Assembly (NCBI RefSeq): GCF_001904725.1
Contig: NZ_MRCE01000013.1
Coordinates: 124,001 to 188,000 of the forward strand
Source of the DNA: Phormidium ambiguum IAM M-71
GTDB lineage: Bacteria; Cyanobacteriota; Cyanobacteriia; Cyanobacteriales; Aerosakkonemataceae
DNA: 64,000 nucleotides
Direction of reading: 5' to 3'
Made by a program: the position numbers and the translations under genes. Below the pieces are notes generated by a model that searched no databases, was not told where the DNA came from, and saw only the letters and a list, made by a program, of their open reading frames with translations. Below are positions 1 through 64,000 of this stretch, in pieces. How positions within the stretch are numbered: position 1 is the stretch's first letter; every line of letters starts with the position of its first letter.

Positions 1-94
1 TTGCGTATCCATGATGTAAAAAAATTCTCATTGCTCCTTGCAAAATTTGTTCTTGTTTATTATTTATTGCCAAGGTTGCCTTTTTTTCAATCAT
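1..94 (-). CDS. TetR/AcrR-type transcriptional regulator, N-terminus only (cut by window edge)
   Basis: Reading leftward from an ATG at 94, 31 codons stay open to the window edge. The peptide contains ILQGAMRIFLHHGYA, which matches the first helix of the TetR family DNA-binding domain (pattern ILxAAxxLFxxxGY). The gene points away from the HlyD/ABC efflux operon that starts at 321, the usual arrangement for a repressor controlling an exporter; in E. coli the TetR-type CecR sits next to ybhGFSR in the same way. The rest of the protein lies outside the window, so ligand domain and length are unknown. The family call rests on only about 20 informative residues. Confidence 0.7.
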   Translation of the reverse strand, partial: MIEKKATLAINNKQEQILQGAMRIFLHHGYA

Positions 95-153
95 TGATTT
101 TCTCAGTCGAAAAATATTAATTTAGACTTTTTTGTAAATTTCTGTAAATTTTT

Positions 154-185
154 TTGTTAAAGCATACTGTAAGGTATAGTATAAC
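154..185 (+). promoter_or_regulatory. Candidate TetR operator with overlapping promoter elements
   Basis: A 19-base imperfect palindrome, ATACTGTAAGGTATAGTAT, lies at 164-182 in the 226-base gap between the divergent TetR gene and the efflux operon. Its outer arms ATACT/AGTAT are exact and two further pairs match inside. A TTGTTA at 154-159 and a TATAGT at 175-180 could be -35 and -10 boxes, but their 15-base spacing is short. TetR repressors commonly bind such palindromes over promoters, so the operator role is inference from position and symmetry. Confidence 0.4.
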
Positions 186-320
186 AAATATAATTCATAC
201 TAAACAGTCTAGTTCAATAAGAATCAGTTTATCCAGTAGGCGATATTTATTGAAAATTTTGTTGGATAAAACATCATAATGATTGCGATTCCCCAGAACT
301 AAAACCAGGGGGTATAACCC

Positions 321-1706
321 ATGACACAATTAAGTTCACGACCGAATCAATTTGTTACCGATGCTCAAGAAAAACCTAATTCAGAGCGTAAATTGAAACT
401 TAAGTTGTTACGAATTCCGTTAGTTTTGTTATTAATTGGTGGGGTCGGTTTTTTCAGTTGGCATTATTTTTCTCGTCCCCAAAAAGAAGGTTTAGAATTG
501 AGTGGAAGGATTGAGGGATATCCGACAGATATTGGTGCAAAGGTTGGGGGAAGAATTAGTTTGGTGACGGTGCGAGAAGGCGATCGCGTAAATCAAGGTG
601 ATGTCATTGTTAGATTGGATGATGCAGAAATTCAAGCACAATTAAGAGGCGCAACGGCGAGAATTACGGCGGCGGAACAACAGAAACAGCAGGTTTTAGC
701 ACAAATTGAAGTAATTAATAGCCAAATTCAAGAAGCACAATTAAATATGCAGCAAGCGATGGGAGATGCGAAAGGAAAAATCTTTCAAGCCGAATCAAAT
801 TTAGCAGCTGCACAGGCGCAAGTGAGTCAAGCAGAAGCGATCGTTAACCAAGCACAGGCGGAAGTTATTCGCGCACAAACACAGGTGAATCAGACAAAAT
901 CGCAGTTAAAATTAGCAAGGGTAAACCGCGATCGCTACGCACAACTTTATAAAGAAGGCGCATTTTCTAAACAAGTATTTGATGAAGCACAAACTAAGTT
1001 TGAAACTGCTGAAGCAACTTATGAAAATGCTGTAGCGGGATTGGAAACTAGTAAGGCAACTTTAGCCAGTAGAAAAGCGGCTGTTGATGCGGCAAAAAGG
1101 CAAGTAAATGCGGCGCAAGGTGGGTTATTGCAAGCGGAAACTACAAAGATAAACCCAGATATTCGTAACACTCAAGTTAGTGCTTTACGCAGACAATTAA
1201 ATGTAGCTAAAGCACAATTAGCGGCGGCGGAAGCAGAAATCAAAAACGCTCAAGCAGCACAACAGCAAATTCAAGCACAAATGTCTTATTTAAATATAGT
1301 TAGTCCGATTAGTGGTGTAGTAATTACTCGCAGCGTTGAACCGGGAGAAGTAGTAGCAACAGGCAAAACTTTATTAACAGTAATTAATCCTAATTCTGTT
1401 TATTTACGTGGTTTTATTCCTGAAGGTAAAATCGGTGAAGTTCGCGTCGGACAAACTGCCAAAATTTTCTTAGATTCAGCACCAAAACAACCTTTAAATG
1501 CTCATGTAGCGGCGATCGACACTGAAGCATCTTTCACCCCTGAAAACATCTATTTTAAAGACGATCGAGTTAAACAAGTTTTTGGTGTAAAACTTGCACT
1601 TGACAACCCCCAAGGATTCGCTAAACCTGGGATGCCTGCTGATGCAGAAATTATCCCAGAACAAAAATCATCTGGCAATACTACTCAATTAACAGGAAAA
1701 AATTAA
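321..1706 (+). CDS. HlyD-family periplasmic adaptor (membrane fusion protein) of an ABC exporter
   Basis: This 461-residue protein would link the inner-membrane ABC transporter to an outer-membrane channel. A single hydrophobic segment (about residues 28-50) anchors it to the plasma membrane. A lipoyl-like half motif follows (about 60-110, with VNQGDVIVRLDD), then a very long Ala/Gln-rich coiled coil (about 115-325), the second lipoyl half (SPISGVVITRSVEPGE) and a beta-barrel domain. It is the first gene of an operon with the double ATPase at 1859 and permeases at 4278 and 5445, matching YbhG in the E. coli ybhGFSR system. The substrate cannot be told from sequence; hydrophobic toxic compounds are typical. 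Confidence 0.9.
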   Translation: MTQLSSRPNQFVTDAQEKPNSERKLKLKLLRIPLVLLLIGGVGFFSWHYFSRPQKEGLELSGRIEGYPTDIGAKVGGRISLVTVREGDRVNQGDVIVRLDDAEIQAQLRGATARITAAEQQKQQVLAQIEVINSQIQEAQLNMQQAMGDAKGKIFQAESNLAAAQAQVSQAEAIVNQAQAEVIRAQTQVNQTKSQLKLARVNRDRYAQLYKEGAFSKQVFDEAQTKFETAEATYENAVAGLETSKATLASRKAAVDAAKRQVNAAQGGLLQAETTKINPDIRNTQVSALRRQLNVAKAQLAAAEAEIKNAQAAQQQIQAQMSYLNIVSPISGVVITRSVEPGEVVATGKTLLTVINPNSVYLRGFIPEGKIGEVRVGQTAKIFLDSAPKQPLNAHVAAIDTEASFTPENIYFKDDRVKQVFGVKLALDNPQGFAKPGMPADAEIIPEQKSSGNTTQLTGKN

Positions 1707-1748
1707 AGCGGCAAAACAAAAAATCTCTTTCTTCTCTTTCTTCGTGTC

Positions 1749-1802
1749 CTTCGTGTCTTCGTGGTTCAAAAATTATTTTTTTTGAACCACGAAGACACGA
1801 AG
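1749..1802. repeat. Perfect 24-bp inverted repeat (hairpin) built from dispersed tandem-repeat sequence
   Basis: The left arm 1749-1772 and right arm 1779-1802 are exact reverse complements around a 6-base loop. Both arms consist of the CACGAAGA-type short repeat that recurs at about 41440-41475 and 58376-58430. The structure lies between the HlyD gene and the ABC ATPase gene of one operon. It lacks a clean T-run on the right, so it is either an RNA-processing or stability element or simply two repeats in opposite orientation. Confidence 0.85.
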
Positions 1803-1858
1803 AGCGCGAAGAGGAAGACGAAGAATTTAATAATAATAGTGTAAATTAAGTTGAGAAA

Positions 1859-3811
1859 ATGAGTCAATTTATTATTGAAAATGCTGATTTTAAGATGCAA
1901 AACCCCTCAAGTAATTTGGTTATTGAGGTGGCCGAACTTTATAAAAGATATGGTAAGTTAACAGCAGTTAAAGGGGTGAATTTTGCTGTTAGACGGGGGG
2001 AAATTTTTGGTTTAATCGGACCCGATGGTGCGGGAAAAACGACGACTTTTCATATTTTGGCGGGGGTGATGGAAGCATCGGCGGGGGATGTTTGGGTTTT
2101 GGGTAAAATTCCCCGCAATGCTAGGTTAGGAATTGGTTATTTAACACAACAATTTTCCCTTTATTTGGATTTGAGTATTGATGAAAATCTTCGCTATAGT
2201 GCGGGTTTAAGAGAGGTTTCTAATGAGTTATTTATCCAGCGTCGTGCTAAATATTTAGGGTTAATGGGATTGGAGAAATTTAGCGATCGCCTAGCTGGAC
2301 AACTTTCTGGGGGAATGAAGCAGAAATTGGCGCTTTGTTGTGCGTTAGTTTCTCAACCGGAAATTCTGCTTTTAGATGAACCAACTACAGGTGTCGATCC
2401 GGTTTCTCGACGCGAATTTTGGGATATTTTGGCGACTTTAGCTAATGAGGGAACTACTATTGTTGTGGCGACTCCTTATTTAGATGAAGCGGAAAGATGC
2501 AACAGAATTGCTTTAATGTATGATGGGGAAATTCATCAAGTTGGAACGTTAAAAGAGTTAAGAGAAAGTTTAGGTTTACAACGTTTAGAAGTTCGCACTA
2601 ACGATTTACAAATAGCGGAGAAAGTTTTGCTAAAAGCGATCGCTAATTCTCCAAACATCGCTGATGTACAAACTTTTGGCGATCGACTAGATGTTTTGGT
2701 GAAAAATGCTGTCAAAGGTAAGTCGCAAGTTGAGGAAATTTTTCAGCATCATAATTTAGCAATTAACTCTATTGAAAGTGCAGAAGCAACGCTAGAAAAT
2801 GTTTTTGTCACTCGGTTGCGTCAACAAGGTTCCGATCCTCCTTTTGTCACTTTTCCCAAATCAAAAGATTCTCGTTCTCAGTCAGATATTGCGATCGGTG
2901 CTTACAACTTAGAAAAGATTTTCGGCAATTTTGCCGCAGTTAAAGGCGTGAATTTAGAAATTAAATATGGTGAAATTTATGGATTATTAGGTGCAAATGG
3001 TGCGGGAAAAACGACGACAATTAAAATGCTTTGCGGTTTGTTAGAATCTAGTAATGGAGAAATTTATTTAGGCGGACAAACTAACAATTTACGTAGTAAA
3101 GAATTGCGCCGTCGTATTGGTTATATGAGTCAGAAGTTTACGCTTTATGATGACTTATCGATCTGGCAAAATCTGCAATTTTATTGCGGGGTTTATGGCG
3201 TACCAAGGCGATCGCGCAAAGAGAAAATTGACTGGGTTTTAGAAACCTGTGGTTTAGCGGGACAAGAAAATTTGATTACCGGACAATTACCGGGAGGATG
3301 GAAGCAAAGAGTTGCTTTTGGCGCTTCCGTAATGCACGAACCAGATATATTATTTTTGGATGAACCTACTTCTGGTGTCGATCCTTTAGCAAGGCGACAA
3401 TTTTGGCGATTTATTAATGAATTTGCACGTCAAGGAACAGCAATTTTAGTCACAACTCACTATTTAGAAGAAGCGGAACAATGTAATAGAATGGGTTTTA
3501 TGGTAGCAGGTGAAATGGTAATTCAAGGTTCGCCAAGCGAAATAAAAACTCAACAACCGGGAGAATTAATTGAGTTAATTACTAATAAGACTCAAGCTGC
3601 TTCTGATTTACTAAAAACTGAATGGGAATCTTGGCGAGTTTCGATTTTTGGCGATCGCCTCCATATCGTTTTAGATCAACCAAAAACCGAACTTCCCAAA
3701 ATCCAGGCTTTTTTACAAAATGCGGAAATAAATATTCAATCTGTACGAACAATTCCCTTTTCTTTAGAAGATGCTTTTATTGGTACAGTGCAACGCGTAC
3801 AAAAAAGTTAG
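1859..3811 (+). CDS. ABC exporter ATPase with two fused nucleotide-binding domains (YbhF-like)
   Basis: This 650-residue protein has two complete ABC ATPase domains and would power the exporter formed with the two permeases downstream. Domain 1 has Walker A GPDGAGKT (residues 54-61), signature LSGGMKQK and Walker B LLLDEPTTGVD. Domain 2 (from about residue 340) has GANGAGKT, signature LPGGWKQR and LFLDEPTSGVD. Both domains carry the YLDEAE/YLEEAE region after Walker B. The layout matches YbhF of the ybhGFSR exporter. A start at internal Met13 is also possible. The gene is preceded by the hairpin at 1749-1802 and followed 11 bases later by the acetyltransferase gene. Confidence 0.93.
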   Translation: MSQFIIENADFKMQNPSSNLVIEVAELYKRYGKLTAVKGVNFAVRRGEIFGLIGPDGAGKTTTFHILAGVMEASAGDVWVLGKIPRNARLGIGYLTQQFSLYLDLSIDENLRYSAGLREVSNELFIQRRAKYLGLMGLEKFSDRLAGQLSGGMKQKLALCCALVSQPEILLLDEPTTGVDPVSRREFWDILATLANEGTTIVVATPYLDEAERCNRIALMYDGEIHQVGTLKELRESLGLQRLEVRTNDLQIAEKVLLKAIANSPNIADVQTFGDRLDVLVKNAVKGKSQVEEIFQHHNLAINSIESAEATLENVFVTRLRQQGSDPPFVTFPKSKDSRSQSDIAIGAYNLEKIFGNFAAVKGVNLEIKYGEIYGLLGANGAGKTTTIKMLCGLLESSNGEIYLGGQTNNLRSKELRRRIGYMSQKFTLYDDLSIWQNLQFYCGVYGVPRRSRKEKIDWVLETCGLAGQENLITGQLPGGWKQRVAFGASVMHEPDILFLDEPTSGVDPLARRQFWRFINEFARQGTAILVTTHYLEEAEQCNRMGFMVAGEMVIQGSPSEIKTQQPGELIELITNKTQAASDLLKTEWESWRVSIFGDRLHIVLDQPKTELPKIQAFLQNAEINIQSVRTIPFSLEDAFIGTVQRVQKS

Positions 3812-3822
3812 AGGTGGAATTT

Positions 3823-4275
3823 ATGGAAGTAACTTTTAAAACGGCTAGCAATGACGATCGCTATTTACTCTTAAGTTTAACCAAGGAATTTTATCAAATC
3901 GAACACTTAACATACAATGTAGAAGTGCTAAATAAATGCTTTGATGAAATCTTTACTAACGATAATTTAGCAACGATTTGGATAATTTACATCGAGCGCG
4001 AACCTGCTGGTTATGTAGTTCTTACTTTTGGTTATAGCTTAGAATTTCATGGTAGAGATGCTTTGATTGATGAATTTTATATTCGAGAAAGTTATCGCAG
4101 TCAAGGAATTGGGAAACAAACCTTAGAATTTGTCCTAACAACTTGTCAAACTTTAGGAATTAAAGCTGTACATTTAGAAGTTTCCCATGAAAATAACCGA
4201 GCAAAAACCATTTACCAAAAAGCAGGTTTTGTTGCTCACGATCGGTATTTTATGACTAAGTGGATTAATTCATAA
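3823..4275 (+). CDS. GNAT-family N-acetyltransferase embedded in the efflux operon
   Basis: This 150-residue protein has the GNAT acetyl-CoA motif, with EFYIRESYRSQGIGKQTLEF (the R/QxxGxG/A loop) near residues 86-105 and the late HLEVSHENNRAKTIYQKAGF segment typical of the family. The ATG at 3823 is chosen because AGAGGTGG lies just upstream; an in-frame extension to 3622 would overlap the ATPase gene by about 190 bases and looks spurious. It sits between the ATPase and the first permease gene, with 2 bases between its stop and the next ATG, so it is very probably co-transcribed. Acetylation of the exported compound or of a related amine is a plausible role, but the substrate is unknown. Confidence 0.88.
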   Translation: MEVTFKTASNDDRYLLLSLTKEFYQIEHLTYNVEVLNKCFDEIFTNDNLATIWIIYIEREPAGYVVLTFGYSLEFHGRDALIDEFYIRESYRSQGIGKQTLEFVLTTCQTLGIKAVHLEVSHENNRAKTIYQKAGFVAHDRYFMTKWINS

Positions 4276-4277
4276 AT

Positions 4278-5381
4278 ATGAAAAGAATCATTTCCCAATG
4301 TATTAAAGAATTAGCACAATTTAGGCGCGATCGCTTAACTGTTGCCTTAGCAATTTTGCTACCTCTAGCTACACTATTTATCTATGGTTATGCCATTCGC
4401 TTAGAAACAAAAAATATTCCCATAGTTATTCAAGACTTAAGCATGACTCCCTTAAGTCGCAGCTATGTAGAACAGCTATTTACTACTAACAAATTTCAAC
4501 CTACACCTGGGATAGGGAAAGATGCTGCTAATGCGATCGATCGCGGAATCGCCAAAGCAGCAATTATTATTCCTCCTGATTTCGATCGCCAAATTAAAGC
4601 TAATCAACCTAGTACAATTCAAGTTTTAATTGATGGTACAGATGCCAATAATGCCAGAGTAATTCAAAATAGTATTAAAGCAACAAGCCAAGCATTTTTA
4701 AGAAATTCTCAACTACAACCAAAGAATAATAAAATTGTCACGAGAACTCGTTTATGGTTTAATCCCGGAAGGAAAGAATCACTTTATATTGTACCCGGAA
4801 TTTTTGGGGTGATTTTGTGGATTTTCCCTTCTTTACTAGCTGCGATCGCAATGGTAAGAGAAAAAGAAAGAGGCACAATTTTACAAGTTTATGCTTCTAG
4901 TTTAACCGCTAGCGAACTATTACTTGGTAAATTAGTCGCCTACTTTTTAGTTGGGATAGCTGAAGCCATATTTGTCATTATTATCGGGACTACTTTATTT
5001 CAAGTTAGCTTAGTTGCAGAACCAACTCCTTTATTAATTGGAACGCTGATTTTTTTAATGACTAGCGTTATGTTTGGTTTAACGATCGGTACGAGAGCAA
5101 ATAGTCAAAATGCAGCAGTTCAAGGGGTTGCTATGGCTGGTTTTACTACTGCATTACTACTTTCTGGTTTTATCTATCCTTTAAGTAATATCCCTTTTCC
5201 TTTATCGTTAATTTCTAATATTATTCCAGCCAGATATTACATTGAATTAAGTCGAGATGCTTTTGTAAGAGGTACAGGTTGGTTAGGTGTTTGGTATGTA
5301 CCAATAGTTTTATTTTTGATATTTCTTTTCTTGTTTAATGTCGCTAGACGTAACTTAAGTAGAATGCAATTACCAGATTAA
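4278..5381 (+). CDS. ABC-2 type permease of the efflux system (YbhS-like)
   Basis: This 367-residue membrane protein has one N-terminal membrane helix (about 20-40), an extracytoplasmic domain of about 135 residues (with VLIDGTDANNARVIQNSI), and five further helices (about 175-360). The MVREKERGTILQVYASSLTASELLLGK segment after the second helix is the cytoplasmic coupling region typical of ABC-2 exporters. The gene starts 2 bases after the acetyltransferase stop. With the paralogue at 5445 it would form the membrane channel driven by the double ATPase. Confidence 0.92.
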   Translation: MKRIISQCIKELAQFRRDRLTVALAILLPLATLFIYGYAIRLETKNIPIVIQDLSMTPLSRSYVEQLFTTNKFQPTPGIGKDAANAIDRGIAKAAIIIPPDFDRQIKANQPSTIQVLIDGTDANNARVIQNSIKATSQAFLRNSQLQPKNNKIVTRTRLWFNPGRKESLYIVPGIFGVILWIFPSLLAAIAMVREKERGTILQVYASSLTASELLLGKLVAYFLVGIAEAIFVIIIGTTLFQVSLVAEPTPLLIGTLIFLMTSVMFGLTIGTRANSQNAAVQGVAMAGFTTALLLSGFIYPLSNIPFPLSLISNIIPARYYIELSRDAFVRGTGWLGVWYVPIVLFLIFLFLFNVARRNLSRMQLPD

Positions 5382-5444
5382 CATCTTGTCTCCCCTCTCC
5401 GTTTACGGGGTGGGGTTTAATATTTGCAATTGGGAGAAGGAACT

Positions 5445-6569
5445 ATGAATTTTATCGATCGCTTTTTAGAAACTCCCTTAATCTCTTTAATTATTAAAGA
5501 GATTAACCAAATCATACACAATAAACAATTAATGTTTTTGCTATTATTTCCGCCAACCGTTCAACTGTTAGTTTTTGGCTTTTCTCTTAACCCCGATGTG
5601 CAACATCTTAAAATAGGAATTGTTGACTATGCTAACACTTATGAAAGCCGAGAATTAATTGCAGCTTTTACCGGAAATGAGCTTTTTAAATCAGAAATAT
5701 ATACTTACAGTCAATCAGAATTAAGCCAACAAGTAAGAACCGGAAAAATTACTGCTGGTTTAGTAATCCCGCCTAACTTTAACCGCGATTTATCGCAAAA
5801 TAAAACCGCAGAAATCCAAGTTTTAATTGATGGCGTTGATGCAAATACCGCCGGAATCGCTAATGGGTATATTAATCAAATTGTTAATCAATATAGCCGC
5901 AGTTTCAACGAGAATAAATCACCGCCATTAGTACAAGTACAAAGTATTTTCTTGTACAATCCAGGTTTACTTAGCACTTGGTTTATTGTCCCAGGTGTGA
6001 TGGGATTAGTGTTAAATTTAACTAGTACTTTAGTCTCTGCAACTACGGTAGTTAGGGAAAAAGATTCCGGTACATTAGAACAATTATTGATGACTCCGGC
6101 AGATGCTTGGGAAATTTTATTAGCCAAAATTGTGCCGCTTTTTGTCTTATTAATGGGAGATGTTTTACTAGCTTTAAGTATTGCTAGATTTATTTTTAAA
6201 GTGCCGTTGAGAGGCAATGTTATTTTATTTTTTGCCTTGGCGGGACTTTATGTATTTGTGGGAATTGGCATTGGGATTATGTTAGCAACCTTAGCAAAGA
6301 GTCAGCAACAGGTAATTTTAATATCTTTCTTTATTAATTTACCAATAATTCAGCTTTCAGGAGCGATCGCACCCATTGAAAGTATGCCAACAATTTTTCA
6401 ATACCTTTCCTGGTTTAATCCTTTACGCCATTTTGTCAATATTACCAGAGGTTTATTACTCAAAGGCGTTGGGATTGAAGTACTTTGGCCTAACGTATTA
6501 ATGTTAGCAATTTTTGCCGTAGTTCTACTGACAATTAGTATTAATCGCTTTCGTTCTCAGTTAAGTTAA
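5445..6569 (+). CDS. ABC-2 type permease of the efflux system (YbhR-like)
   Basis: This 374-residue protein is a paralogue of the preceding permease with the same plan: one N-terminal helix, a periplasmic domain containing VLIDGVDANTAGIANGYI, and five C-terminal helices with a VVREKDSGTLEQLLMTP coupling segment. The ATG at 5445 is preferred over an upstream TTG at 5424 because GGGAGAAGGA lies just before it. A GC-rich repeat (CCCCTCTCCGTTTACGGGG) sits in the 63-base gap between the permeases. It ends the operon and its stop is 3 bases from the converging gene at 6573. Confidence 0.92.
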   Translation: MNFIDRFLETPLISLIIKEINQIIHNKQLMFLLLFPPTVQLLVFGFSLNPDVQHLKIGIVDYANTYESRELIAAFTGNELFKSEIYTYSQSELSQQVRTGKITAGLVIPPNFNRDLSQNKTAEIQVLIDGVDANTAGIANGYINQIVNQYSRSFNENKSPPLVQVQSIFLYNPGLLSTWFIVPGVMGLVLNLTSTLVSATTVVREKDSGTLEQLLMTPADAWEILLAKIVPLFVLLMGDVLLALSIARFIFKVPLRGNVILFFALAGLYVFVGIGIGIMLATLAKSQQQVILISFFINLPIIQLSGAIAPIESMPTIFQYLSWFNPLRHFVNITRGLLLKGVGIEVLWPNVLMLAIFAVVLLTISINRFRSQLS

Positions 6570-6572
6570 TTT

Positions 6573-7145
6573 TTAAAGTCCCAAATTTTTCTTCAATTGG
6601 TCTAACTCTTCTTGAGCTTCCCAACGACTAAATTCTGCTTCCAAAGAATCCATTCCCCCAGTAGATTTAAAACTACTACCCTGATTCCAACCAACATTTT
6701 GTGTTCCCGCTTTAGCACTAGCACGTGCTGCTTCTGCTTGCACTGCTTTCGCTTTTACTTCCTGCCTTCTTACCTGAATTTGTTGATATAATTCTTGAGT
6801 TTTAGTAATCCTTTCTTTTACACCTTTCATGTGTCCCCAAAGCTGATTTCCTTGGCGTAACAAAGCAGCTTCATGTTCCTGTGCAGGTTTGACTAAATCA
6901 ATTCTATTTGCCGCTTTTGCTTTTTCAATGCGAATATGCCAGCGTTGAACTTCCTGTGCAGTGTTAAAAATTTCCTCTTCAACCTTTTTTTCCTGCAACT
7001 TTAAATCAGCAATTAATCTTCTAGTATCTTCTTCTTGTTCCCGTAATTGTTCTTCTAAAGCTTGCAATTCCAAATGCGGATTATTCCGCAAAAATTCTTC
7101 TAACCGACTTTCTAAAAACCGGGTTAAATCTTCAAATAAACTCAC
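6573..7145 (-). CDS. Coiled-coil conserved cyanobacterial protein (TIGR04376-like)
   Basis: This 190-residue soluble protein is dominated by charged coiled coil (about residues 15-135) and ends with an acidic helix containing SLEAEFSRWEAQEELDQLKKNLGL. The start MSLFEDLTRFLESRLEEF and the overall pattern match a cyanobacterial family I recognise as TIGR04376, which has no assigned function. The heptad organisation and the C-terminal ELDQLKKxL motif are reminiscent of PspA/Vipp1-type proteins, but the usual PspA length is larger and the link is only a resemblance. It converges with the efflux operon. Confidence 0.7.
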   Translation of the reverse strand: MSLFEDLTRFLESRLEEFLRNNPHLELQALEEQLREQEEDTRRLIADLKLQEKKVEEEIFNTAQEVQRWHIRIEKAKAANRIDLVKPAQEHEAALLRQGNQLWGHMKGVKERITKTQELYQQIQVRRQEVKAKAVQAEAARASAKAGTQNVGWNQGSSFKSTGGMDSLEAEFSRWEAQEELDQLKKNLGL

Positions 7146-7283
7146 AATCTAAACTCCTGAGTATTTAATTTAAAATTGATCGAGGTTGATTTATATACAT
7201 ATTATAGGGGTTGGTAGGACGGGTTTTTTATGGGAAGTTTTTATTTAGTACATATTAAACCCGCACCTACAAATTCAAAAATT

Positions 7284-8549
7284 CTAAAACTGTTGTCCGA
7301 CAAAAATAGAGCGAACTTCGCCATTTTTGCGGATGACAGCTTCAGAATTTTCATTGTTAATTTCTACCAAAGTCCAACCGCTAGAACCGATGCTTTCTCC
7401 AACATAAATTCTTCGAGAAACGCCACCGACTTCAAAAATTGCGGCTGACCTATCTCCCAAAACTAAAACTCCTCGCAAACTATACTGATTACCAGAAGTA
7501 GGAGCGGTAGCTTGTGTAGACCGATTTCTAAAAGTAGGTTGTGCTGGTGTAGAAGGAATAGCAGCTACTCTAGGAGATTCAGTGGTTGTTTGATTTCGAG
7601 AAGCAGCAGGTTTTTCCGCCACAGTTGTGGGTTTGGTTGTTGGAGTTGACGAAGCAGCTGTTGTCGGCTTGGTTGTTGGTGAAGCTGTTTGAGTTGGTAA
7701 AGCTGCACTAAGTTTGGGAACAGTTGGCGCTTTTGCTACCGGACGATTAGCTTCTTTTGCTTCCGGTTTAGGTTTTGCTGCTGGAGTTGGGGAAGCTTTT
7801 GCTGTAGAATTCGCTGGACTTGGTGCAGCAGCTTGGGGAGAAGGTTTCGCGGCTGGAGCAGCGGGATTTGTGTAAATGATTCTCGGTTGGGGATAGACAG
7901 GAATGTAAACTCGTTCTAAAACATTAGGACGGCTAGAGTTTTGGGGTAAATTACCTGGATTTAATACAGGTAATGGTGGTTGTGTCGGTGGAGGTGCTGG
8001 CGGAACTACGGGAACTTGCTGGCGATTTTCCGCTTTTCGATCGATACTGTCTAGCGATCGCTGCATATAATCTACAAAAGCTAAATCTTTTTGTGTCGCT
8101 TGTGTTGCTTTCGTAGTTGAAGTCGAATTGTTCCCAAATAACGAATTCAATCTACCTTGACCTAAAACCCACAATAGCAAAGTAATTCCCAAAGAAGCGC
8201 AAGCCGCAATCAATAGCCATTGTTCCAGAGACTTACCGGACTGCTGACGCTTTTGGATTTTTGCTGGCTTCGCGCTTTGTTCTGTGACTTTTGGACGAGA
8301 GGCGATTTCCGCTGGGATTGTCACAGACGGAATACCCATCTTTTGAAAAGAAGCATATTCTGCGGGTTCTTCTGGTACAGTCGGAGTTTCGCTACCAGTT
8401 TCGAGTATTCTTTCCACATCTGCGAAAACATCGTCCATCAAACGATTGGCGTTTGCATCCATTGACCAAGGTTGGTCTGGTTTTCCTTCTAAAGATTTGA
8501 CTGCAATTTGGTTAGTACTGACTTCCTGTGGCATATCTGGCTGATTCAC
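7284..8549 (-). CDS. Membrane-anchored Pro/Ala/Thr-rich protein with a small C-terminal beta domain
   Basis: This 421-residue protein has an N-terminal cytoplasmic part (1-108), one membrane helix (about 110-130, WLLIAACASLGITLLLWVLG), a long low-complexity Pro/Ala/Thr/Lys linker (about 185-350), and a compact C-terminal domain (about 357-421) with SLRGVLVLGDRSAAIFEVGG and YVGESIGSSGWTLVEI. That last domain resembles the small beta domain of secretion-system proteins such as PilP/GspC, which reach across the periplasm through a flexible linker. That role is inference from architecture. No pilus genes are nearby. Confidence 0.6.
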   Translation of the reverse strand: MNQPDMPQEVSTNQIAVKSLEGKPDQPWSMDANANRLMDDVFADVERILETGSETPTVPEEPAEYASFQKMGIPSVTIPAEIASRPKVTEQSAKPAKIQKRQQSGKSLEQWLLIAACASLGITLLLWVLGQGRLNSLFGNNSTSTTKATQATQKDLAFVDYMQRSLDSIDRKAENRQQVPVVPPAPPPTQPPLPVLNPGNLPQNSSRPNVLERVYIPVYPQPRIIYTNPAAPAAKPSPQAAAPSPANSTAKASPTPAAKPKPEAKEANRPVAKAPTVPKLSAALPTQTASPTTKPTTAASSTPTTKPTTVAEKPAASRNQTTTESPRVAAIPSTPAQPTFRNRSTQATAPTSGNQYSLRGVLVLGDRSAAIFEVGGVSRRIYVGESIGSSGWTLVEINNENSEAVIRKNGEVRSIFVGQQF

Positions 8550-8754
8550 TCCTTGCTGAATTTAACAATAGCGTTTAAAGGCGCGGATGATGCTAGGTGC
8601 GAAGCTAAAGTTTCTATAAAAAATATTGCTAGAACCCAACCAAATTATACGCTTGCTCATCAGCTTTAGCTTACAGCAGTTTTTTCCGTGTTGGTAATTG
8701 GTAGTTGGACTTTCTAATTCAAAATCAAATTGGTAAAAATCATTACCTTAAGCT

Positions 8755-8994
8755 TCACACCTTATCATTGCCATAAAATGAACATTGTACTTGTGCATCT
8801 ATTCCTTTTCCTGATGGTTGATACAGAAAAACCCTTTCTACTTGAAACCATTCACCATCTTTAAATACACAATCTCCGACTCTGGGAATGATACGATAAG
8901 CTTTCACCCATTCTTTATCTTCAGTAGGTGCGTTTTCTGTGTTTTGATGTTCAAAAGATGCGTAATAAACAAATTGAACTAAGTATGTTTCCAT
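8755..8994 (-). CDS. Small hypothetical protein
   Basis: This 79-residue reading frame starts METYLVQFVYYASFEHQN and contains VKAYRIIPRVGDCVFKDGEWFQVERVFLY, a pattern of short beta strands with turns. The composition looks like a real folded protein and not a shadow frame, and no other gene overlaps it. I do not recognise the family. A domain-swapped SH3-like or barrel fold is possible from the VGDxVxxDGxWxxVxRV pattern, which resembles small phage- or immunity-type proteins. Confidence 0.55.
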   Translation of the reverse strand: METYLVQFVYYASFEHQNTENAPTEDKEWVKAYRIIPRVGDCVFKDGEWFQVERVFLYQPSGKGIDAQVQCSFYGNDKV

Positions 8995-9357
8995 AAAAAA
9001 TGTCAGCTAAAACCCCAGACATTATACGCAACTGGTGAATTTATTGCCGGAGAATTTCATCAAATACAAAAATTAATAGATTAGCTTCTTTTGAATTGTA
9101 TTAAGTAAAAGATAAGACTCGGCGGTTGAAACTGCATCTACACAAACTAAGTCCGCCTGCGCGGACTAAAAAATAACGGGGGTATTAAAGCTGGATTTGG
9201 TATTAGTTAGACAATTATCCTTAATCCAAAATAATGTAGAGACATTATATATAATGTCTCTACATTAACCAAGGATGAAAATAACTCTTACCCAGTCCCC
9301 AGTCTCGTAAGACAGGCATCTTGCCTGTCATCCCCAGTTCCCATCTACTAAAAAATT
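8995..9357. repeat. Intergenic region carrying three palindromic repeat elements
   Basis: No gene is visible in these 363 bases. Three separate inverted repeats are present: AGTCCGC/GCGGACT at 9150-9167 with a 4-base loop, a perfect 34-bp palindrome at 9233-9266 centred on CATTATATATAATG, and GACAGGCA/TGCCTGTC at 9311-9329. All three look like dispersed palindromic repeats of cyanobacteria. The last one lies just past the mnmG stop and could help terminate it. Confidence 0.8.
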
Positions 9358-11262
9358 CTATTCAACAACCGCAGCACTTAACTGACGGGAACGAAGTTCC
9401 AAATACACCAATAAAGCATTCACATCTGCTGGATTAACTCCACCGATTCTCGCTGCTTGTCCAATAGTTAATGGTTTGACTTTGGTTAGTTTTTCGCGGG
9501 ATTCTTTGGAAAGGGTTTCAATCGCAGAGTAATCTAAATCTGGGGGAAGTTTGCGATGTTCGTGTTTGGCGATTTGGTCGATTTGATGTTGCTGACGTTG
9601 CAAGTAACCTGAATATTTCAGGTCAATTTCTACACCTTCCCTTTCTGCTTGGGTTAAGTCAGGGTTTGCCAATCCGTATTTGTTTAAATCAAGATAATGA
9701 AAACCTGGACGACGCAATAAATCGCTTAAGGTAATGGAACCTTTGATTGCTTGTTGAGTGTCAGATACGATCGCTTTTCCTATGTCATCATGTTCTTTAA
9801 TCCGATGACTGTGCAACCGTTCTTTTTCCGCTGCTATATTCGCTTGTTTCCGGTTAAACAATTCCCAACGACGGTCATCAATTAACCCAATTTCCCGTCC
9901 TAATGGTGTGAGTCTTTGGTCAGCGTTGTCCGATCGCAATATTAACCGATATTCCGATCGACTTGTCAACATTCGATAAGGTTCGCGCAAATCTTTGGTA
10001 CACAAATCATCTACCAAAGTCCCGATGTAACTTTGTTCGCGGGGGAAAACAATCATCTCTTGATTTCTGGCAAATCTCGCCGCATTTACACCCGCAACAA
10101 AACCCTGCGCTGCTGCTTCTTCATAACCCGTTGTTCCGTTAATTTGTCCCGCACAAAACAACCCGGCAATTTTCTTCGTCATCAAAGTTGGGTAACACTG
10201 AGTTGCGGGTAAATAATCATATTCCACCGCATAAGCAGGACGCAACATTTCGCAGTTTTCCAAACCGGGAAGAGTCCGCAACATTAATAATTGTAGATCT
10301 TCTGGCAACCCAGTAGAAAATCCTTGAATATACAATTCAGGAATATCTCGTCCTTCCGGTTCGATAAAAATCTGATGACTTTCCTTATCAGCAAATCGAA
10401 CAATCTTATCTTCAATACTAGGGCAATATCTTGGCCCTTTGGCATCAACCCAACCGCCATAAACCGGAGACAAATGCAAATTTTCCCGAATTAAACGATG
10501 AGTTTCTGCGGTTGTCCTTGTCATATAACAAGGTACTTGTTCTCTTTCTATCCAAACTTCCGGGTCAAAACTAAACCACCGAACTTCTTCATCTCCCGGC
10601 TGTGGTTCCATCTTACTATAATCAACCGATCGCTTATCAACTCTTGCCGGAGTTCCTGTCTTTAACCTTCCCGTTTCAAAACCTAGTTTATTTAAAGTTT
10701 CTGTCAATCCAACTGCGGCAAATTCTCCCGCACGTCCGGCAGACATAGACTTATTTCCCACCCAAATTTTCCCACCCAAAAAAGTACCAGTGGTGAGAAT
10801 TACTGCTTTACATCCAAACGCTACACCGAAGTAAGTTTCAACGCCAATTATTTCTTCGTTTTTCCCTAAAACTAAGTCTGTCACCATGCCTTCGCGGACT
10901 GTCAAATTGGGTTGATTTTCCACAATTCGCTTCATTACCGCTGCATATTCTCGCTTATCTGTTTGTGCACGTAAAGCCCAAACTGCGGGGCCTCTAGAAG
11001 AGTTTAGCACTCGTTTTTGGAGGTAAGTGCGATCGGTCATTTTGCCGATTTCGCCCCCAAGTGCATCGATTTCATGTGTTAATTGCGACTTCGCTGGCCC
11101 ACCCACTGCGGGGTTACAAGGTTGCCAAGCAATTTTATCAAGATTAAGGGTTAAAAGTAAGGTACTACAACCGAGTCGTGCGGTAGCAAGTGCAGCTTCA
11201 CAACCGGAGTGTCCTGCACCAACAACAACAATATCAAATTCTTTTTGGAATTGTACGGGCAT
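9358..11262 (-). CDS. mnmG: tRNA uridine-5-carboxymethylaminomethyl modification enzyme MnmG (GidA)
   Basis: With MnmE, this FAD enzyme installs the carboxymethylaminomethyl group on the wobble uridine of several tRNAs. The 634-residue length is standard. The N-terminal dinucleotide-binding motif [19 protein letters not shown] is present (residues 12-30), and [13 protein letters not shown], the [11 protein letters not shown] region and the [16 protein letters not shown] motif near residue 373 are all family hallmarks. The C-terminal helical domain with [16 protein letters not shown], which contacts MnmE and tRNA, is complete. It is transcribed alone on the minus strand. Confidence 0.97.
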
Positions 11263-11388
11263 AAGAAGAAAGTGCGATCGGAGTCAAGGTTTGAGTAGCA
11301 AGGACTCATATTCGACTTTAGCATTTACATCCACTCTTTGCACTTTAAATCCTGCTATGATTAATTTTACCGTTTCTGGAAACAAGAA

Positions 11389-12513
11389 ATGAAAATTAAG
11401 GAACTAACTTATTACGATCATGAATTAGAGTGGCGCTTTAATCCTATCCATTTCTCAGATTTAACTCTGTTAGTTGGTGTCTCAGGAGTAGGTAAAACTC
11501 AAATTCTTAGGTCAATAATTGCTCTACGAAAAATTGCCAAAGGTGGCTCCTTAAATGGAGTAGAATGGGATGTTTCTTTCTTGAATACAAACAACTTGTC
11601 CTGCCGATGGAAAGGCAAATTTGAAACACAAAAAGAAACACAATTCATTATTGAGGATGAGCAAACAGAAAAATCTAAATTTAGAATTATTGAGGAATAC
11701 TTATGGACAGATGAAACGCTTATTGTAGAAAGAAATTTTAATGAAACAAAATTTAAGAATAACCCTGTACCAAAACTATCTCCATCTCAAAGTGTTGTAC
11801 AAATTTTTAGCGAAGAAGAAGATATAGCTCCTATTCAGGATGCTTTTAATCACATAGTTTACACCGATCACGATCAAAGAATCACTAACAGTATATTTTT
11901 AAATTATTCTGCTTTTAGAAGAAAATATGATTGTTTAGAAAAAATCCAACAGAGTAATATTCCATTGCAAATTAAGTTGGCTTTAGTTTATCATTATGTT
12001 CCCGATACATTTCAAAAAATTAAAAATAATTTCATAGAAATATTTCCTCAAGTGCAAGATATTCAAATAAAACCTATTGAAGGGGAAGATTTACCTTCAT
12101 TTCTCGCAGATAATCCTATAGTTTACATAAAAGAAATAGGTGTTAATGATTGGATCGCTCAAAATCGAATATCTTCAGGAATGTTTAGAACGCTTATGCA
12201 CATTAGCGAACTTTACTTATGTGCTGATGGTAGTGTAATTCTAATCGATGAGTTTGAAAATAGTTTAGGAGTAAATTGTATTGATGTTTTGACTGAGTTA
12301 CTCTTAGAAAATCGTATTTTACAGTTTATCATAACCAGTCATCATCCCTATATCATAAATAAAATTAGTATGGAGCATTGGAAAATAGTTACTCGTCAAG
12401 GTGGTGTAGTGACGGCAAGAGATGCCAAGGATTTTAACTTAGGAAAATCCAGACATCAAGCTTTTATGCAATTAATTAATCTTGAAGAATATGCAGAAGG
12501 AATAAAAGTTTGA
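11389..12513 (+). CDS. AAA ATPase of a two-gene ATPase/TOPRIM module (candidate defence system)
   Basis: This 374-residue protein has an ABC/SMC-like ATPase core: Walker A GVSGVGKT (residues 30-37), a signature-like ISSG (261-264), Walker B VILIDEFE (283-290) and a switch histidine in TSHHP (316-320). That order is typical of the AAA_15/AAA_21 families that include OLD, AriA and RloA-like proteins. No TOPRIM or nuclease domain is fused; instead a TOPRIM-like gene overlaps its end by 4 bases. Both genes are AT-rich and contain no complete GCGATCGC octamer, unlike most neighbours, which fits acquisition by transfer. An anti-phage role is inferred from such pairs in known defence systems and is not shown by sequence. 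Confidence 0.82.
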   Translation: MKIKELTYYDHELEWRFNPIHFSDLTLLVGVSGVGKTQILRSIIALRKIAKGGSLNGVEWDVSFLNTNNLSCRWKGKFETQKETQFIIEDEQTEKSKFRIIEEYLWTDETLIVERNFNETKFKNNPVPKLSPSQSVVQIFSEEEDIAPIQDAFNHIVYTDHDQRITNSIFLNYSAFRRKYDCLEKIQQSNIPLQIKLALVYHYVPDTFQKIKNNFIEIFPQVQDIQIKPIEGEDLPSFLADNPIVYIKEIGVNDWIAQNRISSGMFRTLMHISELYLCADGSVILIDEFENSLGVNCIDVLTELLLENRILQFIITSHHPYIINKISMEHWKIVTRQGGVVTARDAKDFNLGKSRHQAFMQLINLEEYAEGIKV

Positions 12514-13154
12514 TGAATATTTACTTCCTTGTAGAGGGGAAAAGAACTGAAAGAAAAGTTTATCCAGCTTGGCTTGCTTACCTTTTACCAGAACTCCAAC
12601 AAGTCCAGAGTTACGATGAAGTAGATAGAAATAATTATTATTTGTTTAGTGGTGAAGGTTATCCGTCAATTATTTACGATCATATTCCTAATGCTATTGA
12701 AGATATTCGTTCAATAGGAAAGTATAATTACTTTGTTGTTTGTTTGGATGCTGAAGAGAGTAGTGTTAACGATATCAGAGAAGAAGTTGATAGTTTTTTG
12801 CAATCTGAAAAAATTGAGATGGGTAATACCCAGATAATTTTGATCATTCAAAATCGTTGTATAGAAACTTGGTTTCTAGGGAATAAAAAGATTTATACAA
12901 GAAATCCTCAAAATCCACCTCTTCTAAATTACACCCGTTATTATAATGTAGAAACAGACTGCCCAGAAAAAATGGGTAAGTATCAGAGTTTTAACACTCA
13001 TGCTCAGTTTCATGAGGCTTATTTAAAAGCATTATTTGAAGAAAAACGTATTAGCTATTCAAAGAAAAATCCTGGTGCTGTTTTGCAAGAGTATTATCTA
13101 CAGGAATTACGAAAAAGAACGGAAGCTCAATCAGAGCATTTACCTAGTTTCTAG
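12510..13154 (+). CDS. TOPRIM-like protein (DUF4276/RloB-like), partner of the AAA ATPase
   Basis: This 214-residue protein begins YFLVEGKRTERKVYPAWL, where VEG (Glu9) is the first acidic motif of TOPRIM folds. A second acidic cluster occurs in FVVCLDAEESS (Asp80, Glu82, Glu83), the place of the usual DxD motif. IIQNRCIETWFLGNKKIY (about 113-130) resembles the conserved E-W-F/L segment of DUF4276 and RloB proteins. It overlaps the ATPase gene by 4 bases (ATGA), so the two are translationally coupled. In PARIS, OLD-like and RloAB systems the equivalent protein is a nuclease effector released or activated by the ATPase; that function here is inference. AriB-type DUF4435 is an alternative family. 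Confidence 0.75.
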   Translation: MMNIYFLVEGKRTERKVYPAWLAYLLPELQQVQSYDEVDRNNYYLFSGEGYPSIIYDHIPNAIEDIRSIGKYNYFVVCLDAEESSVNDIREEVDSFLQSEKIEMGNTQIILIIQNRCIETWFLGNKKIYTRNPQNPPLLNYTRYYNVETDCPEKMGKYQSFNTHAQFHEAYLKALFEEKRISYSKKNPGAVLQEYYLQELRKRTEAQSEHLPSF

Positions 13155-13250
13155 TATTTTATAGAATTTTGTAAAATGATTAAGTCACAGTTGCAAAGTT
13201 AGCAATATAGATCGTCCCAGTTAAACTTAATTATATAACGAGGTGTAAGT

Positions 13251-13571
13251 ATGACAAAAGTAGATGCAACCCAAGATCGAAATCGATTAGCAGAGATTAT
13301 TTCTAATGTAGGCGATCGTGGCGACAGATTTGTAATCGAGCAAGAGGGTAAAGCAGTAGCAGCGATTATCAGCTATGACGATTTAAAGTGATTAGAAGCT
13401 TTAGAAGATGCCAGAGATGTGGAAATGATGCGGCGTGCTATGGGGGAAAATGAAGAATTTGTTACGCTGGAAGAAGTCATAGCCAATTACAATGAATTGC
13501 ATGGCACAGATTTTACCATAGCAAGCATTCTCAATGACAGTAATGATGATGAAGTTTATCAGAATTTGTAG
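13251..13571 (+). pseudogene. Phd/YefM-type antitoxin gene interrupted by an in-frame TGA
   Basis: From ATG 13251 the frame reads a Phd/YefM-like N-terminus (RLAEIISNVGDRGDRFVIEQ, then EGKAVAAIISYDDLK) to a TGA at 13389-13391. The same frame continues with LEALEDARDVEMMRRAM to a TAG at 13569. In intact relatives the join reads YxDLxxLEALED, so a single base change (for example CGA to TGA) explains the break. The upstream AGGTG is a good ribosome site. There is no toxin gene beside it: the next gene encodes a secreted protein. A 46-residue truncated DNA-binding peptide could still be made, or the TGA could be a sequencing error. Confidence 0.8.
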
Positions 13572-13580
13572 GTGTTAAAT

Positions 13581-14075
13581 ATGAAATATATGTTGGCTAT
13601 TTTATCGTTCGCTTTTGTAGTGCTAAATTCCAAAGTTGTTAAATCTGAGTTTAAACAACCTGGAGGAATTCCAGCAATGTTCCCTCCATTATTAACTAAA
13701 TCAATTACTGTGTCAGGAAGTTTATCTGCGTATCAATTTAATACTTCCAGAGAACCAACAGTTGCCATCTATCCAAAAAAAGTGGAATTGAATATGGTTT
13801 ACAATGGGATAGATGATGAAACTTGGCCTTATACAAGAATTTTAGCTACACTTTTAAACAATGTTTGTCAAATCAAAGATGCCAACTTTTCGACAAATTT
13901 AATTGAACAAACTTATAGTTCTCGATCGCTCACTCCTGCTGTAAATTTGGGTGGTAATGCGGGAACGACTGTTTCAAAGCGACAAAGTGCAACTCGTAAT
14001 GGTTGCTTAGTGAAAGTTGAAGTTGATGGAGCTCGTTGGCATACGATTAACACAACGATATCGCCAGCTAGATAG
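13581..14075 (+). CDS. Secreted hypothetical protein
   Basis: This 164-residue protein starts with a signal peptide (MKYMLAILSFAFVVLNSKVVKS). The mature part is polar, with two cysteines (NNVCQI and RNGCLV) that could form a disulfide outside the cytoplasm. The ATG at 13581 is preferred; an in-frame GTG at 13572 directly abuts the preceding stop and would spoil the signal peptide only slightly. I do not recognise the family. It follows the broken antitoxin gene by 9 bases and may be co-transcribed with it. Confidence 0.65.
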   Translation: MKYMLAILSFAFVVLNSKVVKSEFKQPGGIPAMFPPLLTKSITVSGSLSAYQFNTSREPTVAIYPKKVELNMVYNGIDDETWPYTRILATLLNNVCQIKDANFSTNLIEQTYSSRSLTPAVNLGGNAGTTVSKRQSATRNGCLVKVEVDGARWHTINTTISPAR

Positions 14076-14211
14076 TAAGAGCAACAGCATTATTTTCTTC
14101 AGGGTGAACTTAGTAAGTAACAAAAATTTGAAAAATGGAATTAGTTCACCATATAATCAAATCGCCTGATCGGGCAAAATCAACTTAAGTTAACTCATAC
14201 AAAGAATCTCA

Positions 14212-14547
14212 GTGAAATATTTTTTTCTTTCTGATGGTTGGACTTATGGGCGCGTGTGGTCGTCGGACGGACTATGGAACGACGCAGCTTGGCGACGCAA
14301 ACCTCACATTCAACGCTTAAACGTTTATTTTGTCCAAAAAACGGAAGTATTGTGGCTGTATCGAGTTGAAGATGCGATTTTAACAGTTGAAGTTAAACCG
14401 ACAGATCCAGATCAAATTGAACGGGCAGCTGGTGCGATCGGTCAAGTAGTACTCAAACGATTAATTAGTGCAGACCAAGTACTAGAAAGGCTAAGTGCTG
14501 CCGAAACAGTTTGTGAAGTAAAAAATATTCAATCGGTGGTATTGTAA
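14212..14547 (+). CDS. Conserved hypothetical protein upstream of psbB
   Basis: This 111-residue protein uses a GTG start at 14212 with no obvious ribosome site. It begins MKYFFLSDGWTYGRVWSSDG and contains RLNVYFVQKTEVLWLYRVEDAILTVEVKP, Trp- and Tyr-rich beta strands, followed by a helical C-terminus. I believe similar proteins occur widely in cyanobacteria but know no function. It is on the same strand as psbB, 275 bases upstream. Confidence 0.65.
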   Translation: MKYFFLSDGWTYGRVWSSDGLWNDAAWRRKPHIQRLNVYFVQKTEVLWLYRVEDAILTVEVKPTDPDQIERAAGAIGQVVLKRLISADQVLERLSAAETVCEVKNIQSVVL

Positions 14548-14822
14548 CTTAAACTTAAAACTGTAACTTGGGGAGTGAAGCTAATTGTGAGTTCAAGTGC
14601 TGTCAACAATACAGCGCCTAGATTTGCTTGCAATAGGTTCAATCAAAAGTTACACTTCTTTAAATACTCTCATTTTGTTAAACGAATTGTTAAACTGCCC
14701 AAGGTATCTTAATTAAAGGCAACTTTAGGAAGATTTCCTGGACAGCCGCAGCGAGCAAAACCTTAACAAACTGCACAAAAGTTCGTTGATCCGACATCAC
14801 TCATCGAGGAGGAGCGTAGTCA

Positions 14823-16358
14823 ATGGGACTACCCTGGTACCGAGTACATACAGTCGTCCTGAATGACCCAGGCAGATTAATATCTGTACACCTTATGCAC
14901 ACTGCCCTAGTGGCAGGTTGGGCTGGTTCGATGGCCCTGTACGAACTAGCTATTTACGACCCCAGCGATCCCGTTCTTAACCCTATGTGGCGGCAGGGTA
15001 TGTTCGTCATGCCCTTCATGGCACGCTTAGGAGTAACGGACTCTTGGGGCGGTTGGAGCATCATCCCCGACAAAGCAAACATTAATCCAGGTATCTGGAG
15101 CTTTGAAGGTGTTGCTGCTGCTCACATCATTTTGTCTGGTTTGCTGTTCCTAGCTGCCGTTTGGCACTGGGTTTACTGGGATTTGGAATTATTCAGAGAT
15201 CCCCGGACTGGCGAACCTGCGCTGGACTTGCCAAAAATGTTTGGCATTCACTTGTTCTTATCTGGTTTACTTTGCTTTGGTTTCGGTGCTTTCCACCTCA
15301 CAGGTCTATTTGGCCCTGGTATGTGGGTTTCCGATCCTTATGGCATAACTGGGCACGTTCAACCCGTAGCACCAGAATGGGGGCCAGCCGGATTTAACCC
15401 CTTCAACCCTGGTGGCGTTGTGGCACACCACATTGCGGCAGGTGTTGTGGGTATTATTGCTGGTTTGTTCCACTTAACAGTTAGACCACCGGAAAGACTC
15501 TACAAAGCTTTACGGATGGGTAACATTGAAACCGTGCTTTCTAGTAGTATTGCGGCGGTTTTCTTTGCTGCCTTTGTGGTTGCTGGTACGATGTGGTACG
15601 GCAATGCTACTACGCCAATCGAATTGTTCGGCCCCACTCGTTATCAGTGGGATCAGGGTTACTTTAAACAAGAAATCCAACGCCGCGTGCAAGCTAGCGT
15701 AGCTGGTGGAGCAACCCTGGCTGAAGCTTATGAACAAATTCCCGAAAAATTGGCTTTCTACGATTACGTAGGTAATAGCCCAGCTAAAGGCGGTTTGTTC
15801 CGCGTTGGCCCAATGAACAAGGGAGATGGTCTAGCTCAAGGATGGTTAGGTCATCCAGTATTCAAAGATGCAGAAGGTCGGGAACTGACTGTTCGCCGCT
15901 TGCCTAACTTCTTTGAAAACTTCCCTGTGGTTCTGACTGATAAGGATGGCATTGTTCGTGCTGATATTCCTTTCCGTCGTGCTGAATCTAGATATAGTTT
16001 CGAGCAAGTTGGTGTAACTGTTAGCTTCTACGGTGGTTCGTTGGATGGTCAGACTTTCAGCGATCCTACTGATGTGAAGCAATATGCTCGTAAAGCTCAA
16101 TTGGGTGAACCTTTTGAGTTCGATCGGGAAACTTTAAATTCTGATGGTGTGTTCCGTACCAGCACTCGCGGTTGGTTCACTTTTGGACACGCTGTATTTG
16201 CGCTGTTGTTCTTCTTCGGTCATATTTGGCACGGTTCTCGTACTCTCTACCGTGATGTGTTCGCGGGTGTCGATCCAGACTTGTCTGAAGAGCAAGTGGA
16301 ATGGGGCTTCTACCAAAAAGTGGGTGACAAAACTACCCGCCGGAAAGAAGCTATCTAA
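14823..16358 (+). CDS. psbB: Photosystem II CP47 chlorophyll a-binding core antenna protein
   Basis: This 511-residue protein is the CP47 inner antenna of photosystem II in the thylakoid membrane. The start [19 protein letters not shown] is diagnostic. Six membrane helices carry the His pairs that ligate chlorophyll (for example [28 protein letters not shown] and [20 protein letters not shown]). The large lumenal loop (about residues 260-440) lies between helices 5 and 6. A strong ribosome site, GAGGAGGAG, lies just before the ATG. The gene is followed by a stable hairpin and psbT. Confidence 0.99.
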
Positions 16359-16384
16359 TTCTCTTGTGTAAGGACTTTAGCTAG

Positions 16385-16433
16385 GGTCTAACGACTAACT
16401 AATTTCATGTATATTTGTTAGATACGTTAGACC
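16385..16433 (+). terminator. Stable hairpin between psbB and psbT (possible attenuator or RNA-stability element)
   Basis: GGTCTAACG (16385-16393) pairs with CGTTAGACC (16425-16433), and inside it CTAAC (16395-16399) pairs with GTTAG (16417-16421). A short pyrimidine stretch follows but no strong T-run. Its position between psbB and psbT suggests a partial terminator, a 3'-end stabiliser for psbB mRNA, or a processing site. Confidence 0.6.
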
Positions 16434-16490
16434 TTTCTTTGTGACTCCTTGGTAGACTGTTAATTGGCAGGATAGTCAGGATTTTTTGAT

Positions 16491-16586
16491 ATGGAAAGCA
16501 TTGCTTACGTTCTCATCTTTGCTATTACTTTGGGTGTGCTGTTTTTTGCGATCGCTTTTCGGGAACCTCCCCGGATCGAGAAATAA
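16491..16586 (+). CDS. psbT: Photosystem II reaction centre protein T (PsbT)
   Basis: This 31-residue single-helix protein, [20 protein letters not shown] plus a short charged tail FREPPRIEK, is the PsbT subunit found at the photosystem II dimer interface. It is too short for ordinary gene finding but the sequence is unmistakable. It lies 132 bases after psbB, the standard cyanobacterial order. Confidence 0.97.
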
Positions 16587-16956
16587 TCACTACCCCGTTC
16601 TGTAATGGTTACGGTTTAAAATTTGCAACAGCTGTTACCTAACTGGCGATCTAACCAAAACCAGAAAAATCGGTAACAGCTGAATTTGCTATTTTTACAA
16701 AAGCATGGGTTTTATGTCAAAATTTCGATTGAGGAGCGATCGGTAAGAAAATTTTAGTCAATTTAAAAATAGGGTGTAAGAATTTAGTGTAAGAAAACAG
16801 GAAAATAAAGAATACATGATTTAAATGTACGACAGGTGAGTAATTAAGCTGGCGGGGAAAGAGGAGAACTTAAAGATTTTTCCTGGGTTTCCCAATTTTT
16901 TTTAATACTCACTAGCTTACAACTTACCACTGTTTAGTATAAAAGGATTTTACAAA
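16587..16956. terminator. Intergenic region psbT-nrdR with a candidate terminator hairpin
   Basis: No gene is visible in these 370 bases. CAGCTGTTACC (16629-16639) and GGTAACAGCTG (16672-16682) form an 11-bp stem with a 32-base loop, followed by TATTTTTAC, a plausible terminator for psbBT. A weak TGGG/CCCA hairpin followed by eight T bases lies near 16884-16902. The nrdR promoter should lie here but no convincing box was seen; an NrdR box in front of its own gene was not recognised. Confidence 0.5.
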
Positions 16957-17520
16957 ATGCGCTGTCCTTTCTGTAATAACCCAGATAATCGTGTGCTGGA
17001 GTCACGTTCAGCAGAAGGCGGACAAAGTATTCGCCGTCGTCGAGAATGTCTTTTATGTAAGCGTCGCTTTACAACTTATGAACAGATTGAGTTTGTTCCG
17101 GTGACGGTGATTAAGCGAGATGGGAGACGAGAAGGTTTCGATCGATCGAAACTATTACGCGGGATCGTTCGCGCTTGCGAAAAAACTGGTATTCCCCAGA
17201 TTCGTTTAGAAGCGCTTACAGATGAAGTAGAATCCGAATTACAACAGCGAGAAGTGCGAGAAGTTACCAGCAATGAAATCGGGGAATTAGTTTTGCAAAA
17301 ACTCCGCCATTTAAGTGAAGTAGCTTATGTACGCTTTGCTTCTGTTTATCGTCAATTCCGTAGCATTGCTGATTTTATTAATACCTTAAATCAACTCCGC
17401 AATGATACTCCCCCAATACATAGGGAAGGAACATCGACAAACAACACTGCTATTGCAGAAAATTCTCGCTTAAAAATTGAGGAAAACCAAAAAACAGTTA
17501 CTTTCAGCGCTCATTCTTAG
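16957..17520 (+). CDS. nrdR: Transcriptional repressor NrdR
   Basis: NrdR represses ribonucleotide reductase genes in response to ATP/dATP. The N-terminal zinc ribbon is intact (MRCPFC then CLLCKRRF), followed by the ATP-cone domain ([22 protein letters not shown], through [10 protein letters not shown]). The 187-residue length exceeds the usual roughly 150 by a polar C-terminal tail of about 35 residues ([13 protein letters not shown] onward), common in cyanobacterial forms. It lies between psbBT and rps1, a gene order I recall from other cyanobacteria. Confidence 0.96.
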
Positions 17521-17855
17521 ATTTATTTCCCTCTGTTAACCTAACTCTGCTATTTTTACCAGCAGTAATTTTGTCATGCAAATTGCTTCTTTTGGGTTTT
17601 TCCCGACGGGAAGCAAGTCAGTTGAATGTCGATCGAGTCTCTGCGTACAGCAAAAAACCAAGAAAATAGTAAAAACTAGTTTCACTGGCTCTAGTTAAGT
17701 TAAAATAATATGTCTGGACTCTGAATCCCCTTAGCTAAAGCTGCTAAAATATGAGATTTGGAGTGATGAAGGTGTAAACGGCACTGTAAAAACGTGCGTA
17801 TACATCGACAGGAGGCGTAATTTTTACTAAAGATAATTACAAGGATTTGGTTCGC
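17521..17855. other. Intergenic leader of rps1
   Basis: No gene is visible in these 335 bases. A small TTCCCG-A-CGGGAA inverted repeat lies at 17600-17612, shortly after nrdR. AGGAGG at about 17811-17816 lies 40 bases before the chosen rps1 start and is not spaced to serve it. A regulatory mRNA leader is possible, since S1 genes are often autoregulated, but nothing decisive is seen. Confidence 0.4.
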
Positions 17856-18980
17856 ATGGTCAATCAGAAAACAACAACTGCCGAAATTGGTTTTACGATC
17901 GAGGATTTTGCCGCTCTACTCGACAAATACGATTATCACTTTAATCCAGGTGATATTGTAGCTGGTACTGTATTTAGTATAGAGCCGAGGGGCGCTCTGA
18001 TTGACATTGGTGCTAAAACAGCAGCTTATATTCCCATTCAGGAAATGTCGATTAACCGGGTAGACGCTCCTGAAGAAGTATTGCAATCTAATGAAACCCG
18101 CGAATTCTTCATTCTCACAGACGAAAATGAAGATGGACAATTAACGCTTTCAATTCGCCGCATTGAGTATATGCGTGCTTGGGAACGGGTGCGTCAGTTG
18201 CAAGCAGAAGATGCTACCGTTCGCTCTCAGGTTTTTGCTACCAATCGTGGTGGAGCATTAGTCAGAATTGAAGGTTTACGTGGTTTTATTCCAGGATCTC
18301 ATATTAGTACCCGCAAGCCTAAAGAAGATTTGGTAGGTGAAGAATTACCACTAAAATTTTTAGAAGTAGATGAAGACAGAAATCGTTTAGTTCTAAGTCA
18401 TAGACGTGCATTAGTTGAGCGGAAGATGAACCGCTTAGAAGTAGGAGAAGTGGTAATTGGTTCGGTACGTGGTATCAAACCTTATGGTGCGTTTATTGAT
18501 ATTGGTGGTGTGAGTGGGTTGCTACACATTTCGGAAATTTCCCATGAGCATATCGATACACCCCACAGCGTTTTCAATGTTAATGATGAAATTAAGGTAA
18601 TGATCATTGACTTGGATGCGGAAAGAGGCAGAATTTCGCTTTCTACTAAGCAGTTAGAACCAGAAGCTGGGGATATGATCCGTAACCGCGATCGCGTTTA
18701 CGAAATGGCGGAAGAAATGGCAGCGAAGTATCGGGAACAACAAAGAGCGAAGTTGTTAGGTGAAGTTCCACCAGCAGCAGAAGAAGCTGTGGCGGAAGAA
18801 GCTGTGGCGGAAGAAGCTGTAGCGACGGAAGCAGAAATTGCAGAGGTAACTGCGGAAGAGGATATTCCACCTGCGGTTGAAGAATTGGAACCTGTTCCAG
18901 CTGCGGTTGGTGCGGCAGCAACAGCTGAACCGGAAGCAGTTGCAGAAGTTGCAGAGGAAATACCTTCGGCTGAAGATTAA
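17856..18980 (+). CDS. rps1: 30S ribosomal protein S1 (three-domain cyanobacterial type)
   Basis: This 374-residue protein has three S1 RNA-binding domains: GDIVAGTVFSIEPRGALIDIG (about 29-95), a diverged middle one (about 110-190), and GEVVIGSVRGIKPYGAFIDIG (about 195-265). Cyanobacterial and plastid S1 proteins have three domains where E. coli has six. The ATG at 17856 (MVNQKTTTAEIGF) fits the family start better than the TTG three codons upstream, with AAGGA 10 bases before. The last 80 residues form an acidic tail with tandem EEAVA repeats, encoded by three 15-base units at 18780-18824. Confidence 0.95.
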   Translation: MVNQKTTTAEIGFTIEDFAALLDKYDYHFNPGDIVAGTVFSIEPRGALIDIGAKTAAYIPIQEMSINRVDAPEEVLQSNETREFFILTDENEDGQLTLSIRRIEYMRAWERVRQLQAEDATVRSQVFATNRGGALVRIEGLRGFIPGSHISTRKPKEDLVGEELPLKFLEVDEDRNRLVLSHRRALVERKMNRLEVGEVVIGSVRGIKPYGAFIDIGGVSGLLHISEISHEHIDTPHSVFNVNDEIKVMIIDLDAERGRISLSTKQLEPEAGDMIRNRDRVYEMAEEMAAKYREQQRAKLLGEVPPAAEEAVAEEAVAEEAVATEAEIAEVTAEEDIPPAVEELEPVPAAVGAAATAEPEAVAEVAEEIPSAED

Positions 18981-19015
18981 TAGTTAATTTTGAAAAAAAA
19001 CTAACTAAAAACGGA

Positions 19016-19037
19016 GAGGGAAAAACCCTCTTTTTTT
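19016..19037 (+). terminator. Rho-independent terminator after rps1
   Basis: GAGGG (19016-19020) and CCCTC (19026-19030) form a 5-bp stem around a five-A loop, followed by seven T bases. It lies 36 bases after the rps1 stop and before the HAD hydrolase gene. Confidence 0.85.
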
Positions 19038-19067
19038 GTTTCTTTAAGGATTGGTAAGGACAAATTT

Positions 19068-19808
19068 GTGGTGGATATTCGTTGTAAAGAAGTAACTTTT
19101 ACTGGGATTCAGGGAATTATTTTTGATAAAGATGGTACTTTAGAGAATTCTGAAGAGTTTTTGCGAAGTTTAGCGCAAAAGCGATCGCGTTTAATTGATG
19201 CTCAAATTCCGGGGGTTGGCGATCCGCTATTGATGGCGTTTGGGGTGGAGGGAAATAAAATCGATCCGGCTGGTTTAATGGCGGTGGGGAGTCGCCGGGA
19301 AAATGAAATTGCGGCGGCGGCTTATATTGCGGAAACTGGGAAGGGGTGGATGGAAGCTTTGGCGATCGCACGGCGCGCTTTTACAGAAGCCGATCGATAC
19401 TTCCAAAATGCTGCACCTTCACCTCTATTTGTCGGTAGTTTAGAAATTTTGCAACTACTTTCCCAAGCTAACTTAAAATTAGGAATTCTTTCAGCTGACA
19501 CAACAGCAAAAGTCCAAGCATTTGTCCAAAGATATCAGCTAACTAATTATATTCAATTAGCAATGGGAGTAGATGAAGGCCCTAGTAAACCAGATCCGAT
19601 TTTATTTTGGCAAGCTTGTGAAAAATTGGGAATAGAACCTCATGCTACTTTAATGGTAGGTGATGCTACCAGCGATATTGAAATGGCACGTCAAGCTGGG
19701 GCGGCTGGTTGTATTGGTATTTGTTGGGGAAACGCCAAAGCTACTCATTTAGCAATAGCAGATGTCACTATTGGACAATTGGAAGAAATAGAAATTATCA
19801 ATCCCTAA
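19068..19808 (+). CDS. HAD-superfamily hydrolase (phosphoglycolate phosphatase-like)
   Basis: This 246-residue protein has all four HAD motifs: IIFDKDGTLENS (nucleophile Asp and acid Asp), GILSADTT (motif II), GPSKPDPILF (Lys, motif III) and MVGDATSDIEMARQAG (motif IV). A helical cap lies between motifs I and II. The layout is that of small phosphatases such as phosphoglycolate phosphatase, but the substrate is not determined by these motifs. It starts with GTG at 19068, with a second GTG directly after; AAGGA lies 10 bases upstream. Confidence 0.9.
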   Translation: MVDIRCKEVTFTGIQGIIFDKDGTLENSEEFLRSLAQKRSRLIDAQIPGVGDPLLMAFGVEGNKIDPAGLMAVGSRRENEIAAAAYIAETGKGWMEALAIARRAFTEADRYFQNAAPSPLFVGSLEILQLLSQANLKLGILSADTTAKVQAFVQRYQLTNYIQLAMGVDEGPSKPDPILFWQACEKLGIEPHATLMVGDATSDIEMARQAGAAGCIGICWGNAKATHLAIADVTIGQLEEIEIINP

Positions 19809-20297
19809 TATTTCTGTAATCAAAAGGTAAAAAGTTAATTATAAAGCCTTCTTTGCTGCTGAATTATTGAACTAAAACTGCTTTTCTCTAGATAATTGTA
19901 TCAGAACCTCAACCCTTGATAATTTTGACCCAATTGTGGTTCTGATGCAGCCTAAAACGAAGATATAAATGTGACACTTGCCTAAGTTCTTCTTTAAATA
20001 AGAAAAATATTTGATTATAACTTAGTAATTGCGACTTTTTTGCCATAAAACAATGATAAATCTATCTTCTGAGAGAGCAAAGAAGCTCTAAATTATTTGT
20101 CTTGGTTTCCGTCTAGAGATGGAGTAAAACTATGTATTACAAAGATAGTATTTGCATAGCACTAAACAAGCTAAAGCGAATTTAAATTGTTAGGCAAAAG
20201 TCTGAAGATTCTGAGGAACTAAGCATTCTGCCAACTAAAATTCTCAAATTAGCTTGAATTACATGATTAATTTTACTGCTAAGTGCAAGGAGAAAAA
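19809..20297. other. Intergenic region before the glycosyltransferase pair
   Basis: No gene is visible in these 489 bases. An inverted repeat ATCAGAACC (19900-19908) / GGTTCTGAT (19938-19946) may be a weak terminator for the HAD gene. The rest is AT-rich and probably holds the promoter of the glycosyltransferase gene. No known riboswitch was recognised. Confidence 0.4.
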
Positions 20298-21377
20298 ATG
20301 CGAATTGCCCAAGTAGCACCATTATGGGAAAGTGTGCCACCTCCAGCTTACGGAGGGATTGAGTTAGTTGTTGGATTACTTTGCAATGAACTAGTCAAAC
20401 GAGGACATGAAGTTACTTTGTTTGCTTCGGGGGATTCTATTAGTTTAGCCAAATTAGAGTGGGTTCATCCTCGTGCCTTGCGCTTAGATAATACGGTCAA
20501 GGAATATAACATATATGAGATGTTGCATCTGAGTCGAGTCTATGAAAAAGCTGCCGATTTTGATGTAATTCACTCACACATGGGTTGTGCGGCTTTACCT
20601 TTTGCCAATTTAGTAAAAACCCCAACAATTCATACTTTACATGGAATTTTTACACCTGATAATGAGAAATTATTTTCTCACGCTAGACGGCAACCTTTTG
20701 TGAGTATTTCTGATGCTCAAAGAGAAACTCGCTTAAATCTTAACTGTGTGGCAACAGTTTATAATGGCATTGATGTTAGTACTTATAATTTCTACGAAAA
20801 ACCTCAAGATCCGCCATATTTAGCGTTTTTGGGGCGGATTTCGCCTGAGAAAGGAACACATTTAGCCATTGAAATTGCTAAGCGTTCTGGTTGGCAATTA
20901 AAGATTGCTGGTAAGGTGGATGTAGTCGATCGCCTCTACTTTGAGCAAGAAATTAAACCCCATATTGATGGCGAACAAATTCAGTTTCTTGGTGAAGCTA
21001 ATCACGCTCAAAAAAGTAAATTAATGGGTAATGCTGCCGTCACACTTTTTCCGATTACCTGGCGAGAACCTTTTGGATTAGTAATGATTGAATCAATGGT
21101 AACAGGAACACCTGTGATCGCTATGAATTTGGGTTCAACGTCGGAAATTATTGCTCATGGCAAGACAGGTTTTTTGTGTGATAGTGTCGAAGAATGCGTA
21201 GCAGCAATTGAGCTAGCAACTCAACTCGATCGCTACACTTGTCGTCAGCACGTAATTGACAATTTTAGTGTCCAGAAAATGACTTCTGGTTACGAAGCAG
21301 TTTATCAAAAGATTTTGACAGAAAAATTTGCTCAAAATGGACATTATCACTCGGTTAAAAAAGTGGAATTTGTCTAA
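20298..21377 (+). CDS. GT4-family glycosyltransferase
   Basis: This 359-residue retaining glycosyltransferase has the GT-B fold. The N-terminal domain has PPPAYGGIELVVGLLCNEL and the HSHMGCAALPFA segment; the C-terminal nucleotide-sugar site has FLGRISPEKGTHLAIEIAKR and the EPFGLVMIES (E-x7-E) motif. The ATG at 20298 is chosen because AAGGAG lies 5 bases upstream; an in-frame GTG at 20283 would add five residues. It is followed 113 bases later by a second GT4 gene, suggesting both act on one cell-surface or storage polysaccharide or on a glycolipid. Acceptor unknown. Confidence 0.9.
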   Translation: MRIAQVAPLWESVPPPAYGGIELVVGLLCNELVKRGHEVTLFASGDSISLAKLEWVHPRALRLDNTVKEYNIYEMLHLSRVYEKAADFDVIHSHMGCAALPFANLVKTPTIHTLHGIFTPDNEKLFSHARRQPFVSISDAQRETRLNLNCVATVYNGIDVSTYNFYEKPQDPPYLAFLGRISPEKGTHLAIEIAKRSGWQLKIAGKVDVVDRLYFEQEIKPHIDGEQIQFLGEANHAQKSKLMGNAAVTLFPITWREPFGLVMIESMVTGTPVIAMNLGSTSEIIAHGKTGFLCDSVEECVAAIELATQLDRYTCRQHVIDNFSVQKMTSGYEAVYQKILTEKFAQNGHYHSVKKVEFV

Positions 21378-21490
21378 AACTCAGCATTACATAACCACCT
21401 AATTTTTAGGTGGATTTTTTAATTCTAATCATATTATCACCAATAGTCATCGCCACTATTGATTTACTTGAAGTTGCAGGAGAAAAGAAT

Positions 21491-22843
21491 ATGTCACATC
21501 ATAACAGACAACCAATCGCATTAATTTCTATTAGTGCCGATCCAGCAGCAGAAGTTGTTAAACAGGAAGTTGGTGGGCAGAATGTTTATGTGCGAAATGT
21601 AGCCGAAGTATTAGCTAAATTGGGTTGGCAAGTAGATATGTTTACCCGGAAAATCCATCCCGACGAGCCAACAATTGTGCAACATTCGCCTTACTGCCGC
21701 ACAATTCGCTTGACAGCAGGGCCAGAAGAATTTATCCCCAAAAATGACTTGTTTGAGTATTTACCAGAATTTTTGGAAGCTTTTCTCAAATTCCAAAATA
21801 AAGAAGGTACAAATTATCCTTTAGTGCATACAAACTACTGGCTTTCTGGATGCGTAGGCTTGCAATTAAAAGAATTACGTAATATTCAATTGGTACACAC
21901 TCATCATTCTTTAGGAGTTATAAAATATCAAGCGGCAGGTTATCAACCTCCAATTGGTACAACTAGATTAGCAATGGAAAAACAAATTTTAGAACAAGCA
22001 AATTGTGTAGTTGCTACTAGTCCGCAAGAGCAAGAAGCTTTGCGAAAATTAGTGTCAGAAACTGGAGACGTAAAAGTTATATCTGGTGGTGCTGATATTA
22101 GTAATTTTCGGTTATTATCGAAAGCAGAAGCTAGATTAAAATTAGGATTTGACCAAAAAGAACAGATAGTTTTGTATGTTGGTAGATTCGATCCTCGTAA
22201 AGGTGTAGAAACTTTGCTACAAGCTTGTGCGAATTGTCAAGCAAAAAATCAGGGAAGTTTTCGGTTATTAATTGCTGGGGGAGAAGATCCGCATTCAGAA
22301 AGCGATCGGGAAGAAGAAAGAATTAAACTGTTAGCGCAAGAATTAGAATTGACAGAAAAGATCTTATTTACAGGGCGGTTGAATCATGATATTCTACCTT
22401 TCTATTATGCTGCCGCTGACGTTTGTGTAGTTCCCAGCTATTATGAACCGTTCGGCTTAGTGGCAATAGAAGCTATGGCTTGCGGTACTCCGGTAATCGC
22501 TTCTAATGTCGGTGGGTTAAAATTTACTGTCATTCCTGAAGAAACAGGTTTGTTAGTGCCACCTCATGATGTTTCTGGTTTTGCTTGTGCGATCGATCGC
22601 GTTTTAACCGATGATGTTTGGGCTAAGAAAATGCGGAAACAAGCTTCAATTAGAGTCAGACAAAACTTTAGTTGGACATGGGTAGGCGGACAATTAAGCG
22701 ATCTCTATCGTTGCTTGTTGGCCAGGTCAATTATGAATGAACAATTGTGGCATTCTCATTTACCTACTCGTTGGTCAACTAATGTGCCTCAATCAGAAGT
22801 TTCCCAGACAATATCAGCAAAGAGTTTAGGAAAAGTCTCCTAA
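21491..22843 (+). CDS. GT4-family glycosyltransferase (sucrose-phosphate synthase-like)
   Basis: This 450-residue GT-B enzyme starts IALISISADPAAEVVKQEVGGQNVYVRNVAE; the GGQNVYV motif is typical of the sucrose-phosphate synthase-like branch. It also has THHSLGVIKYQAAG, YVGRFDPRKGVETLLQA and EPFGLVAIEAMACGTPVIAS. The ATG at 21491 is chosen because AGGAGA lies 7 bases before it; a longer in-frame start at 21410 would add a spurious hydrophobic stretch. It pairs with the upstream GT4 gene and ends with a strong terminator. Sucrose synthesis is possible but other products are equally open. Confidence 0.9.
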   Translation: MSHHNRQPIALISISADPAAEVVKQEVGGQNVYVRNVAEVLAKLGWQVDMFTRKIHPDEPTIVQHSPYCRTIRLTAGPEEFIPKNDLFEYLPEFLEAFLKFQNKEGTNYPLVHTNYWLSGCVGLQLKELRNIQLVHTHHSLGVIKYQAAGYQPPIGTTRLAMEKQILEQANCVVATSPQEQEALRKLVSETGDVKVISGGADISNFRLLSKAEARLKLGFDQKEQIVLYVGRFDPRKGVETLLQACANCQAKNQGSFRLLIAGGEDPHSESDREEERIKLLAQELELTEKILFTGRLNHDILPFYYAAADVCVVPSYYEPFGLVAIEAMACGTPVIASNVGGLKFTVIPEETGLLVPPHDVSGFACAIDRVLTDDVWAKKMRKQASIRVRQNFSWTWVGGQLSDLYRCLLARSIMNEQLWHSHLPTRWSTNVPQSEVSQTISAKSLGKVS

Positions 22844-22857
22844 AAACTGAGGATATT

Positions 22858-22908
22858 TTGAGTCGAGTTTGGTAAGTAATTATTCCCTATTCTCGACTCA
22901 AGTTTTTT
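22858..22908 (+). terminator. Rho-independent terminator after the GT4 pair
   Basis: TTGAGTCGAG (22858-22867) pairs with CTCGACTCAA (22892-22901), a 10-bp stem with a 24-base loop, followed by GTTTTTT. It starts 15 bases after the glycosyltransferase stop. The rest of the 335-base gap up to 23178 shows no gene. Confidence 0.8.
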
Positions 22909-23178
22909 GAGTCAAACAAGCTATCAAGAAAAGATCGTGTTATAGCGATCGATAGTATATTGAGTTATGTAAACCCTTGTCTATCAAAATCAGCAATAAT
23001 TAGCAACATTATAGTTTCCCGATCGCCTTTAGCGTGATATATTTACCAAGGTATTACTTTATTGATTAGAGTTTATCGGAGAAGATCCAACTCTAGACAG
23101 AGGTAAATACTGTGTTTGATGTGCTACAAGAGAATTTGATACTTACATCAGCCAATTAACGTTATTTTAGAGTAGCCA

Positions 23179-24294
23179 ATGCCAGCCTCAGCGCAATCTT
23201 CACTGCAAAAGGTGTTTGATTACACCATGCTTGATGCAGAAACCAGTTTATTTATTCAAAAACAAACTGGGGAAATCCGAGCGCTCATGAAGCGCACTGC
23301 ACAAGATATCATTGAAATCGGACAGAAGTTGATATTAGTTAAAGAGAAACTTGCTCACGGGAGATTCCTAGATTGGATAGCAGCTGAATTTGAATGGAGT
23401 TATCCAACTGCGGCGAGATTCATGCAGGTAGCGAATTCATTTAGCAAAACTTATCAAATTGATAAGTTTGCGGCTTCTGCCTTATATGTTCTAGCTGCAC
23501 CTTCAACACCAGCAAGTGCTCGTGCGGAAGCGATCGCTCGTGCGGAAGCAGGAGAACCAATCACATATACGATCGCCAAAGAAATTAGGCAAAAACATAG
23601 TTCACCTGGCGCAAAACCCAAAGCAGAATCAGTGCCGCCACTAAAATCAGTTCCGGCTCTATTACCTGCTAATGAATCACGTCCTAAAGTCGAAATTGTT
23701 GCCACTCGTCCAGCCAAAGAAATAGTCAAAGAAAAAGAAGTTGTTTCCATCCAAAAGAAAGAAGTTGAATTACCAGAAATTAAACGAGTAATTCCCCTTT
23801 CTGTAACCACAACATCATCAACTACAACACCATCAATACAAACTATTTCTCAACCATCTCCAATAGTTAGCAAACGCGAGCAAGCAGGAATATGGTGGCA
23901 GTTAGGTAGACGACATTTACTATATGGTGGCGATCCTAATTCCGCAGAGTTTATGCAGAAAGTACCCCATCATGCGGGATTATTATTAGGATTTCCTGCT
24001 GGTAAAGATTGGTATTCAAATATCCCCGCCGAAAATCGGATTATTGTCACCAAAAATTTACCCCAATCTAAAGATATTCGACTTTTTGAAGACACTTTAG
24101 AGTCAATTATTTTGTTATACACTGAATTGGGGGAAACCGTAATTGTTTGTTACCTACCCTATCCAGAAATTCTTTCCACAATTAATCGCTTAGATCGGCT
24201 AGCGATCTTTGCAGAACCAGATCCCAAACGAGTAAATGAAATTATTTCTGATTGGAAAAGAGGAGGACTGAAAGCGGAGAAAATTGAGTTCTAA
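23179..24294 (+). CDS. DUF3102 protein with a C-terminal region resembling a catalytically dead DNA methyltransferase
   Basis: This 371-residue protein has an N-terminal DUF3102 domain (about residues 25-135), helical with KLILVKEKLAHGRFLDWI and EWSYPTAARFMQVA. DUF3102 is seen in phage- and plasmid-type DNA-associated proteins. A Pro/Ser/Thr linker follows (about 140-230). The last part (235-371) contains WWQLGRRHLLYGGDP and AEPDPKRVNEIISDW, which closely resemble the LGxHRLLCGD entry motif and the E-xDPKxVDxIIxRW end motif of ParB-linked DNA methylases. The catalytic DPPY and the FxGxG motif are absent (GFPAGKDW and VCYLPYPE occur at about those places). A DNA-binding or regulatory role is inferred; the family is otherwise uncharacterised. 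Confidence 0.8.
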   Translation: MPASAQSSLQKVFDYTMLDAETSLFIQKQTGEIRALMKRTAQDIIEIGQKLILVKEKLAHGRFLDWIAAEFEWSYPTAARFMQVANSFSKTYQIDKFAASALYVLAAPSTPASARAEAIARAEAGEPITYTIAKEIRQKHSSPGAKPKAESVPPLKSVPALLPANESRPKVEIVATRPAKEIVKEKEVVSIQKKEVELPEIKRVIPLSVTTTSSTTTPSIQTISQPSPIVSKREQAGIWWQLGRRHLLYGGDPNSAEFMQKVPHHAGLLLGFPAGKDWYSNIPAENRIIVTKNLPQSKDIRLFEDTLESIILLYTELGETVIVCYLPYPEILSTINRLDRLAIFAEPDPKRVNEIISDWKRGGLKAEKIEF

Positions 24295-24450
24295 CTCTTT
24301 TTCATTCCAGGGTGCATTTCGCTAAAGCTAGTACAAGAGGGCAGAAGTCTCTATGAAAATAAGTATTGATAGAAAGTTGTTTAACTTATTTTTGATATAT
24401 AGGCATTTCTGCTAAACTGCACTAGTTCTGCAATACATAAACTAACAATC

Positions 24451-24490
24451 ATGTCCTGAATACTAAAATATCAGGACATTTAATTTTACT
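24451..24490. terminator. Bidirectional terminator between the DUF3102 gene and the hybrid kinase gene
   Basis: ATGTCCTGA (24451-24459) and TCAGGACAT (24471-24479) form a 9-bp stem with an 11-base loop. T-rich sequence follows on the plus strand and the converging genes end at 24294 and 24486. Confidence 0.7.
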
Positions 24491-27400
24491 TTTTTAGACA
24501 TTGTTCAGTTATCTTAAAAATAATATCTAGCCGGAAATTATTTACTAAATCTATTAAACTATTGGCCAAATTAATATAGCTTTCTGGAAGTTCTTGAACT
24601 AATTCCATAATTAATTGATCGTCAACTGCGGCAGCGGCTTGATGTAATTTTTTGATCCATTCTTGAGACATTACATTTAAGTTTTCTGGAGTTAATTCTA
24701 AAGCCTGGTAATGTTCAAATTTTGACGGTGAGTTATCTGCATATACATAACGTATATCTAGGTATTTCGCCATTTTTTCTAATAAAACCTCTGAGCGAAA
24801 AGGTTTAGTTAGAAAGTCATTACAACCAGCTTTTAAAATAGCTGGTTGTTGTTCTTCAAAAACACTAGCGGTAAGAGCAATAATAATTGTGTTTTTTCCC
24901 AATGGATGCGCTTTAATTATTTGAGTAGCTTCGTAACCATCCATGACTGGCATTCGCATATCCATCCAGATCAAATGAGGTTGCCAAACTTCCCAAATTT
25001 TAATTGCTTCTTGACCATTTTCTGCTTCTTTTACCTGAAATCCCAGAGGTGTTAATAATTTTACTAGTAGTTGTCGATTCTCTTTAATATCTTCAACAAC
25101 TAAGATTCGATAAGTTGGTTGATTCGGTTCTAAACAGATAATCTGTTGAGTGTTGAAGCTAAGATTTTTTTCGGTTTCGGGTGCTAACTTAGCTATAATA
25201 TTAAAAGTAAAAATAGAGCCGACACCTAATTGGCTTTCAACAGTAATTTCGCCACCCATTAGTTTGACAAATTGTTGGCTAATAGCTAATCCTAATCCTG
25301 TTCCCTGACCTGTTTGGCGACCTGTTTGAGTTTGAGCAAAAGGTTGAAATAATGTAGAAATTTCAGAGGGGCAAATTCCTGGGCCAGTATCTTTAATAGT
25401 GAAAATTATTTGCACATTTTCTGCTTTTTGTGGCTCTAATTCTGCTGGTACAACTGTTAAAGATACAGAACCTTTTTGAGTAAATTTAATTGCATTACCT
25501 AATAAGTTAAGTAAAACCTGACGCAGTTTACTTTCATCTGTTTGGATATTTTCAGGTATTTCAGGAGCAATTATAAAATTTAATTCTAAACCTTTAGAAT
25601 CAGCTTTTAACCACAACATATCTTTGAGCAATATCAAAAGTTGAGGTAAATTAAAACTGCTTTCGTTTAAGGTAATTTGTCCTGATTCAATCTTCGCCAT
25701 TGATAAGATATCATTAATTAAGTTGAGTAAATGTTCGCCACTACGATTGATAATTTCTAAGTGTTCTTTTTGTTCTGGGGAAACAGAATTACTCCGCACC
25801 ATAATTTGGCTAAATCCTAAAATTGCATTTAAAGGTGTACGTAATTCATGACTCATTTTGGCTAAGAATTGACTTTTGGCATAGTTGGCGGCATCAGCAA
25901 CTTCTTTCGCTGTCATTAGTTCTAGAGATTGTCTTTGGGTTTGAGAAAGTAGTTCTGCTTGCTGTAAAGCAACTGCTAATTGCGTGCCTATTTGGAGTAC
26001 TACATTAATTTCTGATTTTTGCCATTTTCTGGAGTGGGAATTTTGATAAACTGATAGCAGTCCCCAAAATTGATTCCCACAAAAAATTGGCACTGTTAAG
26101 TAAGCTTTAGCTTGAAATCTTTCTAAAATTTCAATGTGACAATTTGTCAGGTCACTTTGATAAATATCTGCTATAGCTAAGTAATTAGTAGCGCGGTTTT
26201 CTATATCATTTTGATATAATTTCTTGATGATACATTCTTCTTTGTTTAAAATACAAGTTGTTAGTTGTGGATTTTGTTGTTGTACTTCTATCAATGATTT
26301 CCAGTTATCTGCGACTGATTCGGCAACAAATTCTCCATTCCAATCATTATTAAAGCGATAAATGGTGACGCGATCGCAATCTAGTAGTTGTTGTAATTCA
26401 GTAGTTGTAGCACTAAAAATTTCTGGCAATTCTAATGTTTGACGGATTTTTTGAATTACTTGTGTGAGTGCTTGTTCCCGTTTGGCACTTTCTCGTAAGG
26501 CTTTTTCAGCTTGTTTACGTTCTGTAACTTCTACAACAACCGATCCTACGGTATGAGAATGTCCATCTTCTCCGGGAATGGGAAATAAAGAAACTATCCA
26601 ATCGCGGATAACTCCAGGTTGACTGAGAACTTCTCCTTTAATTTCTATGTTCAGTGTTGGTTCTTTTGTGATTAAAACTTGTTGATATAAAGGTACTACA
26701 CTGGAGGCAATTTCAGGTAAAATTTGGTATATGTTTTTTCCAATATGTTCTGATACTGGTAAGCCATTAAGTTCTGCTAATTGTTGGTTGATTTTTATAT
26801 AGCGTAATTCTTCGTCTATGATACATAATCCGACTGGTGCTGAGTAGAAGAAAGCGTTGAGTAAAGCTTCTCGCAAAGCGAGTTTGTGTTCTAAGGCTTT
26901 GCGATCGCTAATGTCTCTGCCTTCAGCAATTAATAAAGTTACTTGTCCTTGGGAATTAGAAATTGGACGTAGGGAAAAATCAATAGTTACAGTTTGATTA
27001 TCTTTACCAATTACATCTACTTCATAACGCATAAAAGCTCCGGCTGCGGCAGCTGCGATCGCCAAATTTAACTCTGTCTGAGTTTCGCTAGAAATTGTCC
27101 ACCATTTAGTTTGCCAAAATGGTTTACCGATCGCTTCTTTTCTAGTAATTCCGGCAAAATCTAACGCGGTTTGATTAATTTCTAAAATTATTCCATCGGG
27201 TTGTAATAAACCGATAAATTGAATTGCTTGATTAAAAATGGCACGAAATTTTTCTTCACTTTTCCGTAAAGCGATTTCGGCTTGCTTGCGTTCGGTAATA
27301 TCCATTGCCGTACCATATAATTTTATGACTTTTTGCTCATCATTTAGAATCGCTTCTCCTCTACTTTCTATGTAACGTATTTCTCCATTAGAATGGATAA

Positions 27401-28538
27401 TCCGAAATATTTGTGTATAAGAATTTCCGGTTTGCAAACTATCATTAACTATTTGATACCAATCATCGCAATCTTCTGGATAAATTAATTGTTTATGTTC
27501 AGTAAATGTTGGTTCTGGTTGATTGGTATCTAAGCCAAAAATATGGAATAATTCTTCTGACCAAGTGACTTTTGTTTGAACTACATCAAATTCCCAACTA
27601 CCAATATGAGCAACTCTTTGAGCCGTTGCTAAGGTAGTTTTACTATGCTGTAATGCTTGTTCTGCTTGTTTACGCGCCGTAATATCCCTCGCTACCCATA
27701 ACACAGCATTTTCGGAAATAGGAGAAATAGTAGCGGTGAACCAATATTCTTCTTCAGACCAAAGTAAATTATAATCCAAACTAATTTTTTGTTTTTTAAG
27801 TAAGGATTCTCGAATTTTTTCTAGCCAAGCATTAGCATTTTCTGATAAAAATAATTCTAACGTGCAATCAATTAATTCATTACTATGAGGTAAATCGTTG
27901 AGGTTGCTAGGAATAATTTCTATATCTTTTATCTGATTTTCTTGCAAATTAATGACCATTAATAAATCTGTCATTGCTTCCAAGATAGTACGCATCTTTG
28001 CTTCAGCACTATAAAATTTATTTTCTGCTAATTGACGATGATTAATTTCTGATTGTAATTGTTCGCTTAAGTTTTGTAATTCTGTAGCTTGCTGTTCAGC
28101 TAATTTTTGTAATTGAACTAACTGTTGATTACATTGTGTGTTTAAGTTATCTTGAATACTTTGTCGAGTTATGATACCAACACAATTACCTGTTTTGCCC
28201 AGTACAGGTAAATAATTAATTTTATATTCACGAAAGAAAGAGTTAATGGTAAATAGATCTTGTGCTGCTGCTTCATCAATAGTGACTACATCACGATTAA
28301 TTACGGAAGCCAAAGGCAATTTATTTAATTGCACCTTAGAAGCAGTAATTTGGATAATTTCTCGTTCTGTAAATAAGCCAATTACTGGACTTTCTTCTGC
28401 TGTTTCTGCGTTAGCTAAAACTACCAAATAACTGGTCGAATATTGCTGCATTAATGCGATCGCTACATCTACATTAGTGTCAGATGTTGCAGTTAAAGGA
28501 TGGTAATTTATTAACGAGGGATTTTCTTGATTTTGCAT
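24486..28538 (-). CDS. Hybrid sensor histidine kinase: CBS pair, four PAS, GAF, kinase, receiver
   Basis: This 1350-residue cytoplasmic protein has no membrane helices. In order it has a CBS-domain pair (about 10-130), coiled coil (135-175), a first weak PAS (180-290), three clearer PAS/PAC units (about 295-420, 425-550, 555-685), GAF (about 705-865, SATTTELQQLLDCDRVTIYRF), HisKA with KMSHELRTPLNAILG (phospho-acceptor His897), HATPase (DTGPGICPSE, GTGLGLAISQQ) and a receiver with WMDMRMPVMDGYE (Asp1193). A final helical stretch of about 75 residues resembles an HPt domain without its usual histidine. The GAF domain lacks a clear bilin-binding Cys in the visible region, so a light role cannot be claimed. 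CBS pairs often bind adenosine ligands. Confidence 0.92.
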   Translation of the reverse strand: MQNQENPSLINYHPLTATSDTNVDVAIALMQQYSTSYLVVLANAETAEESPVIGLFTEREIIQITASKVQLNKLPLASVINRDVVTIDEAAAQDLFTINSFFREYKINYLPVLGKTGNCVGIITRQSIQDNLNTQCNQQLVQLQKLAEQQATELQNLSEQLQSEINHRQLAENKFYSAEAKMRTILEAMTDLLMVINLQENQIKDIEIIPSNLNDLPHSNELIDCTLELFLSENANAWLEKIRESLLKKQKISLDYNLLWSEEEYWFTATISPISENAVLWVARDITARKQAEQALQHSKTTLATAQRVAHIGSWEFDVVQTKVTWSEELFHIFGLDTNQPEPTFTEHKQLIYPEDCDDWYQIVNDSLQTGNSYTQIFRIIHSNGEIRYIESRGEAILNDEQKVIKLYGTAMDITERKQAEIALRKSEEKFRAIFNQAIQFIGLLQPDGIILEINQTALDFAGITRKEAIGKPFWQTKWWTISSETQTELNLAIAAAAAGAFMRYEVDVIGKDNQTVTIDFSLRPISNSQGQVTLLIAEGRDISDRKALEHKLALREALLNAFFYSAPVGLCIIDEELRYIKINQQLAELNGLPVSEHIGKNIYQILPEIASSVVPLYQQVLITKEPTLNIEIKGEVLSQPGVIRDWIVSLFPIPGEDGHSHTVGSVVVEVTERKQAEKALRESAKREQALTQVIQKIRQTLELPEIFSATTTELQQLLDCDRVTIYRFNNDWNGEFVAESVADNWKSLIEVQQQNPQLTTCILNKEECIIKKLYQNDIENRATNYLAIADIYQSDLTNCHIEILERFQAKAYLTVPIFCGNQFWGLLSVYQNSHSRKWQKSEINVVLQIGTQLAVALQQAELLSQTQRQSLELMTAKEVADAANYAKSQFLAKMSHELRTPLNAILGFSQIMVRSNSVSPEQKEHLEIINRSGEHLLNLINDILSMAKIESGQITLNESSFNLPQLLILLKDMLWLKADSKGLELNFIIAPEIPENIQTDESKLRQVLLNLLGNAIKFTQKGSVSLTVVPAELEPQKAENVQIIFTIKDTGPGICPSEISTLFQPFAQTQTGRQTGQGTGLGLAISQQFVKLMGGEITVESQLGVGSIFTFNIIAKLAPETEKNLSFNTQQIICLEPNQPTYRILVVEDIKENRQLLVKLLTPLGFQVKEAENGQEAIKIWEVWQPHLIWMDMRMPVMDGYEATQIIKAHPLGKNTIIIALTASVFEEQQPAILKAGCNDFLTKPFRSEVLLEKMAKYLDIRYVYADNSPSKFEHYQALELTPENLNVMSQEWIKKLHQAAAAVDDQLIMELVQELPESYINLANSLIDLVNNFRLDIIFKITEQCLKK

Positions 28539-28579
28539 AGAAAGAATTTAGGGTAAAGTTATTTATTCAATTTTAAATT

Positions 28580-29278
28580 TCAGGGTTTAATTTTGAGAAT
28601 ATCTTCCAATATTGAGCCACGATTTGATGCTAGTTTATCCGCCCAACGAGTAGTTTCTGGTAAACGATATTTGGTAGTACAACGCAAAACATAATCAATA
28701 GCTGTAGTTAAACTAACGCGATGTCCGCTAGAAACATAAACAGGTTTTACTCCTGAGCGTGTTCGTAAAACAGCACCTATTGTCTCGCCACGATATATTA
28801 GAGGTTGCCATGCGGTACTTTGCTCTGGTAATTCACTGTGTTTGCCAACTAACAAAGATTTTGCCACTCCGATTGTAGGAATGTTCGTCAGTACACCCAA
28901 GTGACAAGCAATACCAAATTTACGGGGATGTGCGATTCCTTGACCATCGCATAAGATTAAATCGGGTGTAATACTTAGTTTTTCCAGTGCTTCTAGTACA
29001 GCAGGAACCTCTCTAAAAGAGAGAAAACCGGGAACGTAGGGAAAAGTAGTGGGACGGTAGGCAAGAGCATATTCTTGCAACTGCAAGTGAGGAAAACTTA
29101 AAACTGCTACAGCGGCTCGTGTAATCGTTCCAGACTCTGTAAATCCTACATCAACTCCCGCAACGTACTGTACAGTGGTCAATTGATCTGAAGTAATCAC
29201 CTCTGAAGCTAACTCTTGCTGGATAATAACAGCTTCTTCCGCAGTTAAAGGCCAATCATGACGTTGATTTATCTTCAT
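28580..29278 (-). CDS. nfi: Endonuclease V (deoxyinosine-specific nuclease)
   Basis: This 232-residue enzyme nicks DNA one base 3' of deoxyinosine during repair of deaminated adenine. Family landmarks are present: YVAGVDVGF with the catalytic Asp, the [16 protein letters not shown] segment with its catalytic Glu, and [23 protein letters not shown] with the DGxGxxHPRxxG signature. Length matches the family. It lies 41 bases upstream of... in transcription terms just before the hybrid kinase gene on the same strand, so the two could share a transcript. Confidence 0.95.
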
Positions 29279-29434
29279 TTTCAGATACCTTTTATTTTTA
29301 AGTGTAACCAGACAAACATGACTAAAACCAAAGATTAATAGATCTAAATCTAAAATTAAATCAGCAGTTAAACATACTTAGAATCACGCTTAATGTATTT
29401 TCAAAGTTAACAATGAAGTATTAAACTGTAAACT

Positions 29435-31711
29435 ATGTTGGGAAAACTATTAGGGGCAAGATACAAAATCACCCAAGTTCTCGGTGCAGGAGGATTCGGT
29501 GAAACCTATATTGCAGAAGATCAACAACGTCCTGGTCATCCGAGATGTGTCGTCAAACGTTTTCGTCCTACTAATCAAAATACAACTTTTTTAAGTATAG
29601 CTCGAAGACTTTTTTATACAGAAGCAGCAACTCTAGAGAAATTAGGGCGACATGACCAAATCCCTCGTCTTTTAGCTTACTTTGAAGAAGAAAAAGAATT
29701 TTATTTAGTTCAAGAATTTATTGAAGGTCATTCTCTAAGCGAAGAATTAAAATCTGGACAAAAAGAATCAGAAATTTATGTATTAAATTTACTAGAAGAT
29801 GTTTTAGGAATTCTTAATTATGTTCATAATCAAGGAGTAATTCATCGTGATATTAAGCCCAGTAATTTAATTCGTCGCAGTTCAGATGGCAGATTAGTTT
29901 TAATTGATTTTGGTGCGGTGAAATCTATTGAAACTCAAATGGCAGGTGAGCCAAAAGATCAAATGGAATTAACTGTAGGAATTGGCACGCAAGGTTATAT
30001 GCCTTTTGAGCAATTATCGGGAAAACCCAGATTTAATAGTGATATTTATGCTTTAGGTATGATTGCAATTAAAGCTTTAACAGGATTCCAGCCTTTGCAG
30101 CTGTCAAATAATCCGCAAACTCATGAAATTATTTGGCAAAACCACGCCGAAGTCAGCCCACGTTTGGCAGATGTTTTGGATAAAATGGTGCGTTACAATT
30201 GTAGCGATCGCTATCAGTCAGTTACTCAAGTATTAGAAGTTTTAGGACAAATTTCTAGCCCCGAACCTCAAACAGAATTACCTTCTGAAATTAAAATACA
30301 TCAGAGAAAAGCACGACGATTATTGATTGTTACTATGGGAGTAGCTACATTAATTTTCCTATTTGCTTGGTTGGGCAGGGTTTTTAATCCTTTATATTCA
30401 TCTATAAATTTAAACCTTAATGATTTATTTAAAACCAGTAATCAATCTGACTCTATTACCGATCGAATTAGTTTTGGGACAAAAAGTTTAACTCCTTGGC
30501 AAATTAACCCTTATAAACAAGAAGGTATAAATTTAATGAAATCTGGCGCTTATGAACAAGCAATTGCGGCTTTTCAAAATGCCAGAAAAGTTAATCTTAG
30601 CGATCCAGAAACTTTAATTTATTTAAATAATGCTCGGATTGGTAATGCTAAAGCTTATACTATTGCCGCAGTTGTACCATTAGTTAATAGTTCTCAGATT
30701 GGGTTGGAAATGTTGAGAGGTGTCGCCCAAATTCAAGAAGAAATTAATGGCAATGGCGGGATTAATGGGATGCCTTTAAAAGTGGTAATCGCTCATGATG
30801 ATAATCAGGGGAAAGTTGCTCAATCCGTAGCACAAGAATTGGTAAAAAACCGAGAAATTTTAGGTGTAGTAGGGCATGGAATTAGTGACACAACTTTAGC
30901 GGCTGCATCAGTTTATCAAAATGCAGAATTGGTAGCAATTTCTCCGATTAGTTCAGCAGTCCAATTATCAGGATTTGGCGGTTATATTTTTCGGACTATG
31001 CCGAGCGATCGCTTCACCGCTAGAGCTTTGAGTAATTATATGTTAACTCAGTTAAAAAAAGAAAAAGTTATACTTTTTTATAATTCTGCTAGCGTGTATA
31101 GTAAATCTTTGAAAGATGAATTTAAAAACGCTTTATTTTATGCTGGTAAAGGAAAGATTTTAAATGAAATTGATTTAGCTAGACCTGATTTTAATGCTAA
31201 AGCTAGTGTCGATCGGGGAATTAAAAAAGGTGGAGAAGTAATTGTACTCCTACCTAGTAGTGATGTATCCGATCGCGCTTTACAAGTTGTACATATCAAC
31301 CGTCGCCGCTTAAATTTATTAGCTGGAGATGGTTTTTATGGTGAAAAAACTTTAGAAATTGGTGGTGAATATGCAGCAGGAATAGTAATAGCAATCCCTG
31401 GCGATATAATAGGAAAAAAAGGGAAAATCTTTCAAAATAATGGCGTAAAAATATGGGGTGGAAATGTCAATTGGCGGACAGCGCTTGCTTATGATGCTAC
31501 CCAAGCTTTAATTGCTGCAATTGGTAAAAGTCCTACCCGCCAAGGTGTACAGCGATCGCTTTCTGCACCAGATTTTGTCGTTTCTGGCGCGACTGGAGAT
31601 GTGAGTTTTCGTTCTACAGGCGATCGAGAAGCTCCTGTACAATTAGTAATAGTTACTCCCAAAGCAGCAGGAAAACCAGAAAATAGTTATCAGTTTACTC
31701 CCCTAAATTAA
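29435..31711 (+). CDS. Ser/Thr protein kinase fused to a periplasmic ligand-binding (LivK-like) domain
   Basis: This 758-residue protein has a kinase domain (about 1-275) with glycine loop LGAGGFGETYIAED, the lysine in CVVKRF, HRDIKPSN and the LIDFGAV (DFG) motif, all intact. One membrane helix follows (about 291-315). The extracytoplasmic half starts with a TPR-like unit (YKQEGINLMKSGAYEQAIAAFQNA) and then a type I periplasmic-binding fold (about 410-745) with VPLVNSSQIGLEMLRGVAQ, VVGHGISDTTLAAA and AISPISSAVQL, as in branched-chain amino-acid binding proteins. It reads as a one-protein receptor: external ligand sensing linked to internal Ser/Thr phosphorylation. The ligand and substrates are unknown. 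Confidence 0.92.
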   Translation: MLGKLLGARYKITQVLGAGGFGETYIAEDQQRPGHPRCVVKRFRPTNQNTTFLSIARRLFYTEAATLEKLGRHDQIPRLLAYFEEEKEFYLVQEFIEGHSLSEELKSGQKESEIYVLNLLEDVLGILNYVHNQGVIHRDIKPSNLIRRSSDGRLVLIDFGAVKSIETQMAGEPKDQMELTVGIGTQGYMPFEQLSGKPRFNSDIYALGMIAIKALTGFQPLQLSNNPQTHEIIWQNHAEVSPRLADVLDKMVRYNCSDRYQSVTQVLEVLGQISSPEPQTELPSEIKIHQRKARRLLIVTMGVATLIFLFAWLGRVFNPLYSSINLNLNDLFKTSNQSDSITDRISFGTKSLTPWQINPYKQEGINLMKSGAYEQAIAAFQNARKVNLSDPETLIYLNNARIGNAKAYTIAAVVPLVNSSQIGLEMLRGVAQIQEEINGNGGINGMPLKVVIAHDDNQGKVAQSVAQELVKNREILGVVGHGISDTTLAAASVYQNAELVAISPISSAVQLSGFGGYIFRTMPSDRFTARALSNYMLTQLKKEKVILFYNSASVYSKSLKDEFKNALFYAGKGKILNEIDLARPDFNAKASVDRGIKKGGEVIVLLPSSDVSDRALQVVHINRRRLNLLAGDGFYGEKTLEIGGEYAAGIVIAIPGDIIGKKGKIFQNNGVKIWGGNVNWRTALAYDATQALIAAIGKSPTRQGVQRSLSAPDFVVSGATGDVSFRSTGDREAPVQLVIVTPKAAGKPENSYQFTPLN

Positions 31712-31769
31712 TCTTGTTGAAATTTCGCTATATTAATAATAACAATTAAATTGTTTAGGTAAATAGATA

Positions 31770-32588
31770 ATGAAATCTTTCAATTCTTCTTACATTTTAG
31801 CCAGTATCACTATATTACTTTTAGTGGTAGCAATATTTTTCAAACCTTTTGTGATTATTAATGCCGGAGAACGGGGCGTAGTCATGAAATTCGGGCAAGT
31901 TCAAGAGCAGGTATTAGCTGAAGGCATACACCCAATTATCCCCATAGTTAATACTGTAAAAACTCTCAGCGTCCGGGTACAAAAACATCAAATTCCTGGG
32001 CAAGCCTCCTCAAAAGATTTGCAAGATGTATTTACAGATGTAGCCCTTAATTGGCACATTAGCCCGGAAAAATCTAATATTGTGTTTCAACAAATTGGTG
32101 ATGAAAATGAAGTGGTGCAACGAATTATTAATCCCGCAGTTGAAGAAATATTAAAAGCGGTCATGGCGCTTTATACTGCGGAACAAATTATTACCAAGCG
32201 GGGAGAAGTGAAAGCGGGAATTGACGAGCAATTAACTTTAAGATTAGCACAATATAACATTGAAGTTGATGATATTTCCTTGGTAAACATTCGCTTTTCC
32301 CAAAGGTTTAGTGAAGCAGTAGAAGCCAAACAAATTGCCGAACAAGAAGCCAAAAGAGCCGAATTTTTAGCTTTAAAAGCTACTCAAGAAGCCCAAGCAG
32401 AAATTAACCGTGCTAAAGGACAAGCAGAAGCGCAAAGATTAGTTCGAGAAAATTTAACAGCAGAGATTTTGCAAAAAAGAGCGATCGACAAATGGGATGG
32501 ACATTTCCCCACTGTTTTAGGTGGCAATGGTGCGCTACCATTTATTAATATTGCCCCCAATGAATTACCACCGACAGTTCAACAGTGA
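31770..32588 (+). CDS. Prohibitin-family (SPFH/Band 7) membrane protein
   Basis: This 272-residue protein has one N-terminal membrane helix (about 9-32), an SPFH domain with NAGERGVVMKFGQVQEQVLAEGIHPIIP, and a coiled-coil region rich in EQEAKRAEFLALKATQEAQ. This is the plan of prohibitin, which assembles into ring-like scaffolds in membranes and is linked to membrane-protein quality control. Its stop codon overlaps the start of the next gene (GTGA), so the two are translationally coupled. Confidence 0.92.
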   Translation: MKSFNSSYILASITILLLVVAIFFKPFVIINAGERGVVMKFGQVQEQVLAEGIHPIIPIVNTVKTLSVRVQKHQIPGQASSKDLQDVFTDVALNWHISPEKSNIVFQQIGDENEVVQRIINPAVEEILKAVMALYTAEQIITKRGEVKAGIDEQLTLRLAQYNIEVDDISLVNIRFSQRFSEAVEAKQIAEQEAKRAEFLALKATQEAQAEINRAKGQAEAQRLVRENLTAEILQKRAIDKWDGHFPTVLGGNGALPFINIAPNELPPTVQQ

Positions 32589-33175
32589 ATACCCCAAGTC
32601 ACGCTATAATTAATCTTTTTCTGTTGGGTAAACAGTCCCTACCCCAAGCAAATTTTTCCATTTTTCTAGGCGCGATTTTACCCGACATTCCTATTTTTAT
32701 CTTCTACGGATGGACAAAATTAATTGCGCGTCAATCTGAAAAACAAATTTGGTCAGAAACTTACTATAAAGCTTTTTGGCAAAATATTGTCGCCATCTTT
32801 CATTCTATCCCTCTAGCTTTATTAGGATGCTTTGTTTCTGACTATTTTAAATGGGAAAGTTTAGAGATTCTGTTTATTAGTTTGGTGTTGCATTCTCTAG
32901 GAGATTTACCAGTACACAACGATGATGCACACCGTCACTTTTTTCCATTGAGTAATTATCGGTTTATTAGTCCGCTTTCCTATTGGGATAGAAAACATCA
33001 TGGGGCGATCGTCTCTTTCGTAGAATTATCCTTAGTATTGTTGGCAACAATTCCCGTTTTTCAGCTTTTACATTCTGGGATTGGCAAAACTTTATTGATT
33101 TTGATTGATGTAATTTACCTTTATTTTTTCCTACGTTCTCGTAAAGGTATGGGTAGCGAGAGTCAAGTGAGTTAA
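32585..33175 (+). CDS. Membrane protein of the DUF457/metal-dependent hydrolase type
   Basis: This 196-residue protein starts at GTG 32585, overlapping the prohibitin stop by 4 bases. MNTPSHAIINLFLL at the N-terminus, an early LGAILPDIPIF, and a later HSLGDLPVHNDDAHRHFFPLS give the spaced His/Asp pattern of the membrane-bound putative hydrolases related to DUF457/YdjM. About four membrane helices are visible. A function with prohibitin is suggested by coupling only. Confidence 0.7.
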   Translation: MNTPSHAIINLFLLGKQSLPQANFSIFLGAILPDIPIFIFYGWTKLIARQSEKQIWSETYYKAFWQNIVAIFHSIPLALLGCFVSDYFKWESLEILFISLVLHSLGDLPVHNDDAHRHFFPLSNYRFISPLSYWDRKHHGAIVSFVELSLVLLATIPVFQLLHSGIGKTLLILIDVIYLYFFLRSRKGMGSESQVS

Positions 33176-33206
33176 ACTGGAAATGCGATCGCAAAAGGTG
33201 ACTTGT

Positions 33207-33812
33207 ATGTTTGTCGCAACTTCTCAATTAGGATTAGTTACAAATTCAGCTTTGCTTTCAAATGTAACATGGGAAACTTTGGAAAAGCTGGATGCAGATT
33301 TAATCGGAACAGGCGCACGTTTAACTTATTTAGATGGGTGTTTAAAAATCATGTCTCCCTTATCTGAAGAACACGAAGAACCTAGAAACACTTTAGGTCA
33401 ACTTTTAGAGATTTATCTACGGATGAAAAAGATTCGTTTTTACGGACGAGGGAGTACAACGATCGGAAACAAGGAGTTAAGCGCAAGAAAAGAACCAGAT
33501 GAATCTTATTGTTTGGGTACGCGAAAGTCAATCCCAGATTTAGCAATTGAAGTGATAGTAACTAGTGGGGGAATTGACATTTTAGAAATATATCGGCGCG
33601 TGGGAGTTCGGGAAGTTTGGTTTTGGCAAGATGGGGTAATTTCTGTTTATTGTTTGCGGGAAACGGGATATGAGTTAGTGAGTAATAGTGAAGTTTTGCC
33701 AGAGTTGAATTTGCGATCGCTAGAGTTCTATTCTCGGATGGCAGATCAATATGATGCGGTGAATGCTTTTATGAATTTTTTAACCACAGATGTAGGCATA
33801 GCCTTCCCGTAG
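33207..33812 (+). CDS. Uma2-family (DUF820) putative restriction-like nuclease
   Basis: This 201-residue protein belongs to the PD-(D/E)xK-like family that is greatly expanded in cyanobacteria. RGSTTIGNKELSARKEPDES and then IPDLAIEVIVTSGGIDILEIYRRVGVREVW show the expected Asp, ExV and following strand-helix pattern. The ATG at 33207 is preferred over 33183 because AAAGGTG lies just upstream. The last residues (LTTDVGIAFP) are encoded by a dispersed repeat that has run into the gene end, so the natural C-terminus may differ. Function in cells is not established for the family. Confidence 0.85.
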   Translation: MFVATSQLGLVTNSALLSNVTWETLEKLDADLIGTGARLTYLDGCLKIMSPLSEEHEEPRNTLGQLLEIYLRMKKIRFYGRGSTTIGNKELSARKEPDESYCLGTRKSIPDLAIEVIVTSGGIDILEIYRRVGVREVWFWQDGVISVYCLRETGYELVSNSEVLPELNLRSLEFYSRMADQYDAVNAFMNFLTTDVGIAFP

Positions 33813-33835
33813 GGTACACAGATAAACACAGATGT
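33784..33835. repeat. Tandem CACAGAT-type repeat split by a 22-base palindromic repeat
   Basis: The outer repeat ACCACAGATGT...CACAGATAAACACAGATG is the same as the unbroken one at 58304-58343. Between its halves lies GGCATAGCCTTCCCGTAGGGT (about 33795-33815), which contains GGC-AT-AGCC and CCCGTAGGG mini-palindromes. A near-identical element in the opposite orientation lies at 48334-48354. This is the pattern expected if the small element inserted into the tandem repeat. Confidence 0.75.
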
Positions 33836-33874
33836 AAATTTACTGGGGATAGCGATCGCATTATAGTTAATTTA

Positions 33875-34966
33875 TCACCGCGAACTCCGCCAAATTTTAA
33901 TTGTTTTGTCCCAACTACCACTAGCTAAAATCCGTCCATCTGAACTGATAGCAACAGCTTCAACTCTCTCTGAATGCCCATTCATAGTGTTACGTAACTC
34001 TCCAGTATTTAGGTTCCAAACTTTAATAATTCCATCATTACTTCCACTCACAATTGTTTGATTATCCGGGCTAACAGCAACTGTATATACTGAATTACCA
34101 TGACCATTCAGAGTCCGAATTAGATTTCCTGAATTGAGATTCCAAGTTTTGATAGTATTGCTATAATTACCGCTAACAATTGTCTGTCCATTTGGACTTA
34201 TAGCAACATCAAGAACCGAATCGGTATCAGTTAAACTTTTAACCAACTTACCTGTATTCAGATTCCAAATTTTGATTGTCTTGTCACCACTACCACTAAC
34301 AATTGTCTTTCCATCCGCGCTAATAGCCACAGAACTTACCCAATTTGTATGTCCCGCCATCGCATAAATTAGCTGACCATTAAAATTCCACACTTCGACT
34401 AGTCCTTCCGAAGTTCCACTAACAATATTTCTGCCATCTGGACTAATAGCAACTGCATAAACATCACCGACATTTCTTCTGAAACTACGCAGCAATTGAC
34501 CTGTGGTTAAATTCCATATTTTAATCGTATTATCATAGCTACCGCTAACAAGTGTATTTCCATCCGCGCTAATAGCCACAGAGGTAACTCTTGCCGTATG
34601 ACCATTTAAAGTACGTAGCAATTCCCCTGTATTTAAATTCCAAACATTGATAGTTTTATCAGCATTACTGCTTACTACTGTCTGTCTATCTGGACTGATA
34701 GCGACAGATAAAACCCAGTCATAATCTGTCATAGTTTTGGCTAAAGACAGATTTTCTAAAGCACTTCCACCCCTACTAGAATTCTGTGAAATAATGGGCC
34801 TAACGCTTCTTTCAACTCTCAAATTAGGTGAAATAACATCCTTTGCGCTTACAGAACTGCCACCTAATTTCAATATTAAATTTCCAAAACTTCCCCCTAA
34901 GAGTAACAATATAACAGCAGCTAATTTTAAAGGTAATTTATTTTGGCATTCCCTCAAAATTTTCAT
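33875..34966 (-). CDS. WD40-repeat protein with N-terminal membrane anchor
   Basis: This 363-residue protein has a membrane segment or uncleaved signal (about 12-34, LPLKLAAVILLLLGGSFGN), a linker to about residue 75, then seven WD40 repeats (each with SVAIS..., VSGS and IKIWNLNTG motifs), enough for one complete seven-bladed propeller. WD40 propellers are protein-interaction platforms. The juxtamembrane sequence closely resembles that of the neighbouring kinase-GUN4 protein, suggesting it derives from a kinase-WD40 fusion that lost its kinase. It is on the same strand, 117 bases downstream of that kinase gene. Confidence 0.93.
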   Translation of the reverse strand: MKILRECQNKLPLKLAAVILLLLGGSFGNLILKLGGSSVSAKDVISPNLRVERSVRPIISQNSSRGGSALENLSLAKTMTDYDWVLSVAISPDRQTVVSSNADKTINVWNLNTGELLRTLNGHTARVTSVAISADGNTLVSGSYDNTIKIWNLTTGQLLRSFRRNVGDVYAVAISPDGRNIVSGTSEGLVEVWNFNGQLIYAMAGHTNWVSSVAISADGKTIVSGSGDKTIKIWNLNTGKLVKSLTDTDSVLDVAISPNGQTIVSGNYSNTIKTWNLNSGNLIRTLNGHGNSVYTVAVSPDNQTIVSGSNDGIIKVWNLNTGELRNTMNGHSERVEAVAISSDGRILASGSWDKTIKIWRSSR

Positions 34967-35083
34967 AATTCACTCCATTTTTTGTCAATGTAACTGATAT
35001 ATAATACTCACAATAACAGGAAAAGCAGTACATTATTGCACTTGCACGCTCAAACAGATCAATTGATTTATTAAAAATACTTA

Positions 35084-36655
35084 TTAACGAATCCCACACT
35101 TAGCAACTTTCGGCCCTAACACAGATAATCTATTACTAGGTAACTTATTTTCATTAAACATTAAAGGTAAGTGTCCTGATGGTGCATTATTAGTAAAATT
35201 ATATCGATCGGATTTTAGCCAACGCTGATTCACTCGCCAACCAACGCGATCGCCAAAACGGTTATACATTTCATTATCTGGATTTGAACTACCACCAACA
35301 CTTTTCCAAATAGATTCTTGCACGCTAAAACCAAACTTTCCTTGACTATATTTCACCCATAACTGATTAATTTTTCTTAATTCTTCACAGGGAAACTGAC
35401 CTATAGATTGTATATCGAGAAAACCCTCTTGTTCACGATTAGCAACCTTAAGCATAACATTCCGAGTTTCTGCATCTGCTTCTTTCCATCGTTCTGATTT
35501 CAATAAATTTTCCAATTGGGTATACTCCACCCTGTTTAAATTAGGAATAGAAGTTGGTAAAATAAGCGGCACAGTATTTCTCGCAACATTCGGAATCGAA
35601 TTTGGCGAACTCGTCACCACCGGACTAGGTAAATTGACATTTTCCTGATTAACAGAACTCTCTTTTAATTGAGAAGCCCAAAAACCCATTCCACCACCCA
35701 AAACTAACAATATTCCCGCCGCTATTCCCAAAGGTAAATTGCTTTTTCGCTTTCCTAACTTTTGCGCCAGTTCCTTTATCCTCTTGAAAATCACCTGCGT
35801 ATTCTGCGGTCTATCCCCTGGCTTTTGTGCCATTAAATTATCGATAAAATCAGCTAAAATTGGTGAAATATTTGTCGCATCTCGCCAACGAAATACATCA
35901 TTATGAGCATCATAAAACTTTAAAGGATGTTTCCCCGTCAGCAAATGCACAAACGTTCTTCCCAAAGCAAAAAAATCTGATTGCGGTACAGCTTGAAAAT
36001 TCATTTGTTCCGTTGGCGTGTACCCCGCAGAAACTACCGCTGTAATTTTGTTTCCAGCACCAAGTTTAGCAAGATAAGTATAAGTTGATTCCCGCGCTGT
36101 ACCAAAATCAATTAACACTAGCTGCCCGTCACTTCTTAACATGATATTGGCAGGTTTAATATCTCGATGAAAATACTGTTTATCATGTACTAAATCCAGT
36201 ATTTCTATTAGTTGTTTTAACCATGCTATTGCTTGCTGTTCGGAAATAGGATGATTTCCCTGTTGTTTTAACCACTCTTCTAAGTTTAATCCTTCGATTT
36301 TTTCCATAACAATACAATGCAATATCAATCCGTTTCTGGTTTGATATGGGAAATAACCATCAACTTTGGGAATACCGGGATGCTTTAATTGCGCTAATAC
36401 TTTTGCTTCTTTTTGAAATAGTTCGACTGCTTTAGTATTATTATTAAGATGTTCTTTGAGAACTTTTAGTATTTTCGGGGTTCCTTGTTCTTCTGCAATA
36501 TAAATTTTACCAAAACCGCTATTATCGCTGAGAAGTTGCATCACCCGATAGCGTTCTTCTAAAAGTAATTCGGAACCGCAACTTTGACAATGACGGTTGT
36601 TAGTATTATTCGGATGATCTGGTTTTGGGCAAATTGGGTTAATGCACAGACTCAT
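35084..36655 (-). CDS. Ser/Thr protein kinase with zinc ribbon, membrane helix and GUN4 domain
   Basis: This 523-residue protein has an N-terminal zinc-ribbon-like segment (CINPICPKP then HCQSCG), a kinase domain (about 33-300) with HRDIKPANIM and LIDFGTARE, a membrane helix (about 306-328) and a C-terminal GUN4 domain (about 370-523, YTQLENLLKSERWKEADAET, GWRVNQRWLKSDRYNFT). GUN4 binds porphyrins and stimulates Mg-chelatase in chlorophyll synthesis. The glycine loop is unusual (LSDNSGFGKIYIAEE) but the catalytic Asp and DFG are intact. It may couple tetrapyrrole sensing to phosphorylation; that is inference from domain content. Confidence 0.93.
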   Translation of the reverse strand: MSLCINPICPKPDHPNNTNNRHCQSCGSELLLEERYRVMQLLSDNSGFGKIYIAEEQGTPKILKVLKEHLNNNTKAVELFQKEAKVLAQLKHPGIPKVDGYFPYQTRNGLILHCIVMEKIEGLNLEEWLKQQGNHPISEQQAIAWLKQLIEILDLVHDKQYFHRDIKPANIMLRSDGQLVLIDFGTARESTYTYLAKLGAGNKITAVVSAGYTPTEQMNFQAVPQSDFFALGRTFVHLLTGKHPLKFYDAHNDVFRWRDATNISPILADFIDNLMAQKPGDRPQNTQVIFKRIKELAQKLGKRKSNLPLGIAAGILLVLGGGMGFWASQLKESSVNQENVNLPSPVVTSSPNSIPNVARNTVPLILPTSIPNLNRVEYTQLENLLKSERWKEADAETRNVMLKVANREQEGFLDIQSIGQFPCEELRKINQLWVKYSQGKFGFSVQESIWKSVGGSSNPDNEMYNRFGDRVGWRVNQRWLKSDRYNFTNNAPSGHLPLMFNENKLPSNRLSVLGPKVAKCGIR

Positions 36656-36966
36656 TTTTTGCTGTGGATAGGTGTGATTTTTTTAGTATAAGGGGGATTT
36701 AGCTTTTTTAACCACAGATGTATATTGATGTTTGGGAGGGGATGCGATCGCACTTTTCAATCAACATAAAATTCCAGCATTGAAATGTTAAACTAGCCAC
36801 AAGGCAAGAGTTACGTTGGGGGAAGTAATTCGGTCTTCGTAATTTATACATTAACATCTCATAACTTGTTTGCAATTTTAGCGATCGCATTTCCCAAAAA
36901 ACTACAAAACACCATTGAAAAGTCATACAATTAGAATATCTCAAATCTCCGCTCCCTTTTCCTCCA
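36656..36966. other. Intergenic region with scattered repeat remnants
   Basis: No gene is visible in these 311 bases. An AACCACAGATG repeat fragment lies near 36710 and two GCGATCGC octamers occur near 36743 and 36882. It separates the kinase promoter on the minus strand from the pseudogene at 36967. Confidence 0.45.
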
Positions 36967-37293
36967 ATGACAGAATCAACCCAAAAACGTCAAGTTCGCC
37001 GAATTCGCATTTTTCCCGAATACCAAAGCAGTCCATAAATTCGCACTAAACGCATCGCTCAAAGGGAAGAATTAGATAAGCAATGTCGCCAAATTTTTGA
37101 GCAAATTCGCCCACAATCAATGTCAACCCATTACAATTAGTTCATCGCTATTGATGCAGAAACAGGTAATTATTTGCTTGATGAAAAGTTTGATGGTTTA
37201 ATGCAAAAAGTAAAAGCTAATTATCCCTTTAATGGGAAAGTAAGGTTAACCACTTTTCGCTTGAATGAAGATGGTTATTGTGGGTTAATATGA
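36967..37293 (+). pseudogene. Small hypothetical protein gene broken by two in-frame stops
   Basis: The frame from ATG 36967 to TGA 37293 would encode about 108 residues but contains TAA at 37036-37038 and TAG at 37138-37140. The joined translation, RIRIFPEYQSSP, then REELDKQCRQIFEQIRPQ, then THYNxFIAIDAETGNYLLDEKFD and FRLNEDGYCGLI, reads as one coherent protein; similar small proteins, with Trp where the TAG is, occur in filamentous cyanobacteria. Two independent stops make sequencing error less likely. No function is known for the intact family. Confidence 0.8.
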
Positions 37294-37358
37294 TTTCGAG
37301 TCGGTTTGAGGAACAGGGAAAACTAATACAATCCTCCAATACATAAATTAGATAGAAA

Positions 37359-37718
37359 CTAAACTAGCTGTTCAGAAATCAGATTATCGTAGATATTTTC
37401 CCAAATTTTCAGGTGTTCCTTAAAGTCAAGCATTACCGCAGTTTTCTGTCCATGTTCATCAATTAAAAACTGAAAAGTGTTAGCATGACTCTGGCTTTCT
37501 TCTAAAGCATTTAACCAAAGGTGATGATGCTTTTGGATGTCAAGGAGTACACCAGTTTTTCTAGCTTTACTGTCAACTAAAAAGTGGATACCTGTTAAGG
37601 TAGCTAGGTTATTATTTTGATATTTTTGGAAATATTTTCCTCTCACACCCTGACTAAAATCATATTCATCCAGAATTTCTGAGTCATCTGTTATTTCAGA
37701 ATAGTTTTGATTACTCAT
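37359..37718 (-). CDS. Protein with two tandem antitoxin-like motifs
   Basis: This 119-residue protein contains two related segments: TGIHFLVDSKARKTGVLLDI (about 41-60, then HHHLWLNALEE) and TFQFLIDEHGQKTAVMLDF (about 80-98, then HLKIWENIYDNL). Each matches the pattern FIVDxxGxKxxVxLxIEEYxxLLE found in small orphan antitoxin-like proteins of cyanobacteria. Those proteins usually have one copy next to a RelE-type toxin gene; none is adjacent here. An internal duplication and a non-toxin role, or antitoxin action in trans, are possible. Confidence 0.65.
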   Translation of the reverse strand: MSNQNYSEITDDSEILDEYDFSQGVRGKYFQKYQNNNLATLTGIHFLVDSKARKTGVLLDIQKHHHLWLNALEESQSHANTFQFLIDEHGQKTAVMLDFKEHLKIWENIYDNLISEQLV

Positions 37719-37804
37719 GACATTCAGGATTTTTTATTAAAACACTTCATTTTACAAGTCTTATAATTAGTTTATCGTTGTGGAAAAAGGCGATCGCTTT
37801 TTTA

Positions 37805-37906
37805 ACCACAGATGAACACAGATGGTATATGTAGGTTATCTGTTTTTGCCTGAGTTCTTTTTTAGTACGCAGATGAGTGCAGATGAGTGCAGATGAACGC
37901 AGATGT
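37805..37906. repeat. Dispersed tandem repeats (CACAGATGAA and AGATGAGTGC units)
   Basis: ACCACAGATGAACACAGATGG near 37805-37825 is followed at 37867-37905 by four roughly 10-base units of the AGATGAGTGC type. Related units occur at 41121-41160 (four GAACGCAGAT units) and 58304-58343. They lie between the antitoxin-like gene and putA-like gene and produce spurious short frames. Confidence 0.85.
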
Positions 37907-38014
37907 GGAGATATATTTGGGAGGAGTTGCGATCGCAAATGTCACCCCAAAGCAGGACAATAGAGAATGCGGGAAAATTTTCCCGATTCTTGCCTAAAAT
38001 AGGAGTCTGCGATT

Positions 38015-40984
38015 GTGGTTGCCCAAAATAATAGCACTTACGAACCAAAAACCCAAGAGATTGCTAAACAACTTTTAGCAGCAACTAAGGAAAATCGCTC
38101 GTTTTTCGCCCAAATGCGCGACCAAATGCGCTGGGATGATAAACTGCTGGCATGGGCGATGAGTAATCCAGGTTTGCGCGTGCAGCTGTTTCGCTTCATT
38201 GACTGTCTTCCGGCGTTGCGTAGCAAAACTGAGGTTGCGCGTCATTTACAAGAATACCTCAGCGATGAGTCGGTGGAACTTCCCAGCGCACTGAAGGGAA
38301 TGTTAAACTTTGCTTCTGCTGATTCTATGCCGGGACAGGTGGCGGCGACAACTGTTTCGACGGCGGTGGAGGCGTTGGCGCATAAGTACATTGCTGGGGA
38401 AAATGTTCAGCAGGTAATTAAGACGATCGAACGTCTCAGAAAGGATAAAATGGCTTTTACCATCGACCTTCTTGGTGAGGCGGTAATTGCTGAGTCGGAA
38501 GCACAGCTGTATCTGAAAAAGTATTTGGAATTGATGCAGCAGTTGACGGAAGCTTCTAAGAATTGGAAACATATTCCTCAAATTGATGAAGCTGACGGAC
38601 AACCAATTCCCAAAGTACAAGTTTCGGTGAAGCTAACAGCATTTTACTCCCAGTTTGATCCTTTGGATGATAAGGGAAGTGAGGAGAAAGTTAGCGATCG
38701 TATTCGTATTTTACTCCGTCGTGCTCAAGAGTTGGGAGCGGCTGTTCATTTTGATATGGAACAGTATGCTTACAAAGACTTAACACTCGCTATTTTAAAA
38801 CGAGTTTTACTCGAAGAGGAATTCCGTTCCCGTACCGATATTGGTGTTACTATCCAAGGTTACTTGCGCGACTCTGAAAAAGATTTGAAAGATTTAATCG
38901 AATGGGCGAAACTGAGAGGATATCCGGTAACAGTTCGTTTGGTAAAAGGCGCATATTGGGATCAAGAAACCATTAAATCCGCCCAAAGAGATTGGCCGCA
39001 ACCTGTTTATAATGATAAAGCGGCGACTGATGCTAATTATGAGAAACTAACCCAACTGTTGCTAGAAAACTATCAATATATTTATACAGCAATTGGTAGC
39101 CATAATGTCAGAACTCAAGCGCGTGCAATGGCAATTGCGGAAACTCTGAATGTTCCCAAGCGTTGCTTTGAAATGCAAGTGCTGTACGGAATGGGAGATA
39201 AGTTAGCTAAAGCTTTGGCTGATAAAGGTTATCGCGTTAGAGTATATTGTCCTTATGGGGAATTACTTCCGGGAATGGCGTATTTGATTCGCCGTTTGTT
39301 GGAAAATACTGCTAACAGTTCCTTCCTCAGACAAAACTTAGAAGACCGTCCGATTGAAGAACTCTTAGCGCCGCCTTCTCCTAATAATACTGTATCAGAT
39401 TTGGCAACAAAACGCGCATTTCCCAATGTGGCAGATACAGATTACGCTGACAAAGCAAAGCGGGAAAAAGCACAAGAAGCTTATCGCATTGTGAGAGGAC
39501 AATTGGGGAAAACTTACTTACCTTTAGTTAATGGGAAGTACGAAAATACTGGGGAAACTTTTGATTCGGTTAACCCTTCCAATCCTAAAGAAATTGTTGG
39601 TAAAATCGGTTTATTATCTGTTGAACAAGCAGAACAAGCACTGAAAGCAGCAAAAGCAGCATTTCCCGAATGGCGGAAAAAATCTGCCAAAGAACGCGCC
39701 GACATTCTGCGGAAAGCGGCAGATTTAATGGAACAACGTCGCGCCGAACTTTGTGCTTGGATTGTATTAGAAGTTGGCAAACCTTTACAAGAAGCAGATG
39801 GAGAAGTTTCCGAAGCGATCGATTTTTGTCGTTACAACGCTAACGAAATCGAACGTTTAGATCAAGGATACAACTACGACCTGGCTGGCGAAACTAACCG
39901 TTACATTTATCAACCTTTGGGTATTGCATTGGTAATTTCTCCTTGGAATTTCCCCTTTGCCATTGCAACGGGAATGACTGTAGCGGCGTTAGTTGCGGGA
40001 AATTGCACGCTTTTGAAACCTGCGGAAGTTTCTTCCGTAATTGCTGCTAAACTAGCAGAAATCCTCGTAGATGCGGGAATGCCTCCGGGAGTTTTCCAAT
40101 TCGTACCCGGAAGAGGTTCAATTGTTGGCGAGTACATGGTGAAGCATCCCGATGTGAACATGATAGCTTTCACAGGTTCGCAAGAAGTCGGATGTCGCAT
40201 TTACGCCAATGCTGCAATTTTACAACCCGGTCAGAAACATCTCAAACGGGTAATTGCCGAAATGGGTGGCAAGAATGCCATCATTGTCGATGAAAGTGCG
40301 GATTTAGATCAAGCCGTTGCCGGGGTTGTGCATTCCGCTTTCGGGTACAGCGGACAAAAATGTTCCGCTTGTTCGCGTGTAATTGCCGTCGATTCGGTAT
40401 ACGATACCTTTGTGAATCGCTTAGTGGAAGTTACCCGCAGTTTAAATGTCGGTAATGCTGAAGATCCTAGTACAAAAGTCGGCCCTGTAGTTGATTCTAA
40501 AGCACGCGATCGCATTCGGGAATACATCGCCAAAGGCAAAGAAGAAGCGAAACTAGTTTTAGAAATGCCTTCGTCGGAAGCGGGATATTTCATCGGCCCC
40601 GTAATCTTCAGCGAAGTCTCGCCAACTGCTACAATTGCCCAAGAGGAAATTTTCGGCCCTGTTCTCGCCTGCATTCGCGCCAAAGATTTCCAAGAAGCTT
40701 TACAAATTGCCAACGGGACGAACTTTGCCTTAACTGGTGGTTTGTACTCGCGCACACCTTCGCACATCGCACAAGCAACCGCAGAGTTTGAAGTGGGTAA
40801 TCTTTATATTAACCGAGGAATTACAGGTGCGATCGTCTCGCGTCAGCCTTTCGGAGGATTTAAACTTTCTGGTGTCGGATCTAAAGCCGGAGGGCCCGAT
40901 TATCTGCTACAATTCCTTGAACCCCGCGTGGTGACGGAAAATATCCAACGTCAAGGTTTCGCACCAATCGAAGGGGCAGAATAA
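38015..40984 (+). CDS. putA: Bifunctional proline dehydrogenase / L-glutamate gamma-semialdehyde dehydrogenase
   Basis: This 989-residue enzyme oxidises proline to glutamate in two steps. The N-terminal half is the FAD-dependent proline dehydrogenase barrel (about 90-450, with VSVKLTAFYSQFDP, VRLVKGAYWDQE and CPYGELLPGMAYLIRRLLEN). The C-terminal half is the NAD-dependent aldehyde dehydrogenase (about 500-975, with SPWNFPFAIATGM, the GGKNAIIVDESAD segment and the catalytic Cys in GYSGQKCSACSR). It starts with GTG at 38015. There is no DNA-binding domain, unlike the trifunctional E. coli PutA, so it is a pure enzyme. Bifunctional forms of this kind are known in cyanobacteria. Confidence 0.97.
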   Translation: MVAQNNSTYEPKTQEIAKQLLAATKENRSFFAQMRDQMRWDDKLLAWAMSNPGLRVQLFRFIDCLPALRSKTEVARHLQEYLSDESVELPSALKGMLNFASADSMPGQVAATTVSTAVEALAHKYIAGENVQQVIKTIERLRKDKMAFTIDLLGEAVIAESEAQLYLKKYLELMQQLTEASKNWKHIPQIDEADGQPIPKVQVSVKLTAFYSQFDPLDDKGSEEKVSDRIRILLRRAQELGAAVHFDMEQYAYKDLTLAILKRVLLEEEFRSRTDIGVTIQGYLRDSEKDLKDLIEWAKLRGYPVTVRLVKGAYWDQETIKSAQRDWPQPVYNDKAATDANYEKLTQLLLENYQYIYTAIGSHNVRTQARAMAIAETLNVPKRCFEMQVLYGMGDKLAKALADKGYRVRVYCPYGELLPGMAYLIRRLLENTANSSFLRQNLEDRPIEELLAPPSPNNTVSDLATKRAFPNVADTDYADKAKREKAQEAYRIVRGQLGKTYLPLVNGKYENTGETFDSVNPSNPKEIVGKIGLLSVEQAEQALKAAKAAFPEWRKKSAKERADILRKAADLMEQRRAELCAWIVLEVGKPLQEADGEVSEAIDFCRYNANEIERLDQGYNYDLAGETNRYIYQPLGIALVISPWNFPFAIATGMTVAALVAGNCTLLKPAEVSSVIAAKLAEILVDAGMPPGVFQFVPGRGSIVGEYMVKHPDVNMIAFTGSQEVGCRIYANAAILQPGQKHLKRVIAEMGGKNAIIVDESADLDQAVAGVVHSAFGYSGQKCSACSRVIAVDSVYDTFVNRLVEVTRSLNVGNAEDPSTKVGPVVDSKARDRIREYIAKGKEEAKLVLEMPSSEAGYFIGPVIFSEVSPTATIAQEEIFGPVLACIRAKDFQEALQIANGTNFALTGGLYSRTPSHIAQATAEFEVGNLYINRGITGAIVSRQPFGGFKLSGVGSKAGGPDYLLQFLEPRVVTENIQRQGFAPIEGAE

Positions 40985-41019
40985 TCTAAGTTTCCCTTGC
41001 TAGTCTATCAACTCCGTAG

Positions 41020-41047
41020 GGGTGGGCAATGCTCACCCTGTTTTTTT
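41020..41047 (+). terminator. Rho-independent terminator after putA
   Basis: GGGTGGGC (41020-41027) pairs with GCTCACCC (41031-41038, one G-U pair) around a 3-base loop, followed by G and seven T bases. It lies 36 bases after the putA stop. Confidence 0.9.
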
Positions 41048-41120
41048 CTCTTTCTTTCCTTCGCGTTCTTTGCGTCCTTTGCGGTTTAATAAATGATTTG
41101 TGCCAAAAATATTTTAATTA

Positions 41121-41160
41121 GAACGCAGATGAATGCAGATGAACGCAGATGAACGCAGAT
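41121..41160. repeat. Tandem 10-base repeat, four GAACGCAGAT-type units
   Basis: Four copies of GAACGCAGAT (the second reads GAATGCAGAT) are joined head to tail after putA. The same unit family appears at 37867-37905. Confidence 0.9.
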
Positions 41161-41210
41161 AAATTGTCGATTTTCGCCAGAAGTTTTTGATGAGATGGTG
41201 CTAACTTTCT

Positions 41211-41427
41211 CTATTCAATATCCTCCCAGCTATGCTTGGCATCGCACTTAGGACATGGAACAGCTTCTCGACCAGTCAGTATTTAGATGCCCAGCCAACA
41301 CCGAAACTGCGAATGGGTTAATTCCCGAAAGCCAATTTGTAATGTCATAGCCTAGCTTAATGATTGCAGATTGTATTTCTTGGTTAGTTTTCATTATGTA
41401 TCCGCACTTGCAACATCTGACTGCCAT
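41211..41427 (-). pseudogene. Small zinc-ribbon protein gene with a frameshift
   Basis: From ATG 41427 the frame reads AVRCCKCGYIMKTNQEIQSA, then IKLGYDITNWLSGINPFAVS and AGHLNTDW, before running out of frame to a TAA. A one-base shift near 41270 restores REAVPCPKCDAKHSWEDIE and a TAG at 41211. The two CxxC pairs together would make one zinc ribbon, so the intact gene probably encoded about 72 residues. It lies downstream of the DUF726-like gene, which also ends in a zinc ribbon, on the same strand. Confidence 0.65.
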
Positions 41428-41521
41428 TTTTCTCTTTTTCTTTCCTTCGTGTTCTTCGTGTCTTCGTGGTTCAAAAAAAAGCTTACGCTGAAGCTAACGC
41501 ACCCTACTAGCTGTTCAATTA

Positions 41522-42340
41522 TTACCCTGGATACCACAGCCAACTATGCTTACATTTGGGACAAGTAAGCGTTATTTCTCCTAGATTACTTGGGGCGCGT
41601 AGTTTTTGAGTACAATTTGGACATACAGTAATAGTTTTTTCAGATTGTGATACCCAATTAGAGGTTTCGGTAAAAGGATTCCAGTAACCTGACTTAGTTA
41701 CATACGGTAGGAAATCTATGTAACTCGACAACTTGTGCTGTTTGCCAATGATGCTAGTAGCGTCAAAGTTAATAATTTTTGGATGCCTTTCTTCGATTGG
41801 CTTGAGTCCACAAGGACTGTTTAACCCTGCTCCCTGTCTATAAATCTTCATCGCTGGGTCATCAGAGTTATAAATATTAATGAGATATCCTGATAATTTT
41901 GAAGCTGCATATCCCCAATCGTTTTTATCATCGCGCCGAAGTGCCCCAGCCAGTAAAATCGTATCTTTCAGTATATGGTGATAGTTTGTCCATGTTTCTA
42001 AACCATTAAAAGCAACGCGAGCACCCGCAGAGAAAGCTATTATTGAGATCTCTTTTTCTGGTATTTTAGAAACTAAATCGCTGAAATAATCTTGACCAAC
42101 TTCATCTGCGCGTTTCTTTACCCTTTTCCATGTCAAAGGTTTAAAGACATACTCTCGTGACGAATCCCACCACAGAGCGTAAATTGCATCTTTCCAACCA
42201 GCTGCTCTCAAATATCTAACATATCTCTGATAGTCTTCGAGCAAATTATTGTCTTCATCCCATGCTCCCGGAATGAGAATCAAAGCCTTTGAAGAGAATC
42301 CTTCTGATGAAGCTATTAGTCTTAGTTGAGGTTCTTTCAT
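41522..42340 (-). CDS. DUF726-like alpha/beta hydrolase with C-terminal zinc ribbon
   Basis: This 272-residue protein starts with an alpha/beta-hydrolase-like core: ALILIPGAWDEDNNLLEDYQ, then ISIIAFSAGARVAFNGLETW with the nucleophile elbow FSAGA, LLAGALRRDDKNDWGYAASK and a NIYNSDDPAMKI segment supplying a likely acidic residue; a late His (KQHKL) could complete the triad. The pattern matches the DUF726 family. The C-terminus has TVCPNCTQKLRAP and LTCPKCKHSWLW, a four-Cys zinc ribbon of the kind found on peptidoglycan- or nucleic-acid-associated proteins. The substrate is unknown. Confidence 0.75.
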   Translation of the reverse strand: MKEPQLRLIASSEGFSSKALILIPGAWDEDNNLLEDYQRYVRYLRAAGWKDAIYALWWDSSREYVFKPLTWKRVKKRADEVGQDYFSDLVSKIPEKEISIIAFSAGARVAFNGLETWTNYHHILKDTILLAGALRRDDKNDWGYAASKLSGYLINIYNSDDPAMKIYRQGAGLNSPCGLKPIEERHPKIINFDATSIIGKQHKLSSYIDFLPYVTKSGYWNPFTETSNWVSQSEKTITVCPNCTQKLRAPSNLGEITLTCPKCKHSWLWYPG

Positions 42341-42656
42341 GTTTTTTCGATGTGCGGTTTTACAAAGCGATTTAACCGCTCATTCTCAGTATTCCCAAAC
42401 TAAGAACTCAGCTAACACATCATTAAAAACTCATAGCTTACACCTAACTGATAAATCAGCGGCTACGCATACAAGGGTTGAGTGCTAGTTGTGCGTGGTG
42501 TAGTGCGATTCATTCTTCTATTATGCTTTCATTTGCGATCGCTTCCTGTTCTTCCCACTCCAAATCGAGCCGATATATCACAACTTAATAAATGCTCACT
42601 ATGCTTACAAGGAGTGGCATTTGTGGGGTGAAGTGCGATTATAATTAAACAATTTC
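42341..42656. other. Intergenic region without a convincing gene
   Basis: These 316 bases hold one GCGATCGC and a 23-codon minus-strand frame near 42520-42592 (IYRLDLEWEEQEAIANES) that starts after a stop. It may be the tail of a lost gene but is too short to call. No terminator or repeat stands out. Confidence 0.4.
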
Positions 42657-43103
42657 CTAAACCACTGTTGTTGGATCAACTGCTACAATTCCTTCATTAG
42701 CATAGCGAGTAAAATCTGCTACATTCAAGGTTAAAATATACTTCACTCCATTTACCCGCATTGCAGCAACAAGACGTGCATCATGAACCTGAACGCCAGA
42801 AACACCATAAGTGACAACCAAACTGCGCCACTTTAAATAAGTTGCACTGCTATCGGGTAATACTGGAAAAAGTCGCTCAATTAGACGTAATAATCGATCG
42901 GCATCAGCACCAGTCATTCCGAATCCATTTTTATCTGCTGGACGGGTAGCAACATTCCAAAATTCAACACAGTTTTGAGATGTTACTTGTAATTTATAGC
43001 CGTCTTTTCGGAGTTTTCGGATAGCATTTCTAATTGTTGGATGAAGTGGGTGAGAGCGATCGGTAAAACGCAGTATTACATTAGTATCGAGCAGATATAT
43101 CAC
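42657..43103 (-). CDS. PIN-domain toxin (VapC-like ribonuclease)
   Basis: This 148-residue protein has the acidic residues of PIN-domain nucleases: IYLLDTNVILR (Asp6), NCVEFWNV (Glu), VHDARLVAAM (Asp) and LTLNVADFTRY (Asp near the end). VapC-type toxins cleave tRNA or rRNA. It uses a GTG start at 43103, 2 bases after the stop of the gene upstream, which should encode the antitoxin. Confidence 0.88.
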   Translation of the reverse strand: MIYLLDTNVILRFTDRSHPLHPTIRNAIRKLRKDGYKLQVTSQNCVEFWNVATRPADKNGFGMTGADADRLLRLIERLFPVLPDSSATYLKWRSLVVTYGVSGVQVHDARLVAAMRVNGVKYILTLNVADFTRYANEGIVAVDPTTVV

Positions 43104-43105
43104 AC

Positions 43106-43417
43106 TTATGGATGCTCCTCATAAATACCTTCACGGCTCATAGCGTAGTCTGACAACAAAGGCACATTTTCCCCAACACTTTTAGCAAATTCATCAGTTA
43201 ATCGATCGACCATTGTTTCAAACTCTTCTTCTGTAATTTCCTGACATACCTTTGCAGCTAAAAGATCCCACTGTTCATCTGTTGTAGACTCAAAGCGAAC
43301 TTGCCATGATTGTTCATCCTTTAATTCTGCTAATAGGCGAGTTGCGATCGCATCTTGTTCCGCTTCTGGTAACTTTTCAATTTCTGCAATTACACGCTGT
43401 AATAACTCAGTCATCAT
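43106..43417 (-). CDS. Putative antitoxin partner of the PIN-domain toxin
   Basis: This 103-residue acidic protein begins LLQRVIAEIEKLPEAEQDAIATRLLAEL, a helical segment common at the start of small cyanobacterial antitoxin-like proteins. It lacks a recognisable AbrB, Phd or RHH DNA-binding domain. Because it directly precedes the VapC-like gene in the same operon, it is probably the antitoxin. The start could be either of two adjacent Met codons. Confidence 0.7.
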   Translation of the reverse strand: MMTELLQRVIAEIEKLPEAEQDAIATRLLAELKDEQSWQVRFESTTDEQWDLLAAKVCQEITEEEFETMVDRLTDEFAKSVGENVPLLSDYAMSREGIYEEHP

Positions 43418-43486
43418 TTCCTTTATTTAACAACTTATCTATAGTGTATCTTTTAGATAGTGAACTATCAATCCAAATTATTAACT

Positions 43487-43969
43487 ATGGACAATACAGC
43501 CAAAATTTACACTTTATACTTTGTTTTGACAGATACCATAACTTTTATTGTCAACAAAAGCAAAAATTCCAGCGAAAACTTTGATGGCGATGAACTGTTT
43601 AATAGATTTTTGACTAGAGGTAAAAATCAATATTCTGATATACTCTACGATCTAGTTGCCGAAATTGGGTTATCACATTACAAAGCTGAAGAAGAGTATG
43701 GCAGAATTGCCTCTAGAATTGTAAGTTTTTTAGGTACTCTGCGAGATGGAAAGAATGTAGATTTAGTCATTGCCCTTTGGATTGCTGTAGAATTAGCTTT
43801 GAGTTTTTATTATTTAAATTGTGAAAATCAGCCTGAATTGGTTTATGATTTAGACGAAAAACTTAGGTTAGGGCATGAAAAATATTTGGCAGCACAATCT
43901 AATTCTGAAGAGTGGCAAACTATTGATGCAATAATTAAGTCTAAGTTAGGGAATTTTTCAGGAAAATGA
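43487..43969 (+). CDS. Hypothetical protein
   Basis: This 160-residue soluble, mostly helical protein starts at ATG 43487 (an in-frame GTG at 43460 is less likely). It contains YTLYFVLTDTITFIVNKSK and FLGTLRDGKNVDLVIALWIAVELALSFYYLNC. I do not recognise the family. It is divergent from the toxin-antitoxin pair with about 70 bases between them. Confidence 0.6.
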   Translation: MDNTAKIYTLYFVLTDTITFIVNKSKNSSENFDGDELFNRFLTRGKNQYSDILYDLVAEIGLSHYKAEEEYGRIASRIVSFLGTLRDGKNVDLVIALWIAVELALSFYYLNCENQPELVYDLDEKLRLGHEKYLAAQSNSEEWQTIDAIIKSKLGNFSGK

Positions 43970-44110
43970 TATCATTAGCAACTATTTACTAAATTTTAAC
44001 ATTATACAATCCCTAAGTGCGATCGCTTAAGTCAAATCAATTATTGGCCAAATTCTCAATCTTAAGATAACATCATAAAGTTAAATCCATTTCCTTACTT
44101 AATTGACTGT

Positions 44111-45694
44111 ATGGTAACTTGGAATTCTTCAGCCAATAAATGGCGATTTTTAATTCTTATCCTGTTATTACTAGGAATCTTCTTTCGCTTCTTTAATCTT
44201 GATTACAAAGTCTATTGGCATGATGAAGTTTATACTACCATGCGTGCTGCTGGATTTACTCGTGGAGAAATCGATGCAGAACTATTTCAAAATCAAATTA
44301 TTCCTGCCACATCATTACAAAAATTTCAACAAATTAAGCCACAAAGTACGATAAATGATACTATCAAATCTCTAGCAATTGAAGACCCTCAGCATCCACC
44401 TTTGTACTTTCTCATGTCACGTTTTTGGATGCAAGCTTTTGGCAGTTCTTTAGCCGCATCTCGCTTTTTACCAGCTTTACTTAGTTTGTTATCATTGCCT
44501 TTAATGTATGGGTTAGCTTGGGAACTTTTTCAGTTTAGACTCGCAGCTTGGTTGGCAACAATTTTCCTCGCTTTATCACCTTTCGATCTTCTCTTTGCTC
44601 AAACTGCAAGGCAATATAGTTTACTCACAGTCACGATAATTGGTAGCGGTTATTTTTTACTCCGAGGAATGCGCTCACCTACTTGGAAAAATTGGGGTTT
44701 TTATACTTTATTCAGTACAATTGGTTTGTATGCTCATCCTTTTTTGGGATTAACATTAATAGGTCATTTTTCATTTGTTGTTTGTCATTGGTTAGCAGAA
44801 AGACGGGAAAGATCCCAAAAATTTACTCAACAAAATTTGTTCAAGTTTTTATTATCATCAATAATCATTACTATTCTCTACAGTCCTTGGTTAATTATCC
44901 TCAAAAATAATGCTCAAAGAATGCAAGCAACAACTGATTGGGCAAGAGCAAAAGTAGAATTTATTTATTTAGTTAAATTGTGGATTCTTAGCTTTACATC
45001 TTTGTTTTTAGATTTGGATTTTGGATTCGATAGCGTTTGGACTTATGTTTTAAGATTTATTATTCTTTCGATTATCATTGCAGCAATTTATCAAGTATGT
45101 CGCCAAACTCAAAAAACGACTTGGTTATTTATTTTAACTTCAGTATTTGTGCCTTTTCTACTGTTGTTAATTCCTGACTTAATTTTAGGCGGTAAGCGTT
45201 CCGCCGTTAGTCGTTATTTAATTTCTTCTTACCCAGGAATCCAATTAGCAGTTGCTTACTTTTTTGCCACTAAAATCATCAGTGGAAAGCAGTTATGGCG
45301 TGGCGTGTTGGCGCTATTGTTAACAGGAAGTTTGGCATCTTTGACAGTAAGTGCTATGACGAATACTTGGTGGAGTAAAGATTTAAGTCACTCGAATGCT
45401 GAAGTAGCAAAAATAATTAATTCTGCTTCTTTTCCTTTAGTAATTAGCGATATTGGTGATGATTATACAAATACAGGAGATTTGATTTCTTTAAGCTATC
45501 AATTAAATGATGATGTAAATTTGTTGTTGGTTAGTAAAACTCCAAGTTTAAAACTTGTACAAGGTGAATTTAATGTCTTTGTTTTTCGTCCTTCGGGAAA
45601 GTTATGGCAGGCTTTTAAAAAAGAGAAAATACCAGTGAAGTTACTATACCCTCCGGGGAATTTGTGGCGCATTCAACCAAAAGTTGTCAAGTAA
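44111..45694 (+). CDS. GT39-type membrane glycosyltransferase
   Basis: This 527-residue polytopic membrane protein has about ten helices and the GT-C type first-loop motif YWHDEVYTTMRAAG with the catalytic-type Asp-Glu after helix 1. PQHPPLYFLMSRFWMQAFG and FAQTARQYSL are also typical of the ArnT/PMT-like GT39 (DPM-dependent) family, which transfers sugars from polyprenyl-phosphate donors. The C-terminal ~100 residues lie outside the membrane. It is followed 24 bases later by another GT39 gene. Confidence 0.85.
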   Translation: MVTWNSSANKWRFLILILLLLGIFFRFFNLDYKVYWHDEVYTTMRAAGFTRGEIDAELFQNQIIPATSLQKFQQIKPQSTINDTIKSLAIEDPQHPPLYFLMSRFWMQAFGSSLAASRFLPALLSLLSLPLMYGLAWELFQFRLAAWLATIFLALSPFDLLFAQTARQYSLLTVTIIGSGYFLLRGMRSPTWKNWGFYTLFSTIGLYAHPFLGLTLIGHFSFVVCHWLAERRERSQKFTQQNLFKFLLSSIIITILYSPWLIILKNNAQRMQATTDWARAKVEFIYLVKLWILSFTSLFLDLDFGFDSVWTYVLRFIILSIIIAAIYQVCRQTQKTTWLFILTSVFVPFLLLLIPDLILGGKRSAVSRYLISSYPGIQLAVAYFFATKIISGKQLWRGVLALLLTGSLASLTVSAMTNTWWSKDLSHSNAEVAKIINSASFPLVISDIGDDYTNTGDLISLSYQLNDDVNLLLVSKTPSLKLVQGEFNVFVFRPSGKLWQAFKKEKIPVKLLYPPGNLWRIQPKVVK

Positions 45695-45718
45695 TGGTAT
45701 CTTTGCTACGTACAACTA

Positions 45719-48247
45719 ATGGTTAACTTTGAGTCTGTGATTGAAGAGAAAAAAGACAAAAAGTTCAAAGGGTTAATTGCACTGGCAATTATCTGGCTTT
45801 TGGGTGCGGTGTGCGATCGCATTTGGTTCGCTCTCGACCATTCTACCCCAGCTTGGGATCAAGCAGAATACCTCACCGGAACTCTCAATTATTCGCAAGC
45901 TTTACGCAATCCTCAAATCTTTTCTGGGGAGTGGTGGACTAATTTTTGGCAAATATCCTCCAAAATACCACCTTTAGTTTATATTTTAGCAGGTTTTATT
46001 CAAAATATCTTTGGTACGGGGTTCGATCGCGCAACTATTATTCATCTATTTTTTAGCGCGATTCTATTAATTTCGGTTTATGGTTTGGGGGTTTATCTTT
46101 TTAGTGTAGAAGTGGGTTTGTTGGCGGCTATTATCTGTCAGCTTTTGCCAGGTTTATATCGATTTCGCTTGGATTTTTTGTTGGATTTTCCTTTAACGGC
46201 AGTTGTCACTTTTAGTTTTTTCTGTTTGACAGTTTGGCGTTTTTTGGGAACCGCAGAGACGCAGAGGGCGCAGAGGAAAGAGTGGTTTTGGGCGGTGATT
46301 TTTGGGCTTTCTTTTGGAGGAAGTCTGATGGTGAAGCAAACTGCTTTGTTTTTTCTTTTAATTCCTATTTTATGGGTTTTGGTGGAAACGATTAAGGCGA
46401 AAAAATGGGAAAGGTTAGCGCAGCTTTTTACGGCTTTTTTAGTGTCAGTTTTGGTGTTTGGTTTTTGGTATCGAATTAATTGGTTGTTGATTTTTACTTC
46501 GGGGAAAAGGGCGACGGTAGATTCTGCGATCGCAGAAGGCGATCCTCCGCTTAATACTTTGGCAGCTTGGACTTTTTATTGGCAAGATTTACCTTATGTA
46601 GTTTCTTGGGTTTTATTGTTAGTCCCAATCGTCGGTTTATTGATTTATTATTTTAAATCTAAGGCGAAAGATCCAAAAGCGAAAGTATTAAATCCTAATT
46701 TGAGATGGTTGGCAGTTTTTTGGATTGGTTCTTATCTACTTTGTTCTTTAAATATCAATAAAGATACTCGTTATGTTTTACCTTATTTACCAGTTTTGGC
46801 TGTCTTTTTAGCTTATTGTTTAACTCTCTGGCAAGGTCGGTTTGCTAAAGCAATTCGCTGGGGTACAATTGGGTTAGCATTTTTGTTAATGTTGTGCAAT
46901 CTTTATCCTTTGGGTGGTGCTTGGTTAACTCAAATTTTTAGTCCTAGATTTCAACATTATATTTATACTGGTGCGAAATGGCCGCAACCAGAAGTCATCG
47001 CGGAAATTATTAAAACTGAACCTTATTTACGATCAAATTTAGGGGTTTTACCTTCAACTCCCAAGTTGAACCAACATAACTTTAATTACTTCGGTGCTTT
47101 GCAAAATTTCCAAGTTTACGGTCGGCAAGTAGGAACTCGGAAAAAATTTGTTTCCCAAGATGCCAGAAGTCTTTCTTGGTTTATCACCAAAACAGGAGAT
47201 CAAGGTTCAGTTCCTTCAGAAGCGCAAAGTCAAATAACCCAAATTATTGAACAAGGACAGGATTTTAAATTACAGAAAATTTGGAAATTACCTGATGAAA
47301 GTAACTTGAATCTTTATCGCAGCAAACAACCACCAATAATAGTGCAACCTTTAAACCAACCTTTAGCAAAAGTTAGTTTGAATAAAGTAATTGTGCCGGA
47401 AAAAGTTGCACCGGGAACACCAGTTCCAATAATCTATGATTGGTCTGGTTCTTGGCAACAATTACAGTCAGGAGTAATACTCCTAACTTGGTATAATTCT
47501 GCTAATCCCAAACAATCTCGTTGGTTACACGATCATGGTTTGGGAATGGGAAATTTATATCCGTCAAATCTGTTAAATAATAATTCTTCAGGGTTTCGAG
47601 TTGTGGAAAAAATGGCAATGCTTCCACCAGCAGAGTTAACGCCAGGAACTTACTCTTTATCTGCAACTTATGTAAATCGCCAAACTGGTGAAAGCTACCC
47701 CATTCAAACCTCAAAAGTTACTGTAACAATTGACCCTAATGCTAACAAAATTCCTGCGCCAGAATTGGATTTAATTACTCAATTACGCACTTTAGCAATC
47801 TCTTTACCTGAAGGGCCAAAAGCACTCGATCCGGTGTTCGATCAAATTGGTAGAATTAATCAATATGACCCAACACAAGATTATTTGCAACAAGCAGAAA
47901 CAGCTTTGAAATTTCGCTTAAAACAAGAACCAAATAATTGGGAATTAGCTTATAATTTGGCATTATCGGAAGTTTTGCAAAGAGATGTGCAAGGCGCGAT
48001 CGCAGCACTACAAAAAGTCACCCAGCTAGACTCCCAAAACCCTTACGCTTACGCTTATCTCGCCTTTGTACACCTATACAACTGGAATCCAAAAGCTGCC
48101 CAAATAGCCCTCCAACCAGCCTTAGCAATCAACCCTGACTCGCCAGAAATACAAGCCCTTAGTGGTGTCGCTTCCGCAATGCAAGGTAATTTGATTAAAG
48201 CTTGGCGACAACTTCAACCAATTATTAACAACAACAGTTCCAAATAA
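45719..48247 (+). CDS. GT39-type membrane glycosyltransferase with C-terminal TPR region
   Basis: This 842-residue protein has a GT-C membrane domain of about ten helices (1-400) with the first-loop STPAWDQAEYLTGTLNYS motif, a large extracytoplasmic beta-rich middle region (about 480-680), and TPR repeats at the end (about 735-840, LAYNLALSEVLQRDVQGAIAAL and YAYLAFVHLYNWNPKAAQIAL). It forms an operon with the preceding GT39 gene. Residues 178-190 (GTAETQRAQRKEW) are encoded by a dispersed short repeat and lie in a loop between helices. Polyprenyl-phosphate sugar transfer to a protein or lipid is likely; acceptor unknown. Confidence 0.85.
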   Translation: MVNFESVIEEKKDKKFKGLIALAIIWLLGAVCDRIWFALDHSTPAWDQAEYLTGTLNYSQALRNPQIFSGEWWTNFWQISSKIPPLVYILAGFIQNIFGTGFDRATIIHLFFSAILLISVYGLGVYLFSVEVGLLAAIICQLLPGLYRFRLDFLLDFPLTAVVTFSFFCLTVWRFLGTAETQRAQRKEWFWAVIFGLSFGGSLMVKQTALFFLLIPILWVLVETIKAKKWERLAQLFTAFLVSVLVFGFWYRINWLLIFTSGKRATVDSAIAEGDPPLNTLAAWTFYWQDLPYVVSWVLLLVPIVGLLIYYFKSKAKDPKAKVLNPNLRWLAVFWIGSYLLCSLNINKDTRYVLPYLPVLAVFLAYCLTLWQGRFAKAIRWGTIGLAFLLMLCNLYPLGGAWLTQIFSPRFQHYIYTGAKWPQPEVIAEIIKTEPYLRSNLGVLPSTPKLNQHNFNYFGALQNFQVYGRQVGTRKKFVSQDARSLSWFITKTGDQGSVPSEAQSQITQIIEQGQDFKLQKIWKLPDESNLNLYRSKQPPIIVQPLNQPLAKVSLNKVIVPEKVAPGTPVPIIYDWSGSWQQLQSGVILLTWYNSANPKQSRWLHDHGLGMGNLYPSNLLNNNSSGFRVVEKMAMLPPAELTPGTYSLSATYVNRQTGESYPIQTSKVTVTIDPNANKIPAPELDLITQLRTLAISLPEGPKALDPVFDQIGRINQYDPTQDYLQQAETALKFRLKQEPNNWELAYNLALSEVLQRDVQGAIAALQKVTQLDSQNPYAYAYLAFVHLYNWNPKAAQIALQPALAINPDSPEIQALSGVASAMQGNLIKAWRQLQPIINNNSSK
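46249..46282 (+). repeat. Dispersed CGCAGAGA-type repeat inside a coding region
   Basis: AACCGCAGAGACGCAGAGGG continues with CGCAGAGGAAAGAG to form about four 8-9 base units. The family also occurs between genes at about 59904-59948. Here the insertion keeps the frame of the GT39 gene. Confidence 0.85.
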
Positions 48248-48258
48248 ATATTGCCTTA

Positions 48259-48370
48259 TTACTTCTTTCTTCGCGTACTATAGCGTTACCGCGCATGGCT
48301 AAAGCCTAACAGCATGAACGCGCTAATGCGTACTACCCTGCGGGAAAGCTACGCAATGCGGTTTAAAAAC
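48259..48370. repeat. Compound repeat between the GT39 operon and the BtuF-like gene
   Basis: ACTTCTTTCTTCGCG at 48261-48275 and AATGCGGTTTAAAAAC at 48355-48370 look like the two ends of the tandem repeat seen intact at 41045-41092. Between them lie about 80 bases rich in small palindromes, ending in TACCCTGCGGGAAAGCTACGC (48334-48354), the reverse complement of the small element at 33796-33816 with about three changes. Confidence 0.65.
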
Positions 48371-48452
48371 ATTATGTAACGTAAGGAAGATTAAATTTTC
48401 TAAAAATAGAGGTAAATTAAAAGAAAGCATGACAATTCTTAGGTAATAAACT

Positions 48453-49376
48453 ATGAGCGAACAACTTAGGATTGTTTCTCTACTTCCCAGTGCAACAGAA
48501 ATTGTGGCTTGTTTAGGTTTAACTAATGCGTTGGTAGGACGATCGCACGAATGCGACTACCCCCCCGAAGTACAAAGCTTACCCGTTTGCACCCAAGCCA
48601 GAATCAAAGCAGAAAAACCTAGTGGTACAATTCATCAAGATGTTACCCAATTAATTCAATCCGCATTAAGCATTTACGAAATTAAACTTGATGTATTAGA
48701 ACAACTACAACCTACACACATTTTGACACAAGACCAATGCGATGTTTGTGCAGTTAGTGTTGCAGATGTAGAAACAGCCGTTGCTAAACTAACTAACTCT
48801 CACCCTGAAATTATTTCCTTACAACCGCAACATTTAGCAGATATTTGGACAGATATTCAAAAAGTAGGTAACACCCTAAATGTAGTTACCGAATCAGTAA
48901 TTGAAAACTTAGAAGCGCGAGTCAAAATCTGCGAACAAAAAACTCAATCTCTAACCTCAGAAGACCGTCCTAAAGTGCTTTGTATTGAATGGACCGATCC
49001 CTTAATGATTGCGGCTAATTGGATTCCTGAAATGGTAAAAATTGCTGGGGGTGAACCTTTGTTTAGTGTTGTCGGTCAACCTTCACCTCAAATAAATTGG
49101 GAATCGGTAATTAATGCTAATCCTGATATTATTATTTTCATGCCCTGCGGTTTTAATTTAGACCGCACCCGTCAAGAAGCAATGCCTTTAACTCAACAAC
49201 CACAATGGCAAAATTTACACGCTGTCCAAAGTGGAAGAGTTTACATTACAGATGGCAATGCTTACTTTAATCGTCCGGGGCCTAGATTAGCTGAATCAGT
49301 AGAAATTTTAGCAGATTTGCTGCACCCAGAAATTTTCCAATATGGCTACAAAGATCGAACTTGGCAACCTTTGTAA
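48453..49376 (+). CDS. Cobalamin-binding-like ABC substrate-binding protein without signal peptide
   Basis: This 307-residue protein has the BtuF/FhuD-type binding fold: RIVSLLPSATEIVACLGLTNALVGRSHECDYP, then PTHILTQDQCDVCAVS and ANPDIIIFMPCGFNLDRT. It begins directly with the first strand and has no signal peptide or lipobox, so it is predicted to be cytoplasmic unless the true start lies upstream. No transporter genes or cobalamin riboswitch are visible nearby. Its Cys/His-rich motifs HECDYP and QDQCDVC could ligate a metal or cofactor. Confidence 0.85.
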   Translation: MSEQLRIVSLLPSATEIVACLGLTNALVGRSHECDYPPEVQSLPVCTQARIKAEKPSGTIHQDVTQLIQSALSIYEIKLDVLEQLQPTHILTQDQCDVCAVSVADVETAVAKLTNSHPEIISLQPQHLADIWTDIQKVGNTLNVVTESVIENLEARVKICEQKTQSLTSEDRPKVLCIEWTDPLMIAANWIPEMVKIAGGEPLFSVVGQPSPQINWESVINANPDIIIFMPCGFNLDRTRQEAMPLTQQPQWQNLHAVQSGRVYITDGNAYFNRPGPRLAESVEILADLLHPEIFQYGYKDRTWQPL

Positions 49377-49422
49377 AGCTAATTGGAGAAATTTTCTCCC
49401 GAAACTTTGCTCGTTTGAATGT

Positions 49423-49599
49423 TCAAATTAATCCTAAGCGATCGCACAACAAAGCCACCAAAACTGCAAAAACGGTAATTTGTAATGCTACTAAGGGATG
49501 TTGTCCTTGACTAACTGCAAAAGAGGTAACAATACCTGCACCCAAACCCGCAGTAATCGCAGCAGTTACCATATCTTTGTTTGAGTTTTTGTTGTACAT
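49423..49599 (-). CDS. Small two-helix membrane protein
   Basis: This 58-residue frame reads MYNKNSNKDMVTAAITAGLG, then AGIVTSFAVSQGQHPLVALQ and ITVFAVLVALLCDRLGLI. It has two hydrophobic segments (about 11-29 and 34-52). The composition, the lack of overlap with other genes and the HIP1 site encoding CDRL near its end support a real gene. It lies 147 bases downstream of... on the same strand as the SH3 protein gene at 49746. Function unknown. Confidence 0.6.
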   Translation of the reverse strand: MYNKNSNKDMVTAAITAGLGAGIVTSFAVSQGQHPLVALQITVFAVLVALLCDRLGLI

Positions 49600-49745
49600 A
49601 AATTCATCCCAGAATTACTAAAGAAACCAGATCAATTTACTGTTTTCCAAAGTACCATCCTGGTTTAAATTGATTAAGGTGTTGCTCAAAAATTGCAACT
49701 AAGTTTAAAATTTTGCTACTTTTCTTAACACATCAATTGATTCTC

Positions 49746-50261
49746 CTATTGATTAGATGCTTGTTGTTCCGCGTCTTCAACACGCTTAATATTTCCTGCT
49801 TTTACCCAACCTTCACTACCTCCATCTTCTGATTGAATTTTTACCCAGCGTCGATCGTCGCTTGTCGTTAAAACCACTACTACTTGGTTATAAGCTACAC
49901 TACCAATTCTTTCCGAGTCAGAGCTAGGATTACTACGGAGGCTTAAACCACTTGACCAAATGACACGCCCTTTATACGCCCCTGATGGTAAAGATTGTTC
50001 GCTAGTTTCACTAGTTGGGGCTGGAGTATTAGTATTAGTACTAACTTGCGTAGCCGCTGGAGTAGTTGCTACTGGCGGTTGAGTTTTAACTGCTACAGGC
50101 TTCACCTTTTTTGCATTTCTTTCATTGGCAAATACAGGTTTTTCTGGAGGTGCAGTTAATTTCGTGACAAAATACAGTGCCCCTGCAACACCTGCGCCTG
50201 CTAATAAACCGATCGCAATTACAAAACCAATTAAAAATTTAACTATTCCCGCAAAACTCAT
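49746..50261 (-). CDS. Membrane-anchored SH3-domain protein
   Basis: This 171-residue protein has an N-terminal membrane helix (about 7-33, LIGFVIAIGLLAGAGVAGALYFV), a Thr/Pro-rich linker (about 50-93) and a bacterial SH3 domain (about 98-162) with GLSLRSNPSSDSERIGSVAYNQ and RWVKIQSEDGGSEGWVKAGNI. Such SH3 domains bind peptidoglycan peptides or other periplasmic ligands. The linker would let the domain reach the wall. Confidence 0.85.
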   Translation of the reverse strand: MSFAGIVKFLIGFVIAIGLLAGAGVAGALYFVTKLTAPPEKPVFANERNAKKVKPVAVKTQPPVATTPAATQVSTNTNTPAPTSETSEQSLPSGAYKGRVIWSSGLSLRSNPSSDSERIGSVAYNQVVVVLTTSDDRRWVKIQSEDGGSEGWVKAGNIKRVEDAEQQASNQ

Positions 50262-50321
50262 AATTTATCACCCGCTCACGCCATTTTGTCAATGCAACTA
50301 TATAATACGGCAATCTAATTA

Positions 50322-51836
50322 TTATCTGAGTTGATTTTTAATTCGATCGCTCAAACTGCTATGTTTTGAAGCTAAACGAGCCTTCCCAGCCGCCGCCCAA
50401 TCTTGTAAAAACTCAATTTGTTCTTGAGCAGTTCTGGCTAAAGGTACAATTTGACTAGCCGCCTCTAAAACATCATCAGTGTTAAAATCTCGGTTTTGAC
50501 TAAAGCCAATGTGCATTGCTTCTGTCAAAGCTTGCTCAATTTCTGCACCTGAAAAATCAGGTGTTTCGTAAGCTAAACGATCGAGATCGTAATTATTCAA
50601 ATTATGCGGACGTAGCCGAGTTAAATGTACCGCAAAAATTGCCCTCCTTTCTTCTTGTGTTGGTAAACCGACAAAAAAGATTTCATCAAACCTACCTTTT
50701 CGCAGCATTTCTGCTGGTAAAGTTTGAATATTATTTGCCGTTGCTACCACAAAAACTGGGCTAGTTTTTTCAGCTAACCAAGTAATAAATGTACCAAAAA
50801 CCCGGTTACTAGTACCTGCATCACCTTTCCCATCCATCCCAGAAAAAGCTTTATCAATTTCATCAATCCACAAAACGCAAGGTGCTAAAGCTTCGGCTAA
50901 TTGAATCATTTGTCTGGTGCGAGATTCTGATTCTCCCACTAAACCACCAAACAAGCGTCCCACATCTAATCTGAGTAAAGGTAAATGCCAATGATGTGCG
51001 ATCGCTTTTGCCATTAAAGATTTACCCGTTCCCTGAATTCCGACTAACAATAAACCTCTGGGATGGGGTAAACCATATTGTCTCGCTCGTTCTGAAAAAG
51101 CACCACCCCGCCGCAATAACCATTCTTTTAAATTATCTAATCCTCCCACATCAGAAATATTTTCTGTTGCTGGATAGAACTCTAAAATTTGGGTTTGGCG
51201 AATTGTTTGACGCTTTTCTTCTAATACTAAATCTACATCTTCCGGGCGTAATTCGCCATGAGTTGCGATCGCTCTCGCCAACACCCGCCGAATTCTTTCT
51301 AAAGAAAGTCCTTGACACGATCGCACAATTTGATCTAAAACTCGACCTTCCAAAGATTGTCCCGTAGCACCTAACAATCTTTCTACTTCCGCTTTAATTT
51401 CTGGTGCTGTTGGTAAGTGAAACTCCAACACAGTCAGAACTTCGCTTAACTCTTCAGGAATCGCCAATCTAGGCGACAAAATCACAATATTTTTTGGCTG
51501 TGACTTCAACGAACGCGCCAAATTTTTCAACTTTCGCGCCACCGCCACATCTTCTAAAAAGCGGTGAAAATCCCGTAATATAAAAACAGCCGCCGCCGAA
51601 GCAGACAGCTTTTCCACAAATTCTAGAGCTTGTAAAGGATTGCGTTTCCCAAAACCCACATCATTGGGATTACCTTGATAACCATCCACAAAATCCCAAA
51701 TATAAATCCCGCGATTCCCTTGATTTTTAGCGATATTAGCGATCGTTCCCTCCACTCGCTCTTCCTCGTAAGTTGGAATATAAACTAACGGGTAGCGGGC
51801 GCGTAACAGCAGTTCAAACTCATCACTAAAACTCAT
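50322..51836 (-). CDS. ycf46: Ycf46-type AAA ATPase
   Basis: This 504-residue protein has an N-terminal cyanobacteria/plastid-specific domain (MSFSDEFELLLRARYPLVYIP) and a C-terminal AAA domain with Walker A GIQGTGKS, Walker B VLWIDEIDKAF, sensor VVATANNIQTLPAEMLRKGRFDE with the arginine finger, and the AAA lid. It matches Ycf46, encoded in red-algal plastids and all cyanobacteria, linked to inorganic-carbon use in photosynthesis. The ATG at 51836 gives the family N-terminus; a TTG at 51869 would add 11 residues. Confidence 0.93.
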   Translation of the reverse strand: MSFSDEFELLLRARYPLVYIPTYEEERVEGTIANIAKNQGNRGIYIWDFVDGYQGNPNDVGFGKRNPLQALEFVEKLSASAAAVFILRDFHRFLEDVAVARKLKNLARSLKSQPKNIVILSPRLAIPEELSEVLTVLEFHLPTAPEIKAEVERLLGATGQSLEGRVLDQIVRSCQGLSLERIRRVLARAIATHGELRPEDVDLVLEEKRQTIRQTQILEFYPATENISDVGGLDNLKEWLLRRGGAFSERARQYGLPHPRGLLLVGIQGTGKSLMAKAIAHHWHLPLLRLDVGRLFGGLVGESESRTRQMIQLAEALAPCVLWIDEIDKAFSGMDGKGDAGTSNRVFGTFITWLAEKTSPVFVVATANNIQTLPAEMLRKGRFDEIFFVGLPTQEERRAIFAVHLTRLRPHNLNNYDLDRLAYETPDFSGAEIEQALTEAMHIGFSQNRDFNTDDVLEAASQIVPLARTAQEQIEFLQDWAAAGKARLASKHSSLSDRIKNQLR

Positions 51837-52054
51837 ATTTTTGCTGATTTGGTAATTGGTAATAGTCAAAAGTTAGGGTTTGAAATTCGCGTTTTTACAT
51901 GACAAATTAAAAATTATTCATCATTTTAATCTAAAATTATCTCTTGTATTTATGGTACGGTGATAATTTAATCTAATTAATTTTTCCAGGTTTGATATCT
52001 AAGGAATCCCAGTACTCCAACTAGAACATACCCACCACAAGTACAAGAGAACAA

Positions 52055-52570
52055 TTACTTCCCATTATTGAGTCTTTCTTTGAGAAATTCAAGGGTTGCC
52101 CAACGGCTATCAATGATTTCTTCCCCAGCAATACTATTATTTTCTAGCTGAATTCCTTGACAATTGCGATCGCACAATTGCCTTTGCGGAATCGCCAAAC
52201 ACATTTGTTGATACAACCAATCATCGGGATAAAAATAACCATTTGGCGGTAAACTCTCCACCAAATCTTCCAAAGCTGTTTCTTTTTCTAGCACCTCATC
52301 ATCCGCATAAGCCGCAGCTTCATCTAACCAAATCATTTCCGAAGTCTTGACCAACAAACGATGATTATATTGTTGCAAACAGCGATGACAAGTCAAAGTA
52401 ACGATCGCTTCTGCTTTACCAGAAACATCTAAATAATTCCCTTTATGAATTACCTTAATCTTGCCTCTAACTGGGGTTAAAGTTTCCAAATCTGGCAGAA
52501 ATTCATCTACTTCAATTACTTCTGTTTGCTGAGGTGCTTTCGTCAGACGGGGAATGTAAATTGCTTCCAT
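52055..52570 (-). CDS. DUF177 (YceD-like) protein
   Basis: This 171-residue protein matches the DUF177 family associated with large-ribosomal-subunit (23S rRNA) accumulation. It has the central LTCHRCLQQYNH and later CDRNCQG, a pair of Cys motifs, and the conserved acidic DDWLYQQMCLAIP region. The ATG at 52570 is chosen since upstream codons to 52714 come from low-complexity repeat sequence and would give a nonsense N-terminus. It is the last gene of the rpmH-rnpA-yidC-jag cluster. Confidence 0.9.
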   Translation of the reverse strand: MEAIYIPRLTKAPQQTEVIEVDEFLPDLETLTPVRGKIKVIHKGNYLDVSGKAEAIVTLTCHRCLQQYNHRLLVKTSEMIWLDEAAAYADDEVLEKETALEDLVESLPPNGYFYPDDWLYQQMCLAIPQRQLCDRNCQGIQLENNSIAGEEIIDSRWATLEFLKERLNNGK

Positions 52571-52604
52571 AGTCGTGTCACCAACTTTTTTCCATCCTAG
52601 TACA

Positions 52605-52711
52605 AGAAGACAGAAGGCAGAAGGCAGAAGAGGTAGAGGGTGGGAGAGTTTTGAGTTTTGAATTTTCCTCTCCTCTGCCCCCCTGCCCCCCTGCTCCCCT
52701 GCCCCTCTGCC
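52605..52711. repeat. Two heptamer tandem repeats (AGAAGGC and CCCCCTG units)
   Basis: Between jag and the DUF177 gene lie several AGAAGGC-type units (about 52605-52632) and, further on, CCCCTGC-type units (about 52671-52711). These are the classical short tandemly repeated repetitive sequences of cyanobacteria. They create a false N-terminal extension for the DUF177 gene. Confidence 0.9.
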
Positions 52712-52715
52712 CAAC

Positions 52716-53231
52716 TTAGCGCCGTCGCACCACCAACCGACGGTCTGGTTCCTTACCCCGACTATAGCTTTCTAAATCGGTGAACTCTTTCAAAAAGGTG
52801 TGAATTTGCCGTCTTTCTGCCGCAGAAAGAGACTTCATTTCAAACTCTTGACCATTGGTACGTACTTGCTGAATGGCGTACTCTGCCAAAGCCAAAAGTT
52901 CTGCTTGTCGCCGAACGCGGTAGCCATCTAATTCAACAGTGTAAGCAGCTTGTTCTTCATGCTCTTTACCCATGTTGAGAATGGCATTAACTAAGTATTG
53001 AATGGCATCTAAAGTTGCCCCTTCATTGCCAATCAATACTTGAATTTGCGCTCGTGACAGGTGGGTTTCATCAATTGTCAACCAGTAGCTAGCTGGTTCT
53101 TCCGGTTCTTCTGGATCTGCTAATTCTGCTTGTGCTTCAGCCTTTTCAGCTTTAACCATAGCTGGAACTTTGATTAGTTTCAGCAGTTCTTCCAGCCATT
53201 TTTGACCATCTTGTATTCGAGTATCAGTCAT
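52716..53231 (-). CDS. jag: KH/R3H-domain RNA-binding protein (Jag/KhpB)
   Basis: This 171-residue protein has a KH-like domain (about 55-110, RAQIQVLIGNEGATLDAIQYLVNAIL) and a C-terminal R3H domain (about 110-165, EYAIQQVRTNGQEFEMKSLSAAERRQIHTFLKE) ending in an Arg-rich tail. It lacks the N-terminal Jag-N domain of Firmicutes forms, having only a short acidic region. Its place next to yidC is conserved across bacteria. It would bind RNA; partners are unknown here. Confidence 0.92.
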   Translation of the reverse strand: MTDTRIQDGQKWLEELLKLIKVPAMVKAEKAEAQAELADPEEPEEPASYWLTIDETHLSRAQIQVLIGNEGATLDAIQYLVNAILNMGKEHEEQAAYTVELDGYRVRRQAELLALAEYAIQQVRTNGQEFEMKSLSAAERRQIHTFLKEFTDLESYSRGKEPDRRLVVRRR

Positions 53232-53243
53232 GAAAACTAACTG

Positions 53244-54386
53244 TCAAGCTTTTTTCTTAGAACGACCTGGTTCAAATGGGAGTGCCTCTCTTTCTTTAGC
53301 AGCAGCTTCTTTTTCTTGAGCTTCTACTAATTTTTGGAGATTTTCTGGCAATGGTTCCCTAGACAAAATAAAGGTCTGAGCAGTTTGAAAAATATTAGCA
53401 ATCACCATGTACATCAATACACCAGCTGGCAACGGGAAGAATAAAAACATTCCCGAAAAAATCACTGGCGTAATTTTATTTACCGTGTCCTGTTGAGGAT
53501 TGGAAGTCGCACCTGGTTGTTGTCCCGAAAGTAGCTGGTTGATATATAAGCTAATACCAAAAAACAGCACCATTCCCACGATATCCCAGTGAATAGCACC
53601 GTCTTCATCAAATGCACCGACTCTTCCCAGAGCATCAATAAATAGAAATCCTTTTTCAGAGGCTAAACCTGGAATAGTTGCCTGAATAGTGGCATCACCT
53701 GGTTGTAAGGCTTCTATATTGCCATTAGCATCTATTTTGATCCGCTCTTCGCCTTTCGTTACTTTCCAATTTGGAGCCAGTTTGATTTCTGGATGTTCTG
53801 CAACTAAGGTTTCTAATGGTTTACCTGCTGGAGTTTGAAATTCTAATTGAGTTTTTTCACCCACTGCAAGTTTATTTCCTCCAGGTAATAAGGCAATCAC
53901 TGGGGCGTGAGAGCTTTCTGCGAAATAAATATTTTGGGGTGCTGTGGAAAAAGCTTGTTTTTGAACTTGCTCGATTTGTTCCTGGGGTAAAACTTGAACA
54001 TTCACGGTGTAATTTACATCCGAGAATGGTGAACCGCGCAAAGTAGCAAATAAAGCGAATAGTACTGGCATTTGTACTACTACAGGTAAGCAACCTGCTA
54101 ATGGGTTGCCAAACTCTTTGTAGAGTTTACCCATTTCTTCTTGTTGCTTTGTTGGGTCTTCTTTATATCGTTCTTGAATTTCTTTGACCCGCTTTTGCAT
54201 TAAGGGTTGGGTGACTCTTGTACGGCGCATACTGCGAATTGAGTTAGCGCTTAGGGGATAGAGTGCGAACCGAATCACCAGAGTCAGCGCTACGATAGCC
54301 AACCCATAGCTGGGGACGATCCCGTAGAAGAAATCCAGGATCGGCAGCATTACGTTGTTGGAAAGAAAACTTACACCAAAATCCAT
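53244..54386 (-). CDS. yidC: Membrane protein insertase YidC/Oxa1 with an internal Ig-like insertion
   Basis: This 380-residue protein inserts proteins into plasma and thylakoid membranes. Family helices are visible: [20 protein letters not shown] with the hydrophilic-groove Arg, [19 protein letters not shown], the [21 protein letters not shown] helix and the final [26 protein letters not shown]. Between helices 2 and 3 lies an insertion (about 150-245) with [15 protein letters not shown] and [23 protein letters not shown], which resembles a bacterial Ig-like (Big_2) domain and should lie outside the cytoplasm. It sits in the conserved cluster, 12 bases before jag. Confidence 0.95.
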
Positions 54387-54543
54387 GCTTATGAAGTCTA
54401 CCTAAAAGCGCTGTATTGTCTTTATCTAATCTATCTTGTGAACTAGCAGTCTTAGGGGGTAACTGCTTGGTTTGGGAGGAAAGGTAGCAGAAGGATAAAA
54501 AATGTTTTCTATCTGCTTTAGTTCCCTTGGTTTGACGATCGAA

Positions 54544-54924
54544 CTACTTGGTAGTTTTGGCGGTCTTAATTTTGGCTTTCTCGGTAATGTAATCGTAAAT
54601 TTCGCGGAATTTAGGAACTGCCCGCATTTCTAAACGGCTACCGTCTCTGAGCACTACTACCATGTCTCCCCACAGACCTATGCCTCGGGCGACTTTTTTC
54701 ACTTCGACTATTTCTGAGTAAATGATGTCAGTGCGGTCTTGTCCGCGAAAGCCGCCTGTGACGGAGATGCGTCGATCGGTAATTCGATAACGCAACCACA
54801 GGGCGCGTGCGATCGCACCTACGGTTAACGGCAAGCCAATTACCGTTAGTCCTATGAGAATGTTTAAAATTAAATCTCCGATATGAGGGCCGCCCTCATA
54901 GTAAACTTCTTCACGAATGCCCAT
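54544..54924 (-). CDS. PH-domain membrane protein (bPH type)
   Basis: This 126-residue protein has one membrane segment (about 16-42, ILNILIGLTVIGLPLTVGAIARALWL) followed by a bacterial PH domain (YRITDRRISVTGGFRGQDRTDIIYSEIVEV). Its first codons overlap the end of rnpA by 14 bases. It belongs to the rpmH-rnpA-PH-yidC order seen in cyanobacteria. Function unknown. Confidence 0.9.
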   Translation of the reverse strand: MGIREEVYYEGGPHIGDLILNILIGLTVIGLPLTVGAIARALWLRYRITDRRISVTGGFRGQDRTDIIYSEIVEVKKVARGIGLWGDMVVVLRDGSRLEMRAVPKFREIYDYITEKAKIKTAKTTK

Positions 54925-55354
54925 TGAGTACCTCAGCTTCTACCAACAACTGCTCTAATTCTTGCAGAAATTGATGATAATCGCACTGTGTCGCTTCAGG
55001 TTTTACTACTATTACTAGTAACCAACCGGGAGCAACTTTGGGTAAGAGTTGCCGAAATGCTGCTTTTAGCTGCCTTTTAATTCGATTTCGCACAACTGCC
55101 CGCTTGCTAACTTTTTGGCTGATGGAAATGCCCAGGCGGGAGGGGAGTTTGGCTTGCGCGATCGCTACCTCATTCCCCCTAGCCGTAGCAACCGGAGGGG
55201 ACAATCTAGAGGTAGATTGCTTTCCTAATTCCGGTTTGGCTGACTGCCGCAAGGCTCTTAAAGTGAGATGGGGTGTTGTGCAACGTATCCCCTTACGGAA
55301 TAAAGCAGAGAACTCCTGCCGATTTTTCAGTCGATGTGCTTTTGGCAAAGCCAC
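54911..55354 (-). CDS. rnpA: Ribonuclease P protein component
   Basis: This 147-residue basic protein assists RNase P RNA in removing 5' leaders from tRNA precursors. LPKAHRLKNRQEFSALFRKG at the start and the RNR signature region ISQKVSKRAVVRNRIKRQLKAAFR are diagnostic. A Ser/Ala-rich insertion (about 38-65) is longer than usual. It lies 8 bases after rpmH. Confidence 0.96.
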   Translation of the reverse strand: MALPKAHRLKNRQEFSALFRKGIRCTTPHLTLRALRQSAKPELGKQSTSRLSPPVATARGNEVAIAQAKLPSRLGISISQKVSKRAVVRNRIKRQLKAAFRQLLPKVAPGWLLVIVVKPEATQCDYHQFLQELEQLLVEAEVLNGHS

Positions 55355-55362
55355 AGCTTTTT

Positions 55363-55500
55363 TTAAACTGCTAAACGATAGCGACCCTTTTTCCGACGGG
55401 CTTTCAACACTAGTTTTCCATTTTTGGTTCGCATCCGGGCGCGAAAACCAGAAGTTCTTTTTCTCTTACGGCTGGTGCCGTGTAACGTGCGCTGGGTCAT
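55363..55500 (-). CDS. rpmH: 50S ribosomal protein L34
   Basis: This 45-residue basic protein reads [20 protein letters not shown], then [20 protein letters not shown] and YRLAV, the canonical L34 sequence. It is too short for ordinary frame lists. It begins the rpmH-rnpA cluster; no DnaA gene or DnaA-box cluster was seen beside it, as is usual in cyanobacteria. Confidence 0.97.
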
Positions 55501-55578
55501 TACGGGTTCTCCAAGCTGGCGAGCCTAAAACATTTCAAAAAGTCACAATCTACAATTTTATCACCAATTTTCCCCAGC

Positions 55579-56103
55579 TTATTGAATATCGAGTACCCAA
55601 GTACCAATAGGTCGTACCAAAGGCACATCACCTGGAGACATGATGCTGCAATTAAAGTAAAACATTCCCCCAGATGAGGGGTTTTTGACGTTGGAGAGAA
55701 TTAACTCGACTTCATTACCTGCGGGGACTGGTTCTGTGGGGAAAATCTGGATCGTCCGATTTTCCTTATCCCAGGTGACTTCATCCAGCTGGACAGATTT
55801 ACCTTTCACTTTCACCTCAACGTCTTTGGTATCAAATGTCCCTTGGTAATAGTCAGGGTAAGAAATGGAAAACTGAGAAACGGCTAATTTCATTTTTTTA
55901 GAAGGAATTTTTAGCCGATATCGATCCCAGACGTTGGTTCTGCCACCAAAGTCTAGGTGAGATGGCAGCCGACTTTCCGGCGGTGGGCCCCCAAATAAGA
56001 TAAATCCAGAACTTGCTGATAGAGTGTTCGCAGTCCCAACCAGTAAGCAACTGCTGACTGCTAAGGCTGAAAGTGTCCGTCGTAATGAGAGTTGTAAATA
56101 CAT
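55579..56103 (-). CDS. DUF2808 secreted protein
   Basis: This 174-residue protein has a signal peptide (about 1-30, TLSALAVSSCLLVGTANTLSA) and then the DUF2808 domain: RYRLKIPSKKMKLAVSQFSI, followed by FPTEPVPAGNEVELILSNVKNP and FNCSIMSPGDVP. DUF2808 is a cyanobacterial family of secreted proteins with no established role. It ends 78 bases before rpmH on the same strand and may share its transcript. Confidence 0.9.
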   Translation of the reverse strand: MYLQLSLRRTLSALAVSSCLLVGTANTLSASSGFILFGGPPPESRLPSHLDFGGRTNVWDRYRLKIPSKKMKLAVSQFSISYPDYYQGTFDTKDVEVKVKGKSVQLDEVTWDKENRTIQIFPTEPVPAGNEVELILSNVKNPSSGGMFYFNCSIMSPGDVPLVRPIGTWVLDIQ

Positions 56104-56700
56104 AGCGTTAGATGCCTGTATAGCTTTGGAGTAAGATTTTGTTACTAAACTTAACTTACACTGAAATTACAATATCAAAGATGTTTAATAAGTGTTAGCT
56201 GTTCCGCAAAATTAATTCTGATTATCAGGGAGCGAGGCAAAAAGTTGCCTTGAAATATAGAAATAAGGCTTTTTGCACAATTTATCTCCAAATTTCTTGA
56301 TTACTTTAGAGTTTGCCAAATTGCAATTTTCTGAATTTGGTAATTAAAGTAACATTATTATGTGAAAAACATATTTCTAAATGTGTCTAATTGTATATAA
56401 ATTTTGTCTGAATATTAAGAAAATATAGGTAAAAGGGCAAATTAGGTAAAAAATAGGTATTTTCTCATTAGCCAAATCATGAATCTATAAAATAAGTTAA
56501 AGAGAATACCCCAAAATTTGGGGATCAACATAGGATAAAAAAGTAGAAGAGTTGACAGGGCAATTGAGATTGAACTGTAGTTTGGCTATCAAGAAAGTGA
56601 ATCATGAAAAATCCCAAATAACTAAATCGGAAAGAAAAACCTAACGTACTAAATTTGTAGTTGGGCTACAGAGAATTACTTAAACTAGCAAGGAGTTTCA
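56104..56700. other. AT-rich intergenic region upstream of pntAA with two hairpins
   Basis: No gene is visible in these 597 bases. GCAAAAAGTTGCCTT (56237-56251) and AAGGCTTTTTGC (56265-56276) form a stem with a 3-base bulge. A 15-base palindrome CCCCAAAATTTGGGG lies at 56509-56523. The region should contain the promoters of the divergent DUF2808 and pntAA genes; either structure could be regulatory. An unusually long leader for pntAA is possible. Confidence 0.45.
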
Positions 56701-57861
56701 ATGAAGTTAGCAGTTGCCAAAGAAGTGGAAATGGGGGAAAATCGCGTTGCTTTAATACCTGATACAGTGGCGCGGTTAGTTAAACAAGGAATAGAAGTAT
56801 TAGTAGAAGCTGGGGCTGGTGAGCGATCGTTTTTTGCAGATGAAGCATACACAGCAGCTGGAGCTAAAATTATTTCCGATCCTCATACTTTGTGGGGTGA
56901 AGCTGATATTTTAGTCAAAGTCAGCCCACCACAAGAACGGGAAGGTCGGCATGAAGTTGATATGCTGCGCGAAGGTGCGGTATTAATCGGCTTTACTAAT
57001 CCTTTGGGAAATCCCAGCTTGGCGCAAAAATTAGCTCAACGTCGGATTACTTGCTTAAGCATGGAATTAATTCCCCGCACGACTAGGGCACAAAGTATGG
57101 ATGCCCTTTCTTCTCAAGCTTCAGTAGCGGGATACCAAGCAGCGTTGATTGCCGCAGCAGCAGCACCGAAGTTTTTCCCCATGTTAACTACTGCCGCAGG
57201 AACGATCGCACCTGCCAAAGTTTTGATTATCGGTGCCGGAGTTGCAGGTTTGCAAGCGATCGCCACCGCCCGTCGCCTGGGTGCAGTTGTAGAAGCATTT
57301 GATATTCGTCCTGCGGTAAAAGAAGAAGTACAAAGTCTTGGCGCTAAATTCGTAGAAGTAAAATTAGACGAAGAAACCGTAGCTGACAACGGTTACGCTA
57401 AAGAAATTTCGGAAGTTGCTAAACAAAAAACTCAAGAAACGATCGCCGAGCACGTCAAAATGTCTGACGTTGTAATTACCACCGCTCAAGTACCAGGAAA
57501 GAAAGCACCATTACTAGTTACTGAAGAAATGGTAGCCCAAATGAAGCCCGGTTCCGTAATAGTTGATATTGCAGCCGAACAAGGCGGAAATTGTGCTTGC
57601 ACTGAACCAGGTAAAAATGTTCGTTATAACGGTGTGACAATTATTGGCTCGATTAATTTGCCTTCTTCTACCCCAATTCACTCTTCGCAAATGTATGCGA
57701 AAAATATTCTCACTCTGTTGCAATATTTGGTTAATAAAGAGGGAGAATTAATCCTCAATTTTGAAGATGATATTGTGAAGAATACTTGCGTTACTCATGC
57801 AGGAGAAATTTGCAATCAAAAAGTACAAGAAGCTTTGGATCAATTGCGGGTAAATGCTTAA
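56701..57861 (+). CDS. pntAA: NAD(P) transhydrogenase alpha subunit part 1 (NAD-binding, dI)
   Basis: This 386-residue soluble domain binds NAD(H) in proton-translocating transhydrogenase. MKLAVAKEVEMGENRVALIPDTV at the start, the RTTRAQSMDALSSQASVAGYQA motif, and the Rossmann segment VLIIGAGVAGLQAIATARRLGAVVEAFDIR are diagnostic. AAGGAG lies just upstream. As in other cyanobacteria the alpha subunit is split, the membrane part being the next gene. Confidence 0.97.
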   Translation: MKLAVAKEVEMGENRVALIPDTVARLVKQGIEVLVEAGAGERSFFADEAYTAAGAKIISDPHTLWGEADILVKVSPPQEREGRHEVDMLREGAVLIGFTNPLGNPSLAQKLAQRRITCLSMELIPRTTRAQSMDALSSQASVAGYQAALIAAAAAPKFFPMLTTAAGTIAPAKVLIIGAGVAGLQAIATARRLGAVVEAFDIRPAVKEEVQSLGAKFVEVKLDEETVADNGYAKEISEVAKQKTQETIAEHVKMSDVVITTAQVPGKKAPLLVTEEMVAQMKPGSVIVDIAAEQGGNCACTEPGKNVRYNGVTIIGSINLPSSTPIHSSQMYAKNILTLLQYLVNKEGELILNFEDDIVKNTCVTHAGEICNQKVQEALDQLRVNA

Positions 57862-57964
57862 TTAAGGAAACTGGGGATTAGGGACTAGGTACTGGGAAAT
57901 CTTCAATTTATCTAGTTTCTAATTACCAGTGACTAAATTAGTAATTTTTAGGAGTTTTAAATCG

Positions 57965-58258
57965 ATGACGGAAACATTAATTGCGGCTTTGTTTGTGTTT
58001 GTTCTTGCTTCTTTTACTGGGTTTGAAGTGATTAACAAAGTGCCGCCAACTTTACACACGCCTTTAATGTCTGGTTCAAATGCGATTTCGGGAATTGCTG
58101 TTCTAGGTGCGATCGTTGTTTCTGGCGAACGTAATACTAGTTTGACAGTTATTTTGGGTTTGATTGCTGTGATATTCGCAACGATTAACGTTGTGGGCGG
58201 TTTTTTGGTGACTGATAGAATGCTGCAAATGTTTAAGAAGAAGGAAGCGAAGGCGTAG
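57965..58258 (+). CDS. pntAB: NAD(P) transhydrogenase alpha subunit part 2 (membrane, dII)
   Basis: This 97-residue membrane subunit has three helices: LIAALFVFVLASFTGFEVI, the HTPLMSGSNAISGIAVLGAI segment that forms part of the proton path, and LTVILGLIAVIFATINVVGG. The ATG at 57965 gives the family start MTETLIAALF; upstream in-frame codons to 57929 are not conserved. TTTAGGAG lies about 10 bases upstream. Confidence 0.96.
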   Translation: MTETLIAALFVFVLASFTGFEVINKVPPTLHTPLMSGSNAISGIAVLGAIVVSGERNTSLTVILGLIAVIFATINVVGGFLVTDRMLQMFKKKEAKA

Positions 58259-58303
58259 TTCGGTTTATCAGGCTTCTGGCAAATGGCGGAATCTGAATTT
58301 TTT

Positions 58304-58440
58304 ACCACAGATGTCCACAGATAAACACAGATGAACACAGATGGGGTTATCTGTTTTCGCTAGGGGTTTTTTATTGAACCACGTTCGCGTAGCGTGCGCG
58401 TAGCGCGTAAGACACGAAGAACACGAAGGAAGAGAAGAAA
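58304..58440. repeat. Repeat block inside the pnt operon, one repeat split by a 25-base element
   Basis: The 234-base gap between pntAB and pntB holds ACCACAGATGTCCACAGATA-type repeats (58304-58343) and then GAACCACG (58376-58383) and AAGACACGAAGAACACGAAGG (58409-58429). These last two join to the uninterrupted repeat seen at 1784-1802 once TTCGCGTAGCGTGCGCGTAG plus CGCGT (58384-58408) is removed. Confidence 0.8.
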
Positions 58441-58492
58441 GAGAAGTTCTCACGATTTCCATAGTTACTAAAAGTAAGAAGAAAGAAGGAAT

Positions 58493-59896
58493 ATGACTGA
58501 TTTTTTGCCTACTGGAATTCAGCTGACTTATTTAGTAGCAGCATCTCTGTTTATTTTGGGTTTGAAAAAGTTGGGTTCCCCTGCAACCGCCCGTGTGGGT
58601 AATGTTTGGGCGGCGGTGGGGATGTTTTTGGCTATTGTGGCGACTTTGCTCGATCGTCATGTCCTCAACTATGAAATGATTTTAATTGCGATCGCTATTG
58701 GTAGCGTCATTGGTGCAGTTGTTGCTTATAAAGTGGCAATGACGGAAATGCCCCAAATGGTGGGTTTGTTGAACGGTTTAGGTGGTGCAGCTTCCGCGCT
58801 TGTCGCTGTTGGGGAATTTTGGCGACTTTTGGGCACTGGCGAACCGATACCTTTGGATTCTAATATTTCGATGCTGCTAGATGTATTAATTGGCGGTGTT
58901 ACTTTTACAGGTAGTTTTATCGCTTTTGCTAAACTGCAAGGGATTATGAGTGGTTCTCCCATCACTTTTTCCTTACAACAACCGTTTAACGCTTCACTTT
59001 TAATCGGTTATGTAGTTGGTAGCGCCTTTTTGATTCTCGATCCAGGTAATTTACCAATATTCTTGGGAATTGTGGTAATTTCTCTGATTTTGGGCGTAAT
59101 GTTCGTTATTCCCATTGGTGGCGGCGATATGCCAGTGGTAATTTCGCTGTTGAACTCATTTTCTGGTTTAGCGGCAGCTGCTGCTGGTTTTGTGGTGATG
59201 AACAATATGTTAATCATCTCTGGTGCTTTGGTGGGCGCTTCTGGTTTGATTCTTACCCAAATTATGTGTAAGGCGATGAACCGTTCGCTGGCTAATGTTC
59301 TGTTTAGTGCTTTTGGTACTGGTGGCAGTTCAAGTGCAGGTGTCGCAGCTGGCGCAACCGATCAAACTGTTCACAGCATTGATGCCGAAGAAGGTGCGAT
59401 GATGTTGGGTTATGCACGTTCTGTGGTAATTATTCCTGGTTATGGAATGGCGGTGGCGCAAGCACAACACGCGGTTCGGGAATTAGCAGATCAATTAGAT
59501 AGGTTGGGTGTGGAAGTTAAATATGCTATCCACCCAGTTGCGGGAAGAATGCCGGGGCACATGAATGTGTTGTTGGCAGAAGCAAATGTGCCTTATCCCC
59601 AACTGTACGATATGGATGATATTAATCCGCAGTTCGATCAAACTGATGTGGCTTTGGTAATTGGTGCAAATGATGTGGTGAACCCAGCAGCGCGTCATGA
59701 TAGTGCTAGTCCTATTTATGGTATGCCGATTTTAGATGTCGATCGCGCAAAACATACGATCGTTATCAAACGCGGTATGAGTACTGGTTTCGCTGGCGTG
59801 GAAAATGAGTTGTTTTATAAGGATAAAACAATGATGCTTTTTGGCAGTGCGAAAGATATGGTTGCTAAATTGGTTTCTGAGGTGAAACAGCTTTAA
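58493..59896 (+). CDS. pntB: NAD(P) transhydrogenase beta subunit
   Basis: This 467-residue protein has the membrane domain (about 1-270, nine or so helices) and the C-terminal NADP-binding domain with VVIIPGYGMAVAQAQHAVREL, PVAGRMPGHMNVLLAEANVPY and FALVIGANDVVNPAAR-type segments (here VALVIGANDVVNPAAR). Together with PntAA and PntAB it transfers hydride from NADH to NADP using the proton gradient. It ends the operon and is followed by a CGCAGAGA-type repeat at 59904-59948. Confidence 0.97.
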   Translation: MTDFLPTGIQLTYLVAASLFILGLKKLGSPATARVGNVWAAVGMFLAIVATLLDRHVLNYEMILIAIAIGSVIGAVVAYKVAMTEMPQMVGLLNGLGGAASALVAVGEFWRLLGTGEPIPLDSNISMLLDVLIGGVTFTGSFIAFAKLQGIMSGSPITFSLQQPFNASLLIGYVVGSAFLILDPGNLPIFLGIVVISLILGVMFVIPIGGGDMPVVISLLNSFSGLAAAAAGFVVMNNMLIISGALVGASGLILTQIMCKAMNRSLANVLFSAFGTGGSSSAGVAAGATDQTVHSIDAEEGAMMLGYARSVVIIPGYGMAVAQAQHAVRELADQLDRLGVEVKYAIHPVAGRMPGHMNVLLAEANVPYPQLYDMDDINPQFDQTDVALVIGANDVVNPAARHDSASPIYGMPILDVDRAKHTIVIKRGMSTGFAGVENELFYKDKTMMLFGSAKDMVAKLVSEVKQL

Positions 59897-60024
59897 GAAG
59901 TTTTAACCGCACAGACGCAGAGAACGCAAAGAGAAGAGAAGAAAGAGATGGCTTGTCTTGGAAGAAAGATTTTCTGAGGCAAGCTATTTTTTTACTTCTA
60001 CTCAGATCTTGTATATTATTTAAT

Positions 60025-61389
60025 TTAAACTAAAGGAAGTTCAATCAAAAATTCTGTGCCCACTCCTGGTTCAGAAACACAAATAAGTTTACCACCATGT
60101 TTTTCTACAACTATCTGATGGCTAATTGATAAACCTAATCCAGTACCTTTTTTGGCTACCTTAGTTGTAAATAAATAATCAAAAATTTTATTCCGTACTT
60201 CTTCTGTCATTCCTAAACCGTTATCTTTAATCCGAATAATGGCACTACTTTGACTATCGCTAACTGATGTATGAATCACAATTTTACCTGGATTTACTTT
60301 AATTTCTTCATTAGTGCGCTGCAAACAAGCATCTTCTAAAGCATCAATCGCATTAGCAATTATATTAATAAAAACCTGGTTCAACTGTCCCAAATAACAC
60401 GGAACTAAAGGTAAATTACCATATTCTTTAATAACTTCTATTTGGGGATGCTTTTCATTTGCTTTCAGGCGATGTTTCAAAATTAATAAGGCACTATCTA
60501 AACCTTCATGTATGTCAGATGCTATTTTGGTTGTGGTATCAGTACGGGAAAAAGTTCTCAAAGATACACTAATTTGACTAATTCTTTCCACACCTACTTT
60601 CATCGACTCAATTAATTTGGGTAAATCTTCAATTACATAATCTAATTCTACTTCTTCTAGAAGATTTAAAATATCATCGCCTGGAACGGGAAACTGTTTT
60701 TGATAAGCATCCAATACTGATAACAAATCTTGTATATATGTTTTTGCATGAGTTAAATTCCCTTGAATAAAACTCACAGGATTATTAATTTCATGGGCAA
60801 CTCCAGCTACTAACTGCCCAAGGGTAGACATTTTTTCACTTTGAATTAACTGAAGTTGCGTTTGTTGCAGTTCTGATGTTCTTTCTGTTACCCGTTTTTC
60901 TAATTCTTGATTTAATTGTTGCAAGGTATCTTCTAATACTGTTTTTTCAGCGATTTTCTCTTGTAAAAGTTGATTTTGATTCGCTAGGGTTTTCGTTAAA
61001 TTGCGTAATTCTAACTGTACTTTTATACGAGCTAATACTTCTTCTTTTTGAAAAGGTTTTGTAATATAGTCTACTGCACCTAAGCTCAAACCTTTGACTT
61101 TTTGTTCGGTGTTAGCAAGTGCTGTCATAAAAATTACGGGAATTTCTGATGTGACAGGGTTGTTTTTTAACCGCGAACAAGTTTCAAAACCATCAATTCC
61201 GGGCATCATGATATCTAATAAAATTAAATCTGGGGTAATGTATTCTATTTTTTGCAGCGCACTTTCTCCATCTTGTGCTACTAAAACTTCCAACCCTGCT
61301 TCGTCTAAAACGTTAAATATCACACCTAAATTAGTCGGGTTATCATCTACGATCAGTATGGTGTTTTTTGTTAAGAGCAAATTTTTCAT
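60025..61389 (-). CDS. Receiver-histidine kinase hybrid (response regulator domain first)
   Basis: This 454-residue soluble protein begins with a receiver domain (ILIVDDNPTNLG, phospho-acceptor Asp59 in LILLDIMMPGIDGFET, Lys111), then a coiled coil (about 125-190), HisKA with GQLVAGVAHEINNPVSFIQG (His199) and HATPase (IRIKDNGLGM, GTGLGLSIS). This class is abundant in cyanobacteria and is usually fed by an upstream hybrid kinase. It follows the gene at 61515 on the same strand, 125 bases away, and may be its partner. Confidence 0.95.
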   Translation of the reverse strand: MKNLLLTKNTILIVDDNPTNLGVIFNVLDEAGLEVLVAQDGESALQKIEYITPDLILLDIMMPGIDGFETCSRLKNNPVTSEIPVIFMTALANTEQKVKGLSLGAVDYITKPFQKEEVLARIKVQLELRNLTKTLANQNQLLQEKIAEKTVLEDTLQQLNQELEKRVTERTSELQQTQLQLIQSEKMSTLGQLVAGVAHEINNPVSFIQGNLTHAKTYIQDLLSVLDAYQKQFPVPGDDILNLLEEVELDYVIEDLPKLIESMKVGVERISQISVSLRTFSRTDTTTKIASDIHEGLDSALLILKHRLKANEKHPQIEVIKEYGNLPLVPCYLGQLNQVFINIIANAIDALEDACLQRTNEEIKVNPGKIVIHTSVSDSQSSAIIRIKDNGLGMTEEVRNKIFDYLFTTKVAKKGTGLGLSISHQIVVEKHGGKLICVSEPGVGTEFLIELPLV

Positions 61390-61514
61390 AGCGGTTTAGG
61401 TTGTGCAATTTTAATGTTGAGTTATGATTCACTAAAAAATATATAAAAATTTTGGAAATATTTAATTTTGAGATGCTTACATATCAATAATTCATGATTT
61501 TGCAATTTATTTTA

Positions 61515-64000
61515 TTATTTAAAAGCCGATTCAATTAGTTGAAGAATTGCTTTTTCATTGAATTGTTCGGCAAGTTGTAAGATCCGATCGACTAATGGTT
61601 GATATTTTTTATCAATTTTTTCTATCCGTCTTGCTTCATTTTTAATTTTAGCAATATTCCCAATGCGACTTGCTTGATACAATGTATCTAGTTCTTCTAA
61701 AGCAGGAAAAATTAGTTCTTGATTATTAGAAGTTATAATTTTTTCTTGTGTTTCTTTTTGTTCGTATATCCATTGTAATTGGAGGTGTTTTTGTAACATG
61801 ATAAACAACTGTTCCATATCAATAGGTTTTGGCAAAAAATCGCTACAGCCCATTCTGATTGCTTTATTCTGATCTGCTGCTGAGACGCTTGCACTGGAAG
61901 CAATAATTGGGATGTTTAAGTGTTTAGATTGCCGAATCGTTTGAGTCATTTCGTAACCATCCATTACTGGCATAGCAATATCTGTAATGATTAAATCTGG
62001 TTGGAAAATTTCAATTTTAGTTAATCCTTCGGCTCCATTTTCTGCTTCTGCGATCGCAAATCCTAACAATGCTAAAACTTCGACTAAAACTCCTCGATTA
62101 ACTTTGCGATCGTCAATTACTAAAAGCTTTTGCTGCTGCCCATTATAACCAATAATCTTTCCTTTTTCTGTAATTATAGCAACCTTTTCCCATCCTTGAG
62201 AAATGGGAAATGTAACATCAAACCAAAAACTGCTTCCTTGACCCAAATCACTTTTAATTTTAATTTCACTACCCATCATTTGCACAAGTTTGCGCGAAAT
62301 TGTTAATCCTAATCCTGTTCCTTCTACTTGTTTATTTCCGGCTTCTGCTTGTTCAAAAGGCAGAAAAATTTTGGGAATTTCTTCAGGTTTTATTCCTACA
62401 CCTGTATCTGTAATTTTAAACCGAATGCTTGCCATTTTTTCTTGGTGATTGAGCATTTCTACCTGGAAAGTTACGCTGCCTATACTAGTGAACTTAATTG
62501 CATTTCCTAATAAATTGATTAAAACTTGACGTAAACGTTTTTCATCAGCTATAACTCCATCAGGAAAATTGGAATCAGGAATATAATAAAAAGCAATTCC
62601 TTTATTTTCGGCGCGAATGCGGATAATTTCTATTACGCTAGCCAGGAAAGAAGCCAGATGAAAATCTTTAGGTAATAATTCCATTTTCCGCGCTTCAATT
62701 TTCGATAAATCAAGCACATCATTAATTAATGCTAGTAGATGTAACCCCGCTTGCTCGATAATTTCTAAGAATTTACGGTGTTTGGAATTAAAGTCAGTAC
62801 TTTGTTGGAGAATTTGAGCATAACCTAAAATGCCATTGAGTGGAGTTCTCAATTCATGGCTCATATTAGAAAGAAATTCACTTTTGGCTTTATTAGCATT
62901 ATCAGCTGCTTCTTTAGCTTTTTGTAGAGCAATTTCAGCAATTTTTCGTTCTGTAATATCTTGAATTGTTCCTTTTAGTTTAATTACTAAGTTATCTTTG
63001 AGATGTGGTTGACCAATAATATAAACCCAGCGTTGATTACCCTTAGCTGTATTTAATTGTAATTCTAGATTAAAAGATTCTCGATTAGCGATCGCATTAG
63101 ACATTGCTTTCTCTAAGTTTTGCAAAAATCCAGGTAAATAAAATGACTTTACTGTATCTATAATTAGAGGTGTGTCATAATTAAATTCATAAATTTGGTA
63201 AACTTCTTCTGTCCAAATGAGTTCTTTAGTTTCCAAATAAAATTCCCATCCGCCAACTTTAGCCAGACGCTGAGTTTCTTTTAATAATGCCTCACTTTCT
63301 TGCAGTGCAGATGTTCGTTCTTTTACTCTTTGCTCTAAAATTTCGTTAGCTTTTTTTAGGTTTAATTCTGCTTGTCTATTTTCATAAACTAAGGCAGAAA
63401 AAACTAAAGCTGTGAGCGAAATAACTCCAAGAAAAGATTGCAAAAATAACAGCGATTCCTTTTGGGATTCTCGCACAAATGTTCCATGACCTTTGACTGT
63501 ACCCCAAATTGACATTACGGATACAATCACAACCAGAAGCGTTGTTTCTTGTTGTCCTAATCGAAATGCTGACCATACTAGTAAAGGAAGCAAAATATAA
63601 GCAAAGGGATATCCACCGCCAAAAGAAGCATAACTGATAGCTATTGTCAAAAATAATAATAAACTAAATTCTATCCGTTCCTGAAATCGTTGTTTTAGCT
63701 GCCATGAACTTTGCGTCCAAGTCAGGATTACTGGTGCAAAAACTAATATTCCAACTCCAGTAGATATCCACCAAGTTCCCAAAAATTGAATAAATTGTGT
63801 ATAATTAATTTTAGCAAGTATACAACTTCCAATTGCAGCGATTGCAGAACTAAATAATGTGCTTAATCCTCCCAGGATAGCAAAAAAAACTACATTTTTT
63901 ACAGAATTTAGTAAGTTATTTTTAATAAGATTTTTAATTAAAAAAGCTGCTAATAAAGCTTCAATCACATTGGCTGATGTATAAGTTAAAATGATTGGAA
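61515..64000 (-). CDS. MASE1-type membrane hybrid sensor kinase (5' end outside the window)
   Basis: The frame is open to the window edge (PIILTYTSANVIEALLAAFL precedes the internal Met/Val at 63968), so the true start lies beyond 64000. Visible parts: the end of a MASE1 membrane sensor (about six helices), coiled coil, one PAS with WEFYLETKELIWTEEVY, HisKA with NMSHELRTPLNGILG, HATPase (GTGLGLTIS), a receiver (DLIITDIAMPVMDGYE) and a C-terminal helical tail. MASE1 domains are found in many membrane kinases and cyclic-di-GMP enzymes. At least 828 residues are in the window. Confidence 0.93.
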   Translation of the reverse strand, partial: PIILTYTSANVIEALLAAFLIKNLIKNNLLNSVKNVVFFAILGGLSTLFSSAIAAIGSCILAKINYTQFIQFLGTWWISTGVGILVFAPVILTWTQSSWQLKQRFQERIEFSLLLFLTIAISYASFGGGYPFAYILLPLLVWSAFRLGQQETTLLVVIVSVMSIWGTVKGHGTFVRESQKESLLFLQSFLGVISLTALVFSALVYENRQAELNLKKANEILEQRVKERTSALQESEALLKETQRLAKVGGWEFYLETKELIWTEEVYQIYEFNYDTPLIIDTVKSFYLPGFLQNLEKAMSNAIANRESFNLELQLNTAKGNQRWVYIIGQPHLKDNLVIKLKGTIQDITERKIAEIALQKAKEAADNANKAKSEFLSNMSHELRTPLNGILGYAQILQQSTDFNSKHRKFLEIIEQAGLHLLALINDVLDLSKIEARKMELLPKDFHLASFLASVIEIIRIRAENKGIAFYYIPDSNFPDGVIADEKRLRQVLINLLGNAIKFTSIGSVTFQVEMLNHQEKMASIRFKITDTGVGIKPEEIPKIFLPFEQAEAGNKQVEGTGLGLTISRKLVQMMGSEIKIKSDLGQGSSFWFDVTFPISQGWEKVAIITEKGKIIGYNGQQQKLLVIDDRKVNRGVLVEVLALLGFAIAEAENGAEGLTKIEIFQPDLIITDIAMPVMDGYEMTQTIRQSKHLNIPIIASSASVSAADQNKAIRMGCSDFLPKPIDMEQLFIMLQKHLQLQWIYEQKETQEKIITSNNQELIFPALEELDTLYQASRIGNIAKIKNEARRIEKIDKKYQPLVDRILQLAEQFNEKAILQLIESAFK

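What the first reader, a model, noticed from the sequence alone, without database searches (positions are those of the whole stretch)
23179..24294. DUF3102 protein carrying a relic of a DNA methyltransferase without the catalytic motif
Seen: residues 239-253 (WWQLGRRHLLYGGDP) and 342-359 (AIFAEPDPKRVNEIISDW) match in order and spacing the entry motif (LGxHxLLCGD) and the terminal motif (GxExDPxxVxxIIxRW) of ParB-linked DNA methylases. The segments where DPPY and FxGSGT should be read GFPAGKDW and VCYLPYPE. Inference: a phage/plasmid methylase module was domesticated, lost catalysis and was joined to DUF3102, giving a DNA-binding or regulatory protein. A complete gene with intact frame argues for a retained function.
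Basis: partly seen in the sequence, partly recalled or inferred. Interest (0 to 1): 0.62.

Follow-up and report, generated by a model that had tools for sequence, protein, structure and literature searches.

The report
Dead DNA methylase domain in DNA-binding protein
This cyanobacterial gene fuses a DUF3102 domain (a probable DNA-binding module) to a shrunken DNA-methylating enzyme that has lost its active site, and it belongs to a widespread, evolutionarily maintained family that probably works as gene or plasmid regulators rather than as enzymes.

Summary
The 371-aa ORF at 23179-24294 is DUF3102 (Pfam E=4e-9) plus linker plus a 135-aa C-terminal domain that no public library recognises. A profile of that domain from cyanobacterial relatives finds intact ParB-linked beta-class DNA methyltransferases: 64 of 78 viral-contig enzymes at E<1e-3, best 3.5e-20, none when reversed; hhalign gives 97.9%. 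DPPY reads LLGFPA, FxGSGT reads CYLPYP, and the interval between them has shrunk from 127-170 residues to 52 (94 in a semi-degenerate sister group). All 45 DUF3102 members surveyed lack both motifs. In the tree, all DPPY-less domains form one clade (UFBoot 100) beside an intact IMG/VR ParB-methylase, so catalysis was probably lost once, before DUF3102 replaced ParB. The C-domain is under purifying selection (dN/dS 0.07; 0-0.20 in five other pairs; linker 0.47). Relatives carry DUF3102, ParB_N or receiver+DUF3102 fronts. Best explanation: a retired methylase kept as a dimerisation or DNA-contact scaffold of a DNA-binding regulator. Homology, motif loss and selection are shown. DNA binding and regulation are inferred. 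The AlphaFold model of the C-domain was too weak (pLDDT 54) to test the fold.

The parts
23179..24294 (+). Complete gene, 371 aa plus stop: DUF3102 + variable linker + inactive mini-methyltransferase domain
   Evidence: orthologue 88% identical in the same genus with flanking genes conserved
23215..23604 (+). N-terminal all-helical domain (residues 13-142) containing Pfam DUF3102 (residues 40-95, nt 23296-23463)
   Evidence: Pfam E 3.8e-9, 37.3 bits against cut-off 24.4; AlphaFold mean pLDDT 82, all helices; dN/dS 0.024 over residues 1-143
23389..23442 (+). Helix-turn-helix-like segment FEWSYPTAARFMQVANSF (residues 71-88), candidate DNA-recognition element
   Evidence: sequence; weak, non-significant alignment with the HTH of ParB-linked relatives and weak ParB/Noc fold matches
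23608..23886 (+). Linker, residues 144-236, poorly conserved
   Evidence: dN/dS 0.47 against 0.02 and 0.07 for the two flanking domains
23887..24291 (+). C-terminal inactive mini-methyltransferase domain, residues 237-371
   Evidence: dN/dS 0.074 (bootstrap 0.03-0.14)
23893..23937 (+). Entry motif WWQLGRRHLLYGGDP, equivalent to WRLGRHLLFCGDT of intact ParB-linked methylases
23980..24003 (+). Place of catalytic motif IV (DPPY): reads LLLGFPAG
   Evidence: L129 reads FAFADPPY in the same place
24031..24054 (+). ENRIIVTK, equivalent to the strand after motif IV (KAQVVAVTPG in L129); about 70 residues of the intact enzyme are missing just after it
   Evidence: alignment with L129; interval counts
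24130..24171 (+). Place of SAM-binding motif I (GDSVIDPFLGSGTT): reads GETVIVCYLPYPEI
24202..24255 (+). Terminal motif AIFAEPDPKRVNEIISDW, equivalent to CYGGEINPEFCAEIIARW

Best explanation
The gene encodes a pseudo-methyltransferase regulator. Its C-terminal domain descends from a ParB-linked beta-class DNA methyltransferase of mobile elements. It lost the catalytic DPPY motif, the SAM-binding FxGxG motif and the target-recognition region, and its original ParB front was replaced by DUF3102. Proposed mechanism: the helical DUF3102 domain, with its helix-turn-helix-like segment, recognises DNA, and the compact remnant acts without SAM as a dimerisation or auxiliary DNA-contact scaffold. The protein would control nearby genes (chromosomal copies) or plasmid functions (plasmid copies). 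Relatives with a receiver domain in front suggest the module can be placed under two-component-like control. Shown: homology, loss of motifs, single origin, purifying selection, domain combinations. Inferred: DNA binding, dimerisation, regulation. Likelihoods: inactive methylase descendant 0.97; retained function 0.95; DNA-binding regulator 0.6.
For: Homology: with reversed controls. Motif loss in all 45 DUF3102 members surveyed. Intermediates: ParB_N proteins that lack DPPY but several of which keep APF(M/L/I)GHGE, interval 94. Tree: all DPPY-less domains form one clade at UFBoot 100 with intact L129/L130 as sister at 100. Selection: C-domain dN/dS 0.074 in the window pair and 0-0.20 in five other pairs. 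DNA-related company: ParB-like fronts in Acaryochloris plasmid members (Pfam ParB_N E 0.002, below its cut-off); receiver+DUF3102 fronts with invariant DD, D and K residues and PDB receiver matches at E 0.002; copies near plasmid genes.
Against: No direct evidence of DNA binding. DUF3102 has no significant fold match in the PDB; the ParB/Noc matches are weak (E 2-9) and hhalign to a ParB helix-turn-helix is only 3%. The C-domain model is of low confidence. Neighbouring genes differ between lineages and do not point to one pathway. The window copy sits between glycosyltransferase genes and a histidine kinase with no obvious target.
Confidence: 0.6

Rival explanations
1. The protein is mainly a plasmid or chromosome maintenance factor (partition, incompatibility, copy control or nucleoid binding) rather than a transcription regulator.
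For: Ancestral and some present fronts are ParB-like; several T1 relatives lie on plasmid-sized contigs near a CyRepA-like gene with DUF3987 and an HTH_36 gene; plasmid hits in Acaryochloris, Gloeothece and Chondrocystis.
Against: The window copy and the T2 relatives are chromosomal next to metabolic genes and are kept there. No parA partner was noticed. The window copy has no ParB_N.
Confidence: 0.2
2. The remnant is a ligand sensor that still binds SAM, SAH or a nucleotide and switches the DUF3102 domain.
For: The acidic residues after motif I (AEPD) are retained in the window subgroup; C-domain constraint is strong.
Against: The glycine-rich motif I (FxGxG) is gone in every DUF3102 member, and the acidic E is replaced in the T2 subgroup (GDP).
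Confidence: 0.12
3. Non-functional relic drifting toward loss.
For: Catalytic motifs are gone; a few copies are broken (stops in G526; split frames in L022).
Against: dN/dS of the C-domain is 0.074 (0.03-0.14) while the linker is 0.47; constraint in five other pairs; intact frames in dozens of genomes.
Confidence: 0.04
4. A minimal but active methyltransferase using altered motifs.
For: Overall motif order is preserved.
Against: No [DNS]PP[YFW] in any of 45 DUF3102 members, no glycine-rich loop, about 70 residues of the target-recognition region missing.
Confidence: 0.02
5. The similarity to methyltransferases is chance.
For: No hit in generic libraries with the single protein.
Against: Profile hits to 64 of 78 intact enzymes, none reversed; hhalign 97.9% against 0.3% reversed; intermediates.
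Confidence: 0.01

Closest known systems
ParB-linked DNA methylases of phages and mobile elements (PF02195 + PF01555; PHROG 498; Bce_0392-type ParB-methylase mentioned in PMC5512222)
   Same: C-domain homologous over both ends; same motif order; intact member L129 is sister to the whole inactive clade
   Different: No DPPY, no FxGxG, about 70 residues missing, and DUF3102 instead of ParB_N
DUF3102 family (PF11300), found in phages, plasmids and cyanobacteria, function unknown
   Same: N-terminal domain passes the Pfam cut-off
   Different: The phage DUF3102 proteins fetched have other C-termini; the inactive methylase tail was seen only in cyanobacterial sequences here
Semi-degenerate cyanobacterial ParB_N proteins (L071-L086 group)
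   Same: Same inactive clade; DPPY lost
   Different: Keep ParB_N and, in several members, a GxG-like motif I; interval 94 residues; at least one still scores as a type II MTase in PADLOC
METTL14 (inactive partner of METTL3), from own knowledge
   Same: Works-like analogy: a methyltransferase fold of the beta-class type kept as nucleic-acid-binding scaffold after loss of catalysis
   Different: Not homologous in architecture; eukaryotic RNA enzyme subunit; no evidence here that the cyanobacterial protein pairs with an active enzyme

Membership tests
Beta-class N6/N4 DNA methyltransferase (PF01555) | Sequence homology to the family | tested here: met
   Profile and hhalign matches; the single protein gives no Pfam hit
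Beta-class N6/N4 DNA methyltransferase (PF01555) | Catalytic motif IV DPPY/NPPY/SPPW | tested here: not met
   Reads LLGFPA; absent in all 45 DUF3102 members
Beta-class N6/N4 DNA methyltransferase (PF01555) | SAM-binding motif I FxGxG | tested here: not met
   Reads VCYLPYPE
Beta-class N6/N4 DNA methyltransferase (PF01555) | Target-recognition region between motifs IV and I | tested here: not met
   Interval 52 residues against 127-170
Beta-class N6/N4 DNA methyltransferase (PF01555) | Rossmann-like methyltransferase fold | tested here: inconclusive
   AlphaFold pLDDT 54, pTM 0.41; no significant Foldseek match
DUF3102 (PF11300) | Domain match above curated cut-off | tested here: met
   37.3 bits against 24.4
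ParB-linked methylase | ParB_N domain at the N-terminus | tested here: not met
   Pfam finds no ParB_N in the window protein, only DUF3102 above its cut-off
DNA-binding transcription regulator | Sequence-specific DNA binding | not testable with these tools
   Needs EMSA, DAP-seq or ChIP-seq
DNA-binding transcription regulator | Helix-turn-helix related to a known DNA-binding fold | tested here: inconclusive
   Helical model pLDDT 82; ParB/Noc among weak Foldseek matches (E 2-9); hhalign to ParB HTH 3%
Response regulator | Receiver domain | tested here: not met
   Absent in the window protein; present only in relatives L021, L023, L025, L087, L128

The most novel reading that the evidence does not exclude
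Cyanobacteria turned a mobile-element DNA methylase, by one loss of catalysis, into a portable non-enzymatic module that is combined with DUF3102, ParB-like and receiver+DUF3102 fronts, forming an unrecognised class of regulators of lipid/specialised-metabolite neighbourhoods and of plasmids.
Probability: 0.4. Interest if true: 0.72.

Novelty: new variant of a known kind. Interest (0 to 1): 0.56.

Why it matters
It assigns an origin to an unannotated domain found in dozens of cyanobacterial genomes and gives DUF3102 (three passing mentions in the papers searched) a testable role. It is a traceable bacterial case of an enzyme becoming a non-enzymatic module, with intact, half-degenerate and fully degenerate stages still present. 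It also warns that half-degenerate members can be called as type II methyltransferases by defence-system pipelines.

Tried and rejected
Generic Pfam, NCBIfam, PHROGs and PDB sequence searches with the C-domain gave nothing. Phage records gave no match to the window protein. AlphaFold of the C-domain was limited to sequences the tool permits, so its alignment was shallow and mixed in C-halves of intact enzymes; the model is too weak to use, and its Foldseek matches (ketoreductases and others, none significant) are disregarded. Adding N-terminal fragments of intact enzymes misaligned the set. Homology of DUF3102 to the ParB helix-turn-helix is suggestive in register but not significant. I first read the T2 neighbours as a siderophore cluster (note); Pfam of three representatives gave thioesterase, weak glyoxalase-like and sucrase/ferredoxin-like hits, so that reading was dropped. 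An inverted repeat at 22858-22901 upstream was seen but not shown to be an operator.

Full report
The gene. The window holds a complete 371-aa ORF at 23179-24294 (+), between two glycosyltransferase genes and a PAS-type histidine kinase gene. In Phormidium sp. LEGE 05292 (same genus; L034, which carries the same protein as L002 of genome G006) the protein is 88% identical and the flanking DNA from about 17.3 to 29.8 kb is collinear. The gene is therefore an old chromosomal resident, not part of a prophage.

What the protein contains. The only Pfam match above its cut-off is DUF3102 (residues 40-95, E 3.8e-9). The last 135 residues match nothing in Pfam, NCBIfam or PHROGs and nothing significant among PDB sequences. 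Whole-genome searches found the full arrangement (DUF3102, variable linker, C-domain) in many cyanobacteria, often in several copies: 57 of 293 genomes of the order match the whole protein at E<=1e-4 (some by DUF3102 only), and 38 of 390 genomes of the class match the C-domain profile A1.

Homology to methyltransferases. The A1 profile finds ParB_N proteins with a semi-degenerate methylase (E 1e-16 to 1e-25) and one protein with intact motifs, L089. It then finds an IMG/VR ParB_N protein with an intact enzyme, L129/L130 (E 4e-20 to 5e-20). L129 reads GDWWRLGRHLLFCGDTSSQEFIERMPSVPFAFADPPYNAG...DSVIDPFLGSGTTLLVAESMGRTCYGGEINPEFCAEIIARW. hhalign of A1 against four intact enzymes (A2) gives 97.9%, E 4.7e-13; the reversed control gives 0.3%. 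BLASTP of the window domain against L129 aligns both ends at 4e-8 and 2e-5. Of 78 intact ParB-linked viral methylases, 64 match A1 at E<1e-3 and none do when reversed.

Loss of activity. At the DPPY position the window reads LLGFPA; at the FxGSGT position it reads CYLPYP. None of 45 DUF3102 members has [DNS]PP[YFW] or an FxGxG motif. Several relatives keep the two prolines (AFPP), as expected for decay from ADPPY. The motif IV to motif I interval is 127-170 residues in intact enzymes, 94 in the semi-degenerate group where it could be measured, and 52 here. About 70 residues after the strand equivalent to VVAVTPG are missing (alignment).

History. In an IQ-TREE analysis on the 135 profile columns, all DPPY-less domains (DUF3102-type, ParB-type mini and semi-degenerate) form one clade with UFBoot 100, and L129/L130 is its sister with 100. 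The mini domains form a clade (100) next to the semi-degenerate ParB_N group, with the ParB-fronted minis nested among DUF3102 ones. The simplest reading is one loss of catalysis in a ParB-linked ancestor, then exchange of the front for DUF3102, then at least one return to a ParB-like front. Limits: the alignment was fitted to the A1 profile, the columns are few, the root was placed on one intact enzyme, and only intact enzymes detectable by the profile could enter.

Selection. Between the window gene and its congener, dN/dS is 0.024 for the N-domain, 0.47 for the linker and 0.074 for the C-domain (bootstrap 0.03-0.14). In five further pairs of relatives where the C-domain could be delimited it is 0 to 0.20. 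The remnant is maintained.

What it may do. Domain partners of the same C-domain include DUF3102, ParB-like fronts (Acaryochloris plasmids) and a receiver-like domain plus DUF3102 (invariant D17, D18, D66, K130 in alignment A9, and PDB receiver matches at E 0.002). The semi-degenerate group often lies beside DevB-like and DevC-like exporter genes and a ketosynthase gene. One T2 group lies beside thioesterase, sucrase/ferredoxin-like and transporter genes. T1 copies on plasmid-sized contigs lie near a CyRepA-like (DUF3987) gene and an HTH_36 gene (exporter, ketosynthase and CyRepA names partly from own reading of the sequences). A published note places a DUF3102 gene beside DevB and DevC in a tolyporphin cluster (PMC8401325). 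The common denominator is a DNA-binding type of front and linkage to a local gene set or plasmid, which favours a regulator. This step is inference.

Structure. DUF3102 (residues 1-153) is predicted as an all-helical domain, pLDDT 82. Its PDB matches are not significant, although ParB, Spo0J and Noc DNA-binding chains recur among the weak ones.

Verdict. An inactive, shrunken ParB-linked methylase fused to DUF3102, kept by selection in a widespread cyanobacterial family. Homology, motif loss and selection are firm; the regulatory mechanism is the best inference at about 0.6. In the papers searched here DUF3102 had only three passing mentions and I found no description of this family, within the limits of that library.

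Noticed in passing
L075-L086, e.g. L075:767-2137 (+): ParB_N proteins with a half-degenerate methylase (DPPY lost, APFMGHGE kept in several) sit beside DevB-like, DevC-like and ketosynthase genes in several cyanobacteria; L075 still scores as a type II MTase in PADLOC (E 9e-21), a likely false call.
   Followed up: partly
L021, L023, L025, L087, L128: Receiver-like domain fused in front of DUF3102 + inactive methylase, with the acidic pair, the aspartate and the lysine conserved.
   Followed up: partly
L253-L272: DUF3102 mini-methylase genes keep recurring neighbours: thioesterase (12 of 20 loci), weak glyoxalase-like protein (10), sucrase/ferredoxin-like protein (9), an ABC-transporter-like protein (9).
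   Followed up: partly
L250:1956-3467 (+): Viral-contig DUF3102 protein whose C-terminus carries an NPPF motif like an unrelated DNA methyltransferase; Pfam names only DUF3102.
   Followed up: no
L044:1474-2301 (-): In the window's own genome, a 275-aa protein with an N-terminus that looks RusA-like followed by a DUF3102-like match just at the Pfam cut-off (24.4 bits).
   Followed up: no
L070; L022: Broken copies of the family exist (stop codons in G526; split frames in G238).
   Followed up: no
window 22858-22901: Perfect 10-nt inverted repeat (TTGAGTCGAG/CTCGACTCAA) between the upstream glycosyltransferase gene and this gene; a similar repeat lies upstream in L034 (5751-5792). Terminator or operator not resolved.
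   Followed up: no
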